From Pseudomonas leptonychotis (GTDB taxonomy: Bacteria; Pseudomonadota; Gammaproteobacteria; Pseudomonadales; Pseudomonadaceae): DNA of 64,000 bases. Where the stretch lies: positions 1,860,001 through 1,924,000 of the forward strand of contig NZ_RFLV01000001.1 of the NCBI RefSeq assembly GCF_004920405.1, in the 5' to 3' direction. How positions within the stretch are numbered: the first letter of the stretch is position 1; the number at the start of each line of letters is the position of its first letter. Of the stretch, positions 1-64,000 are shown in pieces. The notes under the pieces were generated by a model, which saw only the letters and a list, made by a program, of their open reading frames with translations, was not told where the DNA came from and did not search any database. The translations under genes and the position numbers were made by a program.

Positions 1-99
1 CACTTCGATCTCGGCGCGCAGCTCTTCGCAGGGCTTTGGCGCGGCTAATACGCTGCTGCTGAGCAGGCCAAGCAGTACGGCAAGGGCGAATTTGTTCAT
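1..99 (-). CDS. DUF1161-like small secreted protein, N-terminal part
   Basis: Only the first 33 codons are inside the window. They begin at ATG (97-99) and read MNKFALAVLLGLL, a hydrophobic signal peptide ending in SVLAA, then PKPCEELRAEIEV. A signal peptide followed by a PCEEL(R/K)xEI segment is characteristic of the small periplasmic DUF1161 family of proteobacteria, whose function is unknown. The call rests on this short segment alone and the rest of the gene lies to the left of the window. Confidence 0.6.
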   Translation of the reverse strand, partial: MNKFALAVLLGLLSSSVLAAPKPCEELRAEIEV

Positions 100-163
100 G
101 GCATAGGTCCTTTTGCGTGAACAGAAATGACAGTCGTTGGAGTGCGTTTTAGCTACCTAAGTT

Positions 164-1210
164 CTAAGTACCTGGCGATAACGACGCCAGGATCTGCTGT
201 CGCTCGGCGGCGGGGCGTTTTCCTAACGCCGCGACGCGCTGATAAAAGTGTGGCCAGTTACGCCCGGTCTGCTCGAACAATGCAGCAAAGGCCGGCACCC
301 ATCGATCATAGAGGCCAAATGGCAGCAGCTTGGCGTTGTTGATCGGCGCATTGATCCAGTCATCGTAACGCCCGTTACCGCCCCACTCGCGCTTGCTTAG
401 CGCATGGTATTCGGCGCGCAGGCGGGTGAACTCCACCTGTTTTTCGCTGCGCATCTGCGCAGGCGGCAGTTCACTGGCATACAGCTGCTGCAGTCGTGTT
501 CGGCTGCTCAGTACCAGTGCAATAAACTGCTCGCGCTGCTGTTCGCCCTGCGGGTCGCTGGGTGGGAGGCCCTGTTTGGTGCGCCACTGGCGCAGGCCTT
601 CGTGTTCAACAAAACTGGCGAAGGATTCGTTGAAGGCGGTGTCGTCCGCGACATACAGCTGTTGGTGCGCCAGTTCGTGAAAAATCACCGCCACCAGGCG
701 CTCATCACTCCAGCGCAACATGGTGTTGAGGAGCGGGTCATCGAACCAGCCGAGGGTCGAGTACGCCTCAATACCGGCTTGATAGGTGTCCAGGCCCTGT
801 TGCTTGAGCAGCGCGGCGGCACCGCGCGCCCGAGCTTGGCTGTAAAAGCCGCGATAGGCCACACAACCGGCGATAGGGAAGCAGTGCAGCTCGGGCGACA
901 GAGAGAACTCTGGGGTGGCAAACACATTCCACACCACGAAAGGCCGCTGAATATCTGCGTACAGACGATAGCTATCGTTGTTTGGCAGGCTCAACTGAGC
1001 GCTGGCAAAAGTCCGCGCCTGCTGAGCCAGGGCCAGGCGCTGTTTGAGGCTGGGGTCGGTAGCCGGATTTTCTAACAGCCCGGCAATCGGTTCGCGTGCC
1101 TGCAGCAGCTGCAACTGTCCCTTGGCCAGGTGGCTGTAATAATCGAGGGTGCTGCACCCGCTCAGTAGCACCGTGGCGGTCAGCGCAAGCCAGCGTAGGG
1201 CGTCAGGCAT
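164..1210 (-). CDS. Predicted zinc aminopeptidase, lipoprotein (COG4324/DUF2265)
   Basis: 348 aa. The N-terminus is a lipoprotein signal peptide with lipobox LLSGC (Cys19), so the mature protein should be lipid-anchored in the envelope. A gluzincin zinc site HELAH lies at residues 178-182, followed by NESFASFVEHEG near 194-205, whose Glu is the likely third ligand. This arrangement fits the COG4324 predicted-aminopeptidase family (about 350 aa). It is transcribed away from the small lipoprotein gene at 1319. The substrate cannot be told from sequence. Confidence 0.85.
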   Translation of the reverse strand: MPDALRWLALTATVLLSGCSTLDYYSHLAKGQLQLLQAREPIAGLLENPATDPSLKQRLALAQQARTFASAQLSLPNNDSYRLYADIQRPFVVWNVFATPEFSLSPELHCFPIAGCVAYRGFYSQARARGAAALLKQQGLDTYQAGIEAYSTLGWFDDPLLNTMLRWSDERLVAVIFHELAHQQLYVADDTAFNESFASFVEHEGLRQWRTKQGLPPSDPQGEQQREQFIALVLSSRTRLQQLYASELPPAQMRSEKQVEFTRLRAEYHALSKREWGGNGRYDDWINAPINNAKLLPFGLYDRWVPAFAALFEQTGRNWPHFYQRVAALGKRPAAERQQILASLSPGT

Positions 1211-1318
1211 GAGGGTTACCCGTGATTGGTCAGGCAGCCACGCTAGCGCATCGGCTCGGCTGTCTCCAGCGCGAGATCGGCGTAGGCTATGGGTTGTGGC
1301 AATTTGTGGAGGTGTTTT

Positions 1319-1738
1319 ATGCGGTATTTGGCTTTGTTTGGCGCTGTGCTGGTGCTCAGTGCTTGCGCCTCACCCGTACCCTCACCTGATCCGAGTCAGG
1401 CCTGGGTTCAGCTGCGCAGTAATGCCGGCAGTTTGTTGATGGCAGACCGGCTCGATGGTCAGCGCTTGAATGATGGCCGCTACTTCCAGGTGCCCGTGGG
1501 GGCTCATGAGTTACAAGCGCGCTTTCAGTTTGAGGTGACCAATGGCGGTGGCCTGGATGGCGCAGACGAACCTCGGCAGGTGACCTGCGAGATTCGTCTG
1601 CGTTATGACAGCTTTGTGGCCGGTCAACGCTATCAGTTGGAGGCCAGGCCTTTGCAAATGAAAGCCCAGGCCTGGCTCTACGATGCCCAGCGCAATGTGC
1701 TGGCGCGCGGCAAGGTGCTACGTTGCGGCACCTTCTAA
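1319..1738 (+). CDS. Small hypothetical lipoprotein
   Basis: 139 aa. The start is ATG 1319, preceded by GGAGG about 8 nt upstream, which is preferred over the in-frame upstream start at 1289. The protein opens with MRYLALFGAVLVLSAC, a lipoprotein signal with Cys16. The mature part has no motif I recognise; it has a DGRYFQVPVG segment and a C-terminal pair of cysteines in a beta-rich pattern, suggestive of a small envelope domain that binds or coats. It is divergent from the aminopeptidase lipoprotein. Function unknown. Confidence 0.75.
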   Translation: MRYLALFGAVLVLSACASPVPSPDPSQAWVQLRSNAGSLLMADRLDGQRLNDGRYFQVPVGAHELQARFQFEVTNGGGLDGADEPRQVTCEIRLRYDSFVAGQRYQLEARPLQMKAQAWLYDAQRNVLARGKVLRCGTF

Positions 1739-1765
1739 TCGCGCGCACCTAAAGCGCGACGCGAA

Positions 1766-2191
1766 TCAGTTATCCAGCACGGCTTCCAGGGTGATTTCGG
1801 CGTTCAATACCTTGGAGACCGGGCAACCAGTCTTGGCCGTTTCCACGGCTTTTTCAAAAGCAGTGCGGTCCGCGCCGGGGATTTTCGCCCGCAAGGACAG
1901 GTGCACGGCGGTGATGGCAAAGCCACCGTCCTGTTTGTCGAGGGTCACTTCGGCGCGGGTTTCGATGCTTTCAGCGGTCATCCCGGCGTCGCCGAGCTCC
2001 TTGGACAGTGCCATGGAGAAACAGCCCGCGTGGGCTGCACCGAGCAGCTCTTCCGGGTTGCTGCCCGGTTGATCCTCAAAGCGGGTGTTAAAACCATAGG
2101 GCACCTTATTCAGTGCGCCGCTTTCGGTCGAAATCGTACCTTTGCCATCCTTGATGCCACCTTGCCAGTGGGCTGATGCTGTCTTCTTCAT
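1766..2191 (-). CDS. osmC: OsmC-family peroxiredoxin (organic hydroperoxide detoxification)
   Basis: 141 aa, close to the 143 aa of E. coli OsmC. OsmC enzymes reduce organic and fatty-acid hydroperoxides with a redox-active cysteine pair. Both cysteines are visible: Cys57 in HAGCFSM and Cys123 in TGCPVSK. The N-terminal MKKTASAHWQGGIKDGKG pattern is typical of the OsmC subfamily rather than Ohr. The ATG at 2191 was chosen because the 18 upstream in-frame residues do not resemble the family. Cytoplasmic; probably induced by osmotic or oxidative stress as in other bacteria, although no operator is evident here. Confidence 0.9.
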   Translation of the reverse strand: MKKTASAHWQGGIKDGKGTISTESGALNKVPYGFNTRFEDQPGSNPEELLGAAHAGCFSMALSKELGDAGMTAESIETRAEVTLDKQDGGFAITAVHLSLRAKIPGADRTAFEKAVETAKTGCPVSKVLNAEITLEAVLDN

Positions 2192-2260
2192 CGGGCGTCT
2201 CCTGCATGTGGGTGATAGGGTTGAGAGCCGGGTCGGGCGGCACAAGTTCGAAAATAAGTC

Positions 2261-2405
2261 CTAACAGGCAGTTGAAAACGTAGGCGAGGCCGGCAAGACA
2301 AGGCAAAAACGGCCGAAAAAGCGGAGTTTACTGTTGTAAATGAGCATTTTGAGGCCGTTTTTAACGCAGGATTGCCAACGTAGGTAGTTTTCAACAGCCT
2401 GTTAG
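2261..2405. mobile_element. MITE-like palindromic element, 145 bp
   Basis: The segment begins CTAACAGGCAGTTGAAAAC and ends GTTTTCAACAGCCTGTTAG, which are inverted copies of each other with one mismatch. Inside lie further arms AAAAACGGCC and GGCCGTTTTT, so the whole unit can fold into a long imperfect hairpin. There is no ORF. It looks like a non-autonomous transposon relic; GGCTGTTGAAAA-type termini occur on several insertion sequences, but I cannot assign a family. The right tip supplies the TAA stop of the neighbouring monooxygenase gene. Confidence 0.75.
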
Positions 2406-3397
2406 CGCATTTGCGCGACCAACTCGAAGGCATGCAAACGGTCGGCGAAGTCGTACAGGTCGCAGGTAAAGATCAGCTCATCGGCGCCGGTTTGCTCCAG
2501 CAGCATTTCCAAGCGCGCGCGGACTTTATCCGGGCCGCCGATCATGGCCATGCCGAGGAAGCCGCTCACCGCTTCTTTCTCATGCGGTAACCACAGCCCC
2601 TGCATGCTGGTTACCGGTGGTTTCTGCACCAAGCTCTGGCCGCGTAGCAGGGCGAGAATGCGCTGGTAGGCTGAGGTGGCCAGGTATTCGGCGTGCTCAT
2701 CGCTGTCGGCGGCAATCAACGGTACGCCGAGCATCACGTACGGCTTGTCGAGCACCGTAGATGGCTTGAAGTGGTTGCGGTAGACGCGGATCGCCTCATG
2801 CATATAACGCGGCGCGAAGTGTGAGGCGAAGGCGTAAGGAAGGCCTTTTTCGCCGGCCAGCTGGGCGCTGAACAGGCTGGAGCCGAGCAACCAGATCGGC
2901 ACATTGGTGCCGGTGCCAGGCATGGCAATCACCCGTTGATCCGGCGTGCGTGGGCCGAGGTAACGCTGCAGCTCTTCAACATCAGCGGGGAAGTCATCGG
3001 CGCTGCCAATGCGGTCGCGGCGCAGGGCTTGGGCGGTGAACTGATCCGCCCCTGGCGCACGACCCAGCCCCAGTTCAATGCGGCCCGGATACAGAGTGGC
3101 CAGGGTGCCGAACTGCTCGGCGATCACCAAGGGGGCGTGGTTGGGCAGCATCACGCCGCCCGAGCCCAAACGGATGCTCGATGTGCCGGCTGCCAGATAA
3201 CCGAGCAACACCGAGGTGGCCGCGCTGGCGATGCCATCCATATTGTGGTGCTCGGCCACCCAGAAACGCTCGAAGCCCAGGCGCTCGACATGCTGCGCCA
3301 GTGCCAGCGAGTTATGCAGGGCCTGGGCAGCGTTACCGTCGTCGCGAATCGGCGCGAGATCGAGGGTGGAAAATTTGCTCTGTGCGAGTGCGTTCAT
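2402..3397 (-). CDS. LLM-class flavin-dependent monooxygenase (luciferase-like)
   Basis: 331 aa from ATG 3397; 45 further codons are open upstream but do not look like the family, which normally starts at [16 protein letters not shown]. The fold is the bacterial-luciferase TIM barrel: [26 protein letters not shown] near the N-terminus and [11 protein letters not shown] are hallmark motifs of the COG2141 group related to E. coli YhbW. Such enzymes use reduced flavin from a separate reductase; the substrate here is unknown. The stop codon is contributed by the inverted terminus of the MITE-like element at 2261-2405, so the last residues may have been altered by the insertion. Confidence 0.88.
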
Positions 3398-3573
3398 CGG
3401 CCCTGCCTGATTAATTTCCGTTGCATGGGCGCGTTGATACGCCAATACCTGAGTTAGATAGTGGGGTTGGTTCAGCGGATTCCAAGGGCCGAGGATGTTT
3501 GTCGGGCAGGCGGTGTTGTGTGGCGTGTGCAACCGGGCCGCCGCTATGCAGTGGCCAGGTTGCTTGGCGTAAG

Positions 3574-3789
3574 CTAGCTGTTGCTCATGCGAAAGCCGAT
3601 TTTCAGGGTGACCTGGTAATGGCCGACCTTGCCGTCGACGATATGCCCGCGGGTTTCCGTTACTTCAAACCATTCCAGGTGGCGTATGGATTTGGCCGCT
3701 TCGGCCAGGGCGTTGTTGATCGCTTCCTCGATAGTGTTTTTCGAGGAACCGACGATTTCGATTTTCTTGTACGTATGGTGATCGGACAT
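3574..3789 (-). CDS. Dodecin-family flavin-binding protein
   Basis: 71 aa, the normal dodecin length. Dodecins form hollow dodecamers that store or buffer flavins. The diagnostic pattern is present: [37 protein letters not shown], with the Trp that stacks on flavin, then [23 protein letters not shown]. The start at 3789 has a GGGAG ribosome site and removes 12 residues of the longer frame. The gene is monocistronic, lying between the monooxygenase and trpI. The link between a flavin store and a flavin-dependent monooxygenase next door is only suggestive. Confidence 0.92.
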
Positions 3790-3899
3790 TGCAGCTCTCC
3801 CAGGTGACTGAACAGGGGGGTTCATGTAATGAGTCCTGCCCGTGAACGTTAAAGTTCAGATTAGTCGCACTTGGGCTGCCTGGTTGTCGGTGCTGGCCG

Positions 3900-4787
3900 T
3901 TAGCGCTCCAGCTCCTTGCGCAGCCACTGCGCCAAGTGTTCGGCGCGGCCATCGCGGCTGCGTATCGGCACCCAAAGTGCCAAGCGTGCGGAGGTTTCGA
4001 CAAAGCCCCAGGGCGCAACCAGACGACCGCCTGCCAGGTCATCGGCTACCAGTTGTTGCGGCGCGATGGCCACACCGAGGCCGGCAGCGGCGGCTTCCAG
4101 TAGGTAGTACAAATGTTCGAAGCCTTGACCAAGTTTTAAGGCTGAGCCATCCAGGTCATTACTGCTGGCCCAACTGGGCCAGGCCTGGGGGCGCGAACTG
4201 GTGTGCAACAGCGGCTCGCTCAGCAGCAGGGCGGCTGGTGCTTGATGCAGCTCGGTGAAGCGGCTGTAACGTGGGCTCAGCACCGGGCCGATGCGTTCGG
4301 CGGCCAGTTCGAATACCTGCATGTCGGCGGGCCAGGGCGGCTCGGCAAACCAGAGGGTGGCATCGACCCCGGCGCGGCGCGGGTCCAGCTCGCCTTCACT
4401 GGCCGACAGTTGCAGGCGCAGTTCCGGTAACTCGCGGTTAAGCCGATCCAGGCGCGGAATAAACCAGCGCGCCAGCAAGCTGCCCGGGCAGGCCAGCACA
4501 AAGGGGGCGTCGGCCTGGCCCTGCTGCAGCTCGGCGCAGAGCGTGCGCAGTCGCTCGAATGCTTCGCTGCTGGCATCGCGCAGGCGCAGGCCGGAATCTG
4601 TGAGTTTAAGGCCACGACCATCTTTGCTGAACAGCGCCAGGCCTAGGTGTTCTTCCAATGTGCGAATTTGCCGGCTGACAGCCCCATGAGTGACATGCAG
4701 CTCGGCCGCTGCCAGGCTGACGCTGCTCAGGCGCGCGGCTGCTTCAAAGGCACGCAACGCATTAAGTGGAGGAAGATTGTGGCTCAT
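3900..4787 (-). CDS. trpI: LysR-type activator of trpBA
   Basis: 295 aa LysR-type regulator. The N-terminal helix-turn-helix spans roughly residues 6-65 ([19 protein letters not shown], then [18 protein letters not shown]); the rest is the effector-binding domain. It lies divergent from trpBA with start codons 135 bp apart, the arrangement known for TrpI in Pseudomonas. There TrpI activates trpBA when indole-3-glycerol phosphate accumulates. Identification rests on family plus this neighbourhood, which is highly specific. Confidence 0.92.
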
Positions 4788-4809
4788 GTGTGAGTTTTCC
4801 TAACATATC

Positions 4810-4854
4810 AAGGCGATCTTATCGCTTTTGTCGTGCGCGCCACAGCTTTATCCT
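4810..4854 (+). promoter_or_regulatory. Candidate TrpI operator and trpBA promoter
   Basis: In the trpI-trpB gap, AAGGCGAT (4810-4817) and ATCGCTTT (4821-4828) form a near-perfect dyad separated by CTT, a plausible LysR-type binding site. A -10-like TATCCT follows at 4849-4854 with only a poor -35 (TTTTGT, 4826-4831, 17-bp spacing) that overlaps the dyad, as expected of an activator-dependent promoter. Assigning it to TrpI is inference from position. Confidence 0.5.
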
Positions 4855-4922
4855 GTGCCCATTGCCGTAGAGGAGTGGGTGATACCCGCGCACTACAGCT
4901 CCACTTTCCCAAGGAGAACGCC

Positions 4923-6134
4923 ATGACTTCCTTCCGCGCTGGCCCTGATGCCAACGGCCTGTTCGGCTCGTTCGGTGGCCAATACGTTGCCGAAACCCTG
5001 ATGCCGCTGATCCACGACTTGGCCGCCGAATACGAGAAGGCCAAGCTCGACCCCGAGTTTGAGAAGGAGCTGGCTTACTTCCAGCGTGATTTCGTTGGTC
5101 GTCCCAGCCCGCTGTATTTCGCTGAGCGGCTGACCGAGATGTGCGGCGGCGCGAAAATCTACTTCAAGCGTGAAGAGCTGAATCACACCGGCGCGCACAA
5201 GATCAACAACTGCATCGGCCAGGTGTTGCTGGCCAAGCGCATGGGCAAGAAACGCATCATTGCCGAGACGGGCGCGGGCATGCACGGCGTGGCTACCGCC
5301 ACCGTGGCGGCGCGCTTCGGCATGGAATGCGTGATCTTTATGGGCAGCACCGATATCCATCGCCAGCATGCCAACGTGCTCCGTATGAAGCTGATGGGCG
5401 CCACCGTGATTCCGGTAGTCGCCGGCACCGGCACGCTCAAGGATGCGATGAACGAAGCCCTGCGCGACTGGGTGACTAACGTCGACAGCACGTTCTACAT
5501 GATCGGCACCGTGGCCGGTCCACACCCGTACCCGGCGATGGTGCGCGACTTCCAGGCCGTCATCGGCAAGGAAACCCGCGATCAGATGCTGGCCCAGGAA
5601 GGCCGCCTGCCCGACAGCCTGATTGCCTGCATCGGCGGTGGCTCGAATGCCATCGGCCTGTATCACCCCTTCCTTGACGACAAGGACGTGAAGATCATTG
5701 GCGTTGAAGCTGCCGGCCATGGCATCGAAACCGGCAAGCATGCGGCCAGCCTGAATGGCGGCGTGCCGGGCGTGCTGCACGGTAACCGCACCTTCTTGCT
5801 GCAGAACGACGACGGCCAGATCATCGACGCCCACTCGATCTCCGCCGGCCTCGATTACCCGGGCATCGGCCCAGAGCATGCCTGGTTGCATGAGGTTGGC
5901 CGCGTCGAGTACACCTCAGTGACTGATCACGAAGCCTTGGAAGCCTTCCATATTTGCTGCCGCCAGGAGGGCATTATCCCGGCCCTGGAAACCGCCCACG
6001 CATTGGCTGAAGTGTTCAAACGCGCGCCCAAACTGCCCAAGGATCATCTGATGGTGGTCAACCTGTCCGGGCGTGGCGACAAAGACATGCAAACCATCGT
6101 GCACCACATGGAACAACAGGAGAAGCACGCATGA
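4923..6134 (+). CDS. trpB: Tryptophan synthase beta chain
   Basis: 403 aa. TrpB condenses indole with L-serine to give tryptophan, using pyridoxal phosphate, in a complex with TrpA. Visible features are the PLP lysine in HTGAHKINN (Lys93), the phosphate-binding GGGSNAIG loop, and the N-terminal [17 protein letters not shown] block. The start at 4923 follows AAGGAG; an upstream open stretch from 4833 lies in the promoter region. The stop overlaps the trpA start in ATGA (6131-6134), indicating translational coupling. Regulated by TrpI encoded divergently. Confidence 0.98.
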
Positions 6135-6940
6135 GCCGCCTACAGAGCCGCTTTGCCGAGCTGAAACAACAGAACCGCGCCGCGCTGGTGACCTTTGTCA
6201 CTGCTGGTGATCCGAACTACGACGCCTCCCTGGCCATTCTCAAGGGGCTGCCGGCAGCTGGCGCCGATGTGATCGAGCTGGGCATGCCCTTCACCGACCC
6301 AATGGCCGACGGCCCGGCGATCCAGCTGGCAAACATCCGCGCCCTAGACGGTGGCCAGGACCTGGCGAAAACCCTGCAGATGGTTCGTGAGTTCCGTGAA
6401 GGCGAGCAGGTCACGCCGCTGGTGTTGATGGGCTATTTCAACCCCATTCACAAATACGGCGTGGCGCGCTTTATTGCCGAGGCCAAGGAATCGGGTGTCG
6501 ACGGCCTTATCGTCGTCGACCTGCCGCCAGAGCATAACGTCGACCTGTGCGATCCGGCCCAGGCTGCCGGCCTCGACTTTATCCGCCTGACCACCCCGAC
6601 CACCGACGACAAGCGCTTGCCCAAGGTACTCAACGGCAGTTCTGGCTTCGTTTACTACGTCTCGGTAGCCGGCGTGACCGGTGCCGGCTCGGCCACCTTG
6701 GATCACGTCGAGCAGGCTGTTACTCGTTTGCGTCGTCACACTGATCTGCCGCTGTGCATCGGCTTCGGTATCCGCACCCCGGAACACGCTGCAACCATCG
6801 CCCGCTTGGCTGAAGGCGTAGTGGTTGGCTCGGCGCTGATCGACCAGATCGCCAATGCCAGCAGTAACGAGCAGGCGGTGGAGGGCGTGCTGAGCCTGTG
6901 TGCAGCGCTGGCTGAAGGCGTGCGCGGCGCGCGTGGTTAA
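6131..6940 (+). CDS. trpA: Tryptophan synthase alpha chain
   Basis: 269 aa. TrpA cleaves indole-3-glycerol phosphate to indole, which is channelled to TrpB. The catalytic Glu49 ([10 protein letters not shown]) and Asp60 (MADGPAIQ) are both in place, as are the phosphate-binding segment [11 protein letters not shown] and the VVGSALI strand of the TIM barrel. Second gene of trpBA, overlapping trpB by 4 nt. No clear rho-independent terminator follows; the palindromes at 7025-7165 come next. Confidence 0.98.
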
Positions 6941-7024
6941 CCGCGACTGACGAAGAGCAGGCAGGTTCCGCAGACCTTAATGCTCTGTAGGTTTTCTGCT
7001 TATTCACGAGGTCTGCAACTGCGT

Positions 7025-7054
7025 GCGGTGGATGACGCTTCATCCATCCACCGC
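7025..7054. repeat. Palindromic repeat (GCGGTGGATG/CATCCACCGC)
   Basis: GCGGTGGATG ... CATCCACCGC can pair around an ACGCTTCATC loop. A diverged relative (GGTGGATGGCGCTTTATCCAACC) occurs at 60878-60900, so it belongs to a dispersed extragenic repeat family. It may also act as a transcript end for trpBA. Confidence 0.6.
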
Positions 7055-7100
7055 TGCATGGGCGGATGAAAACAGCGGCATTCACCCTACATCGCTCTGA

Positions 7101-7165
7101 TAGCCCGGATGCAATCCGGGAACATTTATTGTGTGTAAAACCGTTCCCGGATTTCATCCGGGCTA
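7101..7165. repeat. REP-like inverted repeat (TAGCCCGGAT type)
   Basis: TAGCCCGGATGCAATCCGGGAAC is followed, after about 20 nt, by GTTCCCGGATTTCATCCGGGCTA, its near-perfect reverse complement. Weaker outer arms (CACCCTAC / GTAGGGTAG) extend the palindrome on both sides. Extragenic repeats of this kind are common in Pseudomonas. The whole 290-bp gap 6941-7230 holds only this, the palindrome at 7025, and the TetR gene leader. Confidence 0.7.
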
Positions 7166-7230
7166 CGGGTTCGGTGTAGGGTAGGCGGCGAAATATCATC
7201 CGGCCCTATTTTCTTGCTCCGAGTCTCGCC

Positions 7231-7863
7231 ATGTCACGCCCACTTGTTGCTCGTAAACCCCGCGCCAGTAGTCAGAGCCGTATTGCCGGGATTCTTGCCG
7301 CCGCTCGCGAGTTGTTGGCCGAGCAGGGCGTTGCCAGCTTGTCGATCTACAGCGTGGCCGAGCGCGCGCAGATCCCGCCATCTTCGGTGTATCACTTCTT
7401 CGCCAGCGTGCCGGCGTTGCTCGAAGCGTTGACGGCGGATATTCACGCTGCCTTCTGCGCCTGTTTGCAGGAACCGATCGAGCATGACTCGCTACGCGAT
7501 TGGCGCGACCTGTCGCGGCTGGTCGAGCAGCGCATGTTGGATATCTACGCCGCCGATGCCGCTGCGCGCCAGCTGATTCTGGCCCAACACGGTCTGGCTG
7601 AAGTGACTCAGGCCGATCGCCAGCACGACATTGAGTTGGGGCAGGCCATGCAGGTGTTGTTCGACCGTCACTTTCCCCTGCCGCAGTTGCCGGAGGATGT
7701 GGATGTGTTCGCTTTGGCGATGGAGCTGGGTGATCGGGTGTACGCGCGTTCTGTGCAGTTGCACGGCGAAATCACCCCGCGCATGGCCGAGGAAGGCATG
7801 CGCGTGTTTGATGCTTATCTCAGTCTTTATCTGCCACCCCATCTACCAAAAAGGGCGCTATAA
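7231..7863 (+). CDS. TetR-family transcriptional regulator
   Basis: 210 aa. The N-terminal helix-turn-helix (residues about 14-60) reads SRIAGILAAARELLAEQGVASLSIYSVAERAQIPPSSVYHFFASVPALLEAL, the standard TetR pattern. The C-terminal ligand domain has no assignable specificity. There is no obvious target gene next to it: trpA is upstream on the same strand and argA converges from downstream. Its TAA stop lies in the loop of the terminator at 7848-7875, so gene and terminator are fully packed. Confidence 0.88.
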   Translation: MSRPLVARKPRASSQSRIAGILAAARELLAEQGVASLSIYSVAERAQIPPSSVYHFFASVPALLEALTADIHAAFCACLQEPIEHDSLRDWRDLSRLVEQRMLDIYAADAAARQLILAQHGLAEVTQADRQHDIELGQAMQVLFDRHFPLPQLPEDVDVFALAMELGDRVYARSVQLHGEITPRMAEEGMRVFDAYLSLYLPPHLPKRAL

Positions 7864-7875
7864 GCGCCCTTTTTT
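7848..7875. terminator. Bidirectional rho-independent terminator between tetR and argA
   Basis: AAAAAGGGCGC and GCGCCCTTTTTT form an 11-bp stem with A-tract and T-tract, working for both convergent genes. The TetR stop codon (7861-7863) is inside the loop. Confidence 0.9.
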
Positions 7876-7892
7876 GTCTGGGTTCAATCCGC

Positions 7893-9191
7893 TCAAAGCG
7901 TCTTTTCAAACACCTGCGAATTGCGTTGGAAGTTGTACAGCGAGGCGCGGGCCGCGGGTAGGCGGTCGACGCTGCTGAGTTCGAAGCCGCGTTCGCGGAA
8001 CCAGTGAGCGGTGCGCGTGGTGAGCACGAACAGGGTTTTTAGTCCTTGGGCGCGGGCACGCTCTTCAATGCGCTCAAGCAGTTCGTCACCACGGCCACCA
8101 TGGCGATAGGCGGGGTTGACGGCCAGGCACGCTAGCTCACCAAAATCAGAATCGGCAATCTGGTACAGCGCGGCGCAGGCAATGATCAGGCCTTCACGTT
8201 CGACGATGCTGAATTGCTCGATCTCGCGCTCCAGCACCTCCCGTGAACGGCGTACCAGAATGCCCTGGTCTTCCAGCGGGGTGATCAATTCCATCAGCCC
8301 ACCGACATCTTCGATGGTTGCTTCGCGCAGCGATTCGAATTGCTCCTGTGCCACCAAGGTGCCGTTACCTGTGCGGGTGAAGAGCTCGCTGAGCAACGCA
8401 CCGTCCTCGGTATAGCTGACGATATGGCTGCGCCGCACCCCGGCTTTGCAGGCCTCGGCCGCGGCATCGAGCAATTCTGCCTGGTAGCTGCTGCCCAAAC
8501 GTTGCAGGTGCGCCGGTACCTGTTGTGGGCGCAGCTCACGGACCAGTTTGCCGCTCTCATCGAGCAGGCCACATTCGGCGCCAAACAGCAGCAGCTTGTC
8601 GGCATCCAGATCAATCGCCGCACGGGTAGCGACGTCTTCGCAGGCCAGGTTGAAAATCTCTCCGGTGGGCGAGTAACCCAGCGGCGACAGCAGCACGATG
8701 CTGCGCTCATCCAGCTGACGATTAATGCCTTTGCGGTCGATACGCCGCACTTCGCCGGTGTGGTGGTAGTCGACGCCATCCACCACGCCAATCGGTCGTG
8801 CGGTGACAAAGTTGCCGCTGGTGATGCGCAGGCGTGAGCCCTGCATCGGTGAGCGCGCCATGTCCATCGACAGGCGTGCTTCGATGGCGATGCGCAGGTG
8901 GCCGACAGCGTCGATCACACACTCCAGGGCGGGGCTGTCGGTGATCCGCAGGTCGCGGTGATAACGCGGCGTCAGGCCGTTTGTCGCCAGGCGTGCTTCG
9001 ATTTGCGGGCGTGAACCGTGCACCAGCACCAGGCGTACGCCGAGGCTGTGCAGCAGCACCAGGTCGTGAACGATATTGCCGAAATTCGGGTGGGCAACGC
9101 CCTCGCCCGGCAACATCACCACAAAGGTGCAGTCGCGGTGGGCGTTGATATAGGGCGAAGCGTGGCGAAGCCAGTTGACGTGGTCGTGCAT
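7893..9191 (-). CDS. argA: N-acetylglutamate synthase
   Basis: 432 aa, identical in length to the P. aeruginosa enzyme. ArgA makes N-acetylglutamate from glutamate and acetyl-CoA, the first arginine step. An amino-acid-kinase-like regulatory domain fills the N-terminal two thirds (LVLVHGSRPQIEARL near residue 55), and a GNAT acetyltransferase domain lies at the C-terminus (LACLAVNPAYRHGGRGDELL, acetyl-CoA binding). argE lies 99 bp upstream on the same strand. Feedback inhibition by arginine is expected from the family. Confidence 0.95.
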   Translation of the reverse strand: MHDHVNWLRHASPYINAHRDCTFVVMLPGEGVAHPNFGNIVHDLVLLHSLGVRLVLVHGSRPQIEARLATNGLTPRYHRDLRITDSPALECVIDAVGHLRIAIEARLSMDMARSPMQGSRLRITSGNFVTARPIGVVDGVDYHHTGEVRRIDRKGINRQLDERSIVLLSPLGYSPTGEIFNLACEDVATRAAIDLDADKLLLFGAECGLLDESGKLVRELRPQQVPAHLQRLGSSYQAELLDAAAEACKAGVRRSHIVSYTEDGALLSELFTRTGNGTLVAQEQFESLREATIEDVGGLMELITPLEDQGILVRRSREVLEREIEQFSIVEREGLIIACAALYQIADSDFGELACLAVNPAYRHGGRGDELLERIEERARAQGLKTLFVLTTRTAHWFRERGFELSSVDRLPAARASLYNFQRNSQVFEKTL

Positions 9192-9290
9192 TGCGTGAGG
9201 AACCTGTGTTGAGTGAAGAACGCATGAGGGGGCGCTGGCGCGCCGGACGAGGCAGCCGGGAGCGGTTTTATCGTCGCAGTAGGGGCAGCA

Positions 9291-10466
9291 TCACGCGTTC
9301 GTTCCTCCAGATAAGTCAGTGGCGGGGTGTAGGCAATAATGCCCAATCAGTTTGCGCAGTAGCTGCACGGTCGGCTCTAAACGTGACATGTCGAGGTATT
9401 CCCCCGGTTGGTGAGCGCAGTCGATATCACCGGGGCCGAGTACCAGGGTTTCGCAGCCAAGCTGCTGAAGATAAGGCGCTTCGGTGGCAAATGCCACTGA
9501 AGTAGCCGTGTGTCCAGTCAGGCGTTCGGCGACCCGCACCAGCTCGGCGTCGGCATTTTGCTCGAAAGGCGGCACGCTGGGGAACAGCGGTGCGTAGTCG
9601 ATTTTGACCTGGTGTTGCTCAGCCAGGGGTTGCAGCTTTTGCCGAATCGCTGCGCGCAGCGCCTCTGGTTGCATGCCCGGCAGCGGGCGCAGGTCGAACT
9701 CCAGCGAGCACTGGCCGCAGATGCGGTTGGGGTTGTCGCCGCCATGGATGCAGCCGAAATTCAGCGTTGGCAGCGGCATGCTGAATTGTGGGTTGTTGAA
9801 GTCGCGTTGCCATTGGGCGCGTAGGTCGCGCAGCTCTAGCATTACATCCTGCATGGCCTCCAAGGCGCTGTGACCGAGGCTGGGGTCGGATGAATGGCCG
9901 CTCTGCCCGAGGATGTCGATACGCTCCATCATGATGCCTTTGTGCAGGCGGATCGGCTTCAAACCCGTCGGCTCACCAATCACCGCCGCGCGGCCAAGGG
10001 GCCGCCCTGCCTCGGCCAAGGCGCGGGCGCCGGACATCGAGCTTTCTTCATCGCAGGTGGCGAGAATTAGCAGAGGCTGTTTAAACGGCTGCGTCAGTAG
10101 CGGCTGTACGGCTTCGATGATCAGGGCGAAAAATCCCTTCATATCGCAACTGCCGAGGCCCACCCAACGGCCGTCGACTTCGGTGAGTTTGAGCGGGTCG
10201 GTCTGCCACAGCGCGGCGTCGAACGGCACCGTGTCGCTGTGCCCAGCCAGCACCAGGCCGCCAGGGCCGTTGCCATAGCTGGCCAGCAGGTTGAATTTGC
10301 CGGGGGCGACTTGCTGCACGTCACAGGCGAAGCCGAGGTCACTGAGCCAGCTTGAAAGCAGGTCAATAACGGGTCGGTTGGACTGGTCCCAATGCGCCTG
10401 GGTGCAGCTCACCGATGGGGCGGCGATCAGGGCGGCGAATTGGTCTTTGAAGGCAGGCAGTGGCAT
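9291..10466 (-). CDS. argE: Acetylornithine deacetylase
   Basis: 391 aa M20-family metallopeptidase that removes acetate from N-acetylornithine in arginine synthesis. Metal-site motifs are visible: LAGHSDTVPFD, GSCDMKGFFA, and CDEESSM with the catalytic Glu pair; the dimerisation domain follows. The start at 10466 has GGAGAA upstream and trims five residues from the longer frame. It lies just upstream of argA on the same strand; Pseudomonas normally relies on the ArgJ cycle, so ArgE may be accessory or salvage. Confidence 0.93.
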   Translation of the reverse strand: MPLPAFKDQFAALIAAPSVSCTQAHWDQSNRPVIDLLSSWLSDLGFACDVQQVAPGKFNLLASYGNGPGGLVLAGHSDTVPFDAALWQTDPLKLTEVDGRWVGLGSCDMKGFFALIIEAVQPLLTQPFKQPLLILATCDEESSMSGARALAEAGRPLGRAAVIGEPTGLKPIRLHKGIMMERIDILGQSGHSSDPSLGHSALEAMQDVMLELRDLRAQWQRDFNNPQFSMPLPTLNFGCIHGGDNPNRICGQCSLEFDLRPLPGMQPEALRAAIRQKLQPLAEQHQVKIDYAPLFPSVPPFEQNADAELVRVAERLTGHTATSVAFATEAPYLQQLGCETLVLGPGDIDCAHQPGEYLDMSRLEPTVQLLRKLIGHYCLHPATDLSGGTNA

Positions 10467-10540
10467 CGGCGTTCTCCGCAAGCGAGCCCCATCATAGGGC
10501 CATTACTTGCAGAGATAAAACCGCCGAGCCAGTGAAGGGC

Positions 10541-11803
10541 TTAGAGGAAGATGCCCTGTAGGACGTAGAAGAATATGATCGACAGGGCTGCGCCCACCGG
10601 CAGGGTGATCAGCCAGGACATGAAAATTCGACCAATCACGCCGAGGTTCAATGCGCCGATACCACGGGCCAGGCCCACGCCGAGTACTGCACCCACCAGG
10701 GTGTGAGTGGTGGATACAGGCAGGCCGATGGCCGATGCACCTACCACGGTGGTGGCGGTGGCCAGCTCCGCAGCGAAGCCGCGGCTTGGGGTCAGCTCGG
10801 TGATTTGCTTGCCGATGGTGGCGATCACTTTATAGCCGTAAGTAGCCAGGCCGATAACGATACCGATGGCACCCAGCAGCAGGACCCAGGCAGGCAACGC
10901 AGTTTTGGCACCGACCGCTTCACCGCCGGACTGGATGACCCCGACAATCGCCGCCAGTGGGCCGACTGCGTTGGCCACATCGTTGGAGCCATGGGCAAAG
11001 GCCATCGAGCACGCGGTGAAGATCATCAGGACGGCAAACACCTTCTCCACGCTGGCGTAGTGGAAGTCTTTGTCCGCTTCGGCGTCGACCTTGATCCGGC
11101 TCAGCAGAGCAACACCCAGCAGCATTACTACGGCGCCGACACCCAGTGAGAGCATAAAGCCTTCGCTGCCGGAGAGGTTAAGGCCAATATGCTTAAGACC
11201 TTTGGTCAGGGTCATGATGCTGATCATAAAGCCGGTGGCGAACATATACAGCGGTACAAAACGTTTGGCGTTGAGGAACGGATTGTCGGTGTCGATGATC
11301 AGCTTCTGCACACTAACGAACAGGCCGAAGGCGACGATGCCAGAGAGCACGGGAGACACCACCCAGCTGGCCACAATCGGACCCACGCCGGCCCAGTTGA
11401 CCGCGTCCATGGACACGCCCACGGCGGCAAAACCAATTACCGCGCCGACAATGGAGTGGGTGGTAGACACTGGCCAGCCGCGGGTGGATGCCACCAGCAA
11501 CCAGGTACCGGCTGCCAGCAGCGCGGACATCATGCCCAGTACCATCAGTTCAGGCGGAACCATGTCGGCATTGACGATGCCGCCTTTGATGGTCTCAGTT
11601 ACTTCGCCGCCGGCCAGATAGGCCCCGGCAAATTCAAACACCATGGCGATCAAAATCGCCTGTTTGATGGTCAGTGCGCGCGAGCCCACAGATGTGCCCA
11701 TGGCGTTGGCCACGTCATTTGCACCCACACCCCAGGCCATGAAAAAGCCAAAGAGACAGGCGAGCAGCAGTAATACGAGGCCGTAGTCCGCAATCAGAGA
11801 CAT
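10541..11803 (-). CDS. PiT-family inorganic phosphate transporter
   Basis: 420 aa polytopic membrane protein. The two PiT signature repeats are present, GANDVANAMGTSVGSRALT near residue 27 and GSNDVANAVGPLAAI in the second half, each followed by a (P/G)xSTTH-type motif (WPVSTTHSIVGAVIG and LPVSTTHTLVGAVLG). It carries low-affinity, metal-coupled phosphate uptake across the inner membrane. The DUF47/PhoU-like gene lies 39 bp upstream on the same strand, the classic two-gene pit operon. Confidence 0.94.
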   Translation of the reverse strand: MSLIADYGLVLLLLACLFGFFMAWGVGANDVANAMGTSVGSRALTIKQAILIAMVFEFAGAYLAGGEVTETIKGGIVNADMVPPELMVLGMMSALLAAGTWLLVASTRGWPVSTTHSIVGAVIGFAAVGVSMDAVNWAGVGPIVASWVVSPVLSGIVAFGLFVSVQKLIIDTDNPFLNAKRFVPLYMFATGFMISIMTLTKGLKHIGLNLSGSEGFMLSLGVGAVVMLLGVALLSRIKVDAEADKDFHYASVEKVFAVLMIFTACSMAFAHGSNDVANAVGPLAAIVGVIQSGGEAVGAKTALPAWVLLLGAIGIVIGLATYGYKVIATIGKQITELTPSRGFAAELATATTVVGASAIGLPVSTTHTLVGAVLGVGLARGIGALNLGVIGRIFMSWLITLPVGAALSIIFFYVLQGIFL

Positions 11804-11842
11804 AAATAATTAATCCGTAGATTCCAGAAAGGACACTGGCGC

Positions 11843-12520
11843 TTAGCGCGCCAGCAGTTGTTCCAGTCGGTTGCCGACACGTTCGGCACGATCGGCTACG
11901 TCGCCGATCCATTCGATGATCTGATAGAGAAACATCACATCGACAGGCGGGAGATCCTTTTCCAGCTTGAACAGCGTGCGCCGAACTTCGATTTGCATCT
12001 TGTCGGTGTCGCGCTCGATTTGCTCCAATTCCATGACCATGGATTCGACCAGTGCCGCTTCACGGCCACCAAAGCCGGTTTCCAGTAGCTCATCCAGTTC
12101 GTTCATGGCTTTCAACGCCTGGGCGCTGGCATCCACCGTGCGTTGCACAAACGCGCGCATCAGTGTTTGCAGGCCCTGCGGAATCGCCATTTGCCGACCT
12201 AGCATAAGGCCGGCGATGTCCTTGGCGCGATTGGCGACTTTGTCCTGTACACTCAACAGCTCTAGCAAATCCGAGCGCGGTACGGGCAAGAACAGACTCT
12301 TGGGCAGGTGCAGGCGCACACTTTTCTTGAGCTTGTCGGCCTCACCTTCGAGGTTGGCCATTTCCTGTTGTACCTGTTCTACCTTGGCCCAATCTTCCAC
12401 CATCACGGCTTCGAAAAAAGGCACCAGGTTCGCTGCGCATTCGTGGGCTTTGGCAAAGTGCTTTTGCATCGGCCCAATCGGTGAGCGGCCAAACAGACTG
12501 GCAAATGGATTGACTGGCAT
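11843..12520 (-). CDS. DUF47 / TIGR00153 phosphate-transport accessory protein
   Basis: 225 aa, the family length. Almost entirely helical with PhoU-like repeats: MPVNPFASLFGRSPIGPMQKHFAKAHECA at the start, then LLELLSVQDKVANRAKDIAGLMLGR and DTDKMQIEVRRTLFKLEKDLPPVDVMFLYQIIEWIGDVADRAERVGNRL. DUF47 proteins pair with PiT transporters and are thought to modulate them. An in-frame extension to 13084 runs antisense through the CYTH gene and is not coding. First gene of the operon with the PiT gene. Confidence 0.92.
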   Translation of the reverse strand: MPVNPFASLFGRSPIGPMQKHFAKAHECAANLVPFFEAVMVEDWAKVEQVQQEMANLEGEADKLKKSVRLHLPKSLFLPVPRSDLLELLSVQDKVANRAKDIAGLMLGRQMAIPQGLQTLMRAFVQRTVDASAQALKAMNELDELLETGFGGREAALVESMVMELEQIERDTDKMQIEVRRTLFKLEKDLPPVDVMFLYQIIEWIGDVADRAERVGNRLEQLLAR

Positions 12521-12632
12521 AGGGTGAACCCCGGCGTTAAGAAGGCGGCAAGTATACGGATCAGTCCGCAGGCTCGCCAGCGCAGGTAATCGGACTGACA
12601 CAATTTCATAGTAGGCGTTGAACTCCACCATC

Positions 12633-13997
12633 ATGAACAAAGAAACCGAAATCAAGTTGCGTGTAAGCCGCGAGACCCTGGCCGCTCTGCGTGAGCATCC
12701 GCTGCTGAAGAAGCGCAACAAGACCGGCTGGGCCCGCCATGAGCTGCTCAACCAGTACTTCGACACACCAGCGCGCGACCTGGCCGCTGCCAAGGTCGCG
12801 CTGCGCGTGCGCCGTGATGGCGAGCATTTTATCCAGACCCTGAAAACGCGCGGCCAGAGCGTTGCAGGTCTGTCTGAGCGTAACGAGTGGGACTGGCCGT
12901 TGACCAAGGCCAAGCTGGACATCAAAAAGCTTTCCAGCGAATGCTGGCCCGCCAGTCTGGCCGAGCTGGACAAAAAACAGTTGGTGCCGATTTTCACTAC
13001 TGACTTTGTCCGCGAGAAGGCTGATATCGCCTGGGGCCGTGGCAAGGCCAAAGTGGTCATCGAAGCCGCTCTGGATTTGGGCAAAGTGGTGGCGGGCGAA
13101 GGCGAAGAAGAAATCTGCGAGCTGGAGCTTGAACTGCGTGAGGGCGATCCTGCCGCTCTGCTGGAGCTGGCCGCCGAGCTGGCAGCTGACCTGGCGCTAA
13201 TGCCTTGCGATATCAGTAAGGCCGAGCGCGGTTATCGCTTGTTTGATGCGGCGAGCTACAGCCTTAGCATGCCGGCGCCTACGGTGAGCGCTGAAAGCAG
13301 CCTCGATGACAGCGTAGCGTCACTGGCCTGGCACTTGCTCGGCAGCAGCCAGCGCTTGGCCGAGCAGTACCGTTTCAATGGCCATTGGCGTTTGTTGGTT
13401 GAGTGGTTGGAGCAGCTGGTTGGGCTCCGCGCTCTGCTCGGCAGCCTCGGCCAGGCGGCGCCACGGGCTAGCAGCCACGCCCTGCGTGAGTTGCTGGACG
13501 CCCTTCTGTTGGAGTGGCGGCCACGCCTGCAGGCCGGGCAGCTGGATGAGCAGGCGCGTAAGAGTGCGCCAGCGCAGTTCGCTGCCGAGCTTGACGCCAC
13601 TCGCTGGGGGCTCTTTTCGTTGAGCGCTTCGCGCTGGTTGTTAACGCGCAGCTGGACGCTGGAGCGCAACAACCGGGGCAATCGCCAGGGCGCTGCGCCG
13701 TTGGGCAACTGGTTGCCGACCCTGATTACCGAGGAAGGTGCGGCTTTGCAGTTGCGCCGTTATCTGCAGCAGCCGGAGGACTTGGCCGAACAGCTGCCGC
13801 GTATCGAGCGTTTGCTGGTTTGGCTGCACCTGGCCCGCGAGGTGCTGGAGGTGCCTGAGGTCGACCGTTTGTACGGTGAGCTGAATAAACTGGCCGAACT
13901 GGCAAGCCAGGTCATCGAGCCTGAAGTGCTAGAGGCGCGCAAGGCGCAGCTGTTGGCGGTGGGTTCGCTGAAGGCCTGGCGTCAGCTGGTCAAGTAA
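12633..13997 (+). CDS. CYTH and CHAD domain protein (inorganic triphosphatase-like)
   Basis: 454 aa. The N-terminus carries the CYTH signature ExExK (KETEIKLRV, residues 3-11), followed by the charged strands of the triphosphate tunnel (KVALRVRR, FIQTLKTRG, ERNEWDW), ending near residue 205. The remainder is a helical CHAD-type domain thought to bind polyphosphate. The layout matches E. coli YgiF, an inorganic triphosphatase. It is divergent from the phosphate-uptake pair, a sensible setting for a phosphate or polyphosphate enzyme. Confidence 0.88.
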   Translation: MNKETEIKLRVSRETLAALREHPLLKKRNKTGWARHELLNQYFDTPARDLAAAKVALRVRRDGEHFIQTLKTRGQSVAGLSERNEWDWPLTKAKLDIKKLSSECWPASLAELDKKQLVPIFTTDFVREKADIAWGRGKAKVVIEAALDLGKVVAGEGEEEICELELELREGDPAALLELAAELAADLALMPCDISKAERGYRLFDAASYSLSMPAPTVSAESSLDDSVASLAWHLLGSSQRLAEQYRFNGHWRLLVEWLEQLVGLRALLGSLGQAAPRASSHALRELLDALLLEWRPRLQAGQLDEQARKSAPAQFAAELDATRWGLFSLSASRWLLTRSWTLERNNRGNRQGAAPLGNWLPTLITEEGAALQLRRYLQQPEDLAEQLPRIERLLVWLHLAREVLEVPEVDRLYGELNKLAELASQVIEPEVLEARKAQLLAVGSLKAWRQLVK

Positions 13998-14010
13998 GGT
14001 CAAAGGTTCT

Positions 14011-14075
14011 GTAGGAGGGGCTGGGCGGCACCCCGCTTTAGCGGCGAGCTTTTGTCGCGGCTAAAGCTCCTCCCA
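14011..14075. repeat. REP-type repeat (GTAGGAGGGGCT ... AGCTCCTCCCAC)
   Basis: GTAGGAGGGGCT begins and AGCTCCTCCCAC ends the element, with an inner TTTAGC / GCTAAA pairing. This is the familiar Pseudomonas intergenic REP pattern, placed between convergent genes. No ORF. Confidence 0.7.
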
Positions 14076-14099
14076 CGCTCGACCTCCCACCGCTATCAA

Positions 14100-15158
14100 T
14101 CAACTACCATCACGAAAACGTGTCCACACGGCGTCGCGGGTAGCACTGTGCTTTTCCGGCAGAGTTTCCAGCGGGTGCAGGCGGCGTTTGGTGTCGCGGT
14201 CCGGGTAGAGGTCTGGCTGATTGCGTAGGGCCTCGTCGAGAAACGCGCGTGAATCGGCATTGCCGCTGGGGTAGAGGGTTTCGGCAGTGATCAATGCGGC
14301 CACCTTGGGCTGCATCAGGTAATCGATAAAGCGGTGCGCCAGGTCGGCGCGTTTGGCGCTGCTGGGAATTACCAAGTTGTCGATAAACAGAATCGAGCCC
14401 TCATCGGGCACCAGAAAACGCACCGGTTGACCGGCATCGGCGGCGGCTAACGCATCGCCGACCCAGGCCATGGCCACGCACAGCTTGCCCTGGTTGAGGT
14501 CGTCGATATAACGCTCGCTGTCGACATAGCGCAGGTTCGGCCGTAGGCCATCCAGTACACGGCTGGAGCGTTCGATGCGGCTCGGTGCACTGCGCGCCAG
14601 GCTGCGACCCTGGTAATTGAGCAGCAAGGTCAGGGTTTCATCGGGGGCATCCAGTACGCTGATGCCACAACTGGCCAAGCGCGAGCTTTGCTCTGCATCG
14701 AACAGCAGGCTCCAGCTATTGGGCAGTGGACCACCAAAGGCGGCTTCGGCTTGCGGCGTGTTAATCGCCAAGCCCACCGCGCCCCACAGATAAGGCACGG
14801 CATGGCGATTGGCGGGGTCGAGAGCGACCAGGGTGCTGAGCAGCTGTTTGTCGAGGTGCTTGCGATTGGGCAGCAGGCTGAAATCCAGCGGCTGTAAGGT
14901 GCCGTTGTTAATCATCGCCGGCAGCGCGTCATGTGAGGGAACGGCGACATCAATGGCCTCGCCGCTGGCGAGTAAGGTGTCCAGTTCATCGGCGGTGCTG
15001 TAGGTGTGGTAGTCGACGCGGATGCCCGTTTGCGCTTGGAAATCCTGCAACACTTGTGGGGCGATGTAGTCGTTCCAGTTGTAGACGCGAATCACCTCTT
15101 CGGCGCTGGCCAGCAGCGGCGTCAGGGCAAGCAGCAGTGAGGCAAACAGGCGAGGCAT
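14100..15158 (-). CDS. Periplasmic polyamine-binding protein (PotF/SpuD-like, extra copy)
   Basis: 352 aa with signal peptide MPRLFASLLLALTPLLASA. The mature N-terminus EEVIRVYNWNDYIAPQVLQDFQAQTGI matches the polyamine-binding family and is similar to SpuD and SpuE, which are encoded about 6 kb away. It is shorter and more diverged than either (YHTYSTADELDTLLASGEAIDVAVPS). It follows spuI on the same strand, at the position of PA0295 in P. aeruginosa. It has no transporter genes of its own, so it could serve the SpuFGH permease or act as a sensor; this is inference. Confidence 0.88.
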   Translation of the reverse strand: MPRLFASLLLALTPLLASAEEVIRVYNWNDYIAPQVLQDFQAQTGIRVDYHTYSTADELDTLLASGEAIDVAVPSHDALPAMINNGTLQPLDFSLLPNRKHLDKQLLSTLVALDPANRHAVPYLWGAVGLAINTPQAEAAFGGPLPNSWSLLFDAEQSSRLASCGISVLDAPDETLTLLLNYQGRSLARSAPSRIERSSRVLDGLRPNLRYVDSERYIDDLNQGKLCVAMAWVGDALAAADAGQPVRFLVPDEGSILFIDNLVIPSSAKRADLAHRFIDYLMQPKVAALITAETLYPSGNADSRAFLDEALRNQPDLYPDRDTKRRLHPLETLPEKHSATRDAVWTRFRDGS

Positions 15159-15264
15159 GGGGTTCTCCCGTGTTGGTTAATGACGCGTCAGCAGAAATTC
15201 AGGCAATGGCTGCCCGTAATCGCGAAACGTGCGACTGCGGGCAACCAGGGTGTAAATGCCGAAT

Positions 15265-15292
15265 AAAAAACGCCGGCTCGAAGGCCGGCGTT
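15265..15292 (-). terminator. Terminator of spuI
   Basis: Read on the minus strand, CGCCGGC and GCCGGCG form a stem around CTTCGA and are followed by TTTTTT. It begins about 10 bp beyond the spuI stop. Confidence 0.85.
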
Positions 15293-15302
15293 GGGTGGTG
15301 CG

Positions 15303-16679
15303 TTAAACCGTGTGCAAGTACCAGTTGTATTCGAGGTCGGAGATCGAATTTTCGAACTCGGCTAACTCGCTTTCCTTACAGGCCACGAAGATATCGATGT
15401 ATTTCGGGTCGATATAGCGCGCCAAGACTTCGCTGTCGTCCAACTCACGCAATGCGTCACGTAAGTTGTTCGGCAGGCTTTGCTCGTTCTGCTCGTAGGA
15501 GTTGCCTTCTATAGGCGCGCCCGGCTCGATCTTGTTGGTCAGGCCGTGGTGCACGCCGGCCAATACCGCTGAAAGCAGCAGATACGGGTTGGCGTCTGCG
15601 CCCGCGACGCGGTGTTCGATGCGTACGGCATCAGCCGAGTCATTTGGAACGCGCAGGGCGACGGTACGGTTGTCGATGCCCCAGCTCGGCGAGTTCGGTA
15701 CGTAGTACTGCGCACCGAAACGACGGTAAGAGTTGACGTTCGGGCAGAGGAAGGCCATCGATGCCGGCATGGTTTCCAGTACGCCGCCAATGGCATGGCG
15801 CAACGCATCGTTCTGCTCAGGGTCTTCGCACGAGAAGATGTTCTTGCCATCTTTATCGAGAATCGAGATGTGCACGTGCAAGCCGTTACCCGCTTGGTTC
15901 GGGTAGGGCTTGGCCATGAAGGTGGTGTCCATTTCATGGTCGTAGGCGATGTTCTTCACCAGACGCTTGAGCAGCAGTGCGTAGTCGCAGGCCTTGATCG
16001 GGTCGGCGACGTGGTGCAGGTTGACTTCGAACTGCGCTGGCGCGCTTTCCTTGACGATGGCGTCAGCAGGAATTCCCTGCTCTTTAGCGCCTTCAAGAAT
16101 GTCCTGCAGGCACTCGGCGTATTCGTCGAGGTCGTCAATCAGGTACACCTGAGTCGAGTGCGGGCGTTTGCCTGATAGCGGCGACAGTGGCGGCTGCGGA
16201 CGGCCGTTCACGTTAGCTTGGTCAATCAGGTAGAACTCCAGCTCGAAAGCTGCACAGATGGTAAGGCCCAGTTCGTCGAACTTCTCAACCACCTGACGCA
16301 ACACTTCCCGGGGGTCGGCAAAAAACGGCTGGCCTTCCAGTTCGTGCATGGTCATTAACAGTTGCGCGGTCGGGCGCTTCTGCCAAGGCTCATAGCACAG
16401 GGTGTTGGGGATGGGATAACAGATACGATCGGCATCACCGATATCCAGGCCCAGGCCGGTGCTTTCCACCGTCGAACCGTTGATATCCAGGGCGAATAGA
16501 GAGGCCGGGAGGTTGATTCCGCGTTCGTAAACCTTATGCAGGCTCGCGCGCTCGATACGCTTACCGCGCACCACACCATTCATATCTGCAATTAGAAGGT
16601 CGACGAACAAGACCTCTGGGTGTTTCTTAAGGAACGCGTTCGCTTCGTTAAGCTGAACGACACGCGGGGGTACAGACAT
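15303..16679 (-). CDS. spuI: Gamma-glutamylpolyamine synthetase (glutamine synthetase family)
   Basis: 458 aa glutamine-synthetase-fold ligase. Members of this group attach glutamate to putrescine or other amines with ATP, opening gamma-glutamyl polyamine catabolism. Visible signatures include SAPAQFEVNLHH, KPYPNQAGNGLHVHISI (glutamate/ATP site) and WGIDNRTVALRVP with [20 protein letters not shown]. It is divergent from spuA across 276 bp, the arrangement of spuI in P. aeruginosa. A second paralogue (spuB) lies in the operon opposite. Which amine it prefers cannot be read from sequence. Confidence 0.92.
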   Translation of the reverse strand: MSVPPRVVQLNEANAFLKKHPEVLFVDLLIADMNGVVRGKRIERASLHKVYERGINLPASLFALDINGSTVESTGLGLDIGDADRICYPIPNTLCYEPWQKRPTAQLLMTMHELEGQPFFADPREVLRQVVEKFDELGLTICAAFELEFYLIDQANVNGRPQPPLSPLSGKRPHSTQVYLIDDLDEYAECLQDILEGAKEQGIPADAIVKESAPAQFEVNLHHVADPIKACDYALLLKRLVKNIAYDHEMDTTFMAKPYPNQAGNGLHVHISILDKDGKNIFSCEDPEQNDALRHAIGGVLETMPASMAFLCPNVNSYRRFGAQYYVPNSPSWGIDNRTVALRVPNDSADAVRIEHRVAGADANPYLLLSAVLAGVHHGLTNKIEPGAPIEGNSYEQNEQSLPNNLRDALRELDDSEVLARYIDPKYIDIFVACKESELAEFENSISDLEYNWYLHTV

Positions 16680-16713
16680 GATGCAACACCTTTTATGTTA
16701 AAAATATCAATCA

Positions 16714-16750
16714 TGCAATTGCACAGGTGTGAGTCAATCTTAAACACCTG
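16714..16750. promoter_or_regulatory. Dyad elements in the spuI-spuA divergent promoter region
   Basis: Close to the spuI start lie a perfect 10-bp palindrome TGCAATTGCA (16714-16723) and, immediately after, CAGGTGT (16724-16730) with inverted ACACCTG (16744-16750), 13 bp apart. Both are candidates for a polyamine-responsive regulator; PauR is the known repressor of such genes in P. aeruginosa, but I cannot match its site. The remainder of the 276-bp gap shows no other clear element. Confidence 0.4.
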
Positions 16751-16955
16751 ATGCTGTCAAGAGAGGCGCATTTTGCCCCAAAAGAGGGCTCGACGGCCAG
16801 TTTTAGGGCATTACAGAGCAGTGAGGCCCTGCTGAAACCCTTGCCCGCTGGGCTGCTCAGTCGGGTGTGTTCAATTTTTTACATGGCTATTGTGAAAAAA
16901 AATGAACAAGGATAAGCTCGATCGAAACCCATAACAGCAATAAAACGGGTGTCTC

Positions 16956-17708
16956 ATGTCACGCCAGCCGATAATCGGCGTTAGTGCCTGCACCAAGCAG
17001 ATCGGGCACAACATCTACCACACCGCCGGCGATAAATACCTGCAAGCCATCGCTCAGGTGGTCGGCGGTATGCCAGTGATCATTCCCTCGCTCGGCGAGC
17101 AGCTTGATCAAGTCTACCTGCTGCAACAACTGGATGGCCTGGTGTTTACCGGCTCGCCATCGAATGTTGAACCGCACCATTATGCGGGTGACGCCAGCAA
17201 GCCTGGCACCGCCCATGATCCGGCGCGTGACAGCACGACCCTTCCTCTGATTAAAGCAGCAATTGCCGCCGGTATCCCGGTGCTGGGTATTTGCCGTGGT
17301 TTTCAGGAAATGAACGTAGCCTTTGGTGGCACGTTGCACCAGCAAGTGCACGAGGTCGACGGGCTGATGGATCACCGTGAACCCGCGGACCTGTGCGCAG
17401 AACAACAATATGGCCTGCGTCACGCGCTGCATGTGCAGCCGGGCGGGCTGCTCGCCGGCATTGGCATGCCGGACGAGATTCAAGTCAATTCCATTCATGG
17501 TCAGGGCGTTCAGCGTCTGGCGCCGGGCCTGCATGTCGAAGCACTGGCGCCTGACGGGTTGATCGAAGCCTTCTCCGTCATCGGAGCCAAAAGCTTCGCA
17601 TTGGGGGTGCAATGGCACCCCGAATGGCAGGTACGATCCAACCCGAATTATCTCGCCATCTTCCAGGCCTTTGGTGAGGCTTGCAGGAAGACGGCGGGGC
17701 AACGCTGA
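16956..17708 (+). CDS. spuA: Gamma-glutamyl-GABA hydrolase, class I amidotransferase-like
   Basis: 250 aa. Class I glutamine-amidotransferase fold of the PuuD type, which hydrolyses gamma-glutamyl-GABA late in polyamine catabolism. Nucleophile Cys113 sits in GICRGFQEMN and the catalytic His in LGVQWHPEW near residue 224. First gene of spuABCDEFGH, with spuB following after 43 bp. A PuuD-like paralogue is found alone at 54145. Confidence 0.92.
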   Translation: MSRQPIIGVSACTKQIGHNIYHTAGDKYLQAIAQVVGGMPVIIPSLGEQLDQVYLLQQLDGLVFTGSPSNVEPHHYAGDASKPGTAHDPARDSTTLPLIKAAIAAGIPVLGICRGFQEMNVAFGGTLHQQVHEVDGLMDHREPADLCAEQQYGLRHALHVQPGGLLAGIGMPDEIQVNSIHGQGVQRLAPGLHVEALAPDGLIEAFSVIGAKSFALGVQWHPEWQVRSNPNYLAIFQAFGEACRKTAGQR

Positions 17709-17751
17709 GCCGACTATATATAAGTCGGCTCTCACCAACCCTGAGGTCTCT

Positions 17752-19110
17752 ATGAGCACCAAACTAGACCAGCTTTCGAGCTGGCTGAAAGAACGCAAAA
17801 TCACCGAAGTTGAATGTCTGATCAGCGATCTTACCGGCATTGCCCGCGGCAAGATTTCGCCGACCAACAAGTTCCTCGACGAGAAGGGCATGCGCCTCCC
17901 CGAGAGTGTGCTGCTGCAGACCGTTACCGGCGACTACCTCGAAGACGACATCTATTACGATCTGCTCGACGAGGCGGACATCGACATGTTCTGCCGCCCC
18001 GACGAGAACGCCGCGTTCCTGGTGCCCTGGGCCATTGAGCCAACCGCCATGGTGATCCACGACACCTTCGACAAGCAGGGCAACCCGATTGAGTTGTCGC
18101 CGCGCAACATCCTTAAAAATATCCTCAAGCTATATGCCAACAAAGGCTGGAAGCCAATCGTTGCGCCGGAGATGGAGTTCTACCTGACCAAGCGCAACAG
18201 TGACCCGGATTTTCCGCTGGTGGCGCCCATGGGCCGCTCCGGGCGTCCCGAGGTTGGTCGCCAGTCCTTCTCTATAGATGCTGCCAACGAATTTGATCCG
18301 CTGTTTGAAGATGTTTACGACTGGTGTGAAATCCAGGGGCTGGACCTCGACACGCTGATCCACGAAGACGGCCCGGCGCAGATGGAAATCAACTTCCGTC
18401 ACGGCGAGGCCCTGCACTTGGCCGACCAGATCACCGTGTTCAAGCGCACCATGCGTGAAGCGGCGCTCAAGCACGATGTGGCCGCCACCTTTATGGCCAA
18501 GCCGATTACCGATCAGCCCGGTAGCGCCATGCATATTCACCAGAGCGTGGTGGATATCAATACCGGGAAGAACCTGTTCTCCAATGAGGATGGCAGCATG
18601 AGCGAATTGTTCATGCATCACATCGGCGGTATGCAGAAATACATCCCTGAGCTGTTGCCGCTGTTTGCGCCCAACGTCAATTCGTTTCGCCGCTTCCTGC
18701 CGGATACCTCGGCCCCGGTGAATGTCGAGTGGGGCGAGGAGAATCGTACCGTGGGCCTGCGCGTACCCGAGGCCACGCCGCAGAACCGCCGCGTGGAAAA
18801 CCGTCTGGCCGGTGCCGATGCCAACCCGTACCTGGTACTGGCGGCCAGCCTGCTGTGCGGCTACATGGGCATGGTCGGCCAGGTTCCTGCCAGCGCGCCG
18901 GTTACCGGCCGCGGTTATGAGCGCCGCAACCTGCGCCTGCCCGTGACCATCGAGAGCGCGCTAGAGCGTATGGAAGCCTGCGAGGACGCCAAGGAGTACC
19001 TGGGCGAGAAGTTCATGCGTGGCTATGTGGCCGTCAAGCGTGCCGAGCACGAGAACTACAACCGGGTGATCAGCTCCTGGGAACGCGAGTTCCTGCTGCT
19101 CTCGGTGTAA
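17752..19110 (+). CDS. spuB: Gamma-glutamylpolyamine synthetase (glutamine synthetase family)
   Basis: 452 aa. A second glutamine-synthetase-like ligase, starting at ATG 17752 after GAGG; the longer open frame overlaps spuA. Signatures: [31 protein letters not shown], and [15 protein letters not shown] followed by [21 protein letters not shown]. It is clearly diverged from SpuI, so the two probably favour different amines. In the operon it precedes the aminotransferase that takes the next step. Confidence 0.92.
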
Positions 19111-19202
19111 CCGTCAGCTGGCGGCTGCAGGTGATCCCTGCGCCCGTCAGCATCAAGCATTTATCTGGTCTGCAGGCGCAGGTCAGGCGAACAAGGTGTT
19201 GT

Positions 19203-20576
19203 ATGAACAGCCAAGTGATCAACCCGAAAACCCGCGAGTGGCAGGCCATGAGCCGTGAACACCACCTCGCGCCGTTCAGTGATTTCAAACAACTGGCGCA
19301 AAACGGGCCGCGCATCATCACTAAGGCCGATGGTGTGTACCTGTGGGACAGCGAGGGCAACAAGATCCTCGATGCCATGGCCGGGCTCTGGTGTGTGGCG
19401 ATTGGGTATGGGCGCAAGGAACTGGCAGACGCCGCCGCGAAACAGATGCAAGAGTTGCCCTACTACAACATGTTTTTTCAGACGGCCACGCCGCCCGCGC
19501 TGGAGTTGGCCAAGGCGATTGCCGAGCTGACCCCGCCAGGCTTGAACCATGTGTTCTTCACCGGCTCAGGCTCGGAAGGCAACGACACCATGTTGCGCAT
19601 GGTGCGCCATTACTGGGCGATCAAAGGCCAGCCAAACAAGAAAGTGATCATCAGCCGTATCAACGGCTACCACGGTTCCACTGTGGCCGGCGCCAGCCTG
19701 GGTGGCATGAAGTACATGCACGAGCAGGGTGACTTGCCGATTCCGGGCATTGTGCACATCCCGCAGCCGTACTGGTTCGGTGAGGGCGGCGACATGAGCC
19801 CGGACGAATTTGGTGTCTGGGCGGCCGATCAGTTGGAGCAGAAGATCCTCGAAGTGGGCGAAGACAATGTCGCCGCTTTTATTGCCGAGCCGATCCAGGG
19901 CGCAGGCGGCGTGATCATCCCGCCAGACAGTTACTGGCCGCGCATCCGTGAAATCCTCGCCAAGTACGACATTTTGTTTGTCGCTGACGAAGTGATCTGC
20001 GGTTTTGGCCGTACCGGTGAATGGTTCGGCAGCGATTATTACGGCAACACCCCGCACATGATGACCATCGCCAAAGGCCTGACCAGCGGCTACATCCCCA
20101 TGGGTGGGCTGATCGTACGCGACGATATCGTCGAGGTGCTCAATCAGGGTGGCGACTTCAACCACGGCTTTACTTATTCCGGGCATCCAGTGGCCGCCGC
20201 GGTGGCCCTGGAGAATCTACGCATTCTGCGTGAAGAAAAGATTGTGGAGCGGGTCAAGGCAGAAACGGCACCGTATTTGCAAAAGCGCTTACGTGAGCTG
20301 GCCGATCACCCACTGGTGGGTGAAGTGCGTGGCGTTGGCATGTTGGGCGCCATTGAGTTGGTGCAGGACAAAGCCAGCCGTAAGCGTTTCGCGGGGGATG
20401 TGGGCGTAGGCATGATCTGCCGCGGGCACTGCTTTACTAATGGTCTGATCATGCGCGCCGTAGGCGACACCCTGATTATTTCGCCGCCGCTGGTGATCAG
20501 CCATGCAGAGATTGATGAGTTGCTGGATAAGGCCCGTAAATGCCTCGACCTGACTGCTGCAGAGGTATTGGCGTAA
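19203..20576 (+). CDS. spuC: Polyamine/putrescine-pyruvate aminotransferase
   Basis: 457 aa class III PLP aminotransferase (P. aeruginosa SpuC has about the same length). Key residues: [10 protein letters not shown] phosphate loop, ADEV with the PLP-ring Asp262, and Schiff-base Lys291 in [10 protein letters not shown]. The start at 19203 gives the expected N-terminus [14 protein letters not shown]; the longer frame to 19131 is leader. It deaminates putrescine or its glutamyl derivative, using pyruvate as acceptor. Confidence 0.94.
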
Positions 20577-20733
20577 AGGTTAATAACCTTTGTTTTCAGG
20601 TGTTTATGCCTGAATGTTGTCAACAGAAGGTGACCTTGCCAGACTGCGCCACTGCGTAGGTCAGGCTCACCGGAAGGTGCTGCAGAGGGCTGCGCATCTT
20701 CCGGAAACGACTACAACAACAGGAGCTGTACGC

Positions 20734-22990
<2,257 letters not shown>

Positions 22991-22999
22991 TTATAAAAA

Positions 23000-23020
23000 G
23001 CCCAGCCAATGTGGCTGGGC
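23000..23020 (+). promoter_or_regulatory. Intercistronic hairpin between spuE and spuF
   Basis: GCCCAGCC (23000-23007) pairs perfectly with GGCTGGGC (23013-23020). No run of T follows, so full termination is unlikely. It probably sets the excess of binding protein over membrane components. Confidence 0.6.
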
Positions 23021-23044
23021 GCTACCGTTGTGGGAGTGTTGGGA

Positions 23045-24187
23045 ATGGCAGTTGCTTCCAGTGCCTATAAGAAAGTCCTAGAAGGCGATCAACAACCGAA
23101 AGAGGTGTTGGTCAAGATCGAGCGTGTGTCAAAGAAATTTGATGAAACCCTGGCCGTTGATGATGTGTCACTGACCATCAACAAAGGGGAGATTTTTGCC
23201 CTGTTGGGGGGGTCCGGCTCAGGCAAGTCGACACTGCTGCGCATGCTCGCCGGTTTTGAGCGGCCCACCGAAGGACGCATCTTCCTTGATGGGGAAGACA
23301 TTACCGATCTGCCGCCGTACGAGCGGCCGATCAATATGATGTTCCAGTCCTATGCGCTGTTTCCACACATGAGCGTGGCCGAGAACATTGCTTTCGGCCT
23401 CAAGCAGGACAAGATGCCCAAAGCGGAAATCAGCGCCCGCGTCGAAGAAATGCTCAAGCTGGTGCACATGACCCAGTACGCCAGGCGCAAACCGCACCAG
23501 CTTTCCGGCGGTCAGCGTCAGCGTGTGGCCCTTGCCCGCTCCTTGGCCAAGCGCCCCAAGTTACTGCTACTCGACGAGCCTATGGGTGCTCTGGACAAGA
23601 AGCTGCGTTCGCAAATGCAGCTTGAGCTTGTCGAGATCATCGAGCGCGTCGGGGTGACCTGCGTCATGGTGACCCACGATCAGGAAGAGGCCATGACCAT
23701 GGCCCAGCGCATTGCCATCATGCACCTGGGCTGGATCGCCCAGATCGGCAGCCCGGTGGATATCTATGAAACGCCGACCAGCCGCCTGGTCTGCGAGTTC
23801 ATCGGCAACGTCAACCTGTTCGACGGCCAGGTGGTCGAGGACATGGAAGGCCATGCCTTGATCGACAGCCCCGACCTTGAAAACAACATCTATGTCGGCC
23901 ACGGGGTTAACACCTCGGTGCAGGACAAGAGCATCACCTACGCCATTCGCCCGGAAAAAATGCTGTTTACCACCGAGCAGCCCAGCTGCCAGTACAACTG
24001 GTCGCGCGGCATCGTGCACGACATTGCCTACCTGGGCGGTCACTCGGTGTTCTACGTGCAACTGCCGAGCGGCAAGATCGTCCAGTCATTTGTAGCCAAC
24101 GCCGAACGGCGCGGCGCACGACCTACCTGGGACGACGAAGTCTACGTCTGGTGGGAGGACGACAGCGGGGTGACCTTACGCTCATGA
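23045..24187 (+). CDS. spuF: Polyamine ABC transporter, ATP-binding protein
   Basis: 380 aa PotA/PotG-type ATPase. Walker A GGSGSGKST (residues 55-63), signature LSGGQRQRVALARSL, Walker B LLLLDEPMGAL, and switch His in VMVTHDQEEA; a C-terminal TOBE regulatory region follows. The start at 23045 was preferred over 23009, which would begin inside the hairpin. It energises uptake through SpuG and SpuH. Its stop overlaps the spuG start by ATGA. Confidence 0.94.
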   Translation: MAVASSAYKKVLEGDQQPKEVLVKIERVSKKFDETLAVDDVSLTINKGEIFALLGGSGSGKSTLLRMLAGFERPTEGRIFLDGEDITDLPPYERPINMMFQSYALFPHMSVAENIAFGLKQDKMPKAEISARVEEMLKLVHMTQYARRKPHQLSGGQRQRVALARSLAKRPKLLLLDEPMGALDKKLRSQMQLELVEIIERVGVTCVMVTHDQEEAMTMAQRIAIMHLGWIAQIGSPVDIYETPTSRLVCEFIGNVNLFDGQVVEDMEGHALIDSPDLENNIYVGHGVNTSVQDKSITYAIRPEKMLFTTEQPSCQYNWSRGIVHDIAYLGGHSVFYVQLPSGKIVQSFVANAERRGARPTWDDEVYVWWEDDSGVTLRS

Positions 24188-25095
24188 ATATCAGCCGAAG
24201 CATTAGCCGCCGCATGCCCAAGGGCCGGCACCTGGTAATTGGGGTGCCCTTCCTTTGGCTGTTCCTGTTCTTCCTGTTGCCCTTCATCATCGTCATGAAG
24301 ATCAGCTTTGCCGAAGCCGATGTCGCCATCCCGCCCTACACCGAGGTGTTCAGCTGGGTGGACAACACCTTCACCTTGATCGTTAACCTGAGTAATTACA
24401 TCTTCCTCAGTGAGGATGCGCTCTACCTCGCGGCTTACTTGGGGTCACTGAAAATAGCCGCAATCAGCACGCTGTTGTGCCTGCTGATTGGCTTTCCCAT
24501 GGCCTATGCCATTGCACGGGCCGACAAGGCCAAGCAGATGGTGCTGTTGCTGCTGATCATGATGCCGACTTGGACGGCGATTCTGATCCGCGTATATGCC
24601 TGGATGGGTATCCTCAGCAACAACGGTCTGCTTAATAGCTTCCTGATGTGGCTGGGGGTGATCAGCGATCCGTTGCAGATCCTCAACACCAACCTGGCAG
24701 TGTACATCGGTATTGTTTACTCGTACCTGCCGTTTATGGTACTGCCGCTTTTCGCTAACCTGGTCAAGCATGACCAGAGCTTGCTGGAAGCCGCTGCAGA
24801 CTTGGGTTCGAGCACTTACAACAGCTTCTGGCGCATCACCGTGCCGCTGGCTAAGGGCGGCATCATCACCGGCTGCATGCTGGTGTTTATCCCGGTGGTC
24901 GGCGAGTTCGTGATTCCTGAACTGCTTGGTGGCCCGGAAACCCTGATGATCGGCAAGGTGCTGTGGCAGGAGTTCTTCAACAACCGCGATTGGCCGGTAG
25001 CATCCGCCCTGGCGGTGGTCATGCTGGCGATTCTGATCATTCCGATCATTCTGTTTAACCGTCATCAAGCTAAAGAAATGGAGGGCCGGCCATGA
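24184..25095 (+). CDS. spuG: Polyamine ABC transporter, permease 1
   Basis: 303 aa inner-membrane permease, PotB/PotH type. A first membrane helix near residues 18-38 is followed by further hydrophobic segments, and the EAA loop that docks on the ATPase is visible as EAAADLGSSTYNSFWRITVPLAKGGI. It overlaps spuF and spuH by 4 nt at each end, so translation of the three is coupled. Confidence 0.94.
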   Translation: MNISRSISRRMPKGRHLVIGVPFLWLFLFFLLPFIIVMKISFAEADVAIPPYTEVFSWVDNTFTLIVNLSNYIFLSEDALYLAAYLGSLKIAAISTLLCLLIGFPMAYAIARADKAKQMVLLLLIMMPTWTAILIRVYAWMGILSNNGLLNSFLMWLGVISDPLQILNTNLAVYIGIVYSYLPFMVLPLFANLVKHDQSLLEAAADLGSSTYNSFWRITVPLAKGGIITGCMLVFIPVVGEFVIPELLGGPETLMIGKVLWQEFFNNRDWPVASALAVVMLAILIIPIILFNRHQAKEMEGRP

Positions 25096-25985
25096 AGCGT
25101 TTCAGTTTCTCCAACTTTATGTTGTGGGCCGGTTTTGCATTCATCTACCTGCCGATGCTGATTCTGGTGATCTACTCGTTCAACGGCTCGCGGTTGGTGA
25201 CGGTTTGGGGTGGCTGGTCGGTGAAGTGGTACGTCGGCCTGCTTGATAACACCCAGCTGATGAACTCGGTGATGCGCTCGCTGGAAATCGCCTGCTACAC
25301 CGCGATTGCCGCCGTAGCGCTCGGCACCATGGCCGCCTTCGTGCTGACCCGCGTCACCCGCTTCAAGGGTCGCACGCTGTTCGGTGGCCTGGTCACCGCA
25401 CCGTTGGTTATGCCCGAGGTGATCACCGGTCTGTCGCTGCTGTTGTTGTTTGTGGCGATGGCCCAGTTGATCGGCTGGCCGGCTGAGCGCGGCATCATGA
25501 CTATCTGGATTGCCCACACCACCTTCTGTTCGGCCTATGTGGCCGTGGTGGTGTCGTCACGCTTGCGCGAGTTGGACCTGTCCATCGAAGAAGCGGCCAT
25601 GGACCTGGGCGCGAAACCCTGGAAGGTGTTCTTCTTGATCACCATCCCGATGATCGCTCCGTCTCTAGCTGCAGGCGCGATGATGTCCTTCGCCTTGTCG
25701 CTGGACGATCTGGTGCTCGCTAGCTTCGTCTCCGGGCCTGGTTCGACCACCTTGCCGATGGAGGTCTTCTCCGCCGTACGTCTGGGCGTGAAGCCGGAAA
25801 TCAACGCGGTCGCCAGCTTGATCCTGTTGTCGGTGTCTTTTGCGACCTTCCTGGTATGGTTCTTCGCTCACCGCGCCGAAGAAAAGCGCAAGAAGGCTCT
25901 GCAAGAAGCGATGGATGAAACCACCGGTGCCGCGCTACAGAGCGGTCCTGACAGCCGTCGTGACCCCTCTCAGGTGCATGCCTGA
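25092..25985 (+). CDS. spuH: Polyamine ABC transporter, permease 2
   Basis: 297 aa permease, PotC/PotI type, partner of SpuG. EAA loop: EEAAMDLGAKPWKVFFLITIPMIAPSLAAG. It ends in a polar tail. Last gene of the operon, closed by a strong terminator. In P. aeruginosa the next gene is hacB; here an 8-9 kb cassette array intervenes before the hacB homologue. Confidence 0.94.
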   Translation: MKRFSFSNFMLWAGFAFIYLPMLILVIYSFNGSRLVTVWGGWSVKWYVGLLDNTQLMNSVMRSLEIACYTAIAAVALGTMAAFVLTRVTRFKGRTLFGGLVTAPLVMPEVITGLSLLLLFVAMAQLIGWPAERGIMTIWIAHTTFCSAYVAVVVSSRLRELDLSIEEAAMDLGAKPWKVFFLITIPMIAPSLAAGAMMSFALSLDDLVLASFVSGPGSTTLPMEVFSAVRLGVKPEINAVASLILLSVSFATFLVWFFAHRAEEKRKKALQEAMDETTGAALQSGPDSRRDPSQVHA

Positions 25986-26004
25986 TCGGACTGCGCGGTA
26001 ACGT

Positions 26005-26032
26005 AAAAGGGCCACAGCTGTGGCCCTTTTTT
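26005..26032 (+). terminator. Terminator of the spu operon
   Basis: AAAAGGGCCACAGCTGTGGCCCTTTTTT is a perfect palindromic stem with a T-tract, 20 bp after spuH. Confidence 0.92.
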
Positions 26033-26161
26033 ATGGTTGTAGGCGTTTCATGCTGTTGCGTCGGTCAACGCCCTGGATATCGGCGGCACGCTCTATATGC
26101 GGTGCCAGCAGGGAGCTTGTGTGGCTTTCAATAAGCCTCAATGCACCAGGCGGAGCACTAT

Positions 26162-26413
26162 CTAGCGTTGTTTATATTGCGTGGGGCAATACGCCCGGCC
26201 AACCTGCGGATCACGTAGCTGCAAATGCTTGGTCTGCCGACCGCTCACGCGCTCGCGCCATAGCTTAAAGCTGCTCGGCTTGAGGCTGCGCCGCATCACA
26301 GTAATAACCTCGCCCTCATTCAGGCCAAACTGCGCTTGAATGGCTTCGAAGGGCGTCCGATCTTCCCAAGCCATCTCAATAACCCGTGATAGCTCGCTTT
26401 CTGACTGCACCAT
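26162..26413 (-). CDS. DUF2805 / TIGR03643 small protein
   Basis: 83 aa from ATG 26413 (GAGG 8 nt upstream). The sequence ESELSRVIEMAWEDRTPFEAIQAQFGLNEGEVITVMRRSLKPSSFKLWRERVSGR matches the TIGR03643/DUF2805 family: a short helix-turn-helix-like protein of unknown role found widely in proteobacteria. Its base composition resembles the chromosome rather than the cassettes, and no attC adjoins it, so it probably marks the native edge beyond the array. DNA binding is possible but unproven. Confidence 0.8.
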   Translation of the reverse strand: MVQSESELSRVIEMAWEDRTPFEAIQAQFGLNEGEVITVMRRSLKPSSFKLWRERVSGRQTKHLQLRDPQVGRAYCPTQYKQR

Positions 26414-26526
26414 CTTGCACCTCACACGGCTGAAGGCTCTGGCGCTGATGCTGATGCTAGAGCCGTATTAGGACGCGAGCCACAGGCTGAAAATGCGTTG
26501 CCGCGTGTCCACACACGAGTTTGACC

Positions 26527-26542
26527 CTTGAACTGTTCGTTA
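26527..26542 (-). repeat. attC half-site relic at the distal end of the array
   Basis: On the minus strand GCATAACGAACAGTTCAA resembles the opening of the intact attC sites (TAACAAGTGGTTCAA), but no matching second half is found within 100 bp. It is probably the eroded attC of the MAPEG cassette. The gap 26414-26595 shows nothing else. Confidence 0.35.
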
Positions 26543-26595
26543 TGCGGAGTCTGCCGTGGGGTTCACTAAGATAGTGGGCCTACGTCCGCTGCACG

Positions 26596-27039
26596 TTAGC
26601 CAATACCGTGAATATCCCAAAGGGCGACAGCTGCAAGGTAAGTTAATGCAAATAGAGGGATGTTCGATAAAGCAAATAACAAAAACCTGATCTCGATTTT
26701 GTTTACGAGCGCCTGCACAAAACTGTGCACGATGCGCAATACGACGTACACCCACGCGAACAGCAGACCAGCCTGAGATTCAACACCCAATAAAGCAAGC
26801 GAGGCGGCAAGCGCATAGAAGAGGGTTGGCTGTTCTAACAAGTGGTTGTAGTTATCCGCCTTCCAGCGTACCTGCGCTGGCAGCAAAGACATTTGCTCTC
26901 CTCGCGGAGCATTCGAGTCAGGCTTCATTCTTGCGGCACGCATAGCCGGAAGTCGCGTGGCGTACATCCACAGCCACATCACCAGTGTCCATGCAATCAA
27001 CGCGACCATCGGAGCAACGAACTGCACAGATACTGTCAT
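26596..27039 (-). CDS. MAPEG-family membrane protein (cassette)
   Basis: 147 aa from ATG 27039, chosen because GGAG lies 6 nt upstream; two further in-frame ATGs (27045, 27051) are possible. Four hydrophobic helices alternate with short loops: VAPMVALIAWTLVMWLWMY, FYALAASLALLGV, LLFAWVYVVLRIVHSFV and LLFALSNIPLFALTYLAAVAL. The Arg-rich loop after helix 1 and the VLRIVHSFVQ segment fit the MAPEG superfamily (membrane glutathione-linked or eicosanoid enzymes), whose bacterial members mostly lack a known substrate. Last cassette of the array. Confidence 0.8.
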   Translation of the reverse strand: MTVSVQFVAPMVALIAWTLVMWLWMYATRLPAMRAARMKPDSNAPRGEQMSLLPAQVRWKADNYNHLLEQPTLFYALAASLALLGVESQAGLLFAWVYVVLRIVHSFVQALVNKIEIRFLLFALSNIPLFALTYLAAVALWDIHGIG

Positions 27040-27084
27040 GACCATCTCCATATCGTTGAGAGACTTTATGATGCATATGCTTAG

Positions 27085-27148
27085 TAACAGGGCGAGATTC
27101 TAGCCCGGTCGAGCGAACGCAGCGACTGATTTGAGTGCCTTGTTATAT
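27085..27148 (-). repeat. attC site 1 (short divergent form, GFA cassette)
   Basis: Plus strand TAACAGGGCGAGATTCTAGC ... CCTTGTTATAT. The ends TAACAGGGC and GCCTTGTTA can pair, and GAGCGAACGCAGCGA is shared with the other sites. It is shorter and more diverged than the 73-bp sites. Confidence 0.7.
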
Positions 27149-27154
27149 GTGAAC

Positions 27155-27571
27155 TCACATTTTTTCTGCGAAATGAGCCATTATTTCGGCTGTTGTCATT
27201 TCTTTTGTTTTGTTTGAAAAGCAATAGTAACTTGGCCGCATATCACTAAAGTACTGCATGTCCATTTCCAGGTCGTTCAAGTTTGGAAACATACCGGCTG
27301 GCATGTTGTATTCGCCGCTTTCTTTAAATTTAAAAAATAAATGAGTTCCGCACTCTATACAAAATCCGCGAGATGCCCACGCAGATGACTCATACGTTTT
27401 AACTTTATCACTTCCTTCAATTTGTACTTTAGTGCCGCACTTAACTGCAAAAAATGGGGCGCCACCCCAGGTTCTGCATGATTGGCAATGGCATACTGTA
27501 AATTTAGGATTAACTTCTTCTGCGGTAATTTTTACAGCGCCACAAAGGCAGTTTGTTTTTGAATGGGTCAT
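27155..27571 (-). CDS. GFA-family (Mss4-fold) zinc protein (cassette)
   Basis: 138 aa. The zinc-binding cysteines of the glutathione-dependent formaldehyde-activating (GFA/CENP-V) fold are all visible: CLCGAV near residue 9, CHCQSCRTWGG near 28, and FCIECGTHLFF near 73. Catalysis by this fold is proven for few members, so a formaldehyde role should not be assumed. Codon use is AT-rich compared with chromosomal neighbours. GFA proteins are frequent in cassette arrays of environmental bacteria. Confidence 0.88.
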   Translation of the reverse strand: MTHSKTNCLCGAVKITAEEVNPKFTVCHCQSCRTWGGAPFFAVKCGTKVQIEGSDKVKTYESSAWASRGFCIECGTHLFFKFKESGEYNMPAGMFPNLNDLEMDMQYFSDMRPSYYCFSNKTKEMTTAEIMAHFAEKM

Positions 27572-27600
27572 TTTGACTGCGCCTTATTGGATGAGCATAT

Positions 27601-27673
27601 AGTTTTCAAATTAAGGGGCGGGCTTTAGCCCGTCCCAGTGAGCGAAGTGTGCGGTCTGAACCACTAGTTAGGT
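27601..27673 (-). repeat. attC site 2 (one end degenerate, GNAT cassette)
   Basis: The core (TTAAGGGGCGGGCTTTAGCC) and the right end (CCACTAGTTAGGT) are intact, but the left end reads AGTTTTCAAA instead of TAACGTTTGG, so the AAC|GTT recombination triplet is lost there. The GFA and GNAT cassettes may therefore be locked together. Confidence 0.85.
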
Positions 27674-28192
27674 GCCGCCGACGCGGTGATGCTCGAAGCG
27701 CATGGAGTCGGGCTCCAGGCCTGCGCCTGCGGGCAAAAAACCACAGCGAGATAGAACCCCTATCGATGCTGGATTTTCGATTCGCGTGTGTGCAACAAGC
27801 AAGCTAACCTCCTCGAATGACAGTGCATGAGTCACCAACAATCTGACCATTTCACTCGCATATCCACGATTTTGCCACTCTGGAAGAACGGAGTAGCCAA
27901 TCTCAACAGTGCCTGTACTGTCTGGCGGACCATGGTATCCCGCAGCCCCAATAAGGGTCCGAGAACCCTCGGGTGTCTCTGAACCCAGGGCGTACCAGCC
28001 ATACCAGCCCTCAGCGCTTTCACCACCTTCCTCTAGTCGAGCCAGAAAGAACTCCATGGCATCTCTGTCATATTCGCCAGATGGCCAAGAAGATGAAATT
28101 TTCGCATCCAGCAGAGTGCAAAGTTGATCTGGAGCTTCAAGCTCTGTACGTATATGCGTGGCCGTTGAGGCGACAAGAAGAAGGCGGGTAGA
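27668..28192 (-). CDS. GNAT acetyltransferase (cassette), no canonical start codon
   Basis: The frame encodes a RimJ/RimL-type GNAT domain: TRLLLVASTATHIRTELEAP at the N-terminus, LIGAAGYHGPPDSTGTVEIGYSVLPEWQNRGYASEM as the acetyl-CoA site, and NPASIGVLSRCGFLPAG near the end. The first ATG in this frame (28057) would delete strand 1 and helix 1, so the true gene starts further up, to at least 28192. No ATG, GTG or TTG is found there in frame. A nearby ATG (MDI then stop) is in another frame, so either a rare start (ATT/CTG) is used or the 5' end has a frameshift. The stop lies in attC site 2. Confidence 0.75.
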   Translation of the reverse strand, partial: STRLLLVASTATHIRTELEAPDQLCTLLDAKISSSWPSGEYDRDAMEFFLARLEEGGESAEGWYGWYALGSETPEGSRTLIGAAGYHGPPDSTGTVEIGYSVLPEWQNRGYASEMVRLLVTHALSFEEVSLLVAHTRIENPASIGVLSRCGFLPAGAGLEPDSMRFEHHRVGGT

Positions 28193-28245
28193 TGCAATTG
28201 ATTTTAAAATGTTCAGATATCCATGGGTGTTGGTTTGGTGGCGTC

Positions 28246-28319
28246 TAACGTTTAAGCTAAGGGGCTGGCTTTAGCCAGTCCCAGTGAGCGAAGCGAACGA
28301 TTTGAGCGCATTGTTAGGC
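28246..28319 (-). repeat. attC site 3 (GIY-YIG cassette)
   Basis: TAACGTTTAAGCTAAGGGG ... GCATTGTTAGGC. Its inner stem reads CTGGC/GCCAG where the other sites have CGGGC/GCCCG, a paired change that keeps the hairpin. Confidence 0.92.
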
Positions 28320-28322
28320 GAA

Positions 28323-28898
28323 CTATTCACCTGTTGCAATATGCTTTCGGTTGGCTGTTCGTGTTAAGCGACCTTCCTTCATTAGCAAACCAATAATGCT
28401 GTAGCTCAGATAGTCTTTTGAGCCACCACCATAGTCTGACTGTAGGCCAAGATATTTTGCGGCATCCGAGTTTGAAATGCCGTGCGGGTTTGCCTTGGCT
28501 AGCTCCATTACGGCGGACTTCATAAGCTCAAGCGCCATTTGAGCTTTTTCATAACACCCGTCAGGGATGTTTGCTTTTATTTTTTGGCTAATGTTCTCTG
28601 TGTTAGGACGAACTTTATTTGTTAATAATCCACCCTGAGAACGAATTCCGAACGCTGAAATTAACTCGGCTTCAATTTTTAAAGCTTGCTGCTCCGTTAA
28701 GTTATCAGCAATTGTTGTGTGTATTACCTCATGTCCCGACGCTTTTATCTTTTGAATTACCGAGCTTTTTTCTGAATCGTCAATTTTTGTATGATGTTCC
28801 CAAGCTCGATTACCCGTCCCTTTACCAATATAGAAAGGCTTAGATGGCTTTTCTGTTGGGTCTTTAAGTGCATAAACGTAGAACGGATTTTGGGCCAT
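28323..28898 (-). CDS. GIY-YIG nuclease-like protein with C-terminal helical domain (cassette)
   Basis: 191 aa. The N-terminus has the GIY-YIG arrangement: FYVYALKDP (residues 6-14), FYIGKGTGNRAWEH (22-35; the conserved Arg follows the YIG strand), and a later Glu in KIEAELISAFG. This is the LEM3-like/DUF variant rather than UvrC. Residues about 105-191 form a separate helical, possibly winged-helix part (ISNSDAAKYLGLQ ... LSYSIIGLLMKEGRLTRT). Such a nuclease plus DNA-binding layout would fit restriction of invading DNA, but no function is shown. The start codon is 11 nt from the attC junction. Confidence 0.82.
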   Translation of the reverse strand: MAQNPFYVYALKDPTEKPSKPFYIGKGTGNRAWEHHTKIDDSEKSSVIQKIKASGHEVIHTTIADNLTEQQALKIEAELISAFGIRSQGGLLTNKVRPNTENISQKIKANIPDGCYEKAQMALELMKSAVMELAKANPHGISNSDAAKYLGLQSDYGGGSKDYLSYSIIGLLMKEGRLTRTANRKHIATGE

Positions 28899-28909
28899 GC
28901 TGGTTTGCC

Positions 28910-28982
28910 TAACGTTTGGTTAAGGGGCGGGCTTTAGCCCGTCCCAGCGAGCGGAGCGAGCGATTTGAACCAATTGTTATGC
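28910..28982 (-). repeat. attC site 4
   Basis: TAACGTTTGGTTAAGGGGCG ... CAATTGTTATGC, 73 bp. The stop codon of the following minus-strand gene (28977-28979) lies within it. Confidence 0.95.
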
Positions 28983-29525
28983 TTGGATTACTTCGTCTTT
29001 TTCGCGATTTCTAGCTGTTGCCACGTCACACCAACTCTGAAAAAGCTCAAATGCTCTTTCACCCCCCATTCCAGTCATGGCCTCTAACGTCCACTCATTG
29101 TTGGGGTCTAGAAAACCATGTGCCCAATCGACGCCTTTGATAAACATCGAGTGATCTGCATCTGCTGCGAAGGGCCAGGACACCTGAATGACGCCTGATA
29201 CTGCAAATATAACTCCAAGAAGAAATCCTTGAACCTCTCCATTCCAATCAAACCACTCTCCAGTTCGCCTATGCTGTACTAGGCTCTGATGCAGAGTTTC
29301 TTCCGCTGCTTTCCCTAAAAGCTTTGAATAGAAAATTAAATGCAATTTGCTTGGAGAGCCTGTACGTAAATTCGACAAGCGATTCAGAGGTGTCTTGGAA
29401 ATTCCTATTTTTACAGAGTTCGGCTCACCACAATAAATTAAATAAAGGCCCTCTACTGCGTCTTCGCTTACAGAGTATCCAGTTTGCGGGCCGAACAGAA
29501 TCCACTCTTTATTGAAATTTTCCAC
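28977..29525 (-). CDS. GIY-YIG superfamily protein, MUG113/T5orf172 type (cassette)
   Basis: 182 aa, starting at GTG 29525. Residues about 25-95 form a compact GIY-YIG-like domain: GLYLIYCGEPNSVKIGISKTPLNRLSNLRTGSPSKLHLIF, then EETLHQSLVQHRRTGEWFDW, which is the T5orf172/MUG113 signature. The second half (FLLGVIFAVSGVIQVSWPF ... MGGERAFELFQSWCDVA) is unrecognised and includes one hydrophobic stretch. It is unrelated in detail to the GIY-YIG protein of the neighbouring cassette. A role in DNA cleavage or defence is inferred from the fold only. Confidence 0.8.
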   Translation of the reverse strand: MENFNKEWILFGPQTGYSVSEDAVEGLYLIYCGEPNSVKIGISKTPLNRLSNLRTGSPSKLHLIFYSKLLGKAAEETLHQSLVQHRRTGEWFDWNGEVQGFLLGVIFAVSGVIQVSWPFAADADHSMFIKGVDWAHGFLDPNNEWTLEAMTGMGGERAFELFQSWCDVATARNREKDEVIQA

Positions 29526-29549
29526 GTTAGTATTTCTTTCTAGGTTGCA

Positions 29550-29624
29550 TAACGTTCAGGTTAAGGGGCGGGCTTTAGCCCGTCCCGAGTGAGCGAAGCG
29601 AACGACTTGAACCGCTTGTTAGGC
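29550..29624 (-). repeat. attC site 5 (CAGG subtype)
   Basis: TAACGTTCAGGTTAAGGGG ... ACCGCTTGTTAGGC. It shares the CAGG and CGCTTG variants only with site 8 (31222-31295). Confidence 0.95.
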
Positions 29625-29776
29625 TCGCGCTTGAGCCGAACGCTGTAAACGGAAGCAGCACGATAGCCAACATTGTTTTTGATTTTAAGTGCTGCCTCAT
29701 GTGGTTCCTTCGCTTTGCCTCTTGGCCTTTGGAGCGCCTCAGCGCCAGCGTGATGGTCTTGTTCTAGCTGAATGCA

Positions 29777-29995
29777 TCAGAGTTCAGATTCAACCATTAG
29801 CTTTATTTTTGTAGCTTTCTCGAAGTGATCCAGTTTGTGGGTTTTTATCCACCATGTTGCAGCCTCCATAAGAAGCTCTGGATCATCATTTTTGTTTGCG
29901 AAGAACGCGTAAAAAGAAACTCCAACCGACTCACCTTTGGACAGTATTTTTTTCGCACATACGCTGACAATTTTCTCTCTTAGATCTTGTCGCAT
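29777..29995 (-). CDS. DUF6500-like small protein (cassette)
   Basis: 72 aa from ATG 29995: MRQDLREKIVSVCAKKILSKGESVGVSFYAFFANKNDDPELLMEAATWWIKTHKLDHFEKATKIK. I recognise the YAFFANKNDDPELLMEAATWWI pattern as that of small conserved proteins now grouped as DUF6500; the function is unknown. After the TGA stop the same frame stays open for over 50 codons into the attC, and that tail is related to the tail of the cassette at 31296-31599. Confidence 0.7.
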   Translation of the reverse strand: MRQDLREKIVSVCAKKILSKGESVGVSFYAFFANKNDDPELLMEAATWWIKTHKLDHFEKATKIKLMVESEL

Positions 29996-30016
29996 GAATC
30001 TGAACTGCCCTATACC

Positions 30017-30089
30017 TAACGTTTGGTTAAGGGGCGGGCTTTAGCCCGTCCCAGTGAGCGCAGCGAACGATTTGAACCACTAGTTAGAA
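30017..30089 (-). repeat. attC site 6
   Basis: TAACGTTTGGTTAAGGGGCG ... CCACTAGTTAGAA, 73 bp, intact core. The ankyrin gene ends inside it. Confidence 0.95.
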
Positions 30090-30493
30090 GCCAGGAACGC
30101 AGCAATTTCGGGCCTTTCGTGCTTTTTTGCTATGTCGTATGCGGTATTGCCCTGAGCATCCTTTGCTTCTTTTTCTGCGCCTGCCTTGAGCAGTAATTTT
30201 ACAGACTTGAGGTCTGACCTTGCAGCCCAGTGGAGCGGTGTCATGTTGTTTGTATTCTTTGCTTTTATATCGTGACGGGCACCAACTGATAGCAAGAAAA
30301 GAACGGTACTTGAATGCCCCCAAGCAGCTGCACCATGCAATGGAGTTTCACCTGCAGCATCAATATGGTTTACGTCTGCTCCTTTTCTAACTAGGCGGCG
30401 GGCTTTGCGAAGGTTACCCGCCCAAGCAATGGCATGAAGCTCTGTTTCTGCTCCGCCATCCATTGCATTGCCAGGCTCAAATTTCTTATTCAT
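30080..30493 (-). CDS. Ankyrin-repeat protein (cassette)
   Basis: 137 aa consisting almost wholly of four ankyrin repeats: TELHAIAWAGNLRKARRLVRKGADVNH, TPLHGAAAWGHSSTVLFLLSVGA, TPLHWAARSDLKSVKLLLKAGA and TAYDIAKKHERPEIAAFL. No signal peptide or enzyme domain is seen. Ankyrin proteins bind partner proteins; a solo unit may be an inhibitor, immunity or adaptor protein. The start codon lies only about 7 nt from the attC junction and has no Shine-Dalgarno sequence. Confidence 0.92.
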   Translation of the reverse strand: MNKKFEPGNAMDGGAETELHAIAWAGNLRKARRLVRKGADVNHIDAAGETPLHGAAAWGHSSTVLFLLSVGARHDIKAKNTNNMTPLHWAARSDLKSVKLLLKAGAEKEAKDAQGNTAYDIAKKHERPEIAAFLASN

Positions 30494-30499
30494 GGCTTC

Positions 30500-30572
30500 T
30501 AACGTTTGGTTAAGGGGGGGGCTTTAGCCCGTCCCAGTGAGCGAAGCGAGCGATTTGAACCAGTTGTTAGAT
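30500..30572 (-). repeat. attC site 7
   Basis: TAACGTTTGGTTAAGGGGGG ... CAGTTGTTAGAT. It carries one unpaired change in the central stem (GGGGG instead of GCGGG) that is not compensated. Confidence 0.94.
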
Positions 30573-31211
30573 GCCACCGCAGAATACCTCCTCCCAGTCA
30601 TCCATGAGGCAGTTGCTATCTAGCGCTTTACCCTGCCAGTTGCCTGTTTTTAGCAGTCCAGTAACTGCCATATGTTGGATAGAATTTGTGTAGGCACCAG
30701 AGTTGTTTAGCTTTGTACCCCAGGGTCTCTGACAATATCCCCAAAGAACTGGATTGGTTACATTGCAAACTGTGCTCGTAATTGGTTGTTCTTTATGAAA
30801 TTTCTCAGCCCTGAGCGCCATTACGATAACGGAGCCAAATGTTAGCTCAGTGTCACTGGAGTGGGCGCGGTTATTCATTGCCATGAAGAAATCAGGAGGG
30901 ACACCCTCTTTTTCACACTGGCCCAGTGATGGTGCCCAGATTTGTGTATCAATAAATATTTTGTCTTCGGCGTCGCTGTGGCACCATTTTTGGTGTGATT
31001 TCTCATTCCACCCAATGCGGCCGAATTTAACTTGGTTTTTTCCGTTTGCTTCGAGTTGCTGCGACCTGACCGAAGTGTTTCCACGGCAGCTTGTAATGAT
31101 TTTGTTGAAGGGCTCTGTAATGGAAAGCCACTTTTTATGGTTCCATATAGGCTGCTCTTCCGCGCGCGGTAGAAAAAACCATAGATGATAATTGTGGTCA
31201 CAGTAGTTCAT
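30567..31211 (-). CDS. Hypothetical protein, unrecognised (cassette)
   Basis: 214 aa. I do not recognise a family. The protein starts MNYCDHNYHLWFFLPRAEEQPIWNHKKWL, is rich in Trp, Cys and His (for example KWCHSDAEDKIFIDTQIWAPSLGQCEKEGVPPDFF), and has no signal peptide or membrane helix. EDKIFIDTQIW with later acidic residues could be an enzymatic core, but no motif is firm. The end DDWEEVFCGGI overlaps attC site 7. AT-rich codon use matches the other cassettes. The start is 10 nt from the attC junction. Confidence 0.75.
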   Translation of the reverse strand: MNYCDHNYHLWFFLPRAEEQPIWNHKKWLSITEPFNKIITSCRGNTSVRSQQLEANGKNQVKFGRIGWNEKSHQKWCHSDAEDKIFIDTQIWAPSLGQCEKEGVPPDFFMAMNNRAHSSDTELTFGSVIVMALRAEKFHKEQPITSTVCNVTNPVLWGYCQRPWGTKLNNSGAYTNSIQHMAVTGLLKTGNWQGKALDSNCLMDDWEEVFCGGI

Positions 31212-31221
31212 GAGTGGCTTC

Positions 31222-31295
31222 TAACGTTCAGGTTAAGGGGCGGGCTTTAGCCCGTCCCAGCGAGCGAAGCGAGTGATTTGAACCGCTTGTTAGGC
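31222..31295 (-). repeat. attC site 8 (CAGG subtype)
   Basis: TAACGTTCAGGTTAAGGGGC ... ACCGCTTGTTAGGC, the sister of site 5. The cassette sequence next to both sites is also related. Confidence 0.95.
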
Positions 31296-31376
31296 TCGCG
31301 CTTGAGCCGAGCGCTGTAAGCGGAAACAGCACGGTAGCTGGCAATGCTTTTGCTTTTAAGTGCTGTGCCTGATCTT

Positions 31377-31571
31377 TCATGCTGTTTGTGCCGTTTCATG
31401 TGCTTTTTCTGCTTGGCGATTTTTGAGCGCCTCAGCGCCAGCGCGATTCCATGGCCGGTGTGCCGGATATTGTTGAACCAGGATTGTTTGGCCCGCCCGC
31501 GATTTCAAATACCCAAGATTCTTTTCATGAGAAATACACGGTTTTGAACTATTGAATCCGCGATTTTCCAT
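31377..31571 (-). CDS. Doubtful small ORF in cassette 31296-31599
   Basis: 64 codons from ATG 31571 (28 nt from the attC junction), encoding MENRGFNSSKPCISHEKNLGYLK ... AGAEALKNRQAEKAHETAQTA. It is the only minus-strand ORF of any size in this 304-bp cassette. No family is recognised. The AGAEAL tail resembles the in-frame tail behind the DUF6500-like gene, so it may be a decayed end of an older gene. The cassette might be non-coding. Confidence 0.35.
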   Translation of the reverse strand: MENRGFNSSKPCISHEKNLGYLKSRAGQTILVQQYPAHRPWNRAGAEALKNRQAEKAHETAQTA

Positions 31572-31599
31572 GCGAGCACATTCCTTTGCTTTGTATGCC

Positions 31600-31672
31600 T
31601 AACGTTTGGTTAAGGGGCGGGCTTTAGCCCGTCCCAGTGAGCGTAGCGAACGGTTTGAACCACTTGTTAGGC
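31600..31672 (-). repeat. attC site 9
   Basis: TAACGTTTGGTTAAGGGGCG ... CCACTTGTTAGGC, 73 bp, with GCGTAGCGAACGG in place of GCGAAGCGAACGA. Confidence 0.95.
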
Positions 31673-31676
31673 AGCA

Positions 31677-31937
31677 CTATTGATCACGCTCGAAACGTTT
31701 GTTGAATAGTTCATTTGTATATTCTGGTGCTAGGTCTTTGTCATCAATACTCTTGCAAGTTTTGATGACTTCAATGCAGTCGGGGCAGGTGATCTGGCCT
31801 TGTCCCTCTTCTATTCCATCGGCGTCTGGGTGAATAGCTGTGCTGCAAAAAGCAAAACCCTCGACGCCATAACCATGAATTCGTAGCCAAGAGATGCCAT
31901 GCATATTGGTAACACGTTCGATGAGGGTGTGAGCCAT
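31677..31937 (-). CDS. Hypothetical small Cys-rich protein (cassette)
   Basis: 86 aa from ATG 31937, 13 nt from the attC junction. Sequence features: SWLRIHGYGVEGFAFCSTAIHPDADG and ITCPDCIEVIKTCKSIDD. The C...CPDC spacing suggests a small zinc-ribbon-like fold. Proteins with a HGYG...TCPDC layout occur in phages and mobile elements, but I know no assigned function. Confidence 0.7.
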   Translation of the reverse strand: MAHTLIERVTNMHGISWLRIHGYGVEGFAFCSTAIHPDADGIEEGQGQITCPDCIEVIKTCKSIDDKDLAPEYTNELFNKRFERDQ

Positions 31938-31950
31938 GTGTTGTGCTGCC

Positions 31951-32023
31951 TAACGTTTGGTTAAGGGGCGGGCTTTAGCCCGTCCCAGTGAGCGAAGCGA
32001 ACGATTTAAACCACTTGTTAGGC
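31951..32023 (-). repeat. attC site 10
   Basis: TAACGTTTGGTTAAGGGGCG ... CCACTTGTTAGGC, 73 bp, with GATTTAAACC in place of GATTTGAACC. Confidence 0.95.
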
Positions 32024-32029
32024 AGTGCA

Positions 32030-32449
32030 TTATTCGAATTGAAATTTTGATTTCCAACTTAAATTATTATTTATAAATAGACTTAAAATCTCAATCATTT
32101 CGTTTGTGCTTTCAGGAGGCAAATTGGTGACTAATTCTATGTTTTCAGAACGATTGCGATAACTTGCAGAGAGGCCGTCAATTCCATTGAGAGAACCACC
32201 GACCTCCATTGTTTGCCCAGGGTGCAGCGTGCAAATTACTTGATAAAAGCCGCTCTGCCAATCTAAAGAGAGAATGGTATCTCTTATTGAATTATCGGAT
32301 ATCTCATTGGTTGATAGCTCAATGCTAGAACCGTAATCATATATGACATGTATGCCTACAGTCAGCTCATGTGGTTCGGGATCAATGCTTCCAAATTTCC
32401 TTATTTTATTTCCGCCGGCAGACAAAATAAAATTAATCAACCAATTCAT
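32030..32449 (-). CDS. Hypothetical protein, unrecognised (cassette)
   Basis: 139 aa. No family recognised. Notable segments are MNWLINFILSAGGNKIRKFGSIDPEPHELTVGIHVIYDYGSSIELS, LSLDWQSGFYQVICTLHPGQTMEVGGSLNGIDGLSASYRNRSENIELV and a C-terminal helix EMIEILSLFINNNLSWKSKFQFE. Alternating strands and a short acidic helix resemble small immunity or adaptor proteins in size and pattern, but this is only an impression. The start is about 20 nt from the attC junction. Confidence 0.72.
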   Translation of the reverse strand: MNWLINFILSAGGNKIRKFGSIDPEPHELTVGIHVIYDYGSSIELSTNEISDNSIRDTILSLDWQSGFYQVICTLHPGQTMEVGGSLNGIDGLSASYRNRSENIELVTNLPPESTNEMIEILSLFINNNLSWKSKFQFE

Positions 32450-32469
32450 GTTTGTTCCAGCCTCATGCC

Positions 32470-32542
32470 TAACGTTTGGTTAAGGGGCGGGCTTTAGCCC
32501 GTCCCAGTGAGCGAAGTGAACGATTTGAGCGCATTGTTATGT
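32470..32542 (-). repeat. attC site 11
   Basis: TAACGTTTGGTTAAGGGGCG ... GCATTGTTATGT. The right end (GAGCGCATTG) is shared with site 3. The DUF2971 stop codon is at 32537-32539, inside the site. Confidence 0.95.
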
Positions 32543-33337
32543 GACTCGCCCACGACGTTTGGCCTCTAGATAGCTGGTATAAGTGAACTCTTCAAATATC
32601 ACTTCGAACCTTTCCTGGCTTCGATTGCCACGCCAAAATCTAACATTTTGATTCTGGCCGGCAAGTATTAAGCAGACTATCTCTAACGAATTGCTGTCGA
32701 TGTCTGGCCAGAAATATACCGATTCTAATGCGTCAGCTTCATATGTATATAAAGTGCCTGCTTGCTCGTGCATGCACCGCCATTCTTTTTCGTACTCCCA
32801 AGACTTTGATTTTGTGCAAAATAAGTCAAGCATCTCATCAAAGTTGTCATTTAGTAGTGCCTTAATTGCGTTAATTTTAGGCATTGTCCGTGTGTACTTA
32901 ACTTTGACCATTTTGCTAAATGGTTCAAACTTTGTTGAAAAGGCAAGACAAAACCCTTTGTATTTGCCACCATAATGCGACCACATTAGAAGGTCATCGT
33001 TACATTCCGAAAAACAGCTAACCCCTCTGGTTTTTAAAAAATCCCTAGCATGGCTTTCAAGTATTTTATGGGTGGAACGTACGACTATATCGCGTAATTT
33101 ATCGTGGCCGGTTTCCGCAAACTGCTTTTTAACATTCTCAGGAACGCTATTACTATTCTGGTATTCCGATTTTAAAGTGTCTAACTCTTCATCTGTCGGA
33201 ATAGCTATGCCCGCACTTAAAGCACAGTCGTAGGGGTCGTTAAATCCAAGTGGGGAACCGAAATATATCGATTGTGCCTTGAGATTTTTCAAGCTTTGCG
33301 CAGAAAAACTTTCGTACTTATAAATAATTTCTGGCAT
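32537..33337 (-). CDS. DUF2971 domain protein (cassette)
   Basis: 266 aa. Family signature: IYKYESFSAQSLKNLKAQSIYFGSPLGFNDPYDC at the N-terminus, GVSCFSECNDDLLMWSHYGGKYKGFCLAFS in the middle, and KSKSWEYEKEWRCM further on. DUF2971 proteins are frequent in defence islands and mobile elements; their biochemistry is unknown, and the conserved FNDPYD, MWSHY and WEYEKEWR blocks suggest an enzyme. Second cassette from the proximal end, so expected to be well expressed if a promoter is present. Confidence 0.9.
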   Translation of the reverse strand: MPEIIYKYESFSAQSLKNLKAQSIYFGSPLGFNDPYDCALSAGIAIPTDEELDTLKSEYQNSNSVPENVKKQFAETGHDKLRDIVVRSTHKILESHARDFLKTRGVSCFSECNDDLLMWSHYGGKYKGFCLAFSTKFEPFSKMVKVKYTRTMPKINAIKALLNDNFDEMLDLFCTKSKSWEYEKEWRCMHEQAGTLYTYEADALESVYFWPDIDSNSLEIVCLILAGQNQNVRFWRGNRSQERFEVIFEEFTYTSYLEAKRRGRVT

Positions 33338-33351
33338 CAGGATTAGTCACA

Positions 33352-33424
33352 TAACGTTTGGTTAAGGGGCGGGCTTTAGCCCGTCCCAGTGAGCGCAGCG
33401 AACGATTTGAACCATTTGTTAGAT
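33352..33424 (-). repeat. attC site 12 (first cassette)
   Basis: TAACGTTTGGTTAAGGGGCG ... CCATTTGTTAGAT, 73 bp, intact. It belongs to the HsdR_N nuclease cassette, the first of the array. Confidence 0.95.
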
Positions 33425-33467
33425 GTACATCCTGTACACATTAACCGGCCGATTTATGAAGAGTGCG

Positions 33468-34289
33468 TTAACTAGTTTCTTCAGTAGTGGCGAATTTGGC
33501 TTGATAGTAGTTTGTCAGCGCCTCTTTGGACGCTCGGGAATAAAGCTCGCCAAAACATAAAGATAGGGATTCTCTTTCGCATGAAAATATTGGTGAGAGC
33601 TGGCCAATTCGCCCTCGTGAAATATGAAATAGCTGAACAATTTTGCTATCGGTTATCAAGAAAAAATCGCATTGAGTCCAGAGGCAATAGCTTTTTGCTT
33701 GGTTGTGTGCATTTAGAAGTTCTTGCTGCTTAAGTAGACGCCCTTCTTTTTTTGCCTCAACCGTTAACAATGGTTGGTTTTTTAATGAGTCGTCACTGTT
33801 GTTGAATAGAGCGAAGTCTATGACAAGAGTTGTATTCCGTGAACCATGGGCTGCGGGAACAGGCATGCCATCGTACCTATCATCCTCCGCATAACCAAGG
33901 CGAGTTAGCAGCGGAATGATAAACTTTGTTTCAACTTCTTTTTCTGTTCGGAGCTCTAGCTCTGAAACTCTATCGAACCAGCCATCAGCATTCCATGTTG
34001 ATAATGCAGATGGCGCTGGTTGATCTGGAAGTGTATTGCAGGACAAATATATCCAGTCCTGTTGTGATATTTCCCAGCGCTCTCCGAACCTAACAATTGG
34101 AGGGTTTATTGATAGTCCTTCACAAGTTAGCAATTCTGTAATTTTTGCAGTGTTGGTGTCTGATCTTTTCTCTACGCCAAACTTAGTTAGTAATGTACGT
34201 AATTTTAGACGCTTTGATCCTGTAGATGATTTCTCTACATCGCATTTAATCGCTTTGGCAATGCTTTCATCTGATTGTGTTAAGGACAT
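33468..34289 (-). CDS. HsdR_N-type (PD-(D/E)XK) nuclease protein (cassette)
   Basis: 273 aa from ATG 34289. Residues 1-95 form an unassigned N-terminal region (SKRLKLRTLLTKFGVEKRSDTNTAKITELL, possibly DNA-binding). Residues 108-225 match the N-terminal nuclease of type I restriction subunits: EKEVETKFIIPLLTRLGY, Asp158 in LVIDFAL, Glu178-x-Lys180 in TVEAKKEG, then NAHNQAKSYCLWTQCDFFLITD. There is no helicase part, so it is a stand-alone nuclease rather than a broken HsdR. First cassette, nearest the candidate promoter at 34342-34369. Confidence 0.85.
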   Translation of the reverse strand: MSLTQSDESIAKAIKCDVEKSSTGSKRLKLRTLLTKFGVEKRSDTNTAKITELLTCEGLSINPPIVRFGERWEISQQDWIYLSCNTLPDQPAPSALSTWNADGWFDRVSELELRTEKEVETKFIIPLLTRLGYAEDDRYDGMPVPAAHGSRNTTLVIDFALFNNSDDSLKNQPLLTVEAKKEGRLLKQQELLNAHNQAKSYCLWTQCDFFLITDSKIVQLFHISRGRIGQLSPIFSCERESLSLCFGELYSRASKEALTNYYQAKFATTEETS

Positions 34290-34310
34290 ACGCAGTCTCA
34301 AATAAAGGGG

Positions 34311-34319
34311 GCATCTAAC
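34311..34319 (-). other. Proximal recombination junction, possible attI remnant
   Basis: Minus strand GTTAGATGC at the upstream edge of the first cassette matches the GTTAG(A/G) end found at each attC. The sequence before it (CATGTCGTACAATTAATA) is unrelated to attC, so it is a candidate remnant of the attI primary site. No integrase gene adjoins it. Confidence 0.45.
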
Positions 34320-34341
34320 TATTAATTGTACGACATGGCCA

Positions 34342-34369
34342 TATGTAGGCTTATATCCACTGGTGGCAA
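34342..34369 (-). promoter_or_regulatory. Candidate cassette promoter (Pc-like)
   Basis: On the minus strand TTGCCA (34364-34369) and TACATA (34342-34347) are 16 bp apart and point into the array. A second -10-like TACAAT lies at 34325-34330. Such a promoter is expected beside attI; strength and use are not known. Confidence 0.4.
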
Positions 34370-34373
34370 TAAG

Positions 34374-34412
34374 TATCCACATCTGGCTATCGCGTATCCA
34401 TATCTGACCATC
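34374..34412. repeat. Tandem 18-bp repeats containing TGGATA
   Basis: TATCCACATCTGGCTATC (34374-34391) is repeated as TATCCATATCTGACCATC (34395-34412), and a third TATCCAC occurs at 34353-34359, all about 21 bp apart. Iterated terminal repeats of this sort are seen at ends of IS21-type elements, but no transposase is present. They might instead be protein-binding repeats. Confidence 0.45.
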
Positions 34413-34761
34413 ACGGTGTGATGATCCGTTCTTCTAGCCCCAGCGCTACCACCGCGGTGTAAGGCACTAACCAGGCCTTTTGTGCGGGCTGCCATGTGCC
34501 GCCGGCCTGTTTAACTGCCAGCTGCAGGTCTTTTTCGTGGTAGAGGATGCGCAGGGCTACGCTGGCCGGGTGGTGTGTCACCGGCTGGGCGTGAAGGCTG
34601 GGTAGTTTGGGTTTACGTTCGACGATCAGTTCGACTGTGGTGTAGCTGATCTGCCGCTCCGCATCGAGGCGGTAGCGCACGGCAACTAGGTCTTCGCCGT
34701 AGCGCTCGACAAAGCGTTTGGTGCCGTTTTTTCCTGGCTTGAGACTTTTTACAACATCCAT
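34411..34761 (-). CDS. Conserved hypothetical protein
   Basis: 116 aa from ATG 34761 (GGGG upstream), reading MDVVKSLKPGKNGTKRFVERYGEDLVAVRYRLDAERQISYTTVELIVERKP, then AVKQAGGTWQPAQKAWLVPYTAVVALGLEERI. I have the impression of related small proteins next to transposable elements in proteobacteria, but I cannot name a family. The end WQPAQKAWLVPY resembles a short fold that reads peptide or nucleic acid. It sits outside the array, between the tandem repeats and hacB. Confidence 0.65.
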   Translation of the reverse strand: MDVVKSLKPGKNGTKRFVERYGEDLVAVRYRLDAERQISYTTVELIVERKPKLPSLHAQPVTHHPASVALRILYHEKDLQLAVKQAGGTWQPAQKAWLVPYTAVVALGLEERIITP

Positions 34762-34897
34762 ATTGTGCCCCGCTGGGTGGCCGTGTCCTGCTGGCAGTCT
34801 GCCTGTATCCAGTGGGTGGCTCAAGCTTTGGTGCGAGCGAAGGCATTGCGCTCCTCGCGGTGTCGGTTGCTTAGTTTGCGGGGGCGTTGAGATCCTG

Positions 34898-34920
34898 CAG
34901 CCGGCGATTATCGCCGGCTG
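34898..34920. repeat. Perfect hairpin downstream of hacB
   Basis: CAGCCGGCGA and TCGCCGGCTG pair around TTA, followed on the plus strand by TTGTTGG. Lacking a T-run on the minus strand, it is a poor terminator for hacB but may limit read-through from the plus strand. Confidence 0.5.
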
Positions 34921-34942
34921 TTGTTGGCATTCGGCGATGCGT

Positions 34943-37318
34943 TTAGGGGCGCAGTATCAACTGGCTGCGGCTGTTGGCTTTGATCGCAAGTGCATCCAGG
35001 TGCATCGGCACGTACTCACCCCGCATATAGCCTTCTGCCTGATCTTTATAGTGCGCATCGAACAGCACGCCGCTCTGACCCACAGGGTTGATGCCCAGTG
35101 CGGTAGTCGCGTCGGCCAGGTCAATCAGGCGCCGGGTAGACGGGCCGTAGACCACTGACCAGGGTGCTGGGCCGACCGGTTGCGAGAGGTTGTTCGGCGT
35201 TTCATGGCCGCCCGGTGCGGCGAAGGGGCCGACGTTGAACAGCCTATCCAGCGGCTTCTGCTGGCCCAGCGGGTGGCTGTGGGTGAGGGTGTGGGCGCTG
35301 CCCCAAGCCCATTGCGTGGCGTCGTCACCCAGTGTGCTGCGCAGGTGAGCGAGGCTGGCCTGCCAGGCCGCTTTGACGGTATCGCTGCGGCTTTCCACGG
35401 CGTCGCTGCCGCGCTTGTCCCACCACGGCGAGTTGGCGTCGGCGGCTAGGCGCGGCAAGGCGCTGTCGAGCACGCGGGTTTGTAGCAGGTTGGCGAAGAA
35501 GGCTTCGCTCATCTCGTCGGCCATGGTCTCAAACGTCAGCTGATATACCAGCTGGTTGAACAGCGTGGCGGCGGTGGCGTCGAGGTTGTGTTGGCCATCC
35601 CAGCTGAGCAGTTGTTCGACCAATGCTTTTTCTTCTGCATCCCCCGCTGCGGCGCGCAGGTCGGCGGCCAGCGGTGTGAGTAGGCGCTGCGGATAACCGG
35701 TGCCTGGCTCCAACTGCAATGCCTGGCTGTTGCTCAAATCCCATTTCACGCTGCTGTCGCTGAGGCGCTCATTGAGGCGCTGACCACGGTCAGGCAAGTT
35801 GTAGTAACCGGGAATCTCCATGCCAGTCGGCGACACGGGCTGGTAGTTGGCCGAGATGATATAGCCGCGGGCCGGGTTCTCTTCCTGCGGGTTGGCGCTG
35901 AATGGGAAGTAGCCGTCTTTTTCCGCCTCGCCGTTGCTGCCGTCGAGGATAAAACTCGGGTTGACCCCGGCCGGGCGGCGCGGCAGTTTCGCCGCAGCCC
36001 ACCATCCGATATCGCCTGTGGCATTGGCCCAGATGATGTTCAATCCCGGCGCCTCAATGTTTTCCACTGCGTTACGGGCTTTATCCAGAGTGTCGGCGCG
36101 GTTGAGTTGGTAGAAGCCGTCGAGGATCGGATTGTCTGTTTCCAGAAACGCCCACCACATGGCAATCGGTGTGCTGCCGGCCGTTGCGCCCAGGGCGCTG
36201 TTGATGATCGGGCCGTGCGGCGAGCGGCGGATGGTCAGGCTGACCGCTGCGGCGTCCTTGACGCTGATCTGTTCGACGCGGCTTTGCAGCTCGACCCACT
36301 GGCCGCGGTACCAGACCTGGTTGGGGTTGGCCGGGTTGGTTTTCTCGACAATCAGGTCGAGGTCGTCGTTCTGGAACATGGTCAGGCTCCAGGCGAACGC
36401 TTGGTTATGCCCCAGCGACGCCACCGGGTTAAGTGCCTGATGGTGACCGTACAGGCTGAAACCGGGGTAGCTCAGGTTAGCTTCGTACCACACTGACGGT
36501 ACGGCGAAGCGGATATGCGGGTCGCCGGCCAGCAGTGGTTTACCGCTGGCGGTGCGGCTACCGGACACGGCCCAAGCGTTGCTGCCCTCGAACTGCGGTA
36601 AACCGGCATCCTCCAGAGCGGCGAGGCTCAGCTTGGCGATGGCGTTTAGGTCCTGCCAGTCGCCAGCGGCGAGGTGCTGCCCGACAGCGCCTTGCGGCTG
36701 CCAGTCGAGGTCGAAGACCTTGAGGTAATCGGCGCCCAGTTGATCGCGAATATGCGTCAGCACCGGCTCGTTGCGGAACGCGGCAGCGAAGCTGTAGGCC
36801 ATGTAGCCGGCGACGCTGAGCGTGTCGGCGGTGGTGAAGGGGCGCTTGTCGGTGCCCAGTACATCGAACTCGATGGGTGCTGGGTGGTTGGCCTGGTACT
36901 GGTTGACGCCATCCAGGTAGGCCAGCAGTGCTTTGCTCGCCGGGGCGCTCATGTCCATCTTCGCCGCGTAGCGGTCGGCATGTTCGCGAATACCCAAGGT
37001 GCGGAACAGGCGGTCGGTGTCGATGAGCTTGCTGCCGAGAATCTCCGCCAGTTCGCCACGCGCCAGGCGGCGCAGGATTTCCATTTGGAACAAACGATCC
37101 TGGGCATGCACATAACCCAGTGCGCGGTACATATCAGCCTCGTTCTGCGCCTGAATATGCGGCACGCCGCGCTCGTCGTAATCCACCGTGACCGGCGCCT
37201 GCAGTGCGCTCAGGCTCAGCTCGCCCGCGCGTTGCGGCTGCTTGCTGTCGATATACCAGTAAGCGCCGGCGGCAGTGGCGGCGACTATTAGCGCAAGGAC
37301 GGTCAGGGTGCGTTTCAT
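34943..37318 (-). CDS. hacB: Penicillin acylase family protein, N-acyl-homoserine lactone acylase homologue
   Basis: 791 aa Ntn-hydrolase precursor. The signal/anchor MKRTLTVLALIVAATAAGAYWYI is followed by an alpha chain, a spacer, and the beta chain starting at Ser246 (EGSNAWAVSGSRT), the self-processing nucleophile. Later DPHIRFAVPSVWYEANL and VGRSG-type C-terminal blocks fit the family. In P. aeruginosa the gene after spuH is hacB (PA0305), an acylase of long-chain acyl-homoserine lactones; position and family agree. The AraC-type gene upstream and a perfect inverted repeat between them suggest control by that regulator. Confidence 0.85.
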   Translation of the reverse strand: MKRTLTVLALIVAATAAGAYWYIDSKQPQRAGELSLSALQAPVTVDYDERGVPHIQAQNEADMYRALGYVHAQDRLFQMEILRRLARGELAEILGSKLIDTDRLFRTLGIREHADRYAAKMDMSAPASKALLAYLDGVNQYQANHPAPIEFDVLGTDKRPFTTADTLSVAGYMAYSFAAAFRNEPVLTHIRDQLGADYLKVFDLDWQPQGAVGQHLAAGDWQDLNAIAKLSLAALEDAGLPQFEGSNAWAVSGSRTASGKPLLAGDPHIRFAVPSVWYEANLSYPGFSLYGHHQALNPVASLGHNQAFAWSLTMFQNDDLDLIVEKTNPANPNQVWYRGQWVELQSRVEQISVKDAAAVSLTIRRSPHGPIINSALGATAGSTPIAMWWAFLETDNPILDGFYQLNRADTLDKARNAVENIEAPGLNIIWANATGDIGWWAAAKLPRRPAGVNPSFILDGSNGEAEKDGYFPFSANPQEENPARGYIISANYQPVSPTGMEIPGYYNLPDRGQRLNERLSDSSVKWDLSNSQALQLEPGTGYPQRLLTPLAADLRAAAGDAEEKALVEQLLSWDGQHNLDATAATLFNQLVYQLTFETMADEMSEAFFANLLQTRVLDSALPRLAADANSPWWDKRGSDAVESRSDTVKAAWQASLAHLRSTLGDDATQWAWGSAHTLTHSHPLGQQKPLDRLFNVGPFAAPGGHETPNNLSQPVGPAPWSVVYGPSTRRLIDLADATTALGINPVGQSGVLFDAHYKDQAEGYMRGEYVPMHLDALAIKANSRSQLILRP

Positions 37319-37380
37319 CGGTGTTCCTTGTTATAGGTTTTATCGGCGCGGCTATTGTGCGGGCGGATTACAGTGCCGGC

Positions 37381-37419
37381 ATTGACCAAATGCGGCAGGA
37401 GTGAAAGTCTTTGGTCAAT
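37381..37419. promoter_or_regulatory. Perfect inverted repeat between hacB and araC-type gene
   Basis: ATTGACCAAA (37381-37390) and TTTGGTCAAT (37410-37419) are exact inverse copies separated by 19 bp. The right arm ends 2 nt before the AAAGGAAGG ribosome site of the AraC-type gene, and the left arm is 63 bp from the hacB start. Autoregulation plus control of hacB is the natural reading. Confidence 0.6.
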
Positions 37420-37432
37420 CAAAGGAAGGACT

Positions 37433-38464
37433 ATGAATCACGACCCGCATAACAGCATCGCCAGTGCACTGACCCATTCCTCGACTTTGCGCCGCCTGCT
37501 GTACGAGGCGCTGGCCGAGCTGGGTCTGGACCCGACCGATACCTACCGCCGTGCGTATCAGGGCGTGGCGTTGGCGCCACCGCTGTTCAATGCCCGTGAG
37601 GACCACGACAACGCCCCGCGCTTCTGGCAGGCGCTGGCAGGCATCAGTGGTGATGTGGATATTGGCTTGCACTTGGGCGAAACCATGCAGCCCAGGCCGC
37701 TGGATGTGGTCGGTTATTTGCTGCTGGCCAGTCGCGATCTGGGCCAGGCGCTGGAGAGTTTTGTGCGGTTTCAGCACATTCTCTCTGGTGGCTTTGCCGC
37801 GCGCTTGGAGTCGGACGGCGAGCAGGCGCGGCTTATTTTCGACCTCAACTACCGTGGTGTCGGCTCGCTGCGTCAGCAGATGGAGTGCCTGGCGCTGCTG
37901 TTGCAGAAGATGCTGGCGAGCATCAACAACGACGGGCGTTTCCGACTGTCCGGGCTGGACTTCCGCCACCCCGTGCCACGCCGCCTGAGTGAGCATCGCC
38001 GTTTGTTCGGTCTGCTACCGCGCTTTGCCCAGGCGCATGACGCGTTGATCTTTCCGCGCGCCTGGCTCAGTCGGCCATCACGCAGCGCCAACCCGCGCTT
38101 GTTCGCGGTGCTCTGGGCGCAGGCCGAACTGGAGCTGGCCGAGTTGGAGGAAAACCAGCTGCTCAACCGCGTGCGCTACTGGCTGGAGGTCAATTTAGGG
38201 GTGCAGCTGTGCGACTTGCCCAGTTGCGCCACGGCGCTCGGCTATAGCGTAAACGGGCTGCAGCGGGCGCTGGCCGAACAGCAACAGAGCTTTCGCCAAC
38301 TCCACGATGAAGTGCGCCGCCTGCGCGCCCAGGCCTTGCTCAGTAACGGCCTGGCCATCCGCGAGGTGGCACGCGCCTGCGGTTTTGCCGAGCTGTCGCC
38401 GTTCTACCGCGCCTTCCGCCGCTGGCAGGGCGACACGCCGCAGGGCTATCGCACTAGCGGCTAA
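37433..38464 (+). CDS. AraC-family transcriptional regulator (OruR/ArgR-like type)
   Basis: 343 aa from ATG 37433 behind AAAGGAAGGA. The C-terminal 90 residues carry the two AraC helix-turn-helix motifs: [26 protein letters not shown] and [32 protein letters not shown]. The N-terminal domain ([53 protein letters not shown]) is the Arabinose_bd type seen in regulators such as OruR and ArgR-like AraC proteins. Divergent from hacB. Its 3' end overlaps the convergent chemoreceptor gene by 11 bp. Confidence 0.9.
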
Positions 38465-39953
38465 CGCGAAAGCGCCGGCTCAAGCGGCCGAGCCGTTCGG
38501 CCAGCTGATTGAGCTGCTGGCCATCATGGCTAAGCTTTTGCGCATCGCTGAGGTTCTGCTCGGCAACGTGCTGCACGCTATGCAGGTGTTGGCTGACTTC
38601 TGCGCTGGTGGCGGCTTGCTCGTGGGTAGCGGCGGCGATCAGCTCGTTCATTTGGGTGATGGCGCTGATGTCCTGCGCCACGGCACCGAGCAGTTCGGCC
38701 GTGACCTGACTGTCTTTTACGCAACTGCGCACACTGTCGCGGCTTTCCTGCATGGCCGCAGCGGCTTGACGGCTGCCCTGTTGTAAGCGACTGATGATCT
38801 GCTGGATCTCGGCCGTAGACAGCGCAGTTTTCTGCGCCAGATTGCGCACCTCGTCGGCCACCACGGCGAAGCCTCGACCTTGATCGCCGGCGCGGGCGGC
38901 TTCAATGGCGGCGTTGAGCGCCAGTAGATTGGTCTGTTCGGCAATCGAGCGGATCACCTCCAATACCTTGCCGATTTGCTCGGACTGATTGGCCAGTGCT
39001 TGCACTTCAGCGTCTGTTGCATCGATCTGTGTGGCCAGTTTGCCGATCTCACTGCGCACATGGTTGACCGAGCGGCTGCCTTCGGCCGCCTGCTGGTTAG
39101 CCGTCTGTGCCGCTGTTGCCGCGCCATCGGCATGCCCGGCCACTTCATCAATGGCGCGGCTCATCTGCTGCATGGCTGAACTCATGTAACTGATCTCACC
39201 TTGCTGCTGGTCGGCGCCGGTGCGCAGTTGACCCGTGGCTTGGGCCAGGTTGTCGCCCATCTGCTGGAGACCTTGGGTGTCTTTGATGACCTCGCCCACC
39301 AACTCATCGAGGGTATCGAGAAAGCGGTTAAAGCCTTGACTGACTTTACCCTGCGCGGTGCTGCGGTAACTCAGGTCAACTTCATCATCATTCTCGGTAA
39401 GCTTTTCGGCGGCCTGCATCAACGCCGCGCCCTCAACAGCTTCGGCATGAGTTTGCAGAGCCAGGTAGATAAGAATCGCGCTTTCCACCACCACGTAAGA
39501 CGCGTGCAAGAAAATGATTGGCCAGTTGCCATTTTTCACCACAAACACCTCAGTGCCTTGCGACTGCAGGGCGAAAAAACTGAGGTGGTGCACAGCGATA
39601 ACAGCGGCGGCCACCACAATGGGTAACCAGTCGCGGTAATAAACCAGAAATGCCAGCAACACGAAGATGCCGAAGTGCATTTCCAGCATGCCGCCGCTCT
39701 GGTTGATATGCAGCGCCGACATCACCATAAAGGCGGCCCCCATGGCGCAGCGCAGCAGGCGTTGGCCGTGGATTAACTGGCTAAGCACGCTCATCACCAC
39801 GGCTGTGCCGCCGCCGACTAGCAAGGCTTGAGCCCAGGTGCCATGCCAGGCGGCGAGGCCGAGCGAATAAAGGGCCATAAGCCAGAGCACGCCCAGCATG
39901 ATGCTGTCCGCTTTACGGTAATGCTGTTCGAGAGGAGAAAGGGGGCTAGGCAT
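38454..39953 (-). CDS. Methyl-accepting chemotaxis protein
   Basis: 499 aa from ATG 39953; an alternative ATG at 40004 adds 17 residues. The N-terminal half has about five or six membrane helices ([90 protein letters not shown]) and no periplasmic ligand domain, so the signal is probably sensed in the membrane or cytoplasm. The C-terminal half is the signalling coiled coil with the invariant hairpin [42 protein letters not shown]. Confidence 0.93.
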
Positions 39954-40223
39954 ATACGGGAGACCCTGAAAATGGTGACGCGGCGGTTTAAATGTGGCGA
40001 TCATCCTTGGGGCTAAGCTTTATCGCTGTGAAAGTTGTACATCTTACATCGCTTGTACAGTTTTTTGTGTGGGTACTCCAGGTTTCGTTGTGAGTGCCGA
40101 CAGCCGGTGGCCGCCGTGCCGCTAAGCCATCGGCATTTATCTTAGTTCAGGCGTTGTGGTTATAAGAGGCGACAAGCAGGTATTGACCGTGTTGGTTGCG
40201 CGCGACTTTGATGGGCCAAATGC

Positions 40224-40796
40224 TCAGGGCTTCTGCCAGTCGCAGAAGCAGCCCACGGCGAGGGTGTTGCTGGCATTTACCGGGCGGCCTGCAATCAGAG
40301 CGTCGAGAATCGGCTCGATAAAACTGTTGCTCGAGGTGCAGGTCGCGCCTTCGCTGTACGGGCCGAAGTAGGCCAACTGACCTGCGCGGTCCCACACAGC
40401 CACCGCCGGGCTGGCGGGAATTTGCTCGCTGCCGAGCAGTGCGGTGAGCGGTTGCAAGGCGCTCAAGGTGCTGGGCAACTGGCCCGTGCTGCCAGGTTTT
40501 TGCACGGAGTAAAAGGTCACGTCCTGAGGGCCGAAGCGTTCGATTAAATCAGCCAGGTGCTGCTGGTTACCGATATTGCACGGGCAGGCGGGGTCCCAGA
40601 AGTGCACCAGGCGGATCGGCCCAAGGCCGGCCAGCTCATCCGGCAGGCGCAGTTGTTCGCCATAGAACAGCGCCGTTTGCTCGCTGAAACTGCGTAGGTA
40701 GCGCGCTTCGTACCACCAGTAGGCGGCGAGCATGGCGGCGGCCCAGAGCAGAATCAGCAGGCTGGCGAGTAGGGTCTTGTGCGTGGATCGAGTCAT
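40224..40796 (-). CDS. DUF6436-type thioredoxin-fold membrane protein
   Basis: 190 aa from ATG 40796 (AAGG upstream). One membrane helix at residues about 8-28 (LLASLLILLWAAAMLAAYWWY) anchors a thioredoxin-like domain: IRLVHFWDPACPCNIGNQQHLADL with a CPC redox-like motif, and IPASPAVAVWDRAGQLAYFGPYSEGATCTSSNSFIEPIL. This fits the DUF6436 group of Pseudomonas. Likely periplasmic face; the partner is unknown. The gap 40005-40223 upstream of the chemoreceptor holds only two direct TTGTACA repeats (40035, 40053). Confidence 0.78.
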   Translation of the reverse strand: MTRSTHKTLLASLLILLWAAAMLAAYWWYEARYLRSFSEQTALFYGEQLRLPDELAGLGPIRLVHFWDPACPCNIGNQQHLADLIERFGPQDVTFYSVQKPGSTGQLPSTLSALQPLTALLGSEQIPASPAVAVWDRAGQLAYFGPYSEGATCTSSNSFIEPILDALIAGRPVNASNTLAVGCFCDWQKP

Positions 40797-40917
40797 GGGC
40801 AGCCTTCGGCAAACAGGCGCGCAGCTTGCCATGACTGGCGCGACAGCAGAATATCCGCAACCTGATCACGCCATATTAAATGGCCTGAGAGCGCCCCGCA
40901 TGATTGATGGAAGCCCT

Positions 40918-41850
40918 ATGCCAGAGCCGTTTCAGCCGCAAAACCTGCTCGCCAGTCTGCGACCCTTGGCCGCAGCAATCTCGCTTTCGCCGGCTGAACA
41001 GGCGTATCGGCAGTTCTATGGCTTCACCGATGCGCTGGCTACGCGCAGCCGCATGGGCTGGCTGCCGGCGGGCGGTTATCAAATTGCCGTACAAGCCTGG
41101 TGGCCAGAACAGCCGCGCGCCACGCTGGTGTTGCTGCATGGTTATTACGACCATGTAGGCTTGTATCGCCATGTGATCGAGTGGGCGCTGGGGCAGGGCT
41201 TTGCCGTGCTGGCTTTCGATTTGCCGGGGCACGGTCTGTCCAGCGGTGCGCGCGCCAGCATCGGTGATTTTGCCGAGTACCAAACGGTGTTGCAGGCGCT
41301 GCTGGCTGAAGCCGCGGTGTTAGACCTGCCGCAGCCCTGGCATTTATGCGGGCAGAGCACGGGCGGGGCGATCATCCTTGATTACGTGCTGCGTGGTGAG
41401 CCTGTCGCGCCGATGGGTGAAATCATTCTGCTGGCCCCCTTGGTGCGCCCGCGTGCCTGGGGCTGGTCGCAGCTCAGTTACCGGGTGATGCGCAACTTCG
41501 TCCGCGAGATACCGCGGCGCTTTAGTGTGAACTCCAGCGACGCCGCGTTTATCGACTTCGTTCATCACCATGACCCGCTGCAGCCACGCTGCCTGCCAAC
41601 CGCTTGGGTGGGTGCGTTAAGCCAGTGGGTGCCGCGCATTGAGGCGGCGCCGCGTAGCCTGCGCAGCCCGCTGATTGTTCAGGGTGGCGCGGACATGACC
41701 GTGGCCTGGCGGCACAACCTGAAGGTGTTGCAGGACAAGTTCGCCGAGCCGACCATCCTGATGTTGGATAGCGCAGGCCATCACCTGGCCAACGAAGCGC
41801 CAGCCTTGCGCCAGCGTTATTTCGAGTTTCTCAGTCAACGCCTGGGCTAA
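40918..41850 (+). CDS. Alpha/beta hydrolase, monoacylglycerol-lipase-like
   Basis: 310 aa from ATG 40918 (GGAAG at proper distance); earlier in-frame ATGs run back into the promoter of the divergent gene. Fold markers: LVLLHGYYDHVGLYRHVIEWALGQGFAVLAFDLPGHGLSSG (oxyanion region and strand 4), nucleophile Ser in HLCGQSTGGA, and catalytic His in SAGHHLANE. This is the Hydrolase_4 (serine aminopeptidase S33/lysophospholipase) family. The substrate is probably a lipid ester, by family. Confidence 0.88.
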   Translation: MPEPFQPQNLLASLRPLAAAISLSPAEQAYRQFYGFTDALATRSRMGWLPAGGYQIAVQAWWPEQPRATLVLLHGYYDHVGLYRHVIEWALGQGFAVLAFDLPGHGLSSGARASIGDFAEYQTVLQALLAEAAVLDLPQPWHLCGQSTGGAIILDYVLRGEPVAPMGEIILLAPLVRPRAWGWSQLSYRVMRNFVREIPRRFSVNSSDAAFIDFVHHHDPLQPRCLPTAWVGALSQWVPRIEAAPRSLRSPLIVQGGADMTVAWRHNLKVLQDKFAEPTILMLDSAGHHLANEAPALRQRYFEFLSQRLG

Positions 41851-42615
41851 TTAGATCCCGCGCGGCGCAGGCGCCAGGTTGGCGCTGCTTTGGCCGACGG
41901 CCAGACCGCTGCGAATGGCTGCCAGGGCGGCCTGGTAATACGCCTTGCCGGCGTCGGATTGGGCAAAGCTGACAAATTCCTCCAGCTCTGGGTCACTCAG
42001 CTCGCGGTATACGTGGAGCAAGGTGTTGTCGAGGTCTGCGCCAATCTGCTCCATCAAACGCTGGCGTTGGCCGTTGAGCAGGGCTTGAGCGCTGTCGCCA
42101 CCGAGCAAACCGGGGAGCATTTGGCTGAGGCTGTCGGCGGCCACGCCGGCCAGCGCCAGGCTGACTTCGGCGCCGGCTTCCTTGGCGGGTAAGGCCTGGG
42201 CGAGGTGGCGGATCAGCAGGCTGCGGGTGGCGCTGGCTTCACTGCGTGGCAGGCCATTGGCATAGCGCGCCAGCTGGTCGCTGCGGGTGGCGAGTAATTC
42301 GGCATCGACAATCTTGCGACCTAATGGTGACTGGAAAAACTGCAGCGCGCTGCCTGGCTCACCGAGGCTGTTACGCAGGCCCTGTTGCGCGCGCTGGTCG
42401 ACGGCGGCGGCAAAGCGCTGATTGCTGTTATTCACTAGCGCCTGATGCACGGCGGGCGGTAGGCTGTTGCGGTAGCGCTCTTGGGCGGCTTGCAGGGCAT
42501 CACTGAAGTGCATGCGCTGTTGCGGCCAGCCGGCCGCCTGATACAGCTGCAGGTAATCGTCTGCGAAGGCGGGCAGGCTGAGCAGCAGGGTCAGTACAAC
42601 GGAAAGGGCGCGCAT
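41851..42615 (-). CDS. DUF2059-type secreted protein
   Basis: 254 aa with signal peptide MRALSVVLTLLLSLPAFA. It is helical and hydrophilic, with a C-terminal block YRELSDPELEEFVSFAQSDAGKAYYQAALAAI that matches the DUF2059 motif (ELxxxxxFYxSPxGxK-like), repeated earlier as ALQFFQSPLGRKIVDAE. Function unknown; periplasmic. Its stop codon directly abuts the stop of the convergent hydrolase gene. Confidence 0.82.
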   Translation of the reverse strand: MRALSVVLTLLLSLPAFADDYLQLYQAAGWPQQRMHFSDALQAAQERYRNSLPPAVHQALVNNSNQRFAAAVDQRAQQGLRNSLGEPGSALQFFQSPLGRKIVDAELLATRSDQLARYANGLPRSEASATRSLLIRHLAQALPAKEAGAEVSLALAGVAADSLSQMLPGLLGGDSAQALLNGQRQRLMEQIGADLDNTLLHVYRELSDPELEEFVSFAQSDAGKAYYQAALAAIRSGLAVGQSSANLAPAPRGI

Positions 42616-42735
42616 AGGGACTCCATAGGGGGCGGCTATTTTCGGCGGGCAGCACGAGCTTGTCGAGGTCAGTTAACGGCCTGCTAGAATCGCGAACCTG
42701 CGCCTGTGCAGGATCTCATTCCTTCGGGGCCAGCC

Positions 42736-43368
42736 TTGAACACCTGCTCACGTAACGACCTCAGCGCCAGCGTGGCGTGCATTATCGATGACTTGGCCGA
42801 ACAGGGCTGGTCGCTGCAAACACATTTCATTGCCCCAACTCTGACCCATGCACTGGCCGAAGAGTGCCGTAAACGTGCGGCCGCGGGGTTATTGGTGCAG
42901 GCCGGCGTCGGGCGCAGTGCCCTAGCGGTAGTCAGTGAGGGGCTGCGCGGTGACCATATCCAATGGCTGGAGGCCGGACAGAGCGGGGCATGCGATCAAT
43001 ACTTGGCGGTTATGGATGAGCTGCGCCAAGCCTTGAATCAGGCACTGTTTCTGGGGCTGGAGGATTTCGAAAGCCACTTCGCGCTGTATCCGCCCGGTGC
43101 CTATTACAAAAAGCACCTGGACCGTTTTCGCGATGATGATCGCCGCGCCGTGTCCGTGGTGTTTTATCTCAATGAGCAGTGGCAGGCCGAGCAGGGTGGT
43201 GCGCTGCGTCTGCACCTGGCGGATGGCTGCCTTTATGACGTATGGCCCCAAGCGGGCAGTCTGCTGGTGTTCCTCTCGGCGGACATGCCCCACGAGGTGC
43301 TGCCGGCCACCCGCGAGCGACTATCACTGACAGGCTGGTTGCGCCGACGCGGCTATGGGCCGCTATAA
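42736..43368 (+). CDS. 2-oxoglutarate/Fe(II) oxygenase, prolyl-hydroxylase type
   Basis: 210 aa if read from TTG 42736 (GGGG upstream); a GTG at 42706 would add 10 residues. The double-stranded beta-helix iron site is visible: HLD in YYKKHLDRFRDD, distal His in DMPHEVLPATRERLSLTGWLRR, with Arg for 2-oxoglutarate. It resembles the small bacterial P4H-like family. The target protein or small molecule is unknown. No ATG start exists in the family-aligned region. Confidence 0.85.
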   Translation: MNTCSRNDLSASVACIIDDLAEQGWSLQTHFIAPTLTHALAEECRKRAAAGLLVQAGVGRSALAVVSEGLRGDHIQWLEAGQSGACDQYLAVMDELRQALNQALFLGLEDFESHFALYPPGAYYKKHLDRFRDDDRRAVSVVFYLNEQWQAEQGGALRLHLADGCLYDVWPQAGSLLVFLSADMPHEVLPATRERLSLTGWLRRRGYGPL

Positions 43369-43409
43369 CCGGTCTGTTAGCACCGATTCACGCTCTTATA
43401 AGCCGGTGT

Positions 43410-43967
43410 TTAGTGCCCCCAGACCTTAAAGGTTCCACGCAGGTCAGTGATGTCGCGCATTTCGATGCTGCCCAGGCGGCTTTCACCGACATACATATCG
43501 GCGGCGACACGCACGCGTATGCGCTGCGCCGGGATGCCGCTGGCCACCAGTTGATCATTAATAGTGGTGAGGTCGGGTAGGGTCAGCTGTAACTGCTGTT
43601 TGCCACTGGCGTTGCTGACGATATCGATCTTCAGGGTCGGCAGGTTGACGCCGAATATCGGCAAGGTCAGCCCTAATTGCGCTGCGCCAAAGGCAAAGCT
43701 ACCGCCTGCGCCATTCGGGCAACTGGCCGGGGTGGTGCAGCCGTTGTCGATTTTCACATTGCGCAGCGAGGCGTGGCCGCCATCATCCGTCCAGCGCACT
43801 TGCTTGATGGTCGCCAGCACATCGGCACGGATACTGATGCCGGCCTGGCCGCTGACCTCGCTCAGGCTGTGGTTGTCCATCGGCAGCAGAGCCGCCTGGC
43901 TTGGCAGGACGTAGGCGGCAAGACTGGTCGCAAGTGATAGGACAAGGGTGCGAAGGGGGCGGTGCAT
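43410..43967 (-). CDS. DUF6160-like secreted protein
   Basis: 185 aa. Signal peptide MHRPLRTLVLSLATSLAAYVLPSQA, then ALLPMDNHSLSEVSGQAGISI, the conserved LSEVxGQAGI motif of a group of Pseudomonas surface or periplasmic beta-rich proteins (DUF6160). The rest is beta-strand rich (LQLTLPDLTTIND, QRIRVRVAADMYVGE). Function unknown; paralogues are often linked to surface or biofilm traits, but nothing here shows it. Confidence 0.75.
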   Translation of the reverse strand: MHRPLRTLVLSLATSLAAYVLPSQAALLPMDNHSLSEVSGQAGISIRADVLATIKQVRWTDDGGHASLRNVKIDNGCTTPASCPNGAGGSFAFGAAQLGLTLPIFGVNLPTLKIDIVSNASGKQQLQLTLPDLTTINDQLVASGIPAQRIRVRVAADMYVGESRLGSIEMRDITDLRGTFKVWGH

Positions 43968-44193
43968 GGGGGCGTCCTCGGTGAGCGTGCCGAGAGTCTG
44001 TGCTGGGCATGCTGAGCGCGCTATTGGCCTGAGCCGCTTCCCGCCGAAGGATAGGCCTGCGCGGCTAGGCGTTCGGTTCGAGTCGGTGATGAGCTTGGCA
44101 TTTTCGCCGCGGGCCCAGCCCTTTGATCAGCCCGGCCAGTTGGCAGTAACCTGCGGGTGTTACGCCTGGTGACTGAATAGGTATGAGGATGCA

Positions 44194-44709
44194 ATGCAGA
44201 AAATTCTGGTGAGCCGCTGCCTGTTGGGCCAGCGCGTACGCTATGACGGCGGCGCCCATGGCCCGTTCACGGTGCTTGAGCGCTGGCAGCAGGAGGGCCG
44301 CATTGTGCCGTTGTGCCCGGAAGTCGCCGGTGGCCTGCCAACCCCGCGCGCTCCGGCGGAAATTGCTGGCGGTCGGGGCGCGCAGGTGCTCGATGGGCTA
44401 CTCGCCGTGATGACGGTGGAGGGTGAGGATGTGACGGCAGCCTTTGTTTCCGGAGCCGAACAGGCGTTGGCTCTGGTAGCGCAGCATGGCATTCGCTTAG
44501 CGCTGCTTAAGGCACGCAGCCCGTCGTGCGGTAACCGAGAGAATTACGACGGCAGTTTCAGCGGCACCAAGGTGGCGGGTGAAGGTGTGACAGCCGCGGC
44601 CTTGCGCCGCGCCGGGGTGCGCGTGTTCAGCGAAGAGGAGCTGCCGACTGCGGAGGCTGCGCTGGCGGAGTTGGAGCGTGGCGCAAGTGGAACGATCAAT
44701 GTGGGCTAG
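44194..44709 (+). CDS. DUF523 protein
   Basis: 171 aa. It begins MQKILVSRCLLGQRVRYDGGAHG and has LCPEVAGGLPTPRAPAEI and LLKARSPSCGNRENYDGSFSGTKVAGEGVTAAALRRAGVRVFSEEEL, the complete signature of DUF523 (Cys in SxCLLG and SPSCG). Some proteobacterial proteins carry this domain fused to DUF1722; here it stands alone. Cytoplasmic; biochemical role unknown. Confidence 0.92.
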   Translation: MQKILVSRCLLGQRVRYDGGAHGPFTVLERWQQEGRIVPLCPEVAGGLPTPRAPAEIAGGRGAQVLDGLLAVMTVEGEDVTAAFVSGAEQALALVAQHGIRLALLKARSPSCGNRENYDGSFSGTKVAGEGVTAAALRRAGVRVFSEEELPTAEAALAELERGASGTINVG

Positions 44710-44745
44710 GGTCGACTTCAGGGACGTTTACTTGAAGGAGCGACT

Positions 44746-45180
44746 ATGAAAAGTTTAGTGATGGGACTCGGTCTCTGCGCCACCCTGCTCAGCGCCGCGT
44801 CGCCGGCCTGGGCAGAGATGCCGCGCAGCAGTGCACCGGCGGATGCGGCGGTGTATTTCATCGAACCTGCGGACGGTGCCACGGTGGGTCAGACATTCAC
44901 CGTCAAGTTCGGCCTCAAGGGCATGGGTGTGGCTCCTGCCGGTGTCGATGCGCCGCAAACGGGCCATCACCACGTGCTGATTGATCTCAAGCAGCCGCCG
45001 GCCATGGACCAGCCGTTGCCGATGAGCGACAACGTGCGTCATTTCGGCAAGGGCCAGACCGAGACCGAACTGACCCTGCCGCCAGGCAAGCACACCCTGC
45101 AGTTGTTGGTGGGTGACAAGAACCACATGCCGTTGGATCCACCGGTGATCTCCAAGACGATCAACGTTACGGTGGAGTAG
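44746..45180 (+). CDS. DUF4399 periplasmic protein
   Basis: 144 aa with signal peptide ending SPAWA. Mature segments VYFIEPADGATVGQTFTVKFGLKGMGVAPAG, GHHHVLIDL and LPPGKHTLQLLVGDKNHMPLDPPVIS are the DUF4399 pattern, an immunoglobulin-like beta sandwich with a conserved HHH that could bind metal. It lies next to serA, as in P. aeruginosa (PA0315-PA0316). Function unknown. Confidence 0.88.
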   Translation: MKSLVMGLGLCATLLSAASPAWAEMPRSSAPADAAVYFIEPADGATVGQTFTVKFGLKGMGVAPAGVDAPQTGHHHVLIDLKQPPAMDQPLPMSDNVRHFGKGQTETELTLPPGKHTLQLLVGDKNHMPLDPPVISKTINVTVE

Positions 45181-45197
45181 GACGTTGCTGCAGGCAT

Positions 45198-45226
45198 AAA
45201 AAAGGGAGGCCGAAGCCTCCCTTTTT
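45198..45226. terminator. Bidirectional terminator between DUF4399 gene and serA
   Basis: AAAAAGGGAGGC and GCCTCCCTTTTT form a stem around CGAA, serving both convergent genes. Confidence 0.92.
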
Positions 45227-45242
45227 CGTATCGCAGCAGCGC

Positions 45243-46472
45243 TTAGAACAATACGCGGCTACGGATCGTGCCTTTAACGTGCTGCAGCTTCTCCAGCGCC
45301 AGGTCGGAGTAGTCGGCGTCGACGTCAATCACCACATAACCCACCTTGGCGTTGGTCTGCAGGAACTGGCCGGAGATGTTGATGCCGTTCTCCGCAAACA
45401 CGCTGTTGATCTCGCTCATCACGCCGGGGATGTTGGCGTGGATGTGCAGCAGGCGGTGCTTGCCCGGATGCGCTGGCAGAGCCACTTCAGGGAAGTTGAC
45501 CGACGAAACCGAGGTGCCGTTGTCACTGTACTTGACCAGCTTCTCGGCCACTTCCAGGCCAATGTTGGCCTGTGCTTCAGCGGTGGAGCCGCCGATGTGC
45601 GGAGTGAGGATCACGCGATCCAGGCCACGCAGCGGGCTCTCGAACTCTTCGTCGTTAGACTTGGGCTCAACCGGGAATACGTCGATGGCGGCGCCGATCA
45701 GGTGTTCGTCTTTGATCGCCTCGGCCAGGGCTTCCAGCACCACTACAGTGCCGCGTGCAGCGTTGATCAGAATGCCGCCTTTCTTTATTGCACGGATTTC
45801 TTTCTCGCCAATCATCCACTTGGTGCTGTCGATCTCAGGCACGTGCAGCGAGACGATGTCACTCATGCCCAGTAGTTCGTTGAGGCTGCCGATTTGCGTG
45901 GCGTTACCCAGCGGAAGCTTGGTCAACGGATCGTAGAAAAACACCTGCATGCCCAGGGACTCAGCCAGAACCGAGAGCTGGGTGCCGATCGAGCCGTAAC
46001 CGACGATACCCAGCTTTTTCCCGCGGATTTCGAAGGAGTTGGCCGCCGATTTGATCCAGCCGCCACGGTGGCAGGAGGCGTTCTTCTCGGGGATGCCGCG
46101 CAGCAGCAGGATGGCCTGGGCCAGCACCAGTTCGGCGACCGAACGGGTGTTGGAGAACGGCGCGTTGAACACGGCGATACCGCGCTCGCGAGCCGCGTCG
46201 AGGTCAACCTGGTTGGTGCCGATGCAGAAGCAACCGACCGCGACCAAGCGCTTGGCGCAGTCGAGTACTTCAGCCGTCACCTGGGTGCGCGAGCGGATGC
46301 CGATAAAGTGGGCGTCGACGATTTTTTCTTTCAGCTCGTCATCGGAGAGCGCGCCCTTGAGGTACTCGATGTTGCTGTAACCGGCGGCCTTCAGGGTGTC
46401 CACAGCATTCTGGTGGACGCCTTCAAGAAGAAGGAACTTGATCTTGCTCTTGTCGAGAGAGGTCTTGCTCAT
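45243..46472 (-). CDS. serA: D-3-phosphoglycerate dehydrogenase
   Basis: 409 aa, E. coli-like length. It oxidises 3-phosphoglycerate in serine synthesis and can also reduce 2-oxoglutarate to D-2-hydroxyglutarate. The NAD fold GIVGYGSIGTQLSVLAESLGM and catalytic His in LTPHIGGSTAEAQ are visible, with a C-terminal ACT domain (HIHANIPGVMSEINSVFAENGINISGQFLQ) for feedback by serine. Divergent from the D-2-hydroxyglutarate dehydrogenase gene that removes its side product. Confidence 0.97.
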   Translation of the reverse strand: MSKTSLDKSKIKFLLLEGVHQNAVDTLKAAGYSNIEYLKGALSDDELKEKIVDAHFIGIRSRTQVTAEVLDCAKRLVAVGCFCIGTNQVDLDAARERGIAVFNAPFSNTRSVAELVLAQAILLLRGIPEKNASCHRGGWIKSAANSFEIRGKKLGIVGYGSIGTQLSVLAESLGMQVFFYDPLTKLPLGNATQIGSLNELLGMSDIVSLHVPEIDSTKWMIGEKEIRAIKKGGILINAARGTVVVLEALAEAIKDEHLIGAAIDVFPVEPKSNDEEFESPLRGLDRVILTPHIGGSTAEAQANIGLEVAEKLVKYSDNGTSVSSVNFPEVALPAHPGKHRLLHIHANIPGVMSEINSVFAENGINISGQFLQTNAKVGYVVIDVDADYSDLALEKLQHVKGTIRSRVLF

Positions 46473-46568
46473 CGGAGTACCTGTTGTCCCACATATGGTG
46501 TCAGGGAAGGGTCAGCGCCAGTGCTGACTGCACCCGCAGATCGGCTTGGAGGCGTGATTCACGGGGTG

Positions 46569-46584
46569 CGTATGCTAGCATACG
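46569..46584. promoter_or_regulatory. 16-bp perfect palindrome between serA and D2HGDH gene
   Basis: CGTATGCTAGCATACG is fully symmetric, lying 97 bp from the serA start and 74 bp from the D2HGDH start. It could be a shared operator, or overlapping -10 elements (TATGCT on each strand) of divergent promoters. Confidence 0.5.
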
Positions 46585-46657
46585 AGCCCCGCGAAACACC
46601 TACCCTGGCAGATGAAGCGTGCTCAGGGTGACCATGAATCGTTTGAGAGTTCCGTAG

Positions 46658-48052
46658 ATGACCAACCCTGCGCTGATCGAAGAGCTGAAGACCCTGGTTG
46701 AGCCTGGCAAAGTGCTTACCGATGCCGATTCCCTGAATGCCTTCGGTAAGGACTGGACCAAGCACTTCGCCCCAGCGCCGCTGGCGATTGCCTTTCCCAA
46801 GAGCATCGAGCAGGTGCAGGCCATCGTCCGTTGGGCCAATCAGCACAAGGTTGCGCTGGTGCCGTCGGGTGGGCGTACCGGGCTGTCTGCCGGCGCGGTC
46901 GCCGCCAATGGCGAAGTGGTGGTGTCGTTCGACTATATGAACCAGATTCTCGAATTCAACGAATTCGACCGCACCGCGGTGTGCCAACCGGGTGTGGTGA
47001 CCAAGCAGCTGCAGATGTTCGCCGAAGACAAAGGCCTGTACTACCCGGTGGATTTCGCCTCGGCCGGTTCCAGCCAACTTGGCGGCAACATCGGCACCAA
47101 TGCCGGCGGGATCAAGGTGATTCGCTACGGCATGACCCGCAACTGGGTGGCTGGCCTGAAGGTCGTTACCGGTACCGGCGAGCTGCTGGAGCTGAACAAG
47201 GACTTGATCAAGAACGCCACCGGCTATGACATGCGTCAGCTGTTTATTGGCGCCGAAGGCACCCTGGGTTTTGTGGTTGAAGCGACCATGCGCCTGGATC
47301 GCGCGCCGAAGAACCTCACCGCCATGGTGCTAGGCACCCCGGACTTCGATTCGATTATGCCGGTGCTGCACGCCTTCCAGAACAAGCTGGACCTGACCGC
47401 GTTCGAGTTCTTCTCCGACAAGGCCCTGGCCAAGATCATGGCCCGTGGCGACGTGCCGGCCGCCTTTGAAACCGACTGCCCGTTCTATGCGCTGCTGGAA
47501 TTCGAAGCCACCACCGAGGAAGTCGCCGAAGCGGCCCTGGCCACCTTCGAGCATTGCGTCGAGCAGGGCTGGGTGTTGGATGGCGTGATGAGCCAGAGCG
47601 AGCAGCAGCTGCAGAACCTGTGGAAGCTGCGCGAATACATCTCCGAGACCATCAGCCACTGGACGCCGTATAAGAACGACATCTCGGTCACCGTCTCGAA
47701 AGTGCCAGCGTTTTTGCACGATATCGACGCGATTGTTGGCGAGCACTACCCGGACTTCGAAATCGTCTGGTTCGGCCACATCGGCGACGGCAACTTGCAC
47801 CTGAATATCTTGAAACCGGAGAACCTGTCCAAGGACGAGTTCTTCGCCAAGTGCGCCACGGTCAACAAGTGGGTGTTCGAGACCGTGCAGAAGTACAACG
47901 GCTCGATCAGTGCCGAGCATGGCGTAGGCATGACCAAGCGCGACTACCTGACCTATAGCCGCTCGGAAGCCGAGATTGGCTATATGAAGGCGATCAAGGC
48001 GGTGTTCGACCCGAACGGCATTATGAACCCGGGCAAAATCTTCCCGGTTTAA
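46658..48052 (+). CDS. D-2-hydroxyglutarate dehydrogenase (FAD-linked)
   Basis: 464 aa flavoprotein of the D2HGDH/GlcD family. FAD-binding PCMH domain: VALVPSGGRTGLSAGAV and GGNIGTNAGGIKVIRYGMTRNWV; the C-terminal metal/substrate cap has WFGHIGDGNLHLNI and SAEHGVGMTKRDYL. It reoxidises the D-2-hydroxyglutarate made by SerA and passes electrons to the chain; coupling of the two was shown in P. stutzeri. Divergent from serA. Confidence 0.93.
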   Translation: MTNPALIEELKTLVEPGKVLTDADSLNAFGKDWTKHFAPAPLAIAFPKSIEQVQAIVRWANQHKVALVPSGGRTGLSAGAVAANGEVVVSFDYMNQILEFNEFDRTAVCQPGVVTKQLQMFAEDKGLYYPVDFASAGSSQLGGNIGTNAGGIKVIRYGMTRNWVAGLKVVTGTGELLELNKDLIKNATGYDMRQLFIGAEGTLGFVVEATMRLDRAPKNLTAMVLGTPDFDSIMPVLHAFQNKLDLTAFEFFSDKALAKIMARGDVPAAFETDCPFYALLEFEATTEEVAEAALATFEHCVEQGWVLDGVMSQSEQQLQNLWKLREYISETISHWTPYKNDISVTVSKVPAFLHDIDAIVGEHYPDFEIVWFGHIGDGNLHLNILKPENLSKDEFFAKCATVNKWVFETVQKYNGSISAEHGVGMTKRDYLTYSRSEAEIGYMKAIKAVFDPNGIMNPGKIFPV

Positions 48053-48192
48053 AACGGCTGCGCTTGGATAGGCTATGTTGGCCTGTCCGGCGCTCCCTGC
48101 TCTCGCGACGCTTTCAGCAAGCTGATTTAGTCTTTAGTCGAAACGACAGCCCGCGATGAGTCGCCCACTATGGGCAATCAACTATTCAGATC

Positions 48193-48215
48193 GTAGGGCG
48201 CTTGGCCTGCCCTAC
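48193..48215. repeat. Short inverted repeat GTAGGGC/GCCCTAC
   Basis: Seven-base arms around a 9-nt loop, similar to Pseudomonas intergenic repeats. The rest of the gap 48053-48267 shows no feature. Confidence 0.4.
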
Positions 48216-48267
48216 ACAGCCTGCTCCCACAAAGAGCAGAGCACCGCATTCCCATAAGGAGTTGCCC

Positions 48268-48933
48268 ATGAGCTACCAGCATCAGTATGTCGATGGCACC
48301 CATATCCACTTCCCCATGGGCAAGGTGGTGTGCATCGGTCGCAACTACGCCGAGCATGCCAAAGAGCTGAACAACCCGGTGCCGAGCGAGCCCTTGCTGT
48401 TTATCAAGCCGGGCAGCTGTGTGGTGCCCTTGGATCAAGGCTTCACCCTGATTGAAGGCCGCGGCGACGTGCATTACGAGGCGGAAATCGCCGTGTTGAT
48501 CGGCAAGCCGCTGTCGCGCACGCCAAATGCCGAAGAAGTGCTAGACGCCATTTCCGGTTTCGCCCCGGCGCTGGACCTGACCCTGCGTGACCTGCAGGCC
48601 ACGCTCAAGGCCAAGGGTTACCCGTGGGAAACCGCTAAATCCTTTGATGGTGCCTGTGTGCTGGCTCCCTTCGTGCCCGGTGATGCGCTCGAGGATCTGG
48701 CCGATATCGGCATTCGCCTGGCGATCAACGGTGAAGTGCGTCAGGACGGCAACAGCCGCGACATGCTTAACCCGATCCTGCCGATGATTCAGCATATCTG
48801 TGGGCATTTCAGCCTGCAGCCGGGTGATGTGATCCTCACAGGTACGCCTGCCGGCGTCGGCCCGCTGCACAAGGGTGACGAGCTGATGCTGGAACTGGTC
48901 GACCACAGCCGTTTCACCAGTCGCGCGCTCTAA
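48268..48933 (+). CDS. Fumarylacetoacetate hydrolase family protein
   Basis: 221 aa from ATG 48268 with AAGGAG upstream. Core motifs VCIGRNYAEHAKEL, PLLFIKPGSC, DVHYEAEIAVLIGK (metal-binding Glu) and GDVILTGTPAGVGPL are those of FAH-fold enzymes such as acylpyruvase (YcgM). Probably an oxaloacetate decarboxylase or acylpyruvate hydrolase. Same strand and order as in P. aeruginosa after the D2HGDH gene. Confidence 0.92.
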   Translation: MSYQHQYVDGTHIHFPMGKVVCIGRNYAEHAKELNNPVPSEPLLFIKPGSCVVPLDQGFTLIEGRGDVHYEAEIAVLIGKPLSRTPNAEEVLDAISGFAPALDLTLRDLQATLKAKGYPWETAKSFDGACVLAPFVPGDALEDLADIGIRLAINGEVRQDGNSRDMLNPILPMIQHICGHFSLQPGDVILTGTPAGVGPLHKGDELMLELVDHSRFTSRAL

Positions 48934-49001
48934 AGGCCCAGCTAGGCAGCCGTTCTTGTATGAGCGGTTCGGGCGCCTGGAGGTGCCCGCTGGCTTAGCG
49001 G

Positions 49002-49018
49002 TTCAACAGAAACTTAAG
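49002..49018 (+). promoter_or_regulatory. PmrA/QseB-type box upstream of first beta-propeller gene
   Basis: TTCAAC-AGAAA-CTTAAG, two half-sites 11 bp apart (consensus YTTAAK-N5-YTTAAG), followed at 49029 by a -10-like TAGTCT. The segment GCTCTCTAGTCTGA closely matches GCTCTCTACTCTGA at the carO promoter. Confidence 0.5.
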
Positions 49019-49064
49019 CGTTGCTCTCTAGTCTGATTGCCATCGTTCTTATGGGTTGTGTGCG

Positions 49065-49988
49065 ATGTCGATCTGGGCTGCTCGGCTGGTGCGTCTGCGC
49101 TGGCTAATACTGCTGTTGTTCCTGCTCGTGGTAGCCGTGCTGGTGATTAATTATCGGCACTGGGATGAGCGCTTTGCCTTTTGGATTGAAGAGCAACAAG
49201 TCGACTCTGCCGAGCAACAGGCCAGCATCTGGCTGCCGGGCTACAAGGCCGTGTTACAGGGTAAGCCGTTACAGGGGCTGGAAGACGACGAGGTCTCCGG
49301 GCTGACCTACAACGCCGAAACCAATACGTTGTTCACCGTAACCGGCAAACACCCGCAATTGATTGAGCTGACCCTGGATGGCCAGGTGATGCGGCGCATC
49401 GATCTGAACGGCTTTGCCAACCCGGAAGGGGTGGAAATGCTTTCTGATGGTCGCCTGGCGATTATCGATGAGCGCAAGCGCACGCTGACCACCTTCAAGT
49501 TGGGAGCCCTGACTCGCAATCTTGAGTTTGCCGACTATCCCTCTTTCGACTTGGGTTTTGCCGATGCCGGCAACAAGGGCTTCGAAGGCATCGCTTGGGA
49601 CTCGCGCAATGAGCGCGTGCTGCTGGGCAAGGAGCGCGGTCCGCTGGGCCTGTTCAGCTTGCCGTTTCCGGGGGAGGACGGTGCCGCCGGTACCCTCCAG
49701 CCACTGTCATCCCAGGGCTTGTTTTTGCGTGACATCTCATCCCTGACCTACGACGCCCGTACCGGGCACGCCTTGGTGCTTTCGGATGAATCGCGTCTGC
49801 TCCTGGAGGTGAACGAGCAGGGCGAGCCGGTCAGTTTTATCAGTTTGAGCCGCGGTATGAATGGTTTGCGCGGGGGCATCGAGCAGGCTGAAGGGGTGAC
49901 CATGGATGCGGCGGGCAATATTTATATCGTCAGTGAGCCCAACCTGTTCTACGTGCTGCGTAAAGAGTCAGCGCCCAGCAGTGATTAA
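49065..49988 (+). CDS. SdiA-regulated / CarP-like beta-propeller protein, copy 1
   Basis: 307 aa from ATG 49065. One N-terminal membrane helix (LVRLRWLILLLFLLVVAVLVINY) anchors a periplasmic propeller built of repeats such as DEVSGLTYNAETNTLFTVTGKHPQLIELTLDG and KGFEGIAWDSRNERVLLGKERGP. This is the SdiA-regulated (YjiK) family. The P. aeruginosa calcium-responsive protein CarP belongs to the same family; naming here stays at family level. A paralogue at 50509 shares the order of all blocks. Confidence 0.85.
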   Translation: MSIWAARLVRLRWLILLLFLLVVAVLVINYRHWDERFAFWIEEQQVDSAEQQASIWLPGYKAVLQGKPLQGLEDDEVSGLTYNAETNTLFTVTGKHPQLIELTLDGQVMRRIDLNGFANPEGVEMLSDGRLAIIDERKRTLTTFKLGALTRNLEFADYPSFDLGFADAGNKGFEGIAWDSRNERVLLGKERGPLGLFSLPFPGEDGAAGTLQPLSSQGLFLRDISSLTYDARTGHALVLSDESRLLLEVNEQGEPVSFISLSRGMNGLRGGIEQAEGVTMDAAGNIYIVSEPNLFYVLRKESAPSSD

Positions 49989-49994
49989 GTTTGG

Positions 49995-50022
49995 CTTAAG
50001 CCCCGTTTAAGCCTGGTTTCAG
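49995..50022 (+). promoter_or_regulatory. Triple PmrA/QseB-type half-sites upstream of carO-like gene
   Basis: CTTAAG (49995), TTTAAG (50006) and TTTCAG (50017) are spaced exactly 11 bp apart, on one face of the helix, with a -10-like TACTCT at 50033-50038. A response regulator of the PmrA/QseB/CarR kind is the likely binder. Confidence 0.55.
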
Positions 50023-50071
50023 CAACGCTCTCTACTCTGACCCCATCACTTACTGATTAGAGGGTTACCCC

Positions 50072-50419
50072 ATGAAGCGTTTCACCTTGGCTCTGCTGCT
50101 GGTTCCACTGTTCTCTACAGCCGCGCTGGCCACCAGTTACACCGGCCCTGGCGCGGTTACTCAGGTCACCACGGTGGCCGCTGCGCTGGATGCCGCCGAT
50201 GACACGCCCGTGGTGCTGCAAGGACAAATCGTTAAACGCCTGCAGGATGAGCTCTACGAGTTCAAGGACGCCAGCGGCACCATCAATGTTGAAATCGACG
50301 ATGAGCATTGGCCGGCTCAGGCCATTTCCGAGACGGCCGTGGTCAAAATCAGTGGTGAGGTTGACCACGACCTGACCAGCCGTGAGATCGATGTTGAGCA
50401 CCTCGAACTGGTCAAATAA
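50072..50419 (+). CDS. carO: CarO/YgiW-type periplasmic OB-fold (BOF) protein
   Basis: 115 aa. Signal peptide MKRFTLALLLVPLFSTAALA, then YTGPGAVTQVTTVAAALDAADDTPVVLQGQIVKRLQDELYEFKDASGTINVEIDDEHW, the bacterial OB-fold family PF04076 signature (YgiW/YdeI/NirD). In P. aeruginosa the equivalent gene (PA0320, carO) maintains intracellular calcium and is induced by a two-component system. The symbol is a proposal from family and position, flanked here by two CarP-like genes. Closed by a strong terminator. Confidence 0.82.
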   Translation: MKRFTLALLLVPLFSTAALATSYTGPGAVTQVTTVAAALDAADDTPVVLQGQIVKRLQDELYEFKDASGTINVEIDDEHWPAQAISETAVVKISGEVDHDLTSREIDVEHLELVK

Positions 50420-50438
50420 GACTTAATATTCACGTCCC

Positions 50439-50471
50439 ACGCCAGCCCGAAGCATTGCTTCGGGCTGGCGT
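50439..50471 (+). terminator. Terminator after carO-like gene
   Basis: ACGCCAGCCCGAAGC and GCTTCGGGCTGGCGT form a 15-bp perfect stem around ATT, followed by a weak T-rich run (CGTTGTGTTG). Confidence 0.8.
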
Positions 50472-50508
50472 CGTTGTGTTGCCCGTTACTCTTTGCGAGT
50501 GAGTCGCC

Positions 50509-51441
50509 ATGCGAGACCATTTCACCTTGAAGCGTTTGTTGTTGAGCCTTGTTGTGCTGGCGTTGTTGCTGTTGGGGTTATTTGCCCAGGAATACCGCCT
50601 GTTTGAACGAGCCTGGTTCAACGTGCAGCAGTGGCAGCAGGCGGGTAACGGACAGCAGGCCTCTGTGCTGTTGGCGGATTACCAAGTGGATATCGAAGCC
50701 CAAGTAATCGAAGGGCTCAATGACGATGTCTCGGCGCTGACCTATGACCCGGACCGTAACAGCCTGTTTACCGTGACCAACCAAAAACCGCAGTTGATCG
50801 AGCTGTCGCTGGAGGGGGAGTTGTTGCGGCGTATCGATCTGCATGGGTTCGGCGACGCCGAGGCGGTTGAGTACATCAGCCAGGGCTTGTATGTCATCAC
50901 CGACGAGCGCCTGCAGCGTCTGATCAAGGTGCGGGTCGATGAGACGACGACCGAGTTGCATGCCGATCAGGCTCAGCAGTTTTCCTTAGGTATCGGCCTT
51001 AACGGCAACAAGGGGTTTGAAGGGCTGGCTTACGACTCGGTAGGGCAGCGCCTGTTTGTTGCCAAAGAGCGCGATCCGATACGTATCTACGAGATTCATG
51101 GGTTCCCCCAGCGTGATCCGCAACGGCCCTTTGCTGTGCATGTGGTGGATGATCAACAGCGCGATGCCGGGCTGTTTGTGCGCGATCTGTCCAGTCTGCA
51201 ATTCGATGAACGCAGCGGGCATTTGCTGGCGCTGTCCGATGAATCGCGCTTGGTGCTGGAGCTGAATGTCGAAGGCAAGCCGATCAGCAGCCTGTCACTG
51301 CTGCGTGGGCGCAATGGCCTTAAGCGCGGCGTGCCTCAAGGTGAAGGTATCGCCATGGACAACCAGGGCGTGCTTTATCTGGTCAGTGAGCCGAATCTTT
51401 TTTATCGCTTCAGGAAGCCTGAGGCAGTGGCTGCTGATTGA
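50509..51441 (+). CDS. SdiA-regulated / CarP-like beta-propeller protein, copy 2
   Basis: 310 aa. N-terminal helix RLLLSLVVLALLLLGLFA, then propeller repeats DDVSALTYDPDRNSLFTVTNQKPQLIELSLEGELLRRIDLHGF and KGFEGLAYDSVGQRLFVAKERDP, ending YLVSEPNLFYRFRKPEA. It aligns block for block with the protein at 49065, so it is a duplication that brackets carO. No PmrA-like box of similar quality lies in its 89-bp leader. Its 3' end overlaps the convergent MATE gene by 32 bp. Confidence 0.85.
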   Translation: MRDHFTLKRLLLSLVVLALLLLGLFAQEYRLFERAWFNVQQWQQAGNGQQASVLLADYQVDIEAQVIEGLNDDVSALTYDPDRNSLFTVTNQKPQLIELSLEGELLRRIDLHGFGDAEAVEYISQGLYVITDERLQRLIKVRVDETTTELHADQAQQFSLGIGLNGNKGFEGLAYDSVGQRLFVAKERDPIRIYEIHGFPQRDPQRPFAVHVVDDQQRDAGLFVRDLSSLQFDERSGHLLALSDESRLVLELNVEGKPISSLSLLRGRNGLKRGVPQGEGIAMDNQGVLYLVSEPNLFYRFRKPEAVAAD

Positions 51442-52801
51442 TGGTCGAGGGTTGCAGCAGGCGTGCGGTTTTCCATTCGAGGCCCAGGGTCAGGCCTATA
51501 GCGGCACAGGCCAGGCCACTGGCTAGCCCCCACCACACGCCCTGAGCTCCCCAGCCCAATGGGAACGCTAACACCCAGGCCAGTGGTGCGCCGACCACCC
51601 AATAGCAGCCGAGACCGACCCAGAAGGTGGTCTTGGCATCCTTGAGGCCACGGATTGCGCCCATGGCAATGGTTTGGATGCCGTCGAAAAACTCGAACCA
51701 GGCGGCAATTGCCAATAGCGCCACGGCCAAGCTGACCACATCGGCATAGGCAGTGTCCGTCGGGTCGAGAAATAGCCCGACCACCCAGTGTGGCGCTAGC
51801 CAGAATAAGCCCGCGAAACCGAGCATGCACAGCGCGCCGAGAGCAAGACCCAAGCGCCCGGCTTGACGGGCTTGCAACAGCCGGCCGGCGCCGAAGTGTT
51901 GACCGATACGAAAGGTCACCGCGTAAGAAATCCCCACCGGCACCATAAAGGCCACGTAAACCGACATGATTGCGATCTGGTGTGCCGCCAGCTGAGTGCT
52001 GCCCAGCGCGCCCATGCACAACGCGGCAAAGGCAAACAACCCGGATTCCACCGCATAGGTGCCGCCAATCGGCATGCCCAAACGCAGCAGCTCTTTCAGC
52101 TCAGCCCACACCGGCCGTAGCAGCCCGCGCCACAGTGGGTAAGGGCTGTAGGCGCTATGGCGCATGACATGCCAGGCCAGCAACAGCGCCATGACATTCA
52201 TCACCACAGCGGTAACCAGGCCTATCCCGGCCAGGCCCAGTGCCGGCAGGCCAAACCAGCCCTTGATCAGGGCATAGTTGAGGATGAAGTTGGCCAGCGC
52301 GCCGCCAATGCTGATGGCCATCACCGGGCCGGGGCGGCCGATGGCACTGGTAAAGCCGCGCAGGGCCATAAAACTCATATAGCCGGGCAGGGCAAACACC
52401 AGGGTGGAAAGAAACTGCATGCCGCCGCTGACGTTCTCCGGCTGCTGGCCGACATACAGCAGCGCCGGGCCCAGGTTCCACAATGCCAGGCCGGCCAGCA
52501 ACGCCAGGCCCCAGCCCAGCCACAGGCCGTTCTGCGTCAGTCGGGTAACGCCGGCAGCGTCCTGTGCGCCGTGACGGATCGCCACCAGGTTGCCGACCGA
52601 GGCAATCACCCCCACGCAGAAAATCGAGACAAAGGAATAACTGGCCGCCCCCAGGCCGCCGGCGGCCAAGGTCGCGGGGCCGAGTAGACCCATCATGACC
52701 GTGTCGGTGAACACCATCACGACGTGTGCCAGCTGAGCGGCAATCAGTGGCCCGGCGAGTTTCAGAATGGCGCGCAGTTCGCCCCGGAGCGGTTGCAGCA
52801 T
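51410..52801 (-). CDS. MATE-family multidrug/Na+ antiporter (NorM type)
   Basis: 463 aa with 12 hydrophobic helices in two similar halves. N-terminal LAGPLIAAQLAHVVMVFTDTVMMGLLGPATLAAGGLGAASYSF and GMPIGGTYAVESGLFAFAALCMGALGSTQLAAHQIAIMS in the second half are classical NorM/MATE signatures. It exports cationic compounds in exchange for sodium or protons. Monocistronic; divergent from the LysR gene at 52940, which might regulate it. Confidence 0.92.
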   Translation of the reverse strand: MLQPLRGELRAILKLAGPLIAAQLAHVVMVFTDTVMMGLLGPATLAAGGLGAASYSFVSIFCVGVIASVGNLVAIRHGAQDAAGVTRLTQNGLWLGWGLALLAGLALWNLGPALLYVGQQPENVSGGMQFLSTLVFALPGYMSFMALRGFTSAIGRPGPVMAISIGGALANFILNYALIKGWFGLPALGLAGIGLVTAVVMNVMALLLAWHVMRHSAYSPYPLWRGLLRPVWAELKELLRLGMPIGGTYAVESGLFAFAALCMGALGSTQLAAHQIAIMSVYVAFMVPVGISYAVTFRIGQHFGAGRLLQARQAGRLGLALGALCMLGFAGLFWLAPHWVVGLFLDPTDTAYADVVSLAVALLAIAAWFEFFDGIQTIAMGAIRGLKDAKTTFWVGLGCYWVVGAPLAWVLAFPLGWGAQGVWWGLASGLACAAIGLTLGLEWKTARLLQPSTINQQPLPQAS

Positions 52802-52939
52802 GATGAGTTCTACTCAGTAAGAGGGCTTGCTCGGGTGATCCGCGCAGGCAGAGAATGTGCCTATTCTCATAAGCCAGCTGCGCCAGCACAAAAGGATAAT
52901 AGCGATGATAGGCATGACTATTACTCATGAATTGAGCGC

Positions 52940-53863
52940 ATGAATCAGCGCTTGCCACCGCTCTATGCCTTGCGCGCCTTTGAAGCCGCAGCGCGGCACT
53001 GCTCTTTTACCCGTGCGGGTGAAGAACTGGCGATTACCCAGAGTGCGGTCAGTCGTCATGTGCGCACCTTGGAAGAGCACTTTTCCTGTCGTTTGTTCGA
53101 GCGTCGCGGTCGCAGTCTGCAGCTCACGGAAGCCGCGCGCATGCTGCTGCCGGGGCTGCGCGATGGCTTTGAGGCGCTGGAGCGCGCCTGCAACACGTTG
53201 CGTGTTGATGACACGGTGTTGCGTCTGAAAGCGCCATCGACGCTGACCATGCGCTGGTTGCTGGCGCGCCTGTCGCGCTATCGCCTGAGTAGCGCCAGTG
53301 AAGTGCAGCTGACCAGCGCCTGGATGGACGTGGACAAGGTGGACTTTCTGCATGAGCCGTTCGATTGTGCGGTGCTGCTCAGCCAGGGCGATTTCCCCGA
53401 GGAATGGGAAAGCACCGAATTGTTCGCCGAATGGCTGATTCCGGTCTGTGCGCCTGAAGCCTTGAGTGGGTCGTCCTGGGATTTACCGCGGTTGCAGGCG
53501 GCTGAGTTGCTGCACCCCACCCCAGATCGTCGTGACTGGCGGCAATGGCTGCAGGCCATGGGCCTGGCCGATCAAGTGCCGCTAAAAGGTGGTCAGGTAT
53601 TCGATACCTTGGAGCTGGGTATGGTGGCTGCTGCGCGTGGTTATGGCGTATCCATCGGTGATCTGGTGATGGTTGCCGAAGATGTGGCTCAGGGGCGGCT
53701 TGCGCTGCCTTGGCCGAGCGCAGTGCCCAGTGGTTGTAGTTACTACCTGGTATGGCCCAAGGCACGGCGTGGCCAGGAGCGTTTTCGGCGTTTACGCGAT
53801 TACCTGGTGGCCGACGTGGCGGCCATGCAGTTGCCGGCGGTGGCGCGGTTGTCGGTGAGTTAG
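52940..53863 (+). CDS. LysR-family regulator, GcvA-like
   Basis: 307 aa. Residues 1-65 are the winged helix-turn-helix: [62 protein letters not shown]. The GcvA-type start ([41 protein letters not shown]) is clear. The 138-bp gap to the MATE gene holds both promoters. The PuuD-like gene 281 bp downstream is another possible target. Confidence 0.9.
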   Translation: MNQRLPPLYALRAFEAAARHCSFTRAGEELAITQSAVSRHVRTLEEHFSCRLFERRGRSLQLTEAARMLLPGLRDGFEALERACNTLRVDDTVLRLKAPSTLTMRWLLARLSRYRLSSASEVQLTSAWMDVDKVDFLHEPFDCAVLLSQGDFPEEWESTELFAEWLIPVCAPEALSGSSWDLPRLQAAELLHPTPDRRDWRQWLQAMGLADQVPLKGGQVFDTLELGMVAAARGYGVSIGDLVMVAEDVAQGRLALPWPSAVPSGCSYYLVWPKARRGQERFRRLRDYLVADVAAMQLPAVARLSVS

Positions 53864-53976
53864 AGCAAGCCTGATTGGCGTAAAAAATATTGGACTACTG
53901 GAAGGGTATTTTTATTATTTTAAATCAATGGCTTATGTATTTTATTTTCGATATTTCGTTATTTGCGGCTGTTTTT

Positions 53977-54007
53977 TGTCAAACAATAAACACTTATTTG
54001 TTTGACA
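53977..54007. promoter_or_regulatory. Inverted repeat with consensus -35 upstream of puuD-like gene
   Basis: TGTCAAACAATAA and TTATTTGTTTGACA are inverse copies (one base inserted). The right arm contains TTGACA (54002-54007), a perfect -35, so binding of a repressor could block the promoter. It lies in an AT-rich leader (53864-54144), otherwise without features. Confidence 0.5.
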
Positions 54008-54144
54008 TATTTTACGGCTTTGGCAGACTTGCTCGCAGGGTGTAGGGGCTCTCAGGTGCCTATACCGACCGCACAACAGGGCGCGTGCAACAGTACTGAC
54101 TGCCCTGCAAAGCAATGGCCGACTGTCCGGCCCCAAGGTGAAGT

Positions 54145-54933
54145 ATGTCCAGCAACGATTCCAACAAGCGCTCAGCGGCGCGTAAACCGGTGGTGCTCAT
54201 GTCCATGGGTACCCAGGAGCGCAAAGGTCACGCTTATCAGGTCATGACCCATAAATACATCACACCATTGGCCGAGTTATCCGGCTGTGTGCCGCTATTG
54301 GCGCCGAGCTGCTGTGGCGTCGATGATCTCGACCAATACTTGTCGATGGTCGACGGTGTTTACCTGACTGGTGCGGGTAGCAATATTGATCCGGCGCTGT
54401 ACGGCCAAAAAAACAAAACCCCGAGCAAAGGTCAGGATAAAAATCGAGACTTGTTCGATATCCCATTGATTCGCGCAGCCCTTGAGCGTGGTCTGCCGTT
54501 GTTTGCGATTTGCCGTGGCATGCAGGAAATCAACGTGGCCTTGGGTGGCAGCATTCACCAGAAAGCCTATGAAGTGCCGGGCTTCAATGACCACCGCGAA
54601 GACTCTAACGACCCGGTGGCTGTGCAGTACGGCGATCGCCATACGGTGCAGGCGCTGCCCGGTAGCTGGTTTGCCGCCCTTATGGGCGACGCGCCATTTG
54701 CAGTCAACTCGTTGCACGGTCAAGCGATTGACCGACTGGGCGACGGGGTTGAGGCCTTGGCGAGGGCCGAGGATGGGTTGATCGAGGCGTTTCACCTGCC
54801 AGGCGTGGCACAGTTCACCCTGGCGGTGCAATGGCACCCGGAGTGGCAGGCGACGCAAAATCCCCATTCGGTGAAGATCTTTAGCGCGTTCGGCGATGCC
54901 TGTCGTCAGCGTGCGGCGCAACGCGATCAGTAA
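54145..54933 (+). CDS. PuuD-like gamma-glutamyl-GABA hydrolase, second copy
   Basis: 262 aa class I amidotransferase-like hydrolase. Nucleophile Cys in AICRGMQEINVALGG and catalytic His in AVQWHPEWQATQ; MVDGVYLTGAGSNIDPALYG is the substrate-side loop. It shares the fold and motifs of SpuA but is clearly diverged (for example NDHREDSNDP in place of MDHREPADLC). Standing alone with a possible operator, it likely acts on gamma-glutamyl amines as PauD-type enzymes do in Pseudomonas. Confidence 0.88.
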   Translation: MSSNDSNKRSAARKPVVLMSMGTQERKGHAYQVMTHKYITPLAELSGCVPLLAPSCCGVDDLDQYLSMVDGVYLTGAGSNIDPALYGQKNKTPSKGQDKNRDLFDIPLIRAALERGLPLFAICRGMQEINVALGGSIHQKAYEVPGFNDHREDSNDPVAVQYGDRHTVQALPGSWFAALMGDAPFAVNSLHGQAIDRLGDGVEALARAEDGLIEAFHLPGVAQFTLAVQWHPEWQATQNPHSVKIFSAFGDACRQRAAQRDQ

Positions 54934-54948
54934 GCGTTAGCCGAACAT

Positions 54949-54976
54949 AAAGAAGCCCCGCATGCGGGGCTTCTTT
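54949..54976. terminator. Bidirectional terminator between puuD-like gene and comM
   Basis: AAAGAAGCCCCGCATGCGGGGCTTCTTT is a perfect 28-bp palindrome between convergent genes. Confidence 0.92.
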
Positions 54977-54987
54977 ATGTCTGCGAT

Positions 54988-56487
54988 TCAGCCGGCGCTG
55001 CCGCTGGGGCGGTATTGCAGGGCTTCACCCAGGTGCGCGCGGCTGATGTGTGTCGCGCTGTCCAGATCAGCCAGGGTGCGTGCGACCTTCAGTACGCGAT
55101 GGGCTGCACGCAAGCTCAACCCTAGGCGTTCACAGGCGTTTTCCAGCCACAGGCGGTCTTCGTTGGGCAGGCTGCAGTGCTGTTGCACCCCGTTAAGGTC
55201 CAGGTGCGCATTGGCGCAGCCTTGACGGTCCAGTTGCTGTTGGCGTGCCCTAACGACTTGAGCGGCCACCTCTGTGCTGCTCGGTCCTTGTTCGGCGCTG
55301 ACGTCGAGGCGGGTGGTTTCTCGCGGCACACTGAGGTGCAGGTCAATACGGTCGAGCAACGGCCCGGAGAGTTTGCTGCGGTAGCGCTGGACCTGCTCGC
55401 CGCTGCAGCGACAGCGCCCGGATGGATCGCCCAGATGCCCGCAAGGGCAGGGGTTCATCGCCGCGACAAGTTGAAATCGAGCGGGGAAGCGCACCTTGTC
55501 GCGGGCTCGGGCGATCACGATATGGCCGCTTTCCAGCGGTTCGCGCAATACTTCCAAAACCTTGCGATCAAACTCAGGCAGCTCGTCGAGGAATAGAACG
55601 CCATGATGGGCCAAGGTTATTTCGCCAGGTTGCGGGCGACTGCCACCGCCAACCAACGCCGGGCCCGACGCGCTGTGATGAGGCGTACGAAACGGTCGTT
55701 GTGGCCAGGCACATAGCGGCGTGTGGCTGGCCACGGAGTGAATCGCCGCGACTTCCAGCGCTTCTGCCTCGTTCAGGGGTGGCAGCAAGCCGGGTAGGCG
55801 GCTGGCCAGCAGGGTTTTGCCGGTGCCGGGCGGACCGGTAAACAGCAGATTGTGCGAGCCTGCAGCCGCCACCAATAAGGCGCGTTTAGCGGCAAGCTGC
55901 CCCTGTACTTCGGCTAAATCTGGATAGGGCAGCACCTGGCGCAATAAGCCGTGGGCCTGATACGGCGCAATAGGTGCCTGACCATTAAGGTGCGCGGCAA
56001 TTTCCAGTAGGTGCTCAACGGCAATCACCGTCAGTCCAGACGCCAAGCTGGCTTCCTCGGCATTGGCCTTGGGCACCACTAAGGTGCGCCCGGCAGCGCG
56101 GGCGGCCAGCGCGGCGGGTAATACGCCCTGTACCGGGCGAATCGCCCCGGACAGCGCCAGTTCACCCAGGCACTCAAGGTGCTCCAGCGCGCTGGCAGGC
56201 ACTTGGCCGCTGGCGGCGAGAATGCCGAGGGCAATTGCCAGGTCGAAACGCCCGCCGTCTTTAGGTAAGTCAGCCGGTGCTAGATTCAGGGTAATGCGGC
56301 GGGGCGGAAAGTCGAAGGCGCAGTTGAGGATGGCGCTGCGTACGCGGTCCTTACTTTCTTTGACGGCGGTTTCTGGCAAGCCGACCAGCGCCAACGAGGG
56401 CAGGCCATTGGCCAAATGGGCTTCGACGGTGACAGAGGGCGCTTCTACGCCCACTTGAGCGCGGCTATGGACTATGGCCAGGGACAT
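54988..56487 (-). CDS. comM: YifB/ComM-type Mg-chelatase-like AAA ATPase
   Basis: 499 aa. N-terminal ChlI-like domain (VEAPSVTVEAHLANGLPSLALVGLPETAVKESKDRVRSAI), Walker A GPPGTGKTLLA near residue 220, Walker B VLFLDELPEF, and the MNPCPCGHLGDPSGRCRCS cysteine segment are all canonical. ComM is a hexameric helicase that promotes branch migration during natural transformation. Next to ubiK as in other pseudomonads. Confidence 0.95.
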   Translation of the reverse strand: MSLAIVHSRAQVGVEAPSVTVEAHLANGLPSLALVGLPETAVKESKDRVRSAILNCAFDFPPRRITLNLAPADLPKDGGRFDLAIALGILAASGQVPASALEHLECLGELALSGAIRPVQGVLPAALAARAAGRTLVVPKANAEEASLASGLTVIAVEHLLEIAAHLNGQAPIAPYQAHGLLRQVLPYPDLAEVQGQLAAKRALLVAAAGSHNLLFTGPPGTGKTLLASRLPGLLPPLNEAEALEVAAIHSVASHTPLCAWPQRPFRTPHHSASGPALVGGGSRPQPGEITLAHHGVLFLDELPEFDRKVLEVLREPLESGHIVIARARDKVRFPARFQLVAAMNPCPCGHLGDPSGRCRCSGEQVQRYRSKLSGPLLDRIDLHLSVPRETTRLDVSAEQGPSSTEVAAQVVRARQQQLDRQGCANAHLDLNGVQQHCSLPNEDRLWLENACERLGLSLRAAHRVLKVARTLADLDSATHISRAHLGEALQYRPSGSAG

Positions 56488-56526
56488 CGATCACTCCTTG
56501 ATCGGCTGATGCATCCGCGGTGGGCG

Positions 56527-56796
56527 TTACTCGCTGGTCGCTGGGGCGTCTGCGTTGCGCGCTTCCATCGCGGCCACTTTAGCCTCAAGGGCTTCCAGGC
56601 GCGCGCGAGTGCGGGCCAGCACGACCATTTGGCTGTCGAATTCGTCGCGGCTGACCAAGTCGAGTTTGCTGAAGGCGCTTTGCAACAGCACCTTGAACTG
56701 GGCCTCGAATTCACCGCGCGGTAAGGGTGCGTCACCGTTGAACAGGCGCGAGGCGTGGGTGCTGAGGGCGTCTAGCAGGGCTTTAGGTGGCAGCAT
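56527..56796 (-). CDS. ubiK: UbiK/YqiC ubiquinone biosynthesis accessory factor
   Basis: 89 aa: MLPPKALLDALSTHASRLF at the start, then EFEAQFKVLLQSAFSKLDLVSRDEFDSQMVVLARTRARLEALEAKVAAME, a membrane-associated helix and a trimeric coiled coil. This is the BMFP/UbiK family, which helps the Ubi metabolon under aerobic growth. It precedes comM on the same strand; glnK is divergent. Confidence 0.93.
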   Translation of the reverse strand: MLPPKALLDALSTHASRLFNGDAPLPRGEFEAQFKVLLQSAFSKLDLVSRDEFDSQMVVLARTRARLEALEAKVAAMEARNADAPATSE

Positions 56797-56883
56797 GATG
56801 AGGTTCCGTTTACAGGTGGCGGCAGTGTAGCACGCAGCTTTGCACGGCTTGCCGAGCGCGGCTGGTGGGGAATTAGCAGCGCT

Positions 56884-56933
56884 TGCACGGTTTTCGCGCG
56901 CGGTTCGGCCGGCTTATGCACTGTTATTGTGCG
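56884..56933 (+). promoter_or_regulatory. Two NtrC-like binding sites upstream of glnK
   Basis: TGCACTGTTATTGTGCG (56917-56933) fits TGCAC-N7-GTGCA with one mismatch. A weaker TGCACGGTTTTCGCGCG (56884-56900) is centred 33 bp upstream, three helical turns. They are about 111 and 144 bp before the predicted start site. Confidence 0.6.
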
Positions 56934-57009
56934 ATGGATGTGGGTGGTTACTCGGTCAAACCCCCTGTTTGCCGGGTAACTGCATGAAATAAATCGGTTT
57001 TAGCTGATC

Positions 57010-57025
57010 TGGCAAGCTTTCTGCT
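57010..57025 (+). promoter_or_regulatory. Sigma-54 promoter for glnK-amtB
   Basis: TGGCAAGCTTTCTGCT matches TGGCACG-N4-TTGCW with GG and GC exactly 10 bp apart. It implies a long leader of about 165 nt before glnK. The remainder of the 403-bp ubiK-glnK gap shows nothing else. Confidence 0.65.
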
Positions 57026-57142
57026 TTGTCTACCGTACGCATGCACCGATGCAGTTCCAGTGCTTCGTCGGAAGCATTGGTGAACATCGGTGCTGCTGGG
57101 TCAGGGCTGCGATGCATTACAAAAGCCAGGCACTGCGCTTAG

Positions 57143-57538
<396 letters not shown>

Positions 57539-57574
57539 GCCTCCGAACGAACCCCACGCCCCAGGAGTTAAACC

Positions 57575-58888
57575 ATGACTCTGCGAAAAATCGCAGGGCT
57601 AGGAGCCCTTTTGTCTCTCGTTCCTGGCTTTGCCATGGCCGAAGAGGCAAGCCTGAACAGCGGCGACACCGCTTGGATGTTAGTCGCCACTGTCCTGGTG
57701 TTGTTTATGACCATTCCCGGTCTGGCGTTGTTTTACGCCGGCATGGTGCGTTCCAAGAACGTGCTGTCGGTGTTAATGCAGTGTTTCGCGGTAACCGGGT
57801 TGATCAGCATTCTGTGGGTCGTCTACGGCTACAGTCTGGCCTTTGATACCACCGGTATGGAGCAGGGGGTGGTTAACCTCAACTCCTTCGTCGGCGGTTT
57901 CTCCAAAGCCTTCCTTTCTGGTTTGACCCTGGACAGCCTGGTGGCTGGAATTCCGGAGAGTGTGTTCATCACCTTCCAGATGACCTTCGCCATCATCACG
58001 CCTGCGTTAATCGTGGGTGCCTTCGCCGAGCGCATGAAGTTCTCGGCCATGCTGATCTTTATGGCGGTGTGGTTCACCCTGGTTTATGCGCCTATTGCGC
58101 ACATGGTCTGGGGCGGCGATGGCGCACTGATGTGGGACTGGGGCGTGCTCGACTTCGCGGGCGGCACCGTGGTGCACATCAACGCCGGTATTGCCGGTCT
58201 GGTGGCCTGCCTGGTGCTGGGTAAGCGTAAGGGCTTTCCGACTACCGCCATGCCGCCGCACAACCTCGGCTACACCCTGATTGGCGCAAGCATGCTCTGG
58301 GTCGGCTGGTTCGGCTTCAACGCAGGCTCTGCGCTGGCCGCCAACGGCAGCGCTGGTATGGCCATGCTGGTGACTCAGATTGCCACCGCTACAGCGGCGT
58401 TGAGCTGGATGTTCGCCGAGTGGATCACGCATCGCAAACCCAGCGTACTAGGCATTGCTTCGGGCGCTGTGGCAGGTCTGGTGGCGATCACCCCTGCATC
58501 CGGTACGGCGGGGCCGATGGGCGCTCTGGCGATTGGTTTGGCCAGTGGTGCGATCTGCTTCTTTTGCGCCACCAGCCTGAAACGCAAGCTGGGCTATGAC
58601 GACTCCCTCGACGTATTCGGTGTGCACGCCGTGGGCGGCATTGTCGGCGCCATTCTCACCGGGGCGTTCGCCGCACCGAGTCTGGGTGGCTTCGGCACGG
58701 TGGAAGACATTCCAGCACAGCTGTGGATCCAGTTCGAAGGGGTGGCCTTCACGGTGCTGTACACCGCGGTGGTGACCTTCGTGATTCTGAAAGTGATCGA
58801 CCTAGTAATGGGCCTGCGTGTCAGCGAAGAGGAAGAGACCATCGGTCTCGATCTCGCCCTGCATAACGAGCGCGGCTACAACCTGTAA
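57575..58888 (+). CDS. amtB: Ammonium transporter AmtB
   Basis: 437 aa with an amino-terminal signal (MTLRKIAGLGALLSLVPGFAMA) and 11 helices. Conserved sites: SGDTAWMLVATVLVLFMTIPGLALFYAGMVRSKNVLSVLMQ, the pore segment DFAGGTVVHINAGIAGLV with its twin-His histidine, and FGVHAVGGIVGA with the second. It conducts ammonia and is blocked by GlnK. Placed 36 bp after glnK in one operon. Confidence 0.96.
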   Translation: MTLRKIAGLGALLSLVPGFAMAEEASLNSGDTAWMLVATVLVLFMTIPGLALFYAGMVRSKNVLSVLMQCFAVTGLISILWVVYGYSLAFDTTGMEQGVVNLNSFVGGFSKAFLSGLTLDSLVAGIPESVFITFQMTFAIITPALIVGAFAERMKFSAMLIFMAVWFTLVYAPIAHMVWGGDGALMWDWGVLDFAGGTVVHINAGIAGLVACLVLGKRKGFPTTAMPPHNLGYTLIGASMLWVGWFGFNAGSALAANGSAGMAMLVTQIATATAALSWMFAEWITHRKPSVLGIASGAVAGLVAITPASGTAGPMGALAIGLASGAICFFCATSLKRKLGYDDSLDVFGVHAVGGIVGAILTGAFAAPSLGGFGTVEDIPAQLWIQFEGVAFTVLYTAVVTFVILKVIDLVMGLRVSEEEETIGLDLALHNERGYNL

Positions 58889-58898
58889 GCACACGGAG

Positions 58899-58920
58899 CG
58901 CGTCCGGAGCCAACCCGGAC
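58899..58920 (+). promoter_or_regulatory. Intercistronic hairpin between the two amt genes
   Basis: GTCCGG and CCGGAC pair around AGCCAAC just after the first transporter gene. There is no T-tract, so it may attenuate or protect the mRNA rather than end it. Confidence 0.4.
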
Positions 58921-58966
58921 GTCTTAACCGAATAGCGCTATAAAGCGCAACGGCAAGAGGTGAACC

Positions 58967-60217
58967 ATGGACAACACAGCATTGACTGCACTGCAGTACG
59001 GTTTTGATACCTTCTACTTTTTGGTTTGTGGCGCCCTGGTCATGTGGATGGCAGCGGGTTTTGCCATGCTCGAGTCCGGTCTGGTGCGAGCCAAGAACAC
59101 CACTGAAATTCTTACCAAGAACATCGCCCTGTACGCAGTGGCGAGCATCATGTACCTGGTGATCGGCTACCACATCATGTACTCCAGCCCGGAAGGCGGC
59201 ATCCTGCCAAGCTTCGGCTTTTTACTGGGTGACGAGAACAGCGTTGAGTCGGTTCTGGCCGGCGGTGACGATGCCCCTTACTACTCGGCGCGTTCGGACT
59301 TCTTCTTCCAGGTGGTGTTCGCCGCGACCTGTATGTCGATCGTTTCCGGTGCTGTGGCTGAGCGCATGAAGCTGTTTGCCTTCCTGGCATTCGCCGTGGT
59401 CATGACCGGCTTCATTTATCCGGTACAGGGCTTCTGGAAATGGGGTTCGGGCTTTCTCAACGAAGCGGGCTTCCTCGACTTCGCAGGTTCCGGTGTAGTG
59501 CACATGGCGGGTGCTTCTGCTGCTCTGGCTGGCGTACTGCTGCTGGGCGCACGTAAAGGCAAGTACGGCCCGAATGGCCAGGTTAACGCTATTCCGGGTG
59601 CCAACCTGCCGATGGCAGCGCTGGGTACCTTCATTCTGTGGATGGGCTGGTTCGGCTTCAACGGTGGCTCGCAGCTGAAGATGAGCACCATCGAAGACGC
59701 TAACGCCGTGGCCAACGTGTTCGTTAACACCAACATGGCCGCTGCTGGTGGCTTGATCGCCGCGCTGATCGTGGCGCGCATCCTGTTCGGCAAGGCTGAC
59801 CTGACCATGGCCCTTAACGGCGCCCTGGCTGGCCTGGTGGCTATTACTGCCGAACCGCTGACCCCAACAGCCATGCAAGCAACTTTGATTGGTGGTGTGG
59901 GTGGTGTGCTGGTGGTGTTCTCGATCCTCGGTCTGGACAAGCTCAAGCTTGATGATCCGGTCGGTGCCATCTCCGTGCACGGTGTGGTCGGTATCTGGGG
60001 TCTGCTGGCTGTTTGCCTGACCAACAGTGACGCTACTCTCGGCGCTCAGTTGCTGGGTATCGGTTCGATCTTCGCCTGGGTCTTTGTTTGCAGCCTGATC
60101 GTCTGGTCCATCATCAAACTGGTGATCGGCCTGCGCGTTACCGAGGAAGAAGAATACGAAGGCGTGGACATCGCCGAATGCGGTATGGAAGCCTATCCGG
60201 AATTCACCAAGCGTTAA
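58967..60217 (+). CDS. Second ammonium transporter (Amt family)
   Basis: 416 aa, Amt/Rh family, without the cleaved signal of the first copy (starts MDNTALTALQYGFDTFYFLVCGALVMWMAAGFAMLESGLVRAKNT). Pore segments DFAGSGVVHMAGASAALAGV and ISVHGVVGIWGLLAV carry both twin-His residues. The subtype resembles plant/cyanobacterial Amt1 more than AmtB, so it is not a recent duplication of its neighbour. It ends in a conserved tail EEEEYEGVDIAECGMEAYPEF and a strong terminator. Confidence 0.93.
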   Translation: MDNTALTALQYGFDTFYFLVCGALVMWMAAGFAMLESGLVRAKNTTEILTKNIALYAVASIMYLVIGYHIMYSSPEGGILPSFGFLLGDENSVESVLAGGDDAPYYSARSDFFFQVVFAATCMSIVSGAVAERMKLFAFLAFAVVMTGFIYPVQGFWKWGSGFLNEAGFLDFAGSGVVHMAGASAALAGVLLLGARKGKYGPNGQVNAIPGANLPMAALGTFILWMGWFGFNGGSQLKMSTIEDANAVANVFVNTNMAAAGGLIAALIVARILFGKADLTMALNGALAGLVAITAEPLTPTAMQATLIGGVGGVLVVFSILGLDKLKLDDPVGAISVHGVVGIWGLLAVCLTNSDATLGAQLLGIGSIFAWVFVCSLIVWSIIKLVIGLRVTEEEEYEGVDIAECGMEAYPEFTKR

Positions 60218-60231
60218 TTCCCTCTGCTTTG

Positions 60232-60264
60232 AACAAGGGCGCCTAATGGCGCCCTTTGTTTTTT
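60232..60264 (+). terminator. Terminator of glnK-amtB-amt operon
   Basis: AACAAGGGCGCC and GGCGCCCTTTGTT pair around TAAT, followed by TTTTT. Confidence 0.92.
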
Positions 60265-60286
60265 CTGCGACAGTGAAGTCTGTTTG

Positions 60287-60316
60287 TTGTGATGAAACAC
60301 GAACAGGCCCTAAAAT
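60287..60316 (+). promoter_or_regulatory. Candidate sigma-70 promoter of sutA
   Basis: TTGTGA (60287-60292) and TAAAAT (60311-60316) are 18 bp apart, giving a leader of about 130 nt before sutA. The rest of the gap 60218-60453 has no other element. Confidence 0.5.
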
Positions 60317-60453
60317 GCGCGCCGTTGAGTGCAGAACGCCGATGCGCAGTGCTCAGCCAAGGCAAGATTCCTGGAATTTTTACCAGCGGCGTTAGAAAGC
60401 TGGCGCAGCTGGGCTATAACTACTCTGCTTTTCGCAAGTCATGAGGTTGGAAC

Positions 60454-60786
60454 ATGAGCGACGAAGATCTGGAACACGACGAATTAGAAAGCGCTGACGA
60501 AGACGAAGGCGAAGAACTGGCTGCCGCCGATGATGGCGACGGCAGTGATGACGATGGCGATGGTGACGACGAAATCGTCCCGGCCAGCAAAAGTAAAAAA
60601 GCCAAGGCCGCGGTCGCTGTAGAAGAGTTGCCCAGCGTCGAAGCCAAGCAGAAGGAGCGCGATGCGCTGGAGCGTGCCATGCAAGAGTTCCTCTCGCGTG
60701 GTGGCAAGGTGCAGGAGGTCGAGCCGAATGTGGTTTCCGATCCGCCCAAGAAGCCGGACAGCAAGTACGGCAGTCGCCCTATCTAA
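60454..60786 (+). CDS. sutA: SutA-type acidic RNA polymerase-binding protein
   Basis: 110 aa, close to the 105 aa of P. aeruginosa SutA. The first 42 residues are almost all Asp, Glu, Gly and Ser (DEDLEHDELESADEDEGEELAA), followed by a basic KSKKAKAA stretch, a single helix (VEAKQKERDALERAMQEFLSRGG) and a disordered tail. SutA binds the beta subunit of RNA polymerase and shifts transcription in slow growth. Position after the ammonium transporters matches P. aeruginosa. Confidence 0.9.
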   Translation: MSDEDLEHDELESADEDEGEELAAADDGDGSDDDGDGDDEIVPASKSKKAKAAVAVEELPSVEAKQKERDALERAMQEFLSRGGKVQEVEPNVVSDPPKKPDSKYGSRPI

Positions 60787-60802
60787 GCGTCTGCGGTAAA
60801 GC

Positions 60803-60838
60803 AAAAAGCCCACATGCCATAAGCCTGTGGGCTTTTTT
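60803..60838 (+). terminator. Terminator of sutA
   Basis: AAAAAGCCCACA and TGTGGGCTTTTTT pair around an 11-nt loop. Confidence 0.92.
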
Positions 60839-60877
60839 GTGGGTGATGCCTTGTTAAGGCAGCAGATGACTCTGGAG

Positions 60878-60900
60878 GGTGGATGGCGCTTTATCCAACC
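60878..60900. repeat. Extragenic repeat related to 7025-7054
   Basis: GGTGGATGGCGCTTTATCCAACC resembles GGTGGATGACGCTTCATCCATCCACC at 7027, with a similar partial palindrome between convergent genes. Confidence 0.55.
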
Positions 60901-60936
60901 ATCGCGCATAGCCGGCTAGAGCTGCGCGTCTTCAGC

Positions 60937-61632
60937 CTACGCCCAGCTATGCAGCAGCGCGGGCAACTCGGCCAGGCTGCGGATCTGCGCGTCCGGGCTG
61001 TTATCGGCTTCCCAGGCTTTGCCCTGGGGGTTGAACCAGATGGCACGCAGGCCGGCGGCCTGGGCTCCGGCGATATCGTCGCTGGGGTGGTCGCCGATAT
61101 GCACGGCATGTTCGGCGGCTATCCCGGCGCGCTTGAGCGCCTCTTCGAAGGGTTTCGGCTCCGGTTTGCCGACCCCCAGTTCCTCGGCGCACAGGGCAAA
61201 CTGGAAGTAATCAGCGAGGCCCAGGCGGCGTACGTCGGCATTGCCGTTGGTGATGACCCCGAGCTGGAAGCGATTGGCCAAGGCTTCAAGCGTTGGATGA
61301 ACTTCGGCGAACAGCTCGACCTGATGGCGCGCGGCGAGAAACACTTGAAAGCCTGCTTCGGCCAGCGCTTGCGCTTCACTGGCCGGGTAGCCGGCGTCTG
61401 CCAGGGCCAGCAAGAGGATGCGCCGGCGCAGTTCGCTCAGGCGATGTTTGAGCATCGGTTCGGCCTGCAGCAGGGTCGCGCGAATCGACCACAGGTGTTC
61501 CACAGGTACGGCGCCCAAGCGCGGTGCGTGTAGCGCCAGCCAGTTGCGCAGCGCCGCTTCGGCGTCTTGCATCACTGGGGTGACATCCCACAGGGTGTCG
61601 TCGAGGTCGAAGGTGATCAGCTGAATGCTCAT
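60937..61632 (-). CDS. HAD-family phosphatase (YigB-like)
   Basis: 231 aa. HAD motif [14 protein letters not shown] (nucleophile Asp9, acid Asp11), motif II GVITNGN, motif [15 protein letters not shown] and motif [19 protein letters not shown] are complete. The cap domain is type C1. In E. coli the gene after xerC is yigB, a flavin/flavin-intermediate phosphatase; same location here. It overlaps xerC by 4 nt (61629-61632). Confidence 0.92.
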
Positions 61633-62525
61633 TCTGTGCTGCCTTTACGTTTGGCCCGTGGATGGGCCTGGTCATAGACCGTGGCCAGGTGCTGGAAATC
61701 CAGGTGGGTGTAGACCTGGGTGGTGGCGATATCGGCGTGGCCGAGCAGTTCCTGTACCGCGCGCAAGTCCTGGGACGACTCCAGCATATGACTGGCGAAA
61801 CTGTGGCGCAGCATATGCGGATGCAGATGTTGGCCGAGTTCGCGCACGCCGGCCTGACGCACGCGAAGCTGCACCGCCCGCGGGCCGATGCGGCGGCCCT
61901 GTTGGCTGATAAACACCGCACCATCGGCTGGATTGGCCAGCGCCCGCAGCGGCAGCCAGTGTTCCATGGCTTGGCGTGCCATGCGCCCAAGCGGTAATTC
62001 GCGAGTCTTGTTGCCCTTGCCGAGTACCCGCACCAGACCGGCAGGCAGGTCGAGGCCATCCAGGTTGAGGCCCACCAGCTCTGACAAGCGCAAGCCTGAC
62101 GAATAGAACAGCTCCAGCATGGCCTGGTCGCGGCGGGCAATAAAGTCGTCCTCCAGGGCGCCGTCGAGCAATTGCGCAGTGCGGTCGGCATCCAGGGTTT
62201 TTGGCAAGCGGCGTTCGCCCTTGGGCGGCATCAGGCCGCTGGCGGGGTCGCTTTGGCAGTGGCCTTCACGGATCAGGTAGCGGTAAAGGCCGCGAGTGGC
62301 GGAAAGCAGGCGCGCCAGGCTGCGACTGGATTGGCCTTGCATGTGCAGGCGACCGACCATGCGGCGCAAGCGTGCCGCGTCGAGCAGCGCCCAGCTGTCG
62401 ATCTGCTCTTGGCTACAGAACTGCAACAGGGTGCTCAGGTCGTGACCGTAGCCGCTCAGGGTGTGGGGAGAAAGCTGGCGCTCGCTGCGCAGGTGTTCCA
62501 GGTAGGCGTCCAGTAGGTCTTGCAT
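61629..62525 (-). CDS. xerC: Tyrosine recombinase XerC
   Basis: 298 aa, normal XerC size. The full catalytic set is present: Arg146 (GLRLSEL), Lys170, His237 and Arg240 ([14 protein letters not shown]), His263 ([17 protein letters not shown]) and Tyr272. It lacks the extra patch typical of integron integrases. XerC with XerD resolves chromosome dimers at dif. It is third in the dapF operon. Confidence 0.97.
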
Positions 62526-62564
62526 GGAAGCTCCCTGCGGTGCGCTCGGTGTCTGATTACGGCG

Positions 62565-63263
62565 TTAGCGTACCGAGCGCAGTGGGGTGGCAAAGCCCGG
62601 GACCACGCGGCCCAAAACCTCGGCGATATAGCCGAGGAATAAGGTGCCCAGCGAACTCTTGTAGTGCTGCGGGTCGGCACTGCCAATCGCCAGTACGCCA
62701 TGCAGGCCTTGGTAGTTAATGCCCACCACGGCCGCTGAGCCGACCTGCGCGCCGTCTGCGCTGCCAAACAGGAAGTTCAGTTCATGCTCGCGCAGCACGC
62801 CACAAATGGTTTTACCGCCGGCCAATAGGCCGCCGATGGCTTGATGTGCCTCGGCGCTGCTGACCGAGCGGCCCACGGGAAGCGGCGCGTCGCTGAACAG
62901 AATCAGGCTGACGAAGGGCACTTGGAACTCACTGCGCAGGCTGTCTTCGACGCAACTGACCACGCCTTCCAGGCTGTTGGCGTCGAGCAGGTCGAGTACC
63001 AGGCGGCGAGTCTTGTCGAATAGGCGGTCGTTGTCGCGGGCCACATCCATCAGCTGTGAAAGGCGATGGCGCATCTCGATGTTGCGCTCGCGCAGCAGTT
63101 TCACCTGGCGCTCGACCAACGACACGGTATCGCCGCGCTGGTGCGGAATGCGCAGCTCGGGGATCAGCTCATCGTGGTCAATAAAGAATTCCGGATGCAG
63201 CCTTAGGTAGGCTGCAACCGTTTGTGAATCCAGAGGCTTGGGTGAATCCTGCTTGTCGCTCAT
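62565..63263 (-). CDS. DUF484 GAF-like protein (YigA type)
   Basis: 232 aa from ATG 63263, overlapping dapF by [50 protein letters not shown] is the DUF484 signature, followed by a coiled coil and a GAF-like fold ([48 protein letters not shown]). It is always found between dapF and xerC in gammaproteobacteria; function unknown. Confidence 0.93.
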
Positions 63264-64000
63264 AAACGAACCTGTCCTTCGTACACACGTACTGCGGGTC
63301 CGCTCATCATAACGGGCTGGCCCGGACCTGCCCACTCGATGCTCAGTTTGCCGCCGGGCAATTCGATCTGCAGTGGTGAATCCATCCATCCCTGACTGAT
63401 TGCGGCCACTGCCGCGGCGCAGGCGCCGGTACCGCAGGCTTGGGTTTCCCCAGCGCCGCGCTCCCAGACGCGCAGCTTGGCCTGCTTGCGGTCAACTATT
63501 TGCAGAAACCCGACATTGACCCGCTGGGGAAAGCGCGGGTGGTGTTCGAGTTTTGGCCCCAGGCTGTGCACTGGCGCAGTGTCGACGCTGTCGACGCGCA
63601 GCACCGCATGCGGGTTGCCCATCGAGATGGCGGCGAGTTCAATCGATTGGCCGTCGACGGCCACGCTGTAACTCAGTGCCTGCTGTTCGGCTTGGAAGGG
63701 GATGTCGGCAGGCACCAGGCGCGGCGCGCCCATGTTGACGCTGATCTGGCCGTCACTGCGCACGTCCAGCTCGATGATGCCGCCTTTGGTTTCCACGCGC
63801 ATTTGCTTCTTCACCGTCAGGCGCTTGTCCAGCACAAAGCGCGCGAAGCAGCGTGCGCCGTTGCCGCATTGCTCCACTTCCGAGCCGTCGGAATTGAAGA
63901 TGCGGTAACGGAAGTCCACGTCTGGGCTGCTGGGCGGCTCGACCAACAGCAGCTGATCGAAGCCCACACCGGTGTGGCGATCGCCCCACTGCTTGGCGTT
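63260..64000 (-). CDS. dapF: Diaminopimelate epimerase, incomplete at window end
   Basis: 247 codons are visible; the frame is open to the window edge, so about 30 N-terminal residues are missing. DapF converts LL- to meso-diaminopimelate for lysine and cell wall. Catalytic cysteines are in [14 protein letters not shown] and [18 protein letters not shown] at 63967 is internal and not the start. Confidence 0.96.

What the first reader, a model, noticed from the sequence alone, without database searches (positions are those of the whole stretch)
26162..34761. Integrase-less integron cassette array inserted between spuH and hacB
Twelve attC sites and about 13 minus-strand cassettes fill the place where P. 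aeruginosa has spuH directly followed by hacB. No intI gene is found at either edge. The array is therefore a CALIN: either integrase was lost, or cassettes were inserted here in trans by an integrase elsewhere. Most encoded proteins are nucleases or unknowns rather than resistance genes. Chromosomal integron cassettes have recently been shown to carry anti-phage functions, so the whole block is a candidate reservoir of undescribed defence genes.
Basis: partly seen in the sequence, partly recalled or inferred. Interest (0 to 1): 0.85.

Follow-up and report, generated by a model that had tools for sequence, protein, structure and literature searches.

The report
Integrase-free second integron docking platform
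The row of captured genes is real and sits behind a docking site with its own small gene but no recombinase; the same layout recurs in over a dozen related bacteria, most of which carry the integron recombinase elsewhere in the genome, which suggests a satellite integron worked from a distance, though no experiment has tested this.

Summary
Confirmed: 12 attC sites (CM E ≤1.2e-4), all minus-strand, 27062–33428, and no integron integrase in the window. Corrected: 34411–34761 is not a cassette and 26162–26425 is chromosomal. The genome does carry intI, with a broken frame, on another contig beside rimO.

The main finding is the left edge. A 116-aa gene (34411–34761) is followed by phased repeats and a 23-bp block identical to the attI core beside intI. 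The gene with an attI-like core recurs in 15 of 16 Pseudomonas modules, at several loci, with differing first cassettes and no intI found nearby. Relatives of the gene in other gammaproteobacteria precede attI-like sites in 6 of 11 loci (by eye). Carriers usually have intI elsewhere: genus 9 of 11 against 38 of 387; class 12 of 13 against 131 of 355. In two genomes both attI sites hold the same first cassette.

Reading: a dedicated integrase-free attI platform served in trans. Trans action and the small protein's role are inferred; several genomes do not fit the matching-core pattern.

The parts
34796..34824 (-). promoter-like element TTGAGC-N17-CAGACT upstream of the platform gene
   Evidence: present in 13 of 15 Pseudomonas modules, 0 of 8 outside; not a sigma-70 consensus match; function inferred
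34411..34761 (-). platform gene 'orf116' (116 aa; the listed 137-aa frame starts at 34824)
   Evidence: 52 homologues; dN/dS 0.16-0.42 in 9 pairs; no Pfam or NCBIfam match over cut-off for the window protein
34337..34406 (-). four phased near-palindromic repeats (CAGATATGGATA type) at about +8, +29, +49, +66 after the stop codon
   Evidence: sequences; repeat register read by eye in four modules
34315..34337 (-). attI-like core; 23 bp identical to attI beside intI; crossover expected in GTT 34319-34317
33345..33428 (-). attC 1
32463..32546 (-). attC 2
31944..32027 (-). attC 3
31593..31676 (-). attC 4
31215..31299 (-). attC 5
30493..30576 (-). attC 6
30010..30093 (-). attC 7
29543..29628 (-). 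attC 8
28903..28986 (-). attC 9
28239..28323 (-). attC 10
27593..27677 (-). attC 11, R' box degenerate
   Evidence: 62.8 bits; sequence
27062..27152 (-). attC 12, divergent
   Evidence: 25.6 bits, E 1.2e-4
33468..34289 (-). cassette 1 ORF, HsdR_N-like domain
   Evidence: Pfam PF13588 2.7e-6, scanned as the 304-aa frame
32537..33337 (-). cassette 2 ORF, DUF2971; PADLOC candidate family PDC-S31
32030..32449 (-). cassette 3 ORF, no family
31677..31937 (-). cassette 4 ORF, no family over cut-off
31377..31571 (-). cassette 5, only a 64-aa frame; perhaps ORF-less
30567..31211 (-). cassette 6 ORF, no family
30080..30493 (-). cassette 7 ORF, ankyrin repeats
29777..29995 (-). cassette 8 ORF, DUF6500
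28977..29525 (-). cassette 9 ORF, GIY-YIG type (MUG113/T5orf172)
28323..28898 (-). cassette 10 ORF, LEM-3-like GIY-YIG
27668..28057 (-). cassette 11 ORF, GNAT acetyltransferase
27155..27571 (-). cassette 12 ORF, GFA family
26596..27051 (-). terminal MAPEG gene, probably a last cassette without recognisable attC
   Evidence: no attC behind it by the model

Best explanation
The array is the cassette train of a second, integrase-free integron platform. The platform has a conserved 116-aa gene (orf116) with an upstream element, phased repeats, an attI-like core ending in GTT, and then cassettes on the same strand. Cassettes would be inserted at this attI-like site by the resident IntI, encoded at another locus (rimO) and acting in trans. 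Orf116 most likely binds the repeats and either helps IntI use the site or controls transcription into the cassettes. Shown: the anatomy, its recurrence, differing first cassettes, the identical attI core in this genome, and co-occurrence with a distant intI. Inferred: trans recombination, DNA binding by Orf116, and cassette expression from its promoter. In this genome the intI frame is broken before its last ~40 residues, where tyrosine recombinases carry the catalytic tyrosine (recalled), so both arrays may now be frozen unless the break is a sequencing error.
For: (1) attI core: 23 of 23 bp identical to attI beside intI; 20 bp of it, with up to 1 mismatch, occurs only at these two places in this genome and in none of 297 other genus genomes. 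(2) Layout: 15 of 16 Pseudomonas modules have orf116 followed by an attI-like core (the 16th, G013, is a remnant); attC follow in 13 of 15. Stop-to-GTT distance is 96-97 in 11 of 15, 99-100 in 3 and 76 in P. peli. (3) No intI was found in these 15 loci or in 11 loci outside the genus. (4) intI is elsewhere in 12 of the 15 genomes. In the genus 9 of 11 orf116 genomes have intI against 38 of 387 others; in the class 12 of 13 against 131 of 355. (5) First 260 bp behind 20 platforms: the only match between any two is 51 bp. (6) Among 34 first cassettes (17 at intI-attI, 17 at platforms) the only two matches that start within 60 bp of the GTT at E up to 1e-8 are each within one genome: G117 122 of 123 bp, G300 97 of 99 bp (chance about 9e-4). 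(7) Core similarity within genomes exceeds permuted partners: 17 genomes, 11.4 against 9.1 of 17 positions, p 3e-5; 11 representatives with misfits kept, p 2e-4. (8) Contrast: a third array in this genome starts at an attI relic that has drifted and lost its GTT.
Against: No recombination was observed. Own intI is broken. The window array shares no segment over 130 bp with the other own arrays. Cores do not match in G390 and G147 (3 of 17) or G637 and G745 (4 of 17) and only partly in HMWF032, G060 and G259 (10-12 of 17). At several distant genomes (G490, G535, G453, G435, G650, G701) attI at intI or at the platform was not resolved and they were left out. The association tests do not correct for phylogeny, and matching cores could also come from gene conversion or shared descent. 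The flank behind orf116 is short in three loci (L049 1.2 kb, L173 0.55 kb, L172 0.2 kb). Outside the genus only L230, L233, L234 and L236 of 11 loci show attC-like sites, L238 marginally. L169 has the attI-like core but no attC by the model. The promoter-like element is not a sigma-70 consensus match.
Confidence: 0.74

Rival explanations
1. Fossil integron: a complete integron once stood at hacB, lost intI, and the attI and cassettes are leftovers with orf116 a bystander.
For: A MAG relative (L054) has an intact intI plus attI directly after hacB, and P. guineae has a 46-aa intI remnant there. Own intI is broken. A third own array looks like such a fossil.
Against: The orf116-attI unit stands at other chromosomal loci and in other families, with varying first cassettes, and the gene is under purifying selection. 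Its attI core is intact here whereas the fossil's is not.
Confidence: 0.13
2. Ectopic attG insertion: IntI put cassettes into an arbitrary chromosomal site.
For: A known process, which I know only as cited in other papers (Loot et al. 2024; passages). IntI is present in the genome.
Against: The junction carries the genome's own attI core behind a conserved gene and repeats.
Confidence: 0.04
3. The orf116 plus attI unit is itself a mobile cassette of the delta-attI type, which seeds arrays wherever it lands.
For: Delta-attI cassettes exist in mobile integrons (passages). The unit sits at several loci.
Against: No GTT is conserved at its 5' edge by eye; conservation there is the promoter-like element. 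No match in 72,556 plasmid records with one homologue (P0041) or in 50,697 phage records with orf116.
Confidence: 0.06
4. Chance or assembly artefact.
For: Draft genome of 29 contigs with repetitive arrays.
Against: The array lies inside a 2.3 Mb contig, and the unit recurs in the one-contig genome G345.
Confidence: 0.03

Closest known systems
Sedentary chromosomal integron (intI-attI-cassette array)
   Same: attC type, attI core, cassette array, first cassettes that differ between genomes
   Different: no intI at the site; orf116 and phased repeats stand where intI and its flank would be
[quoted passage not shown]
   Same: at least 2 attC and no intI nearby
   Different: three origins have been proposed (off-target insertion, loss of intI, rearrangement; passage in PMC8618304); this would be a fourth, a dedicated attI platform
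Secondary CALINs of Xanthomonas
   Same: extra arrays at a few recurrent loci away from the intI locus (passages in PMC12444791)
   Different: no attI-like core or dedicated gene is mentioned in the passages I saw
attG insertion sites
   Same: cassette insertion away from intI
   Different: here the junction carries the attI core
delta-attI-type gene cassettes
   Same: an attI-derived site outside its normal place
   Different: those are cassettes of mobile integrons (passages in PMC12901181); here a chromosomal gene with its own upstream element

Membership tests
CALIN | two or more attC sites in a cluster | tested here: met
   12 sites
CALIN | no integron integrase nearby | tested here: met
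   no IntI over cut-off in the window
Complete integron | intI next to the array | tested here: not met
   intI is on contig C5 beside rimO
Complete integron | attI site at the start of the array | tested here: met
   by sequence only: 23 bp identical to the intI-linked attI core; use by IntI not tested
Complete integron | cassette promoter Pc | tested here: inconclusive
   upstream element in 13 of 15 modules but no sigma-70 consensus
Complete integron | active intI in the same genome | tested here: inconclusive
   own intI matches the model in two frames, 1-274 and 274-314; a real break and a sequencing error cannot be told apart here
attG insertion | junction is a chromosomal site unlike attI | tested here: not met
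   junction carries the attI core
DUF5710 or another named family, for orf116 | Pfam or NCBIfam model over its cut-off | tested here: not met
   window protein: DUF5710 15.6 bits against 26.5, nothing in NCBIfam. 12 of 24 family members match DUF5710 weakly (best 8.6e-6), and one homologue, P0037, is listed with that domain, so a distant kinship of the C-terminal half is possible
Known fold, for orf116 | fold shared with a solved structure | tested here: inconclusive
Anti-phage defence genes | full-length match to a tested defence family | tested here: inconclusive
   10 cassette proteins against PADLOC: only candidate (PDC), partial or domain-level matches. Cassettes 5 and 12, the MAPEG gene and orf116 were not scanned there

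The most novel reading that the evidence does not exclude
Gammaproteobacteria carry an undescribed satellite integron: a dedicated integrase-free attI platform with its own small DNA-binding protein and phased operator array, which lets one IntI run two or more arrays at distant chromosomal sites and puts the second array under separate expression control.
Probability: 0.5. Interest if true: 0.82.

Novelty: new variant of a known kind. Interest (0 to 1): 0.74.

Why it matters
The proposed origins of CALINs are off-target insertion, loss of intI, or rearrangement (passage in PMC8618304). A conserved platform without integrase would make some of them organised satellite arrays and give one integrase more than one place to store and express cassettes. 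It would add a new protein family and a new regulatory site to integron biology. IntegronFinder 2.0 does not detect attI outside class 1 integrons (passage in PMC9024848), so such platforms would be filed as CALINs. It makes directly testable whether an attI far from intI is used in nature.

Tried and rejected
attG insertion was my first expectation; it fell when the junction proved to carry the genome's attI core. A delta-attI cassette origin for orf116 was set aside because no GTT is conserved by eye at its 5' edge. A hairpin between orf116 and attI was noticed by eye; near-palindromic repeats could explain it and no covariation test was run. RNAalifold gave no pair for the attC alignment, so a structure written by hand was used and the model leans towards it (82.6% of cells paired, 0 of 500 shuffles as high, but pairs changed on both sides are no more than in shuffles, 206 of 500). 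The model's E-values are rough. A strict generic attC scan found only a part of the model's sites in Pseudomonas, so its misses elsewhere mean little. Structure comparison of orf116 gave nothing decisive and there was no PDB sequence hit.

Choices behind the core test: G581 was left out because I had located its intI-side attI by likeness to the platform. G721 has two intI and G745 more than one; I used the one whose upstream stretch I judged to hold an attI (L252, L253), which may favour a match. G637 and G745 were kept although they do not fit. A subset of 8 genomes (p 1.7e-4) left out the misfits G390, G060 and HMWF032 and is not relied on; the 11-genome subset keeps them (p 2e-4); six distant genomes give p 0.003. 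Of 13 class genomes with an orf116 relative, G448 and G667 were not fetched. The two genus searches and the two class searches are taken to be the same draws, as their sizes and handles agree.

Literature: ten searches listed no paper whose title or abstract start describes an integrase-free attI platform with a dedicated gene. I read only passages of PMC12901181, PMC12444791, PMC11023631, PMC4405911, PMC9024848 and PMC8618304. Cury 2016 and Loot 2024 are not held and are known to me only as cited. Most subscription papers are missing from the library, so this is weak evidence of novelty.
Full report
WHAT WAS CHECKED. The finding described twelve attC sites and about thirteen minus-strand cassettes between spuH and hacB without intI. 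Repeat search gives 11 copies. A covariance model of 39 Pseudomonas-type attC, four of them from the window, gives 12 matches in the 64 kb, all minus-strand, 27062–33428. The last is degenerate and the eleventh has a damaged R' box. Twelve attC-bounded cassettes follow, then a MAPEG gene without recognisable attC. DUF2805 (26162–26425) is chromosomal: it neighbours spuH in P. guineae, where no attC was found.

INTEGRASE. No IntI over cut-off lies in the window; the recombinase at 61677–62504 scores at most 70.6 bits against 265. The genome has one IntI match over cut-off, at C5:204537–205477 beside rimO (rimO named by me from its sequence). The model matches in two frames, 1–274 and 274–314, so the frame is broken near the C-terminus; the first frame ends soon after the HTLRHSFATHLL stretch. 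A real break and a sequencing error cannot be told apart here. attC of the same type lie at the end of C5 (1), along C9 (22) and C11 (6), and at the start of C1 (21). I infer, but cannot show, that these contigs form one intI-linked array. A third array with 6 attC by the model lies at C1 about 2.140–2.147 Mb.

THE LEFT EDGE. Reading along the array strand: an upstream element TTGAGC-N17-CAGACT, a 116-aa gene (orf116), four near-palindromic repeats about 20 bp apart (by eye), then CATGTCGTACAATTAATAGTTAG. These 23 bp are identical to the attI core beside intI. A search for 20 bp of it with one mismatch allowed, in this genome and 297 other genus genomes, found only these two places. So the array starts at an attI core, not at an arbitrary site.

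RECURRENCE. Eighty hacB loci from named genomes were fetched. Eight of 80 carry attC downstream of hacB (L047, L048, L049, L050, L051, L052, L054, L058), seven with orf116 and one, L054, with intI itself. A genus search found orf116 in 11 of 398 genomes. Counting genomes once, there are 15 Pseudomonas modules plus one remnant (G013). In 15 of 16 the gene is followed by an attI-like core, and attC follow in 13 of 15 (not L169; L172 ends 0.2 kb on). Several modules are not at hacB but beside other genes. Distance from stop codon to GTT is 96–97 in 11 of 15, 99–100 in three and 76 in P. peli, where about one repeat length is missing, orf116 is broken and no intI over cut-off was found. No intI was found in the 15 loci, though the flank behind orf116 is short in L049, L172 and L173. 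Of the 15 genomes, 12 have intI over cut-off elsewhere; L048's genome and P. peli do not, and G147 has a fragment. The first 260 bp after GTT share nothing beyond one 51-bp match among 20 platforms. The window array shares no segment of 150 bp or more with six other hacB-locus arrays.

OUTSIDE THE GENUS. With a family alignment, 14 of 369 class genomes including this one have a relative. Eleven of the other 13 were fetched. By eye, in six (L230, L232, L233, L234, L235, L236) the gene is followed by an attI-like sequence with GTT; in two (L228, L231) weakly; in three (L229, L237, L238) not. attC-like sites follow in L230, L233, L234 and L236, and marginally in L238. No intI was found in these 11 loci with three intI queries.

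CO-OCCURRENCE. In the genus, intI (E ≤1e-60) is in 47 of 398 genomes; 9 of 11 orf116 genomes have it against 38 of 387 others (without the own genome p 6.9e-7). The two exceptions are P. peli and G147. In the class, 144 of 369 have intI; of the 13 other orf116 genomes 12 do at that threshold and 13 at 1e-30, against 131 of 355 at 1e-60 (p 7.6e-5). Phylogeny is not corrected. Where both lie on one contig they can be far apart, for example 0.95 Mb in G345 and 1.1 Mb in G193 (positions).

MATCHING CORES. For 17 genomes both cores could be read. Within-genome similarity averages 11.4 of 17 against 9.1 when partners are permuted (p 3e-5); 11 representatives, misfits kept, give p 2e-4 and six distant ones 0.003. 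P. xionganensis and G482 have cores unlike the usual one, yet agree within the genome (13 and 14 of 17). Misfits are G390 and G147 (3 of 17) and G637 and G745 (4 of 17), with partial fits in HMWF032, G060 and G259 (10–12). Gene conversion or shared descent could also make cores alike. In G117 and G300 the same first cassette stands at both sites (122 of 123 and 97 of 99 bp); these are the only two matches, of 561 possible pairs, that start within 60 bp of the GTT at E ≤1e-8. The G300 copy runs into a stretch read as N and the G117 platform contig ends there. In the own genome no cassette is shared between the window array and the other arrays.

CONTRAST. The third array of this genome begins at a recognisable attI relic (0 of 2000 shuffles as good) that has drifted and lost its GTT; no orf116 copy lies there, since the genome has only one. 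This is what a fossil looks like here; the window site does not look like it.

ORF116. 52 homologues, dN/dS 0.16–0.42 in nine pairs. The window protein matches no family over cut-off; DUF5710 is weakly matched by 12 of 24 members, and one homologue is listed with it. No PDB sequence match; two small alpha/beta domains in a moderate model (pLDDT 84, pTM 0.40); no clear structural relative. Binding to the repeats is inferred from near-constant spacing and joint occurrence only.

CARGO. Ten cassette proteins were scanned against PADLOC: one near full-length match to a candidate family (PDC-S31), others partial. Defence is possible but not shown.

CONCLUSION. The best reading is an integrase-free second attI platform with its own gene, served in trans by the resident IntI, now perhaps idle in this genome. 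It works like the attI half of an integron; it is not a complete integron because intI is not there.

Noticed in passing
L040:4029-10542 (G000:C1 about 2.140-2.147 Mb): A third integrase-less cassette array in the same genome (6 attC by the model), starting at a decayed attI relic beside a gene that looks by eye like a substrate-binding protein.
   Followed up: partly
L036:8606-9556: The genome's only IntI match over cut-off, beside rimO, has a broken reading frame near its C-terminus.
   Followed up: partly
window:26450-34340: A blastn of the array finds 108 plasmid records; in the 15 rows listed the match is an attC-sized stretch of about 75-100 bp, most on Pseudomonas plasmids, several from patients.
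   Followed up: no
L054:11397-12600: A MAG relative has intI and attI directly after hacB, with a transposase-like ORF behind attI (by eye); P. guineae has a 46-aa intI remnant after hacB.
   Followed up: partly
window:16773-16952: Pseudomonas P1 small RNA (Rfam RF00623, 115.8 bits).
   Followed up: no
window:29585-29694 and 31256-31365: Two array segments 86% alike over 110 nt, reaching beyond the attC core, in cassettes 8 and 5; perhaps a duplicated ORF-less cassette.
   Followed up: no
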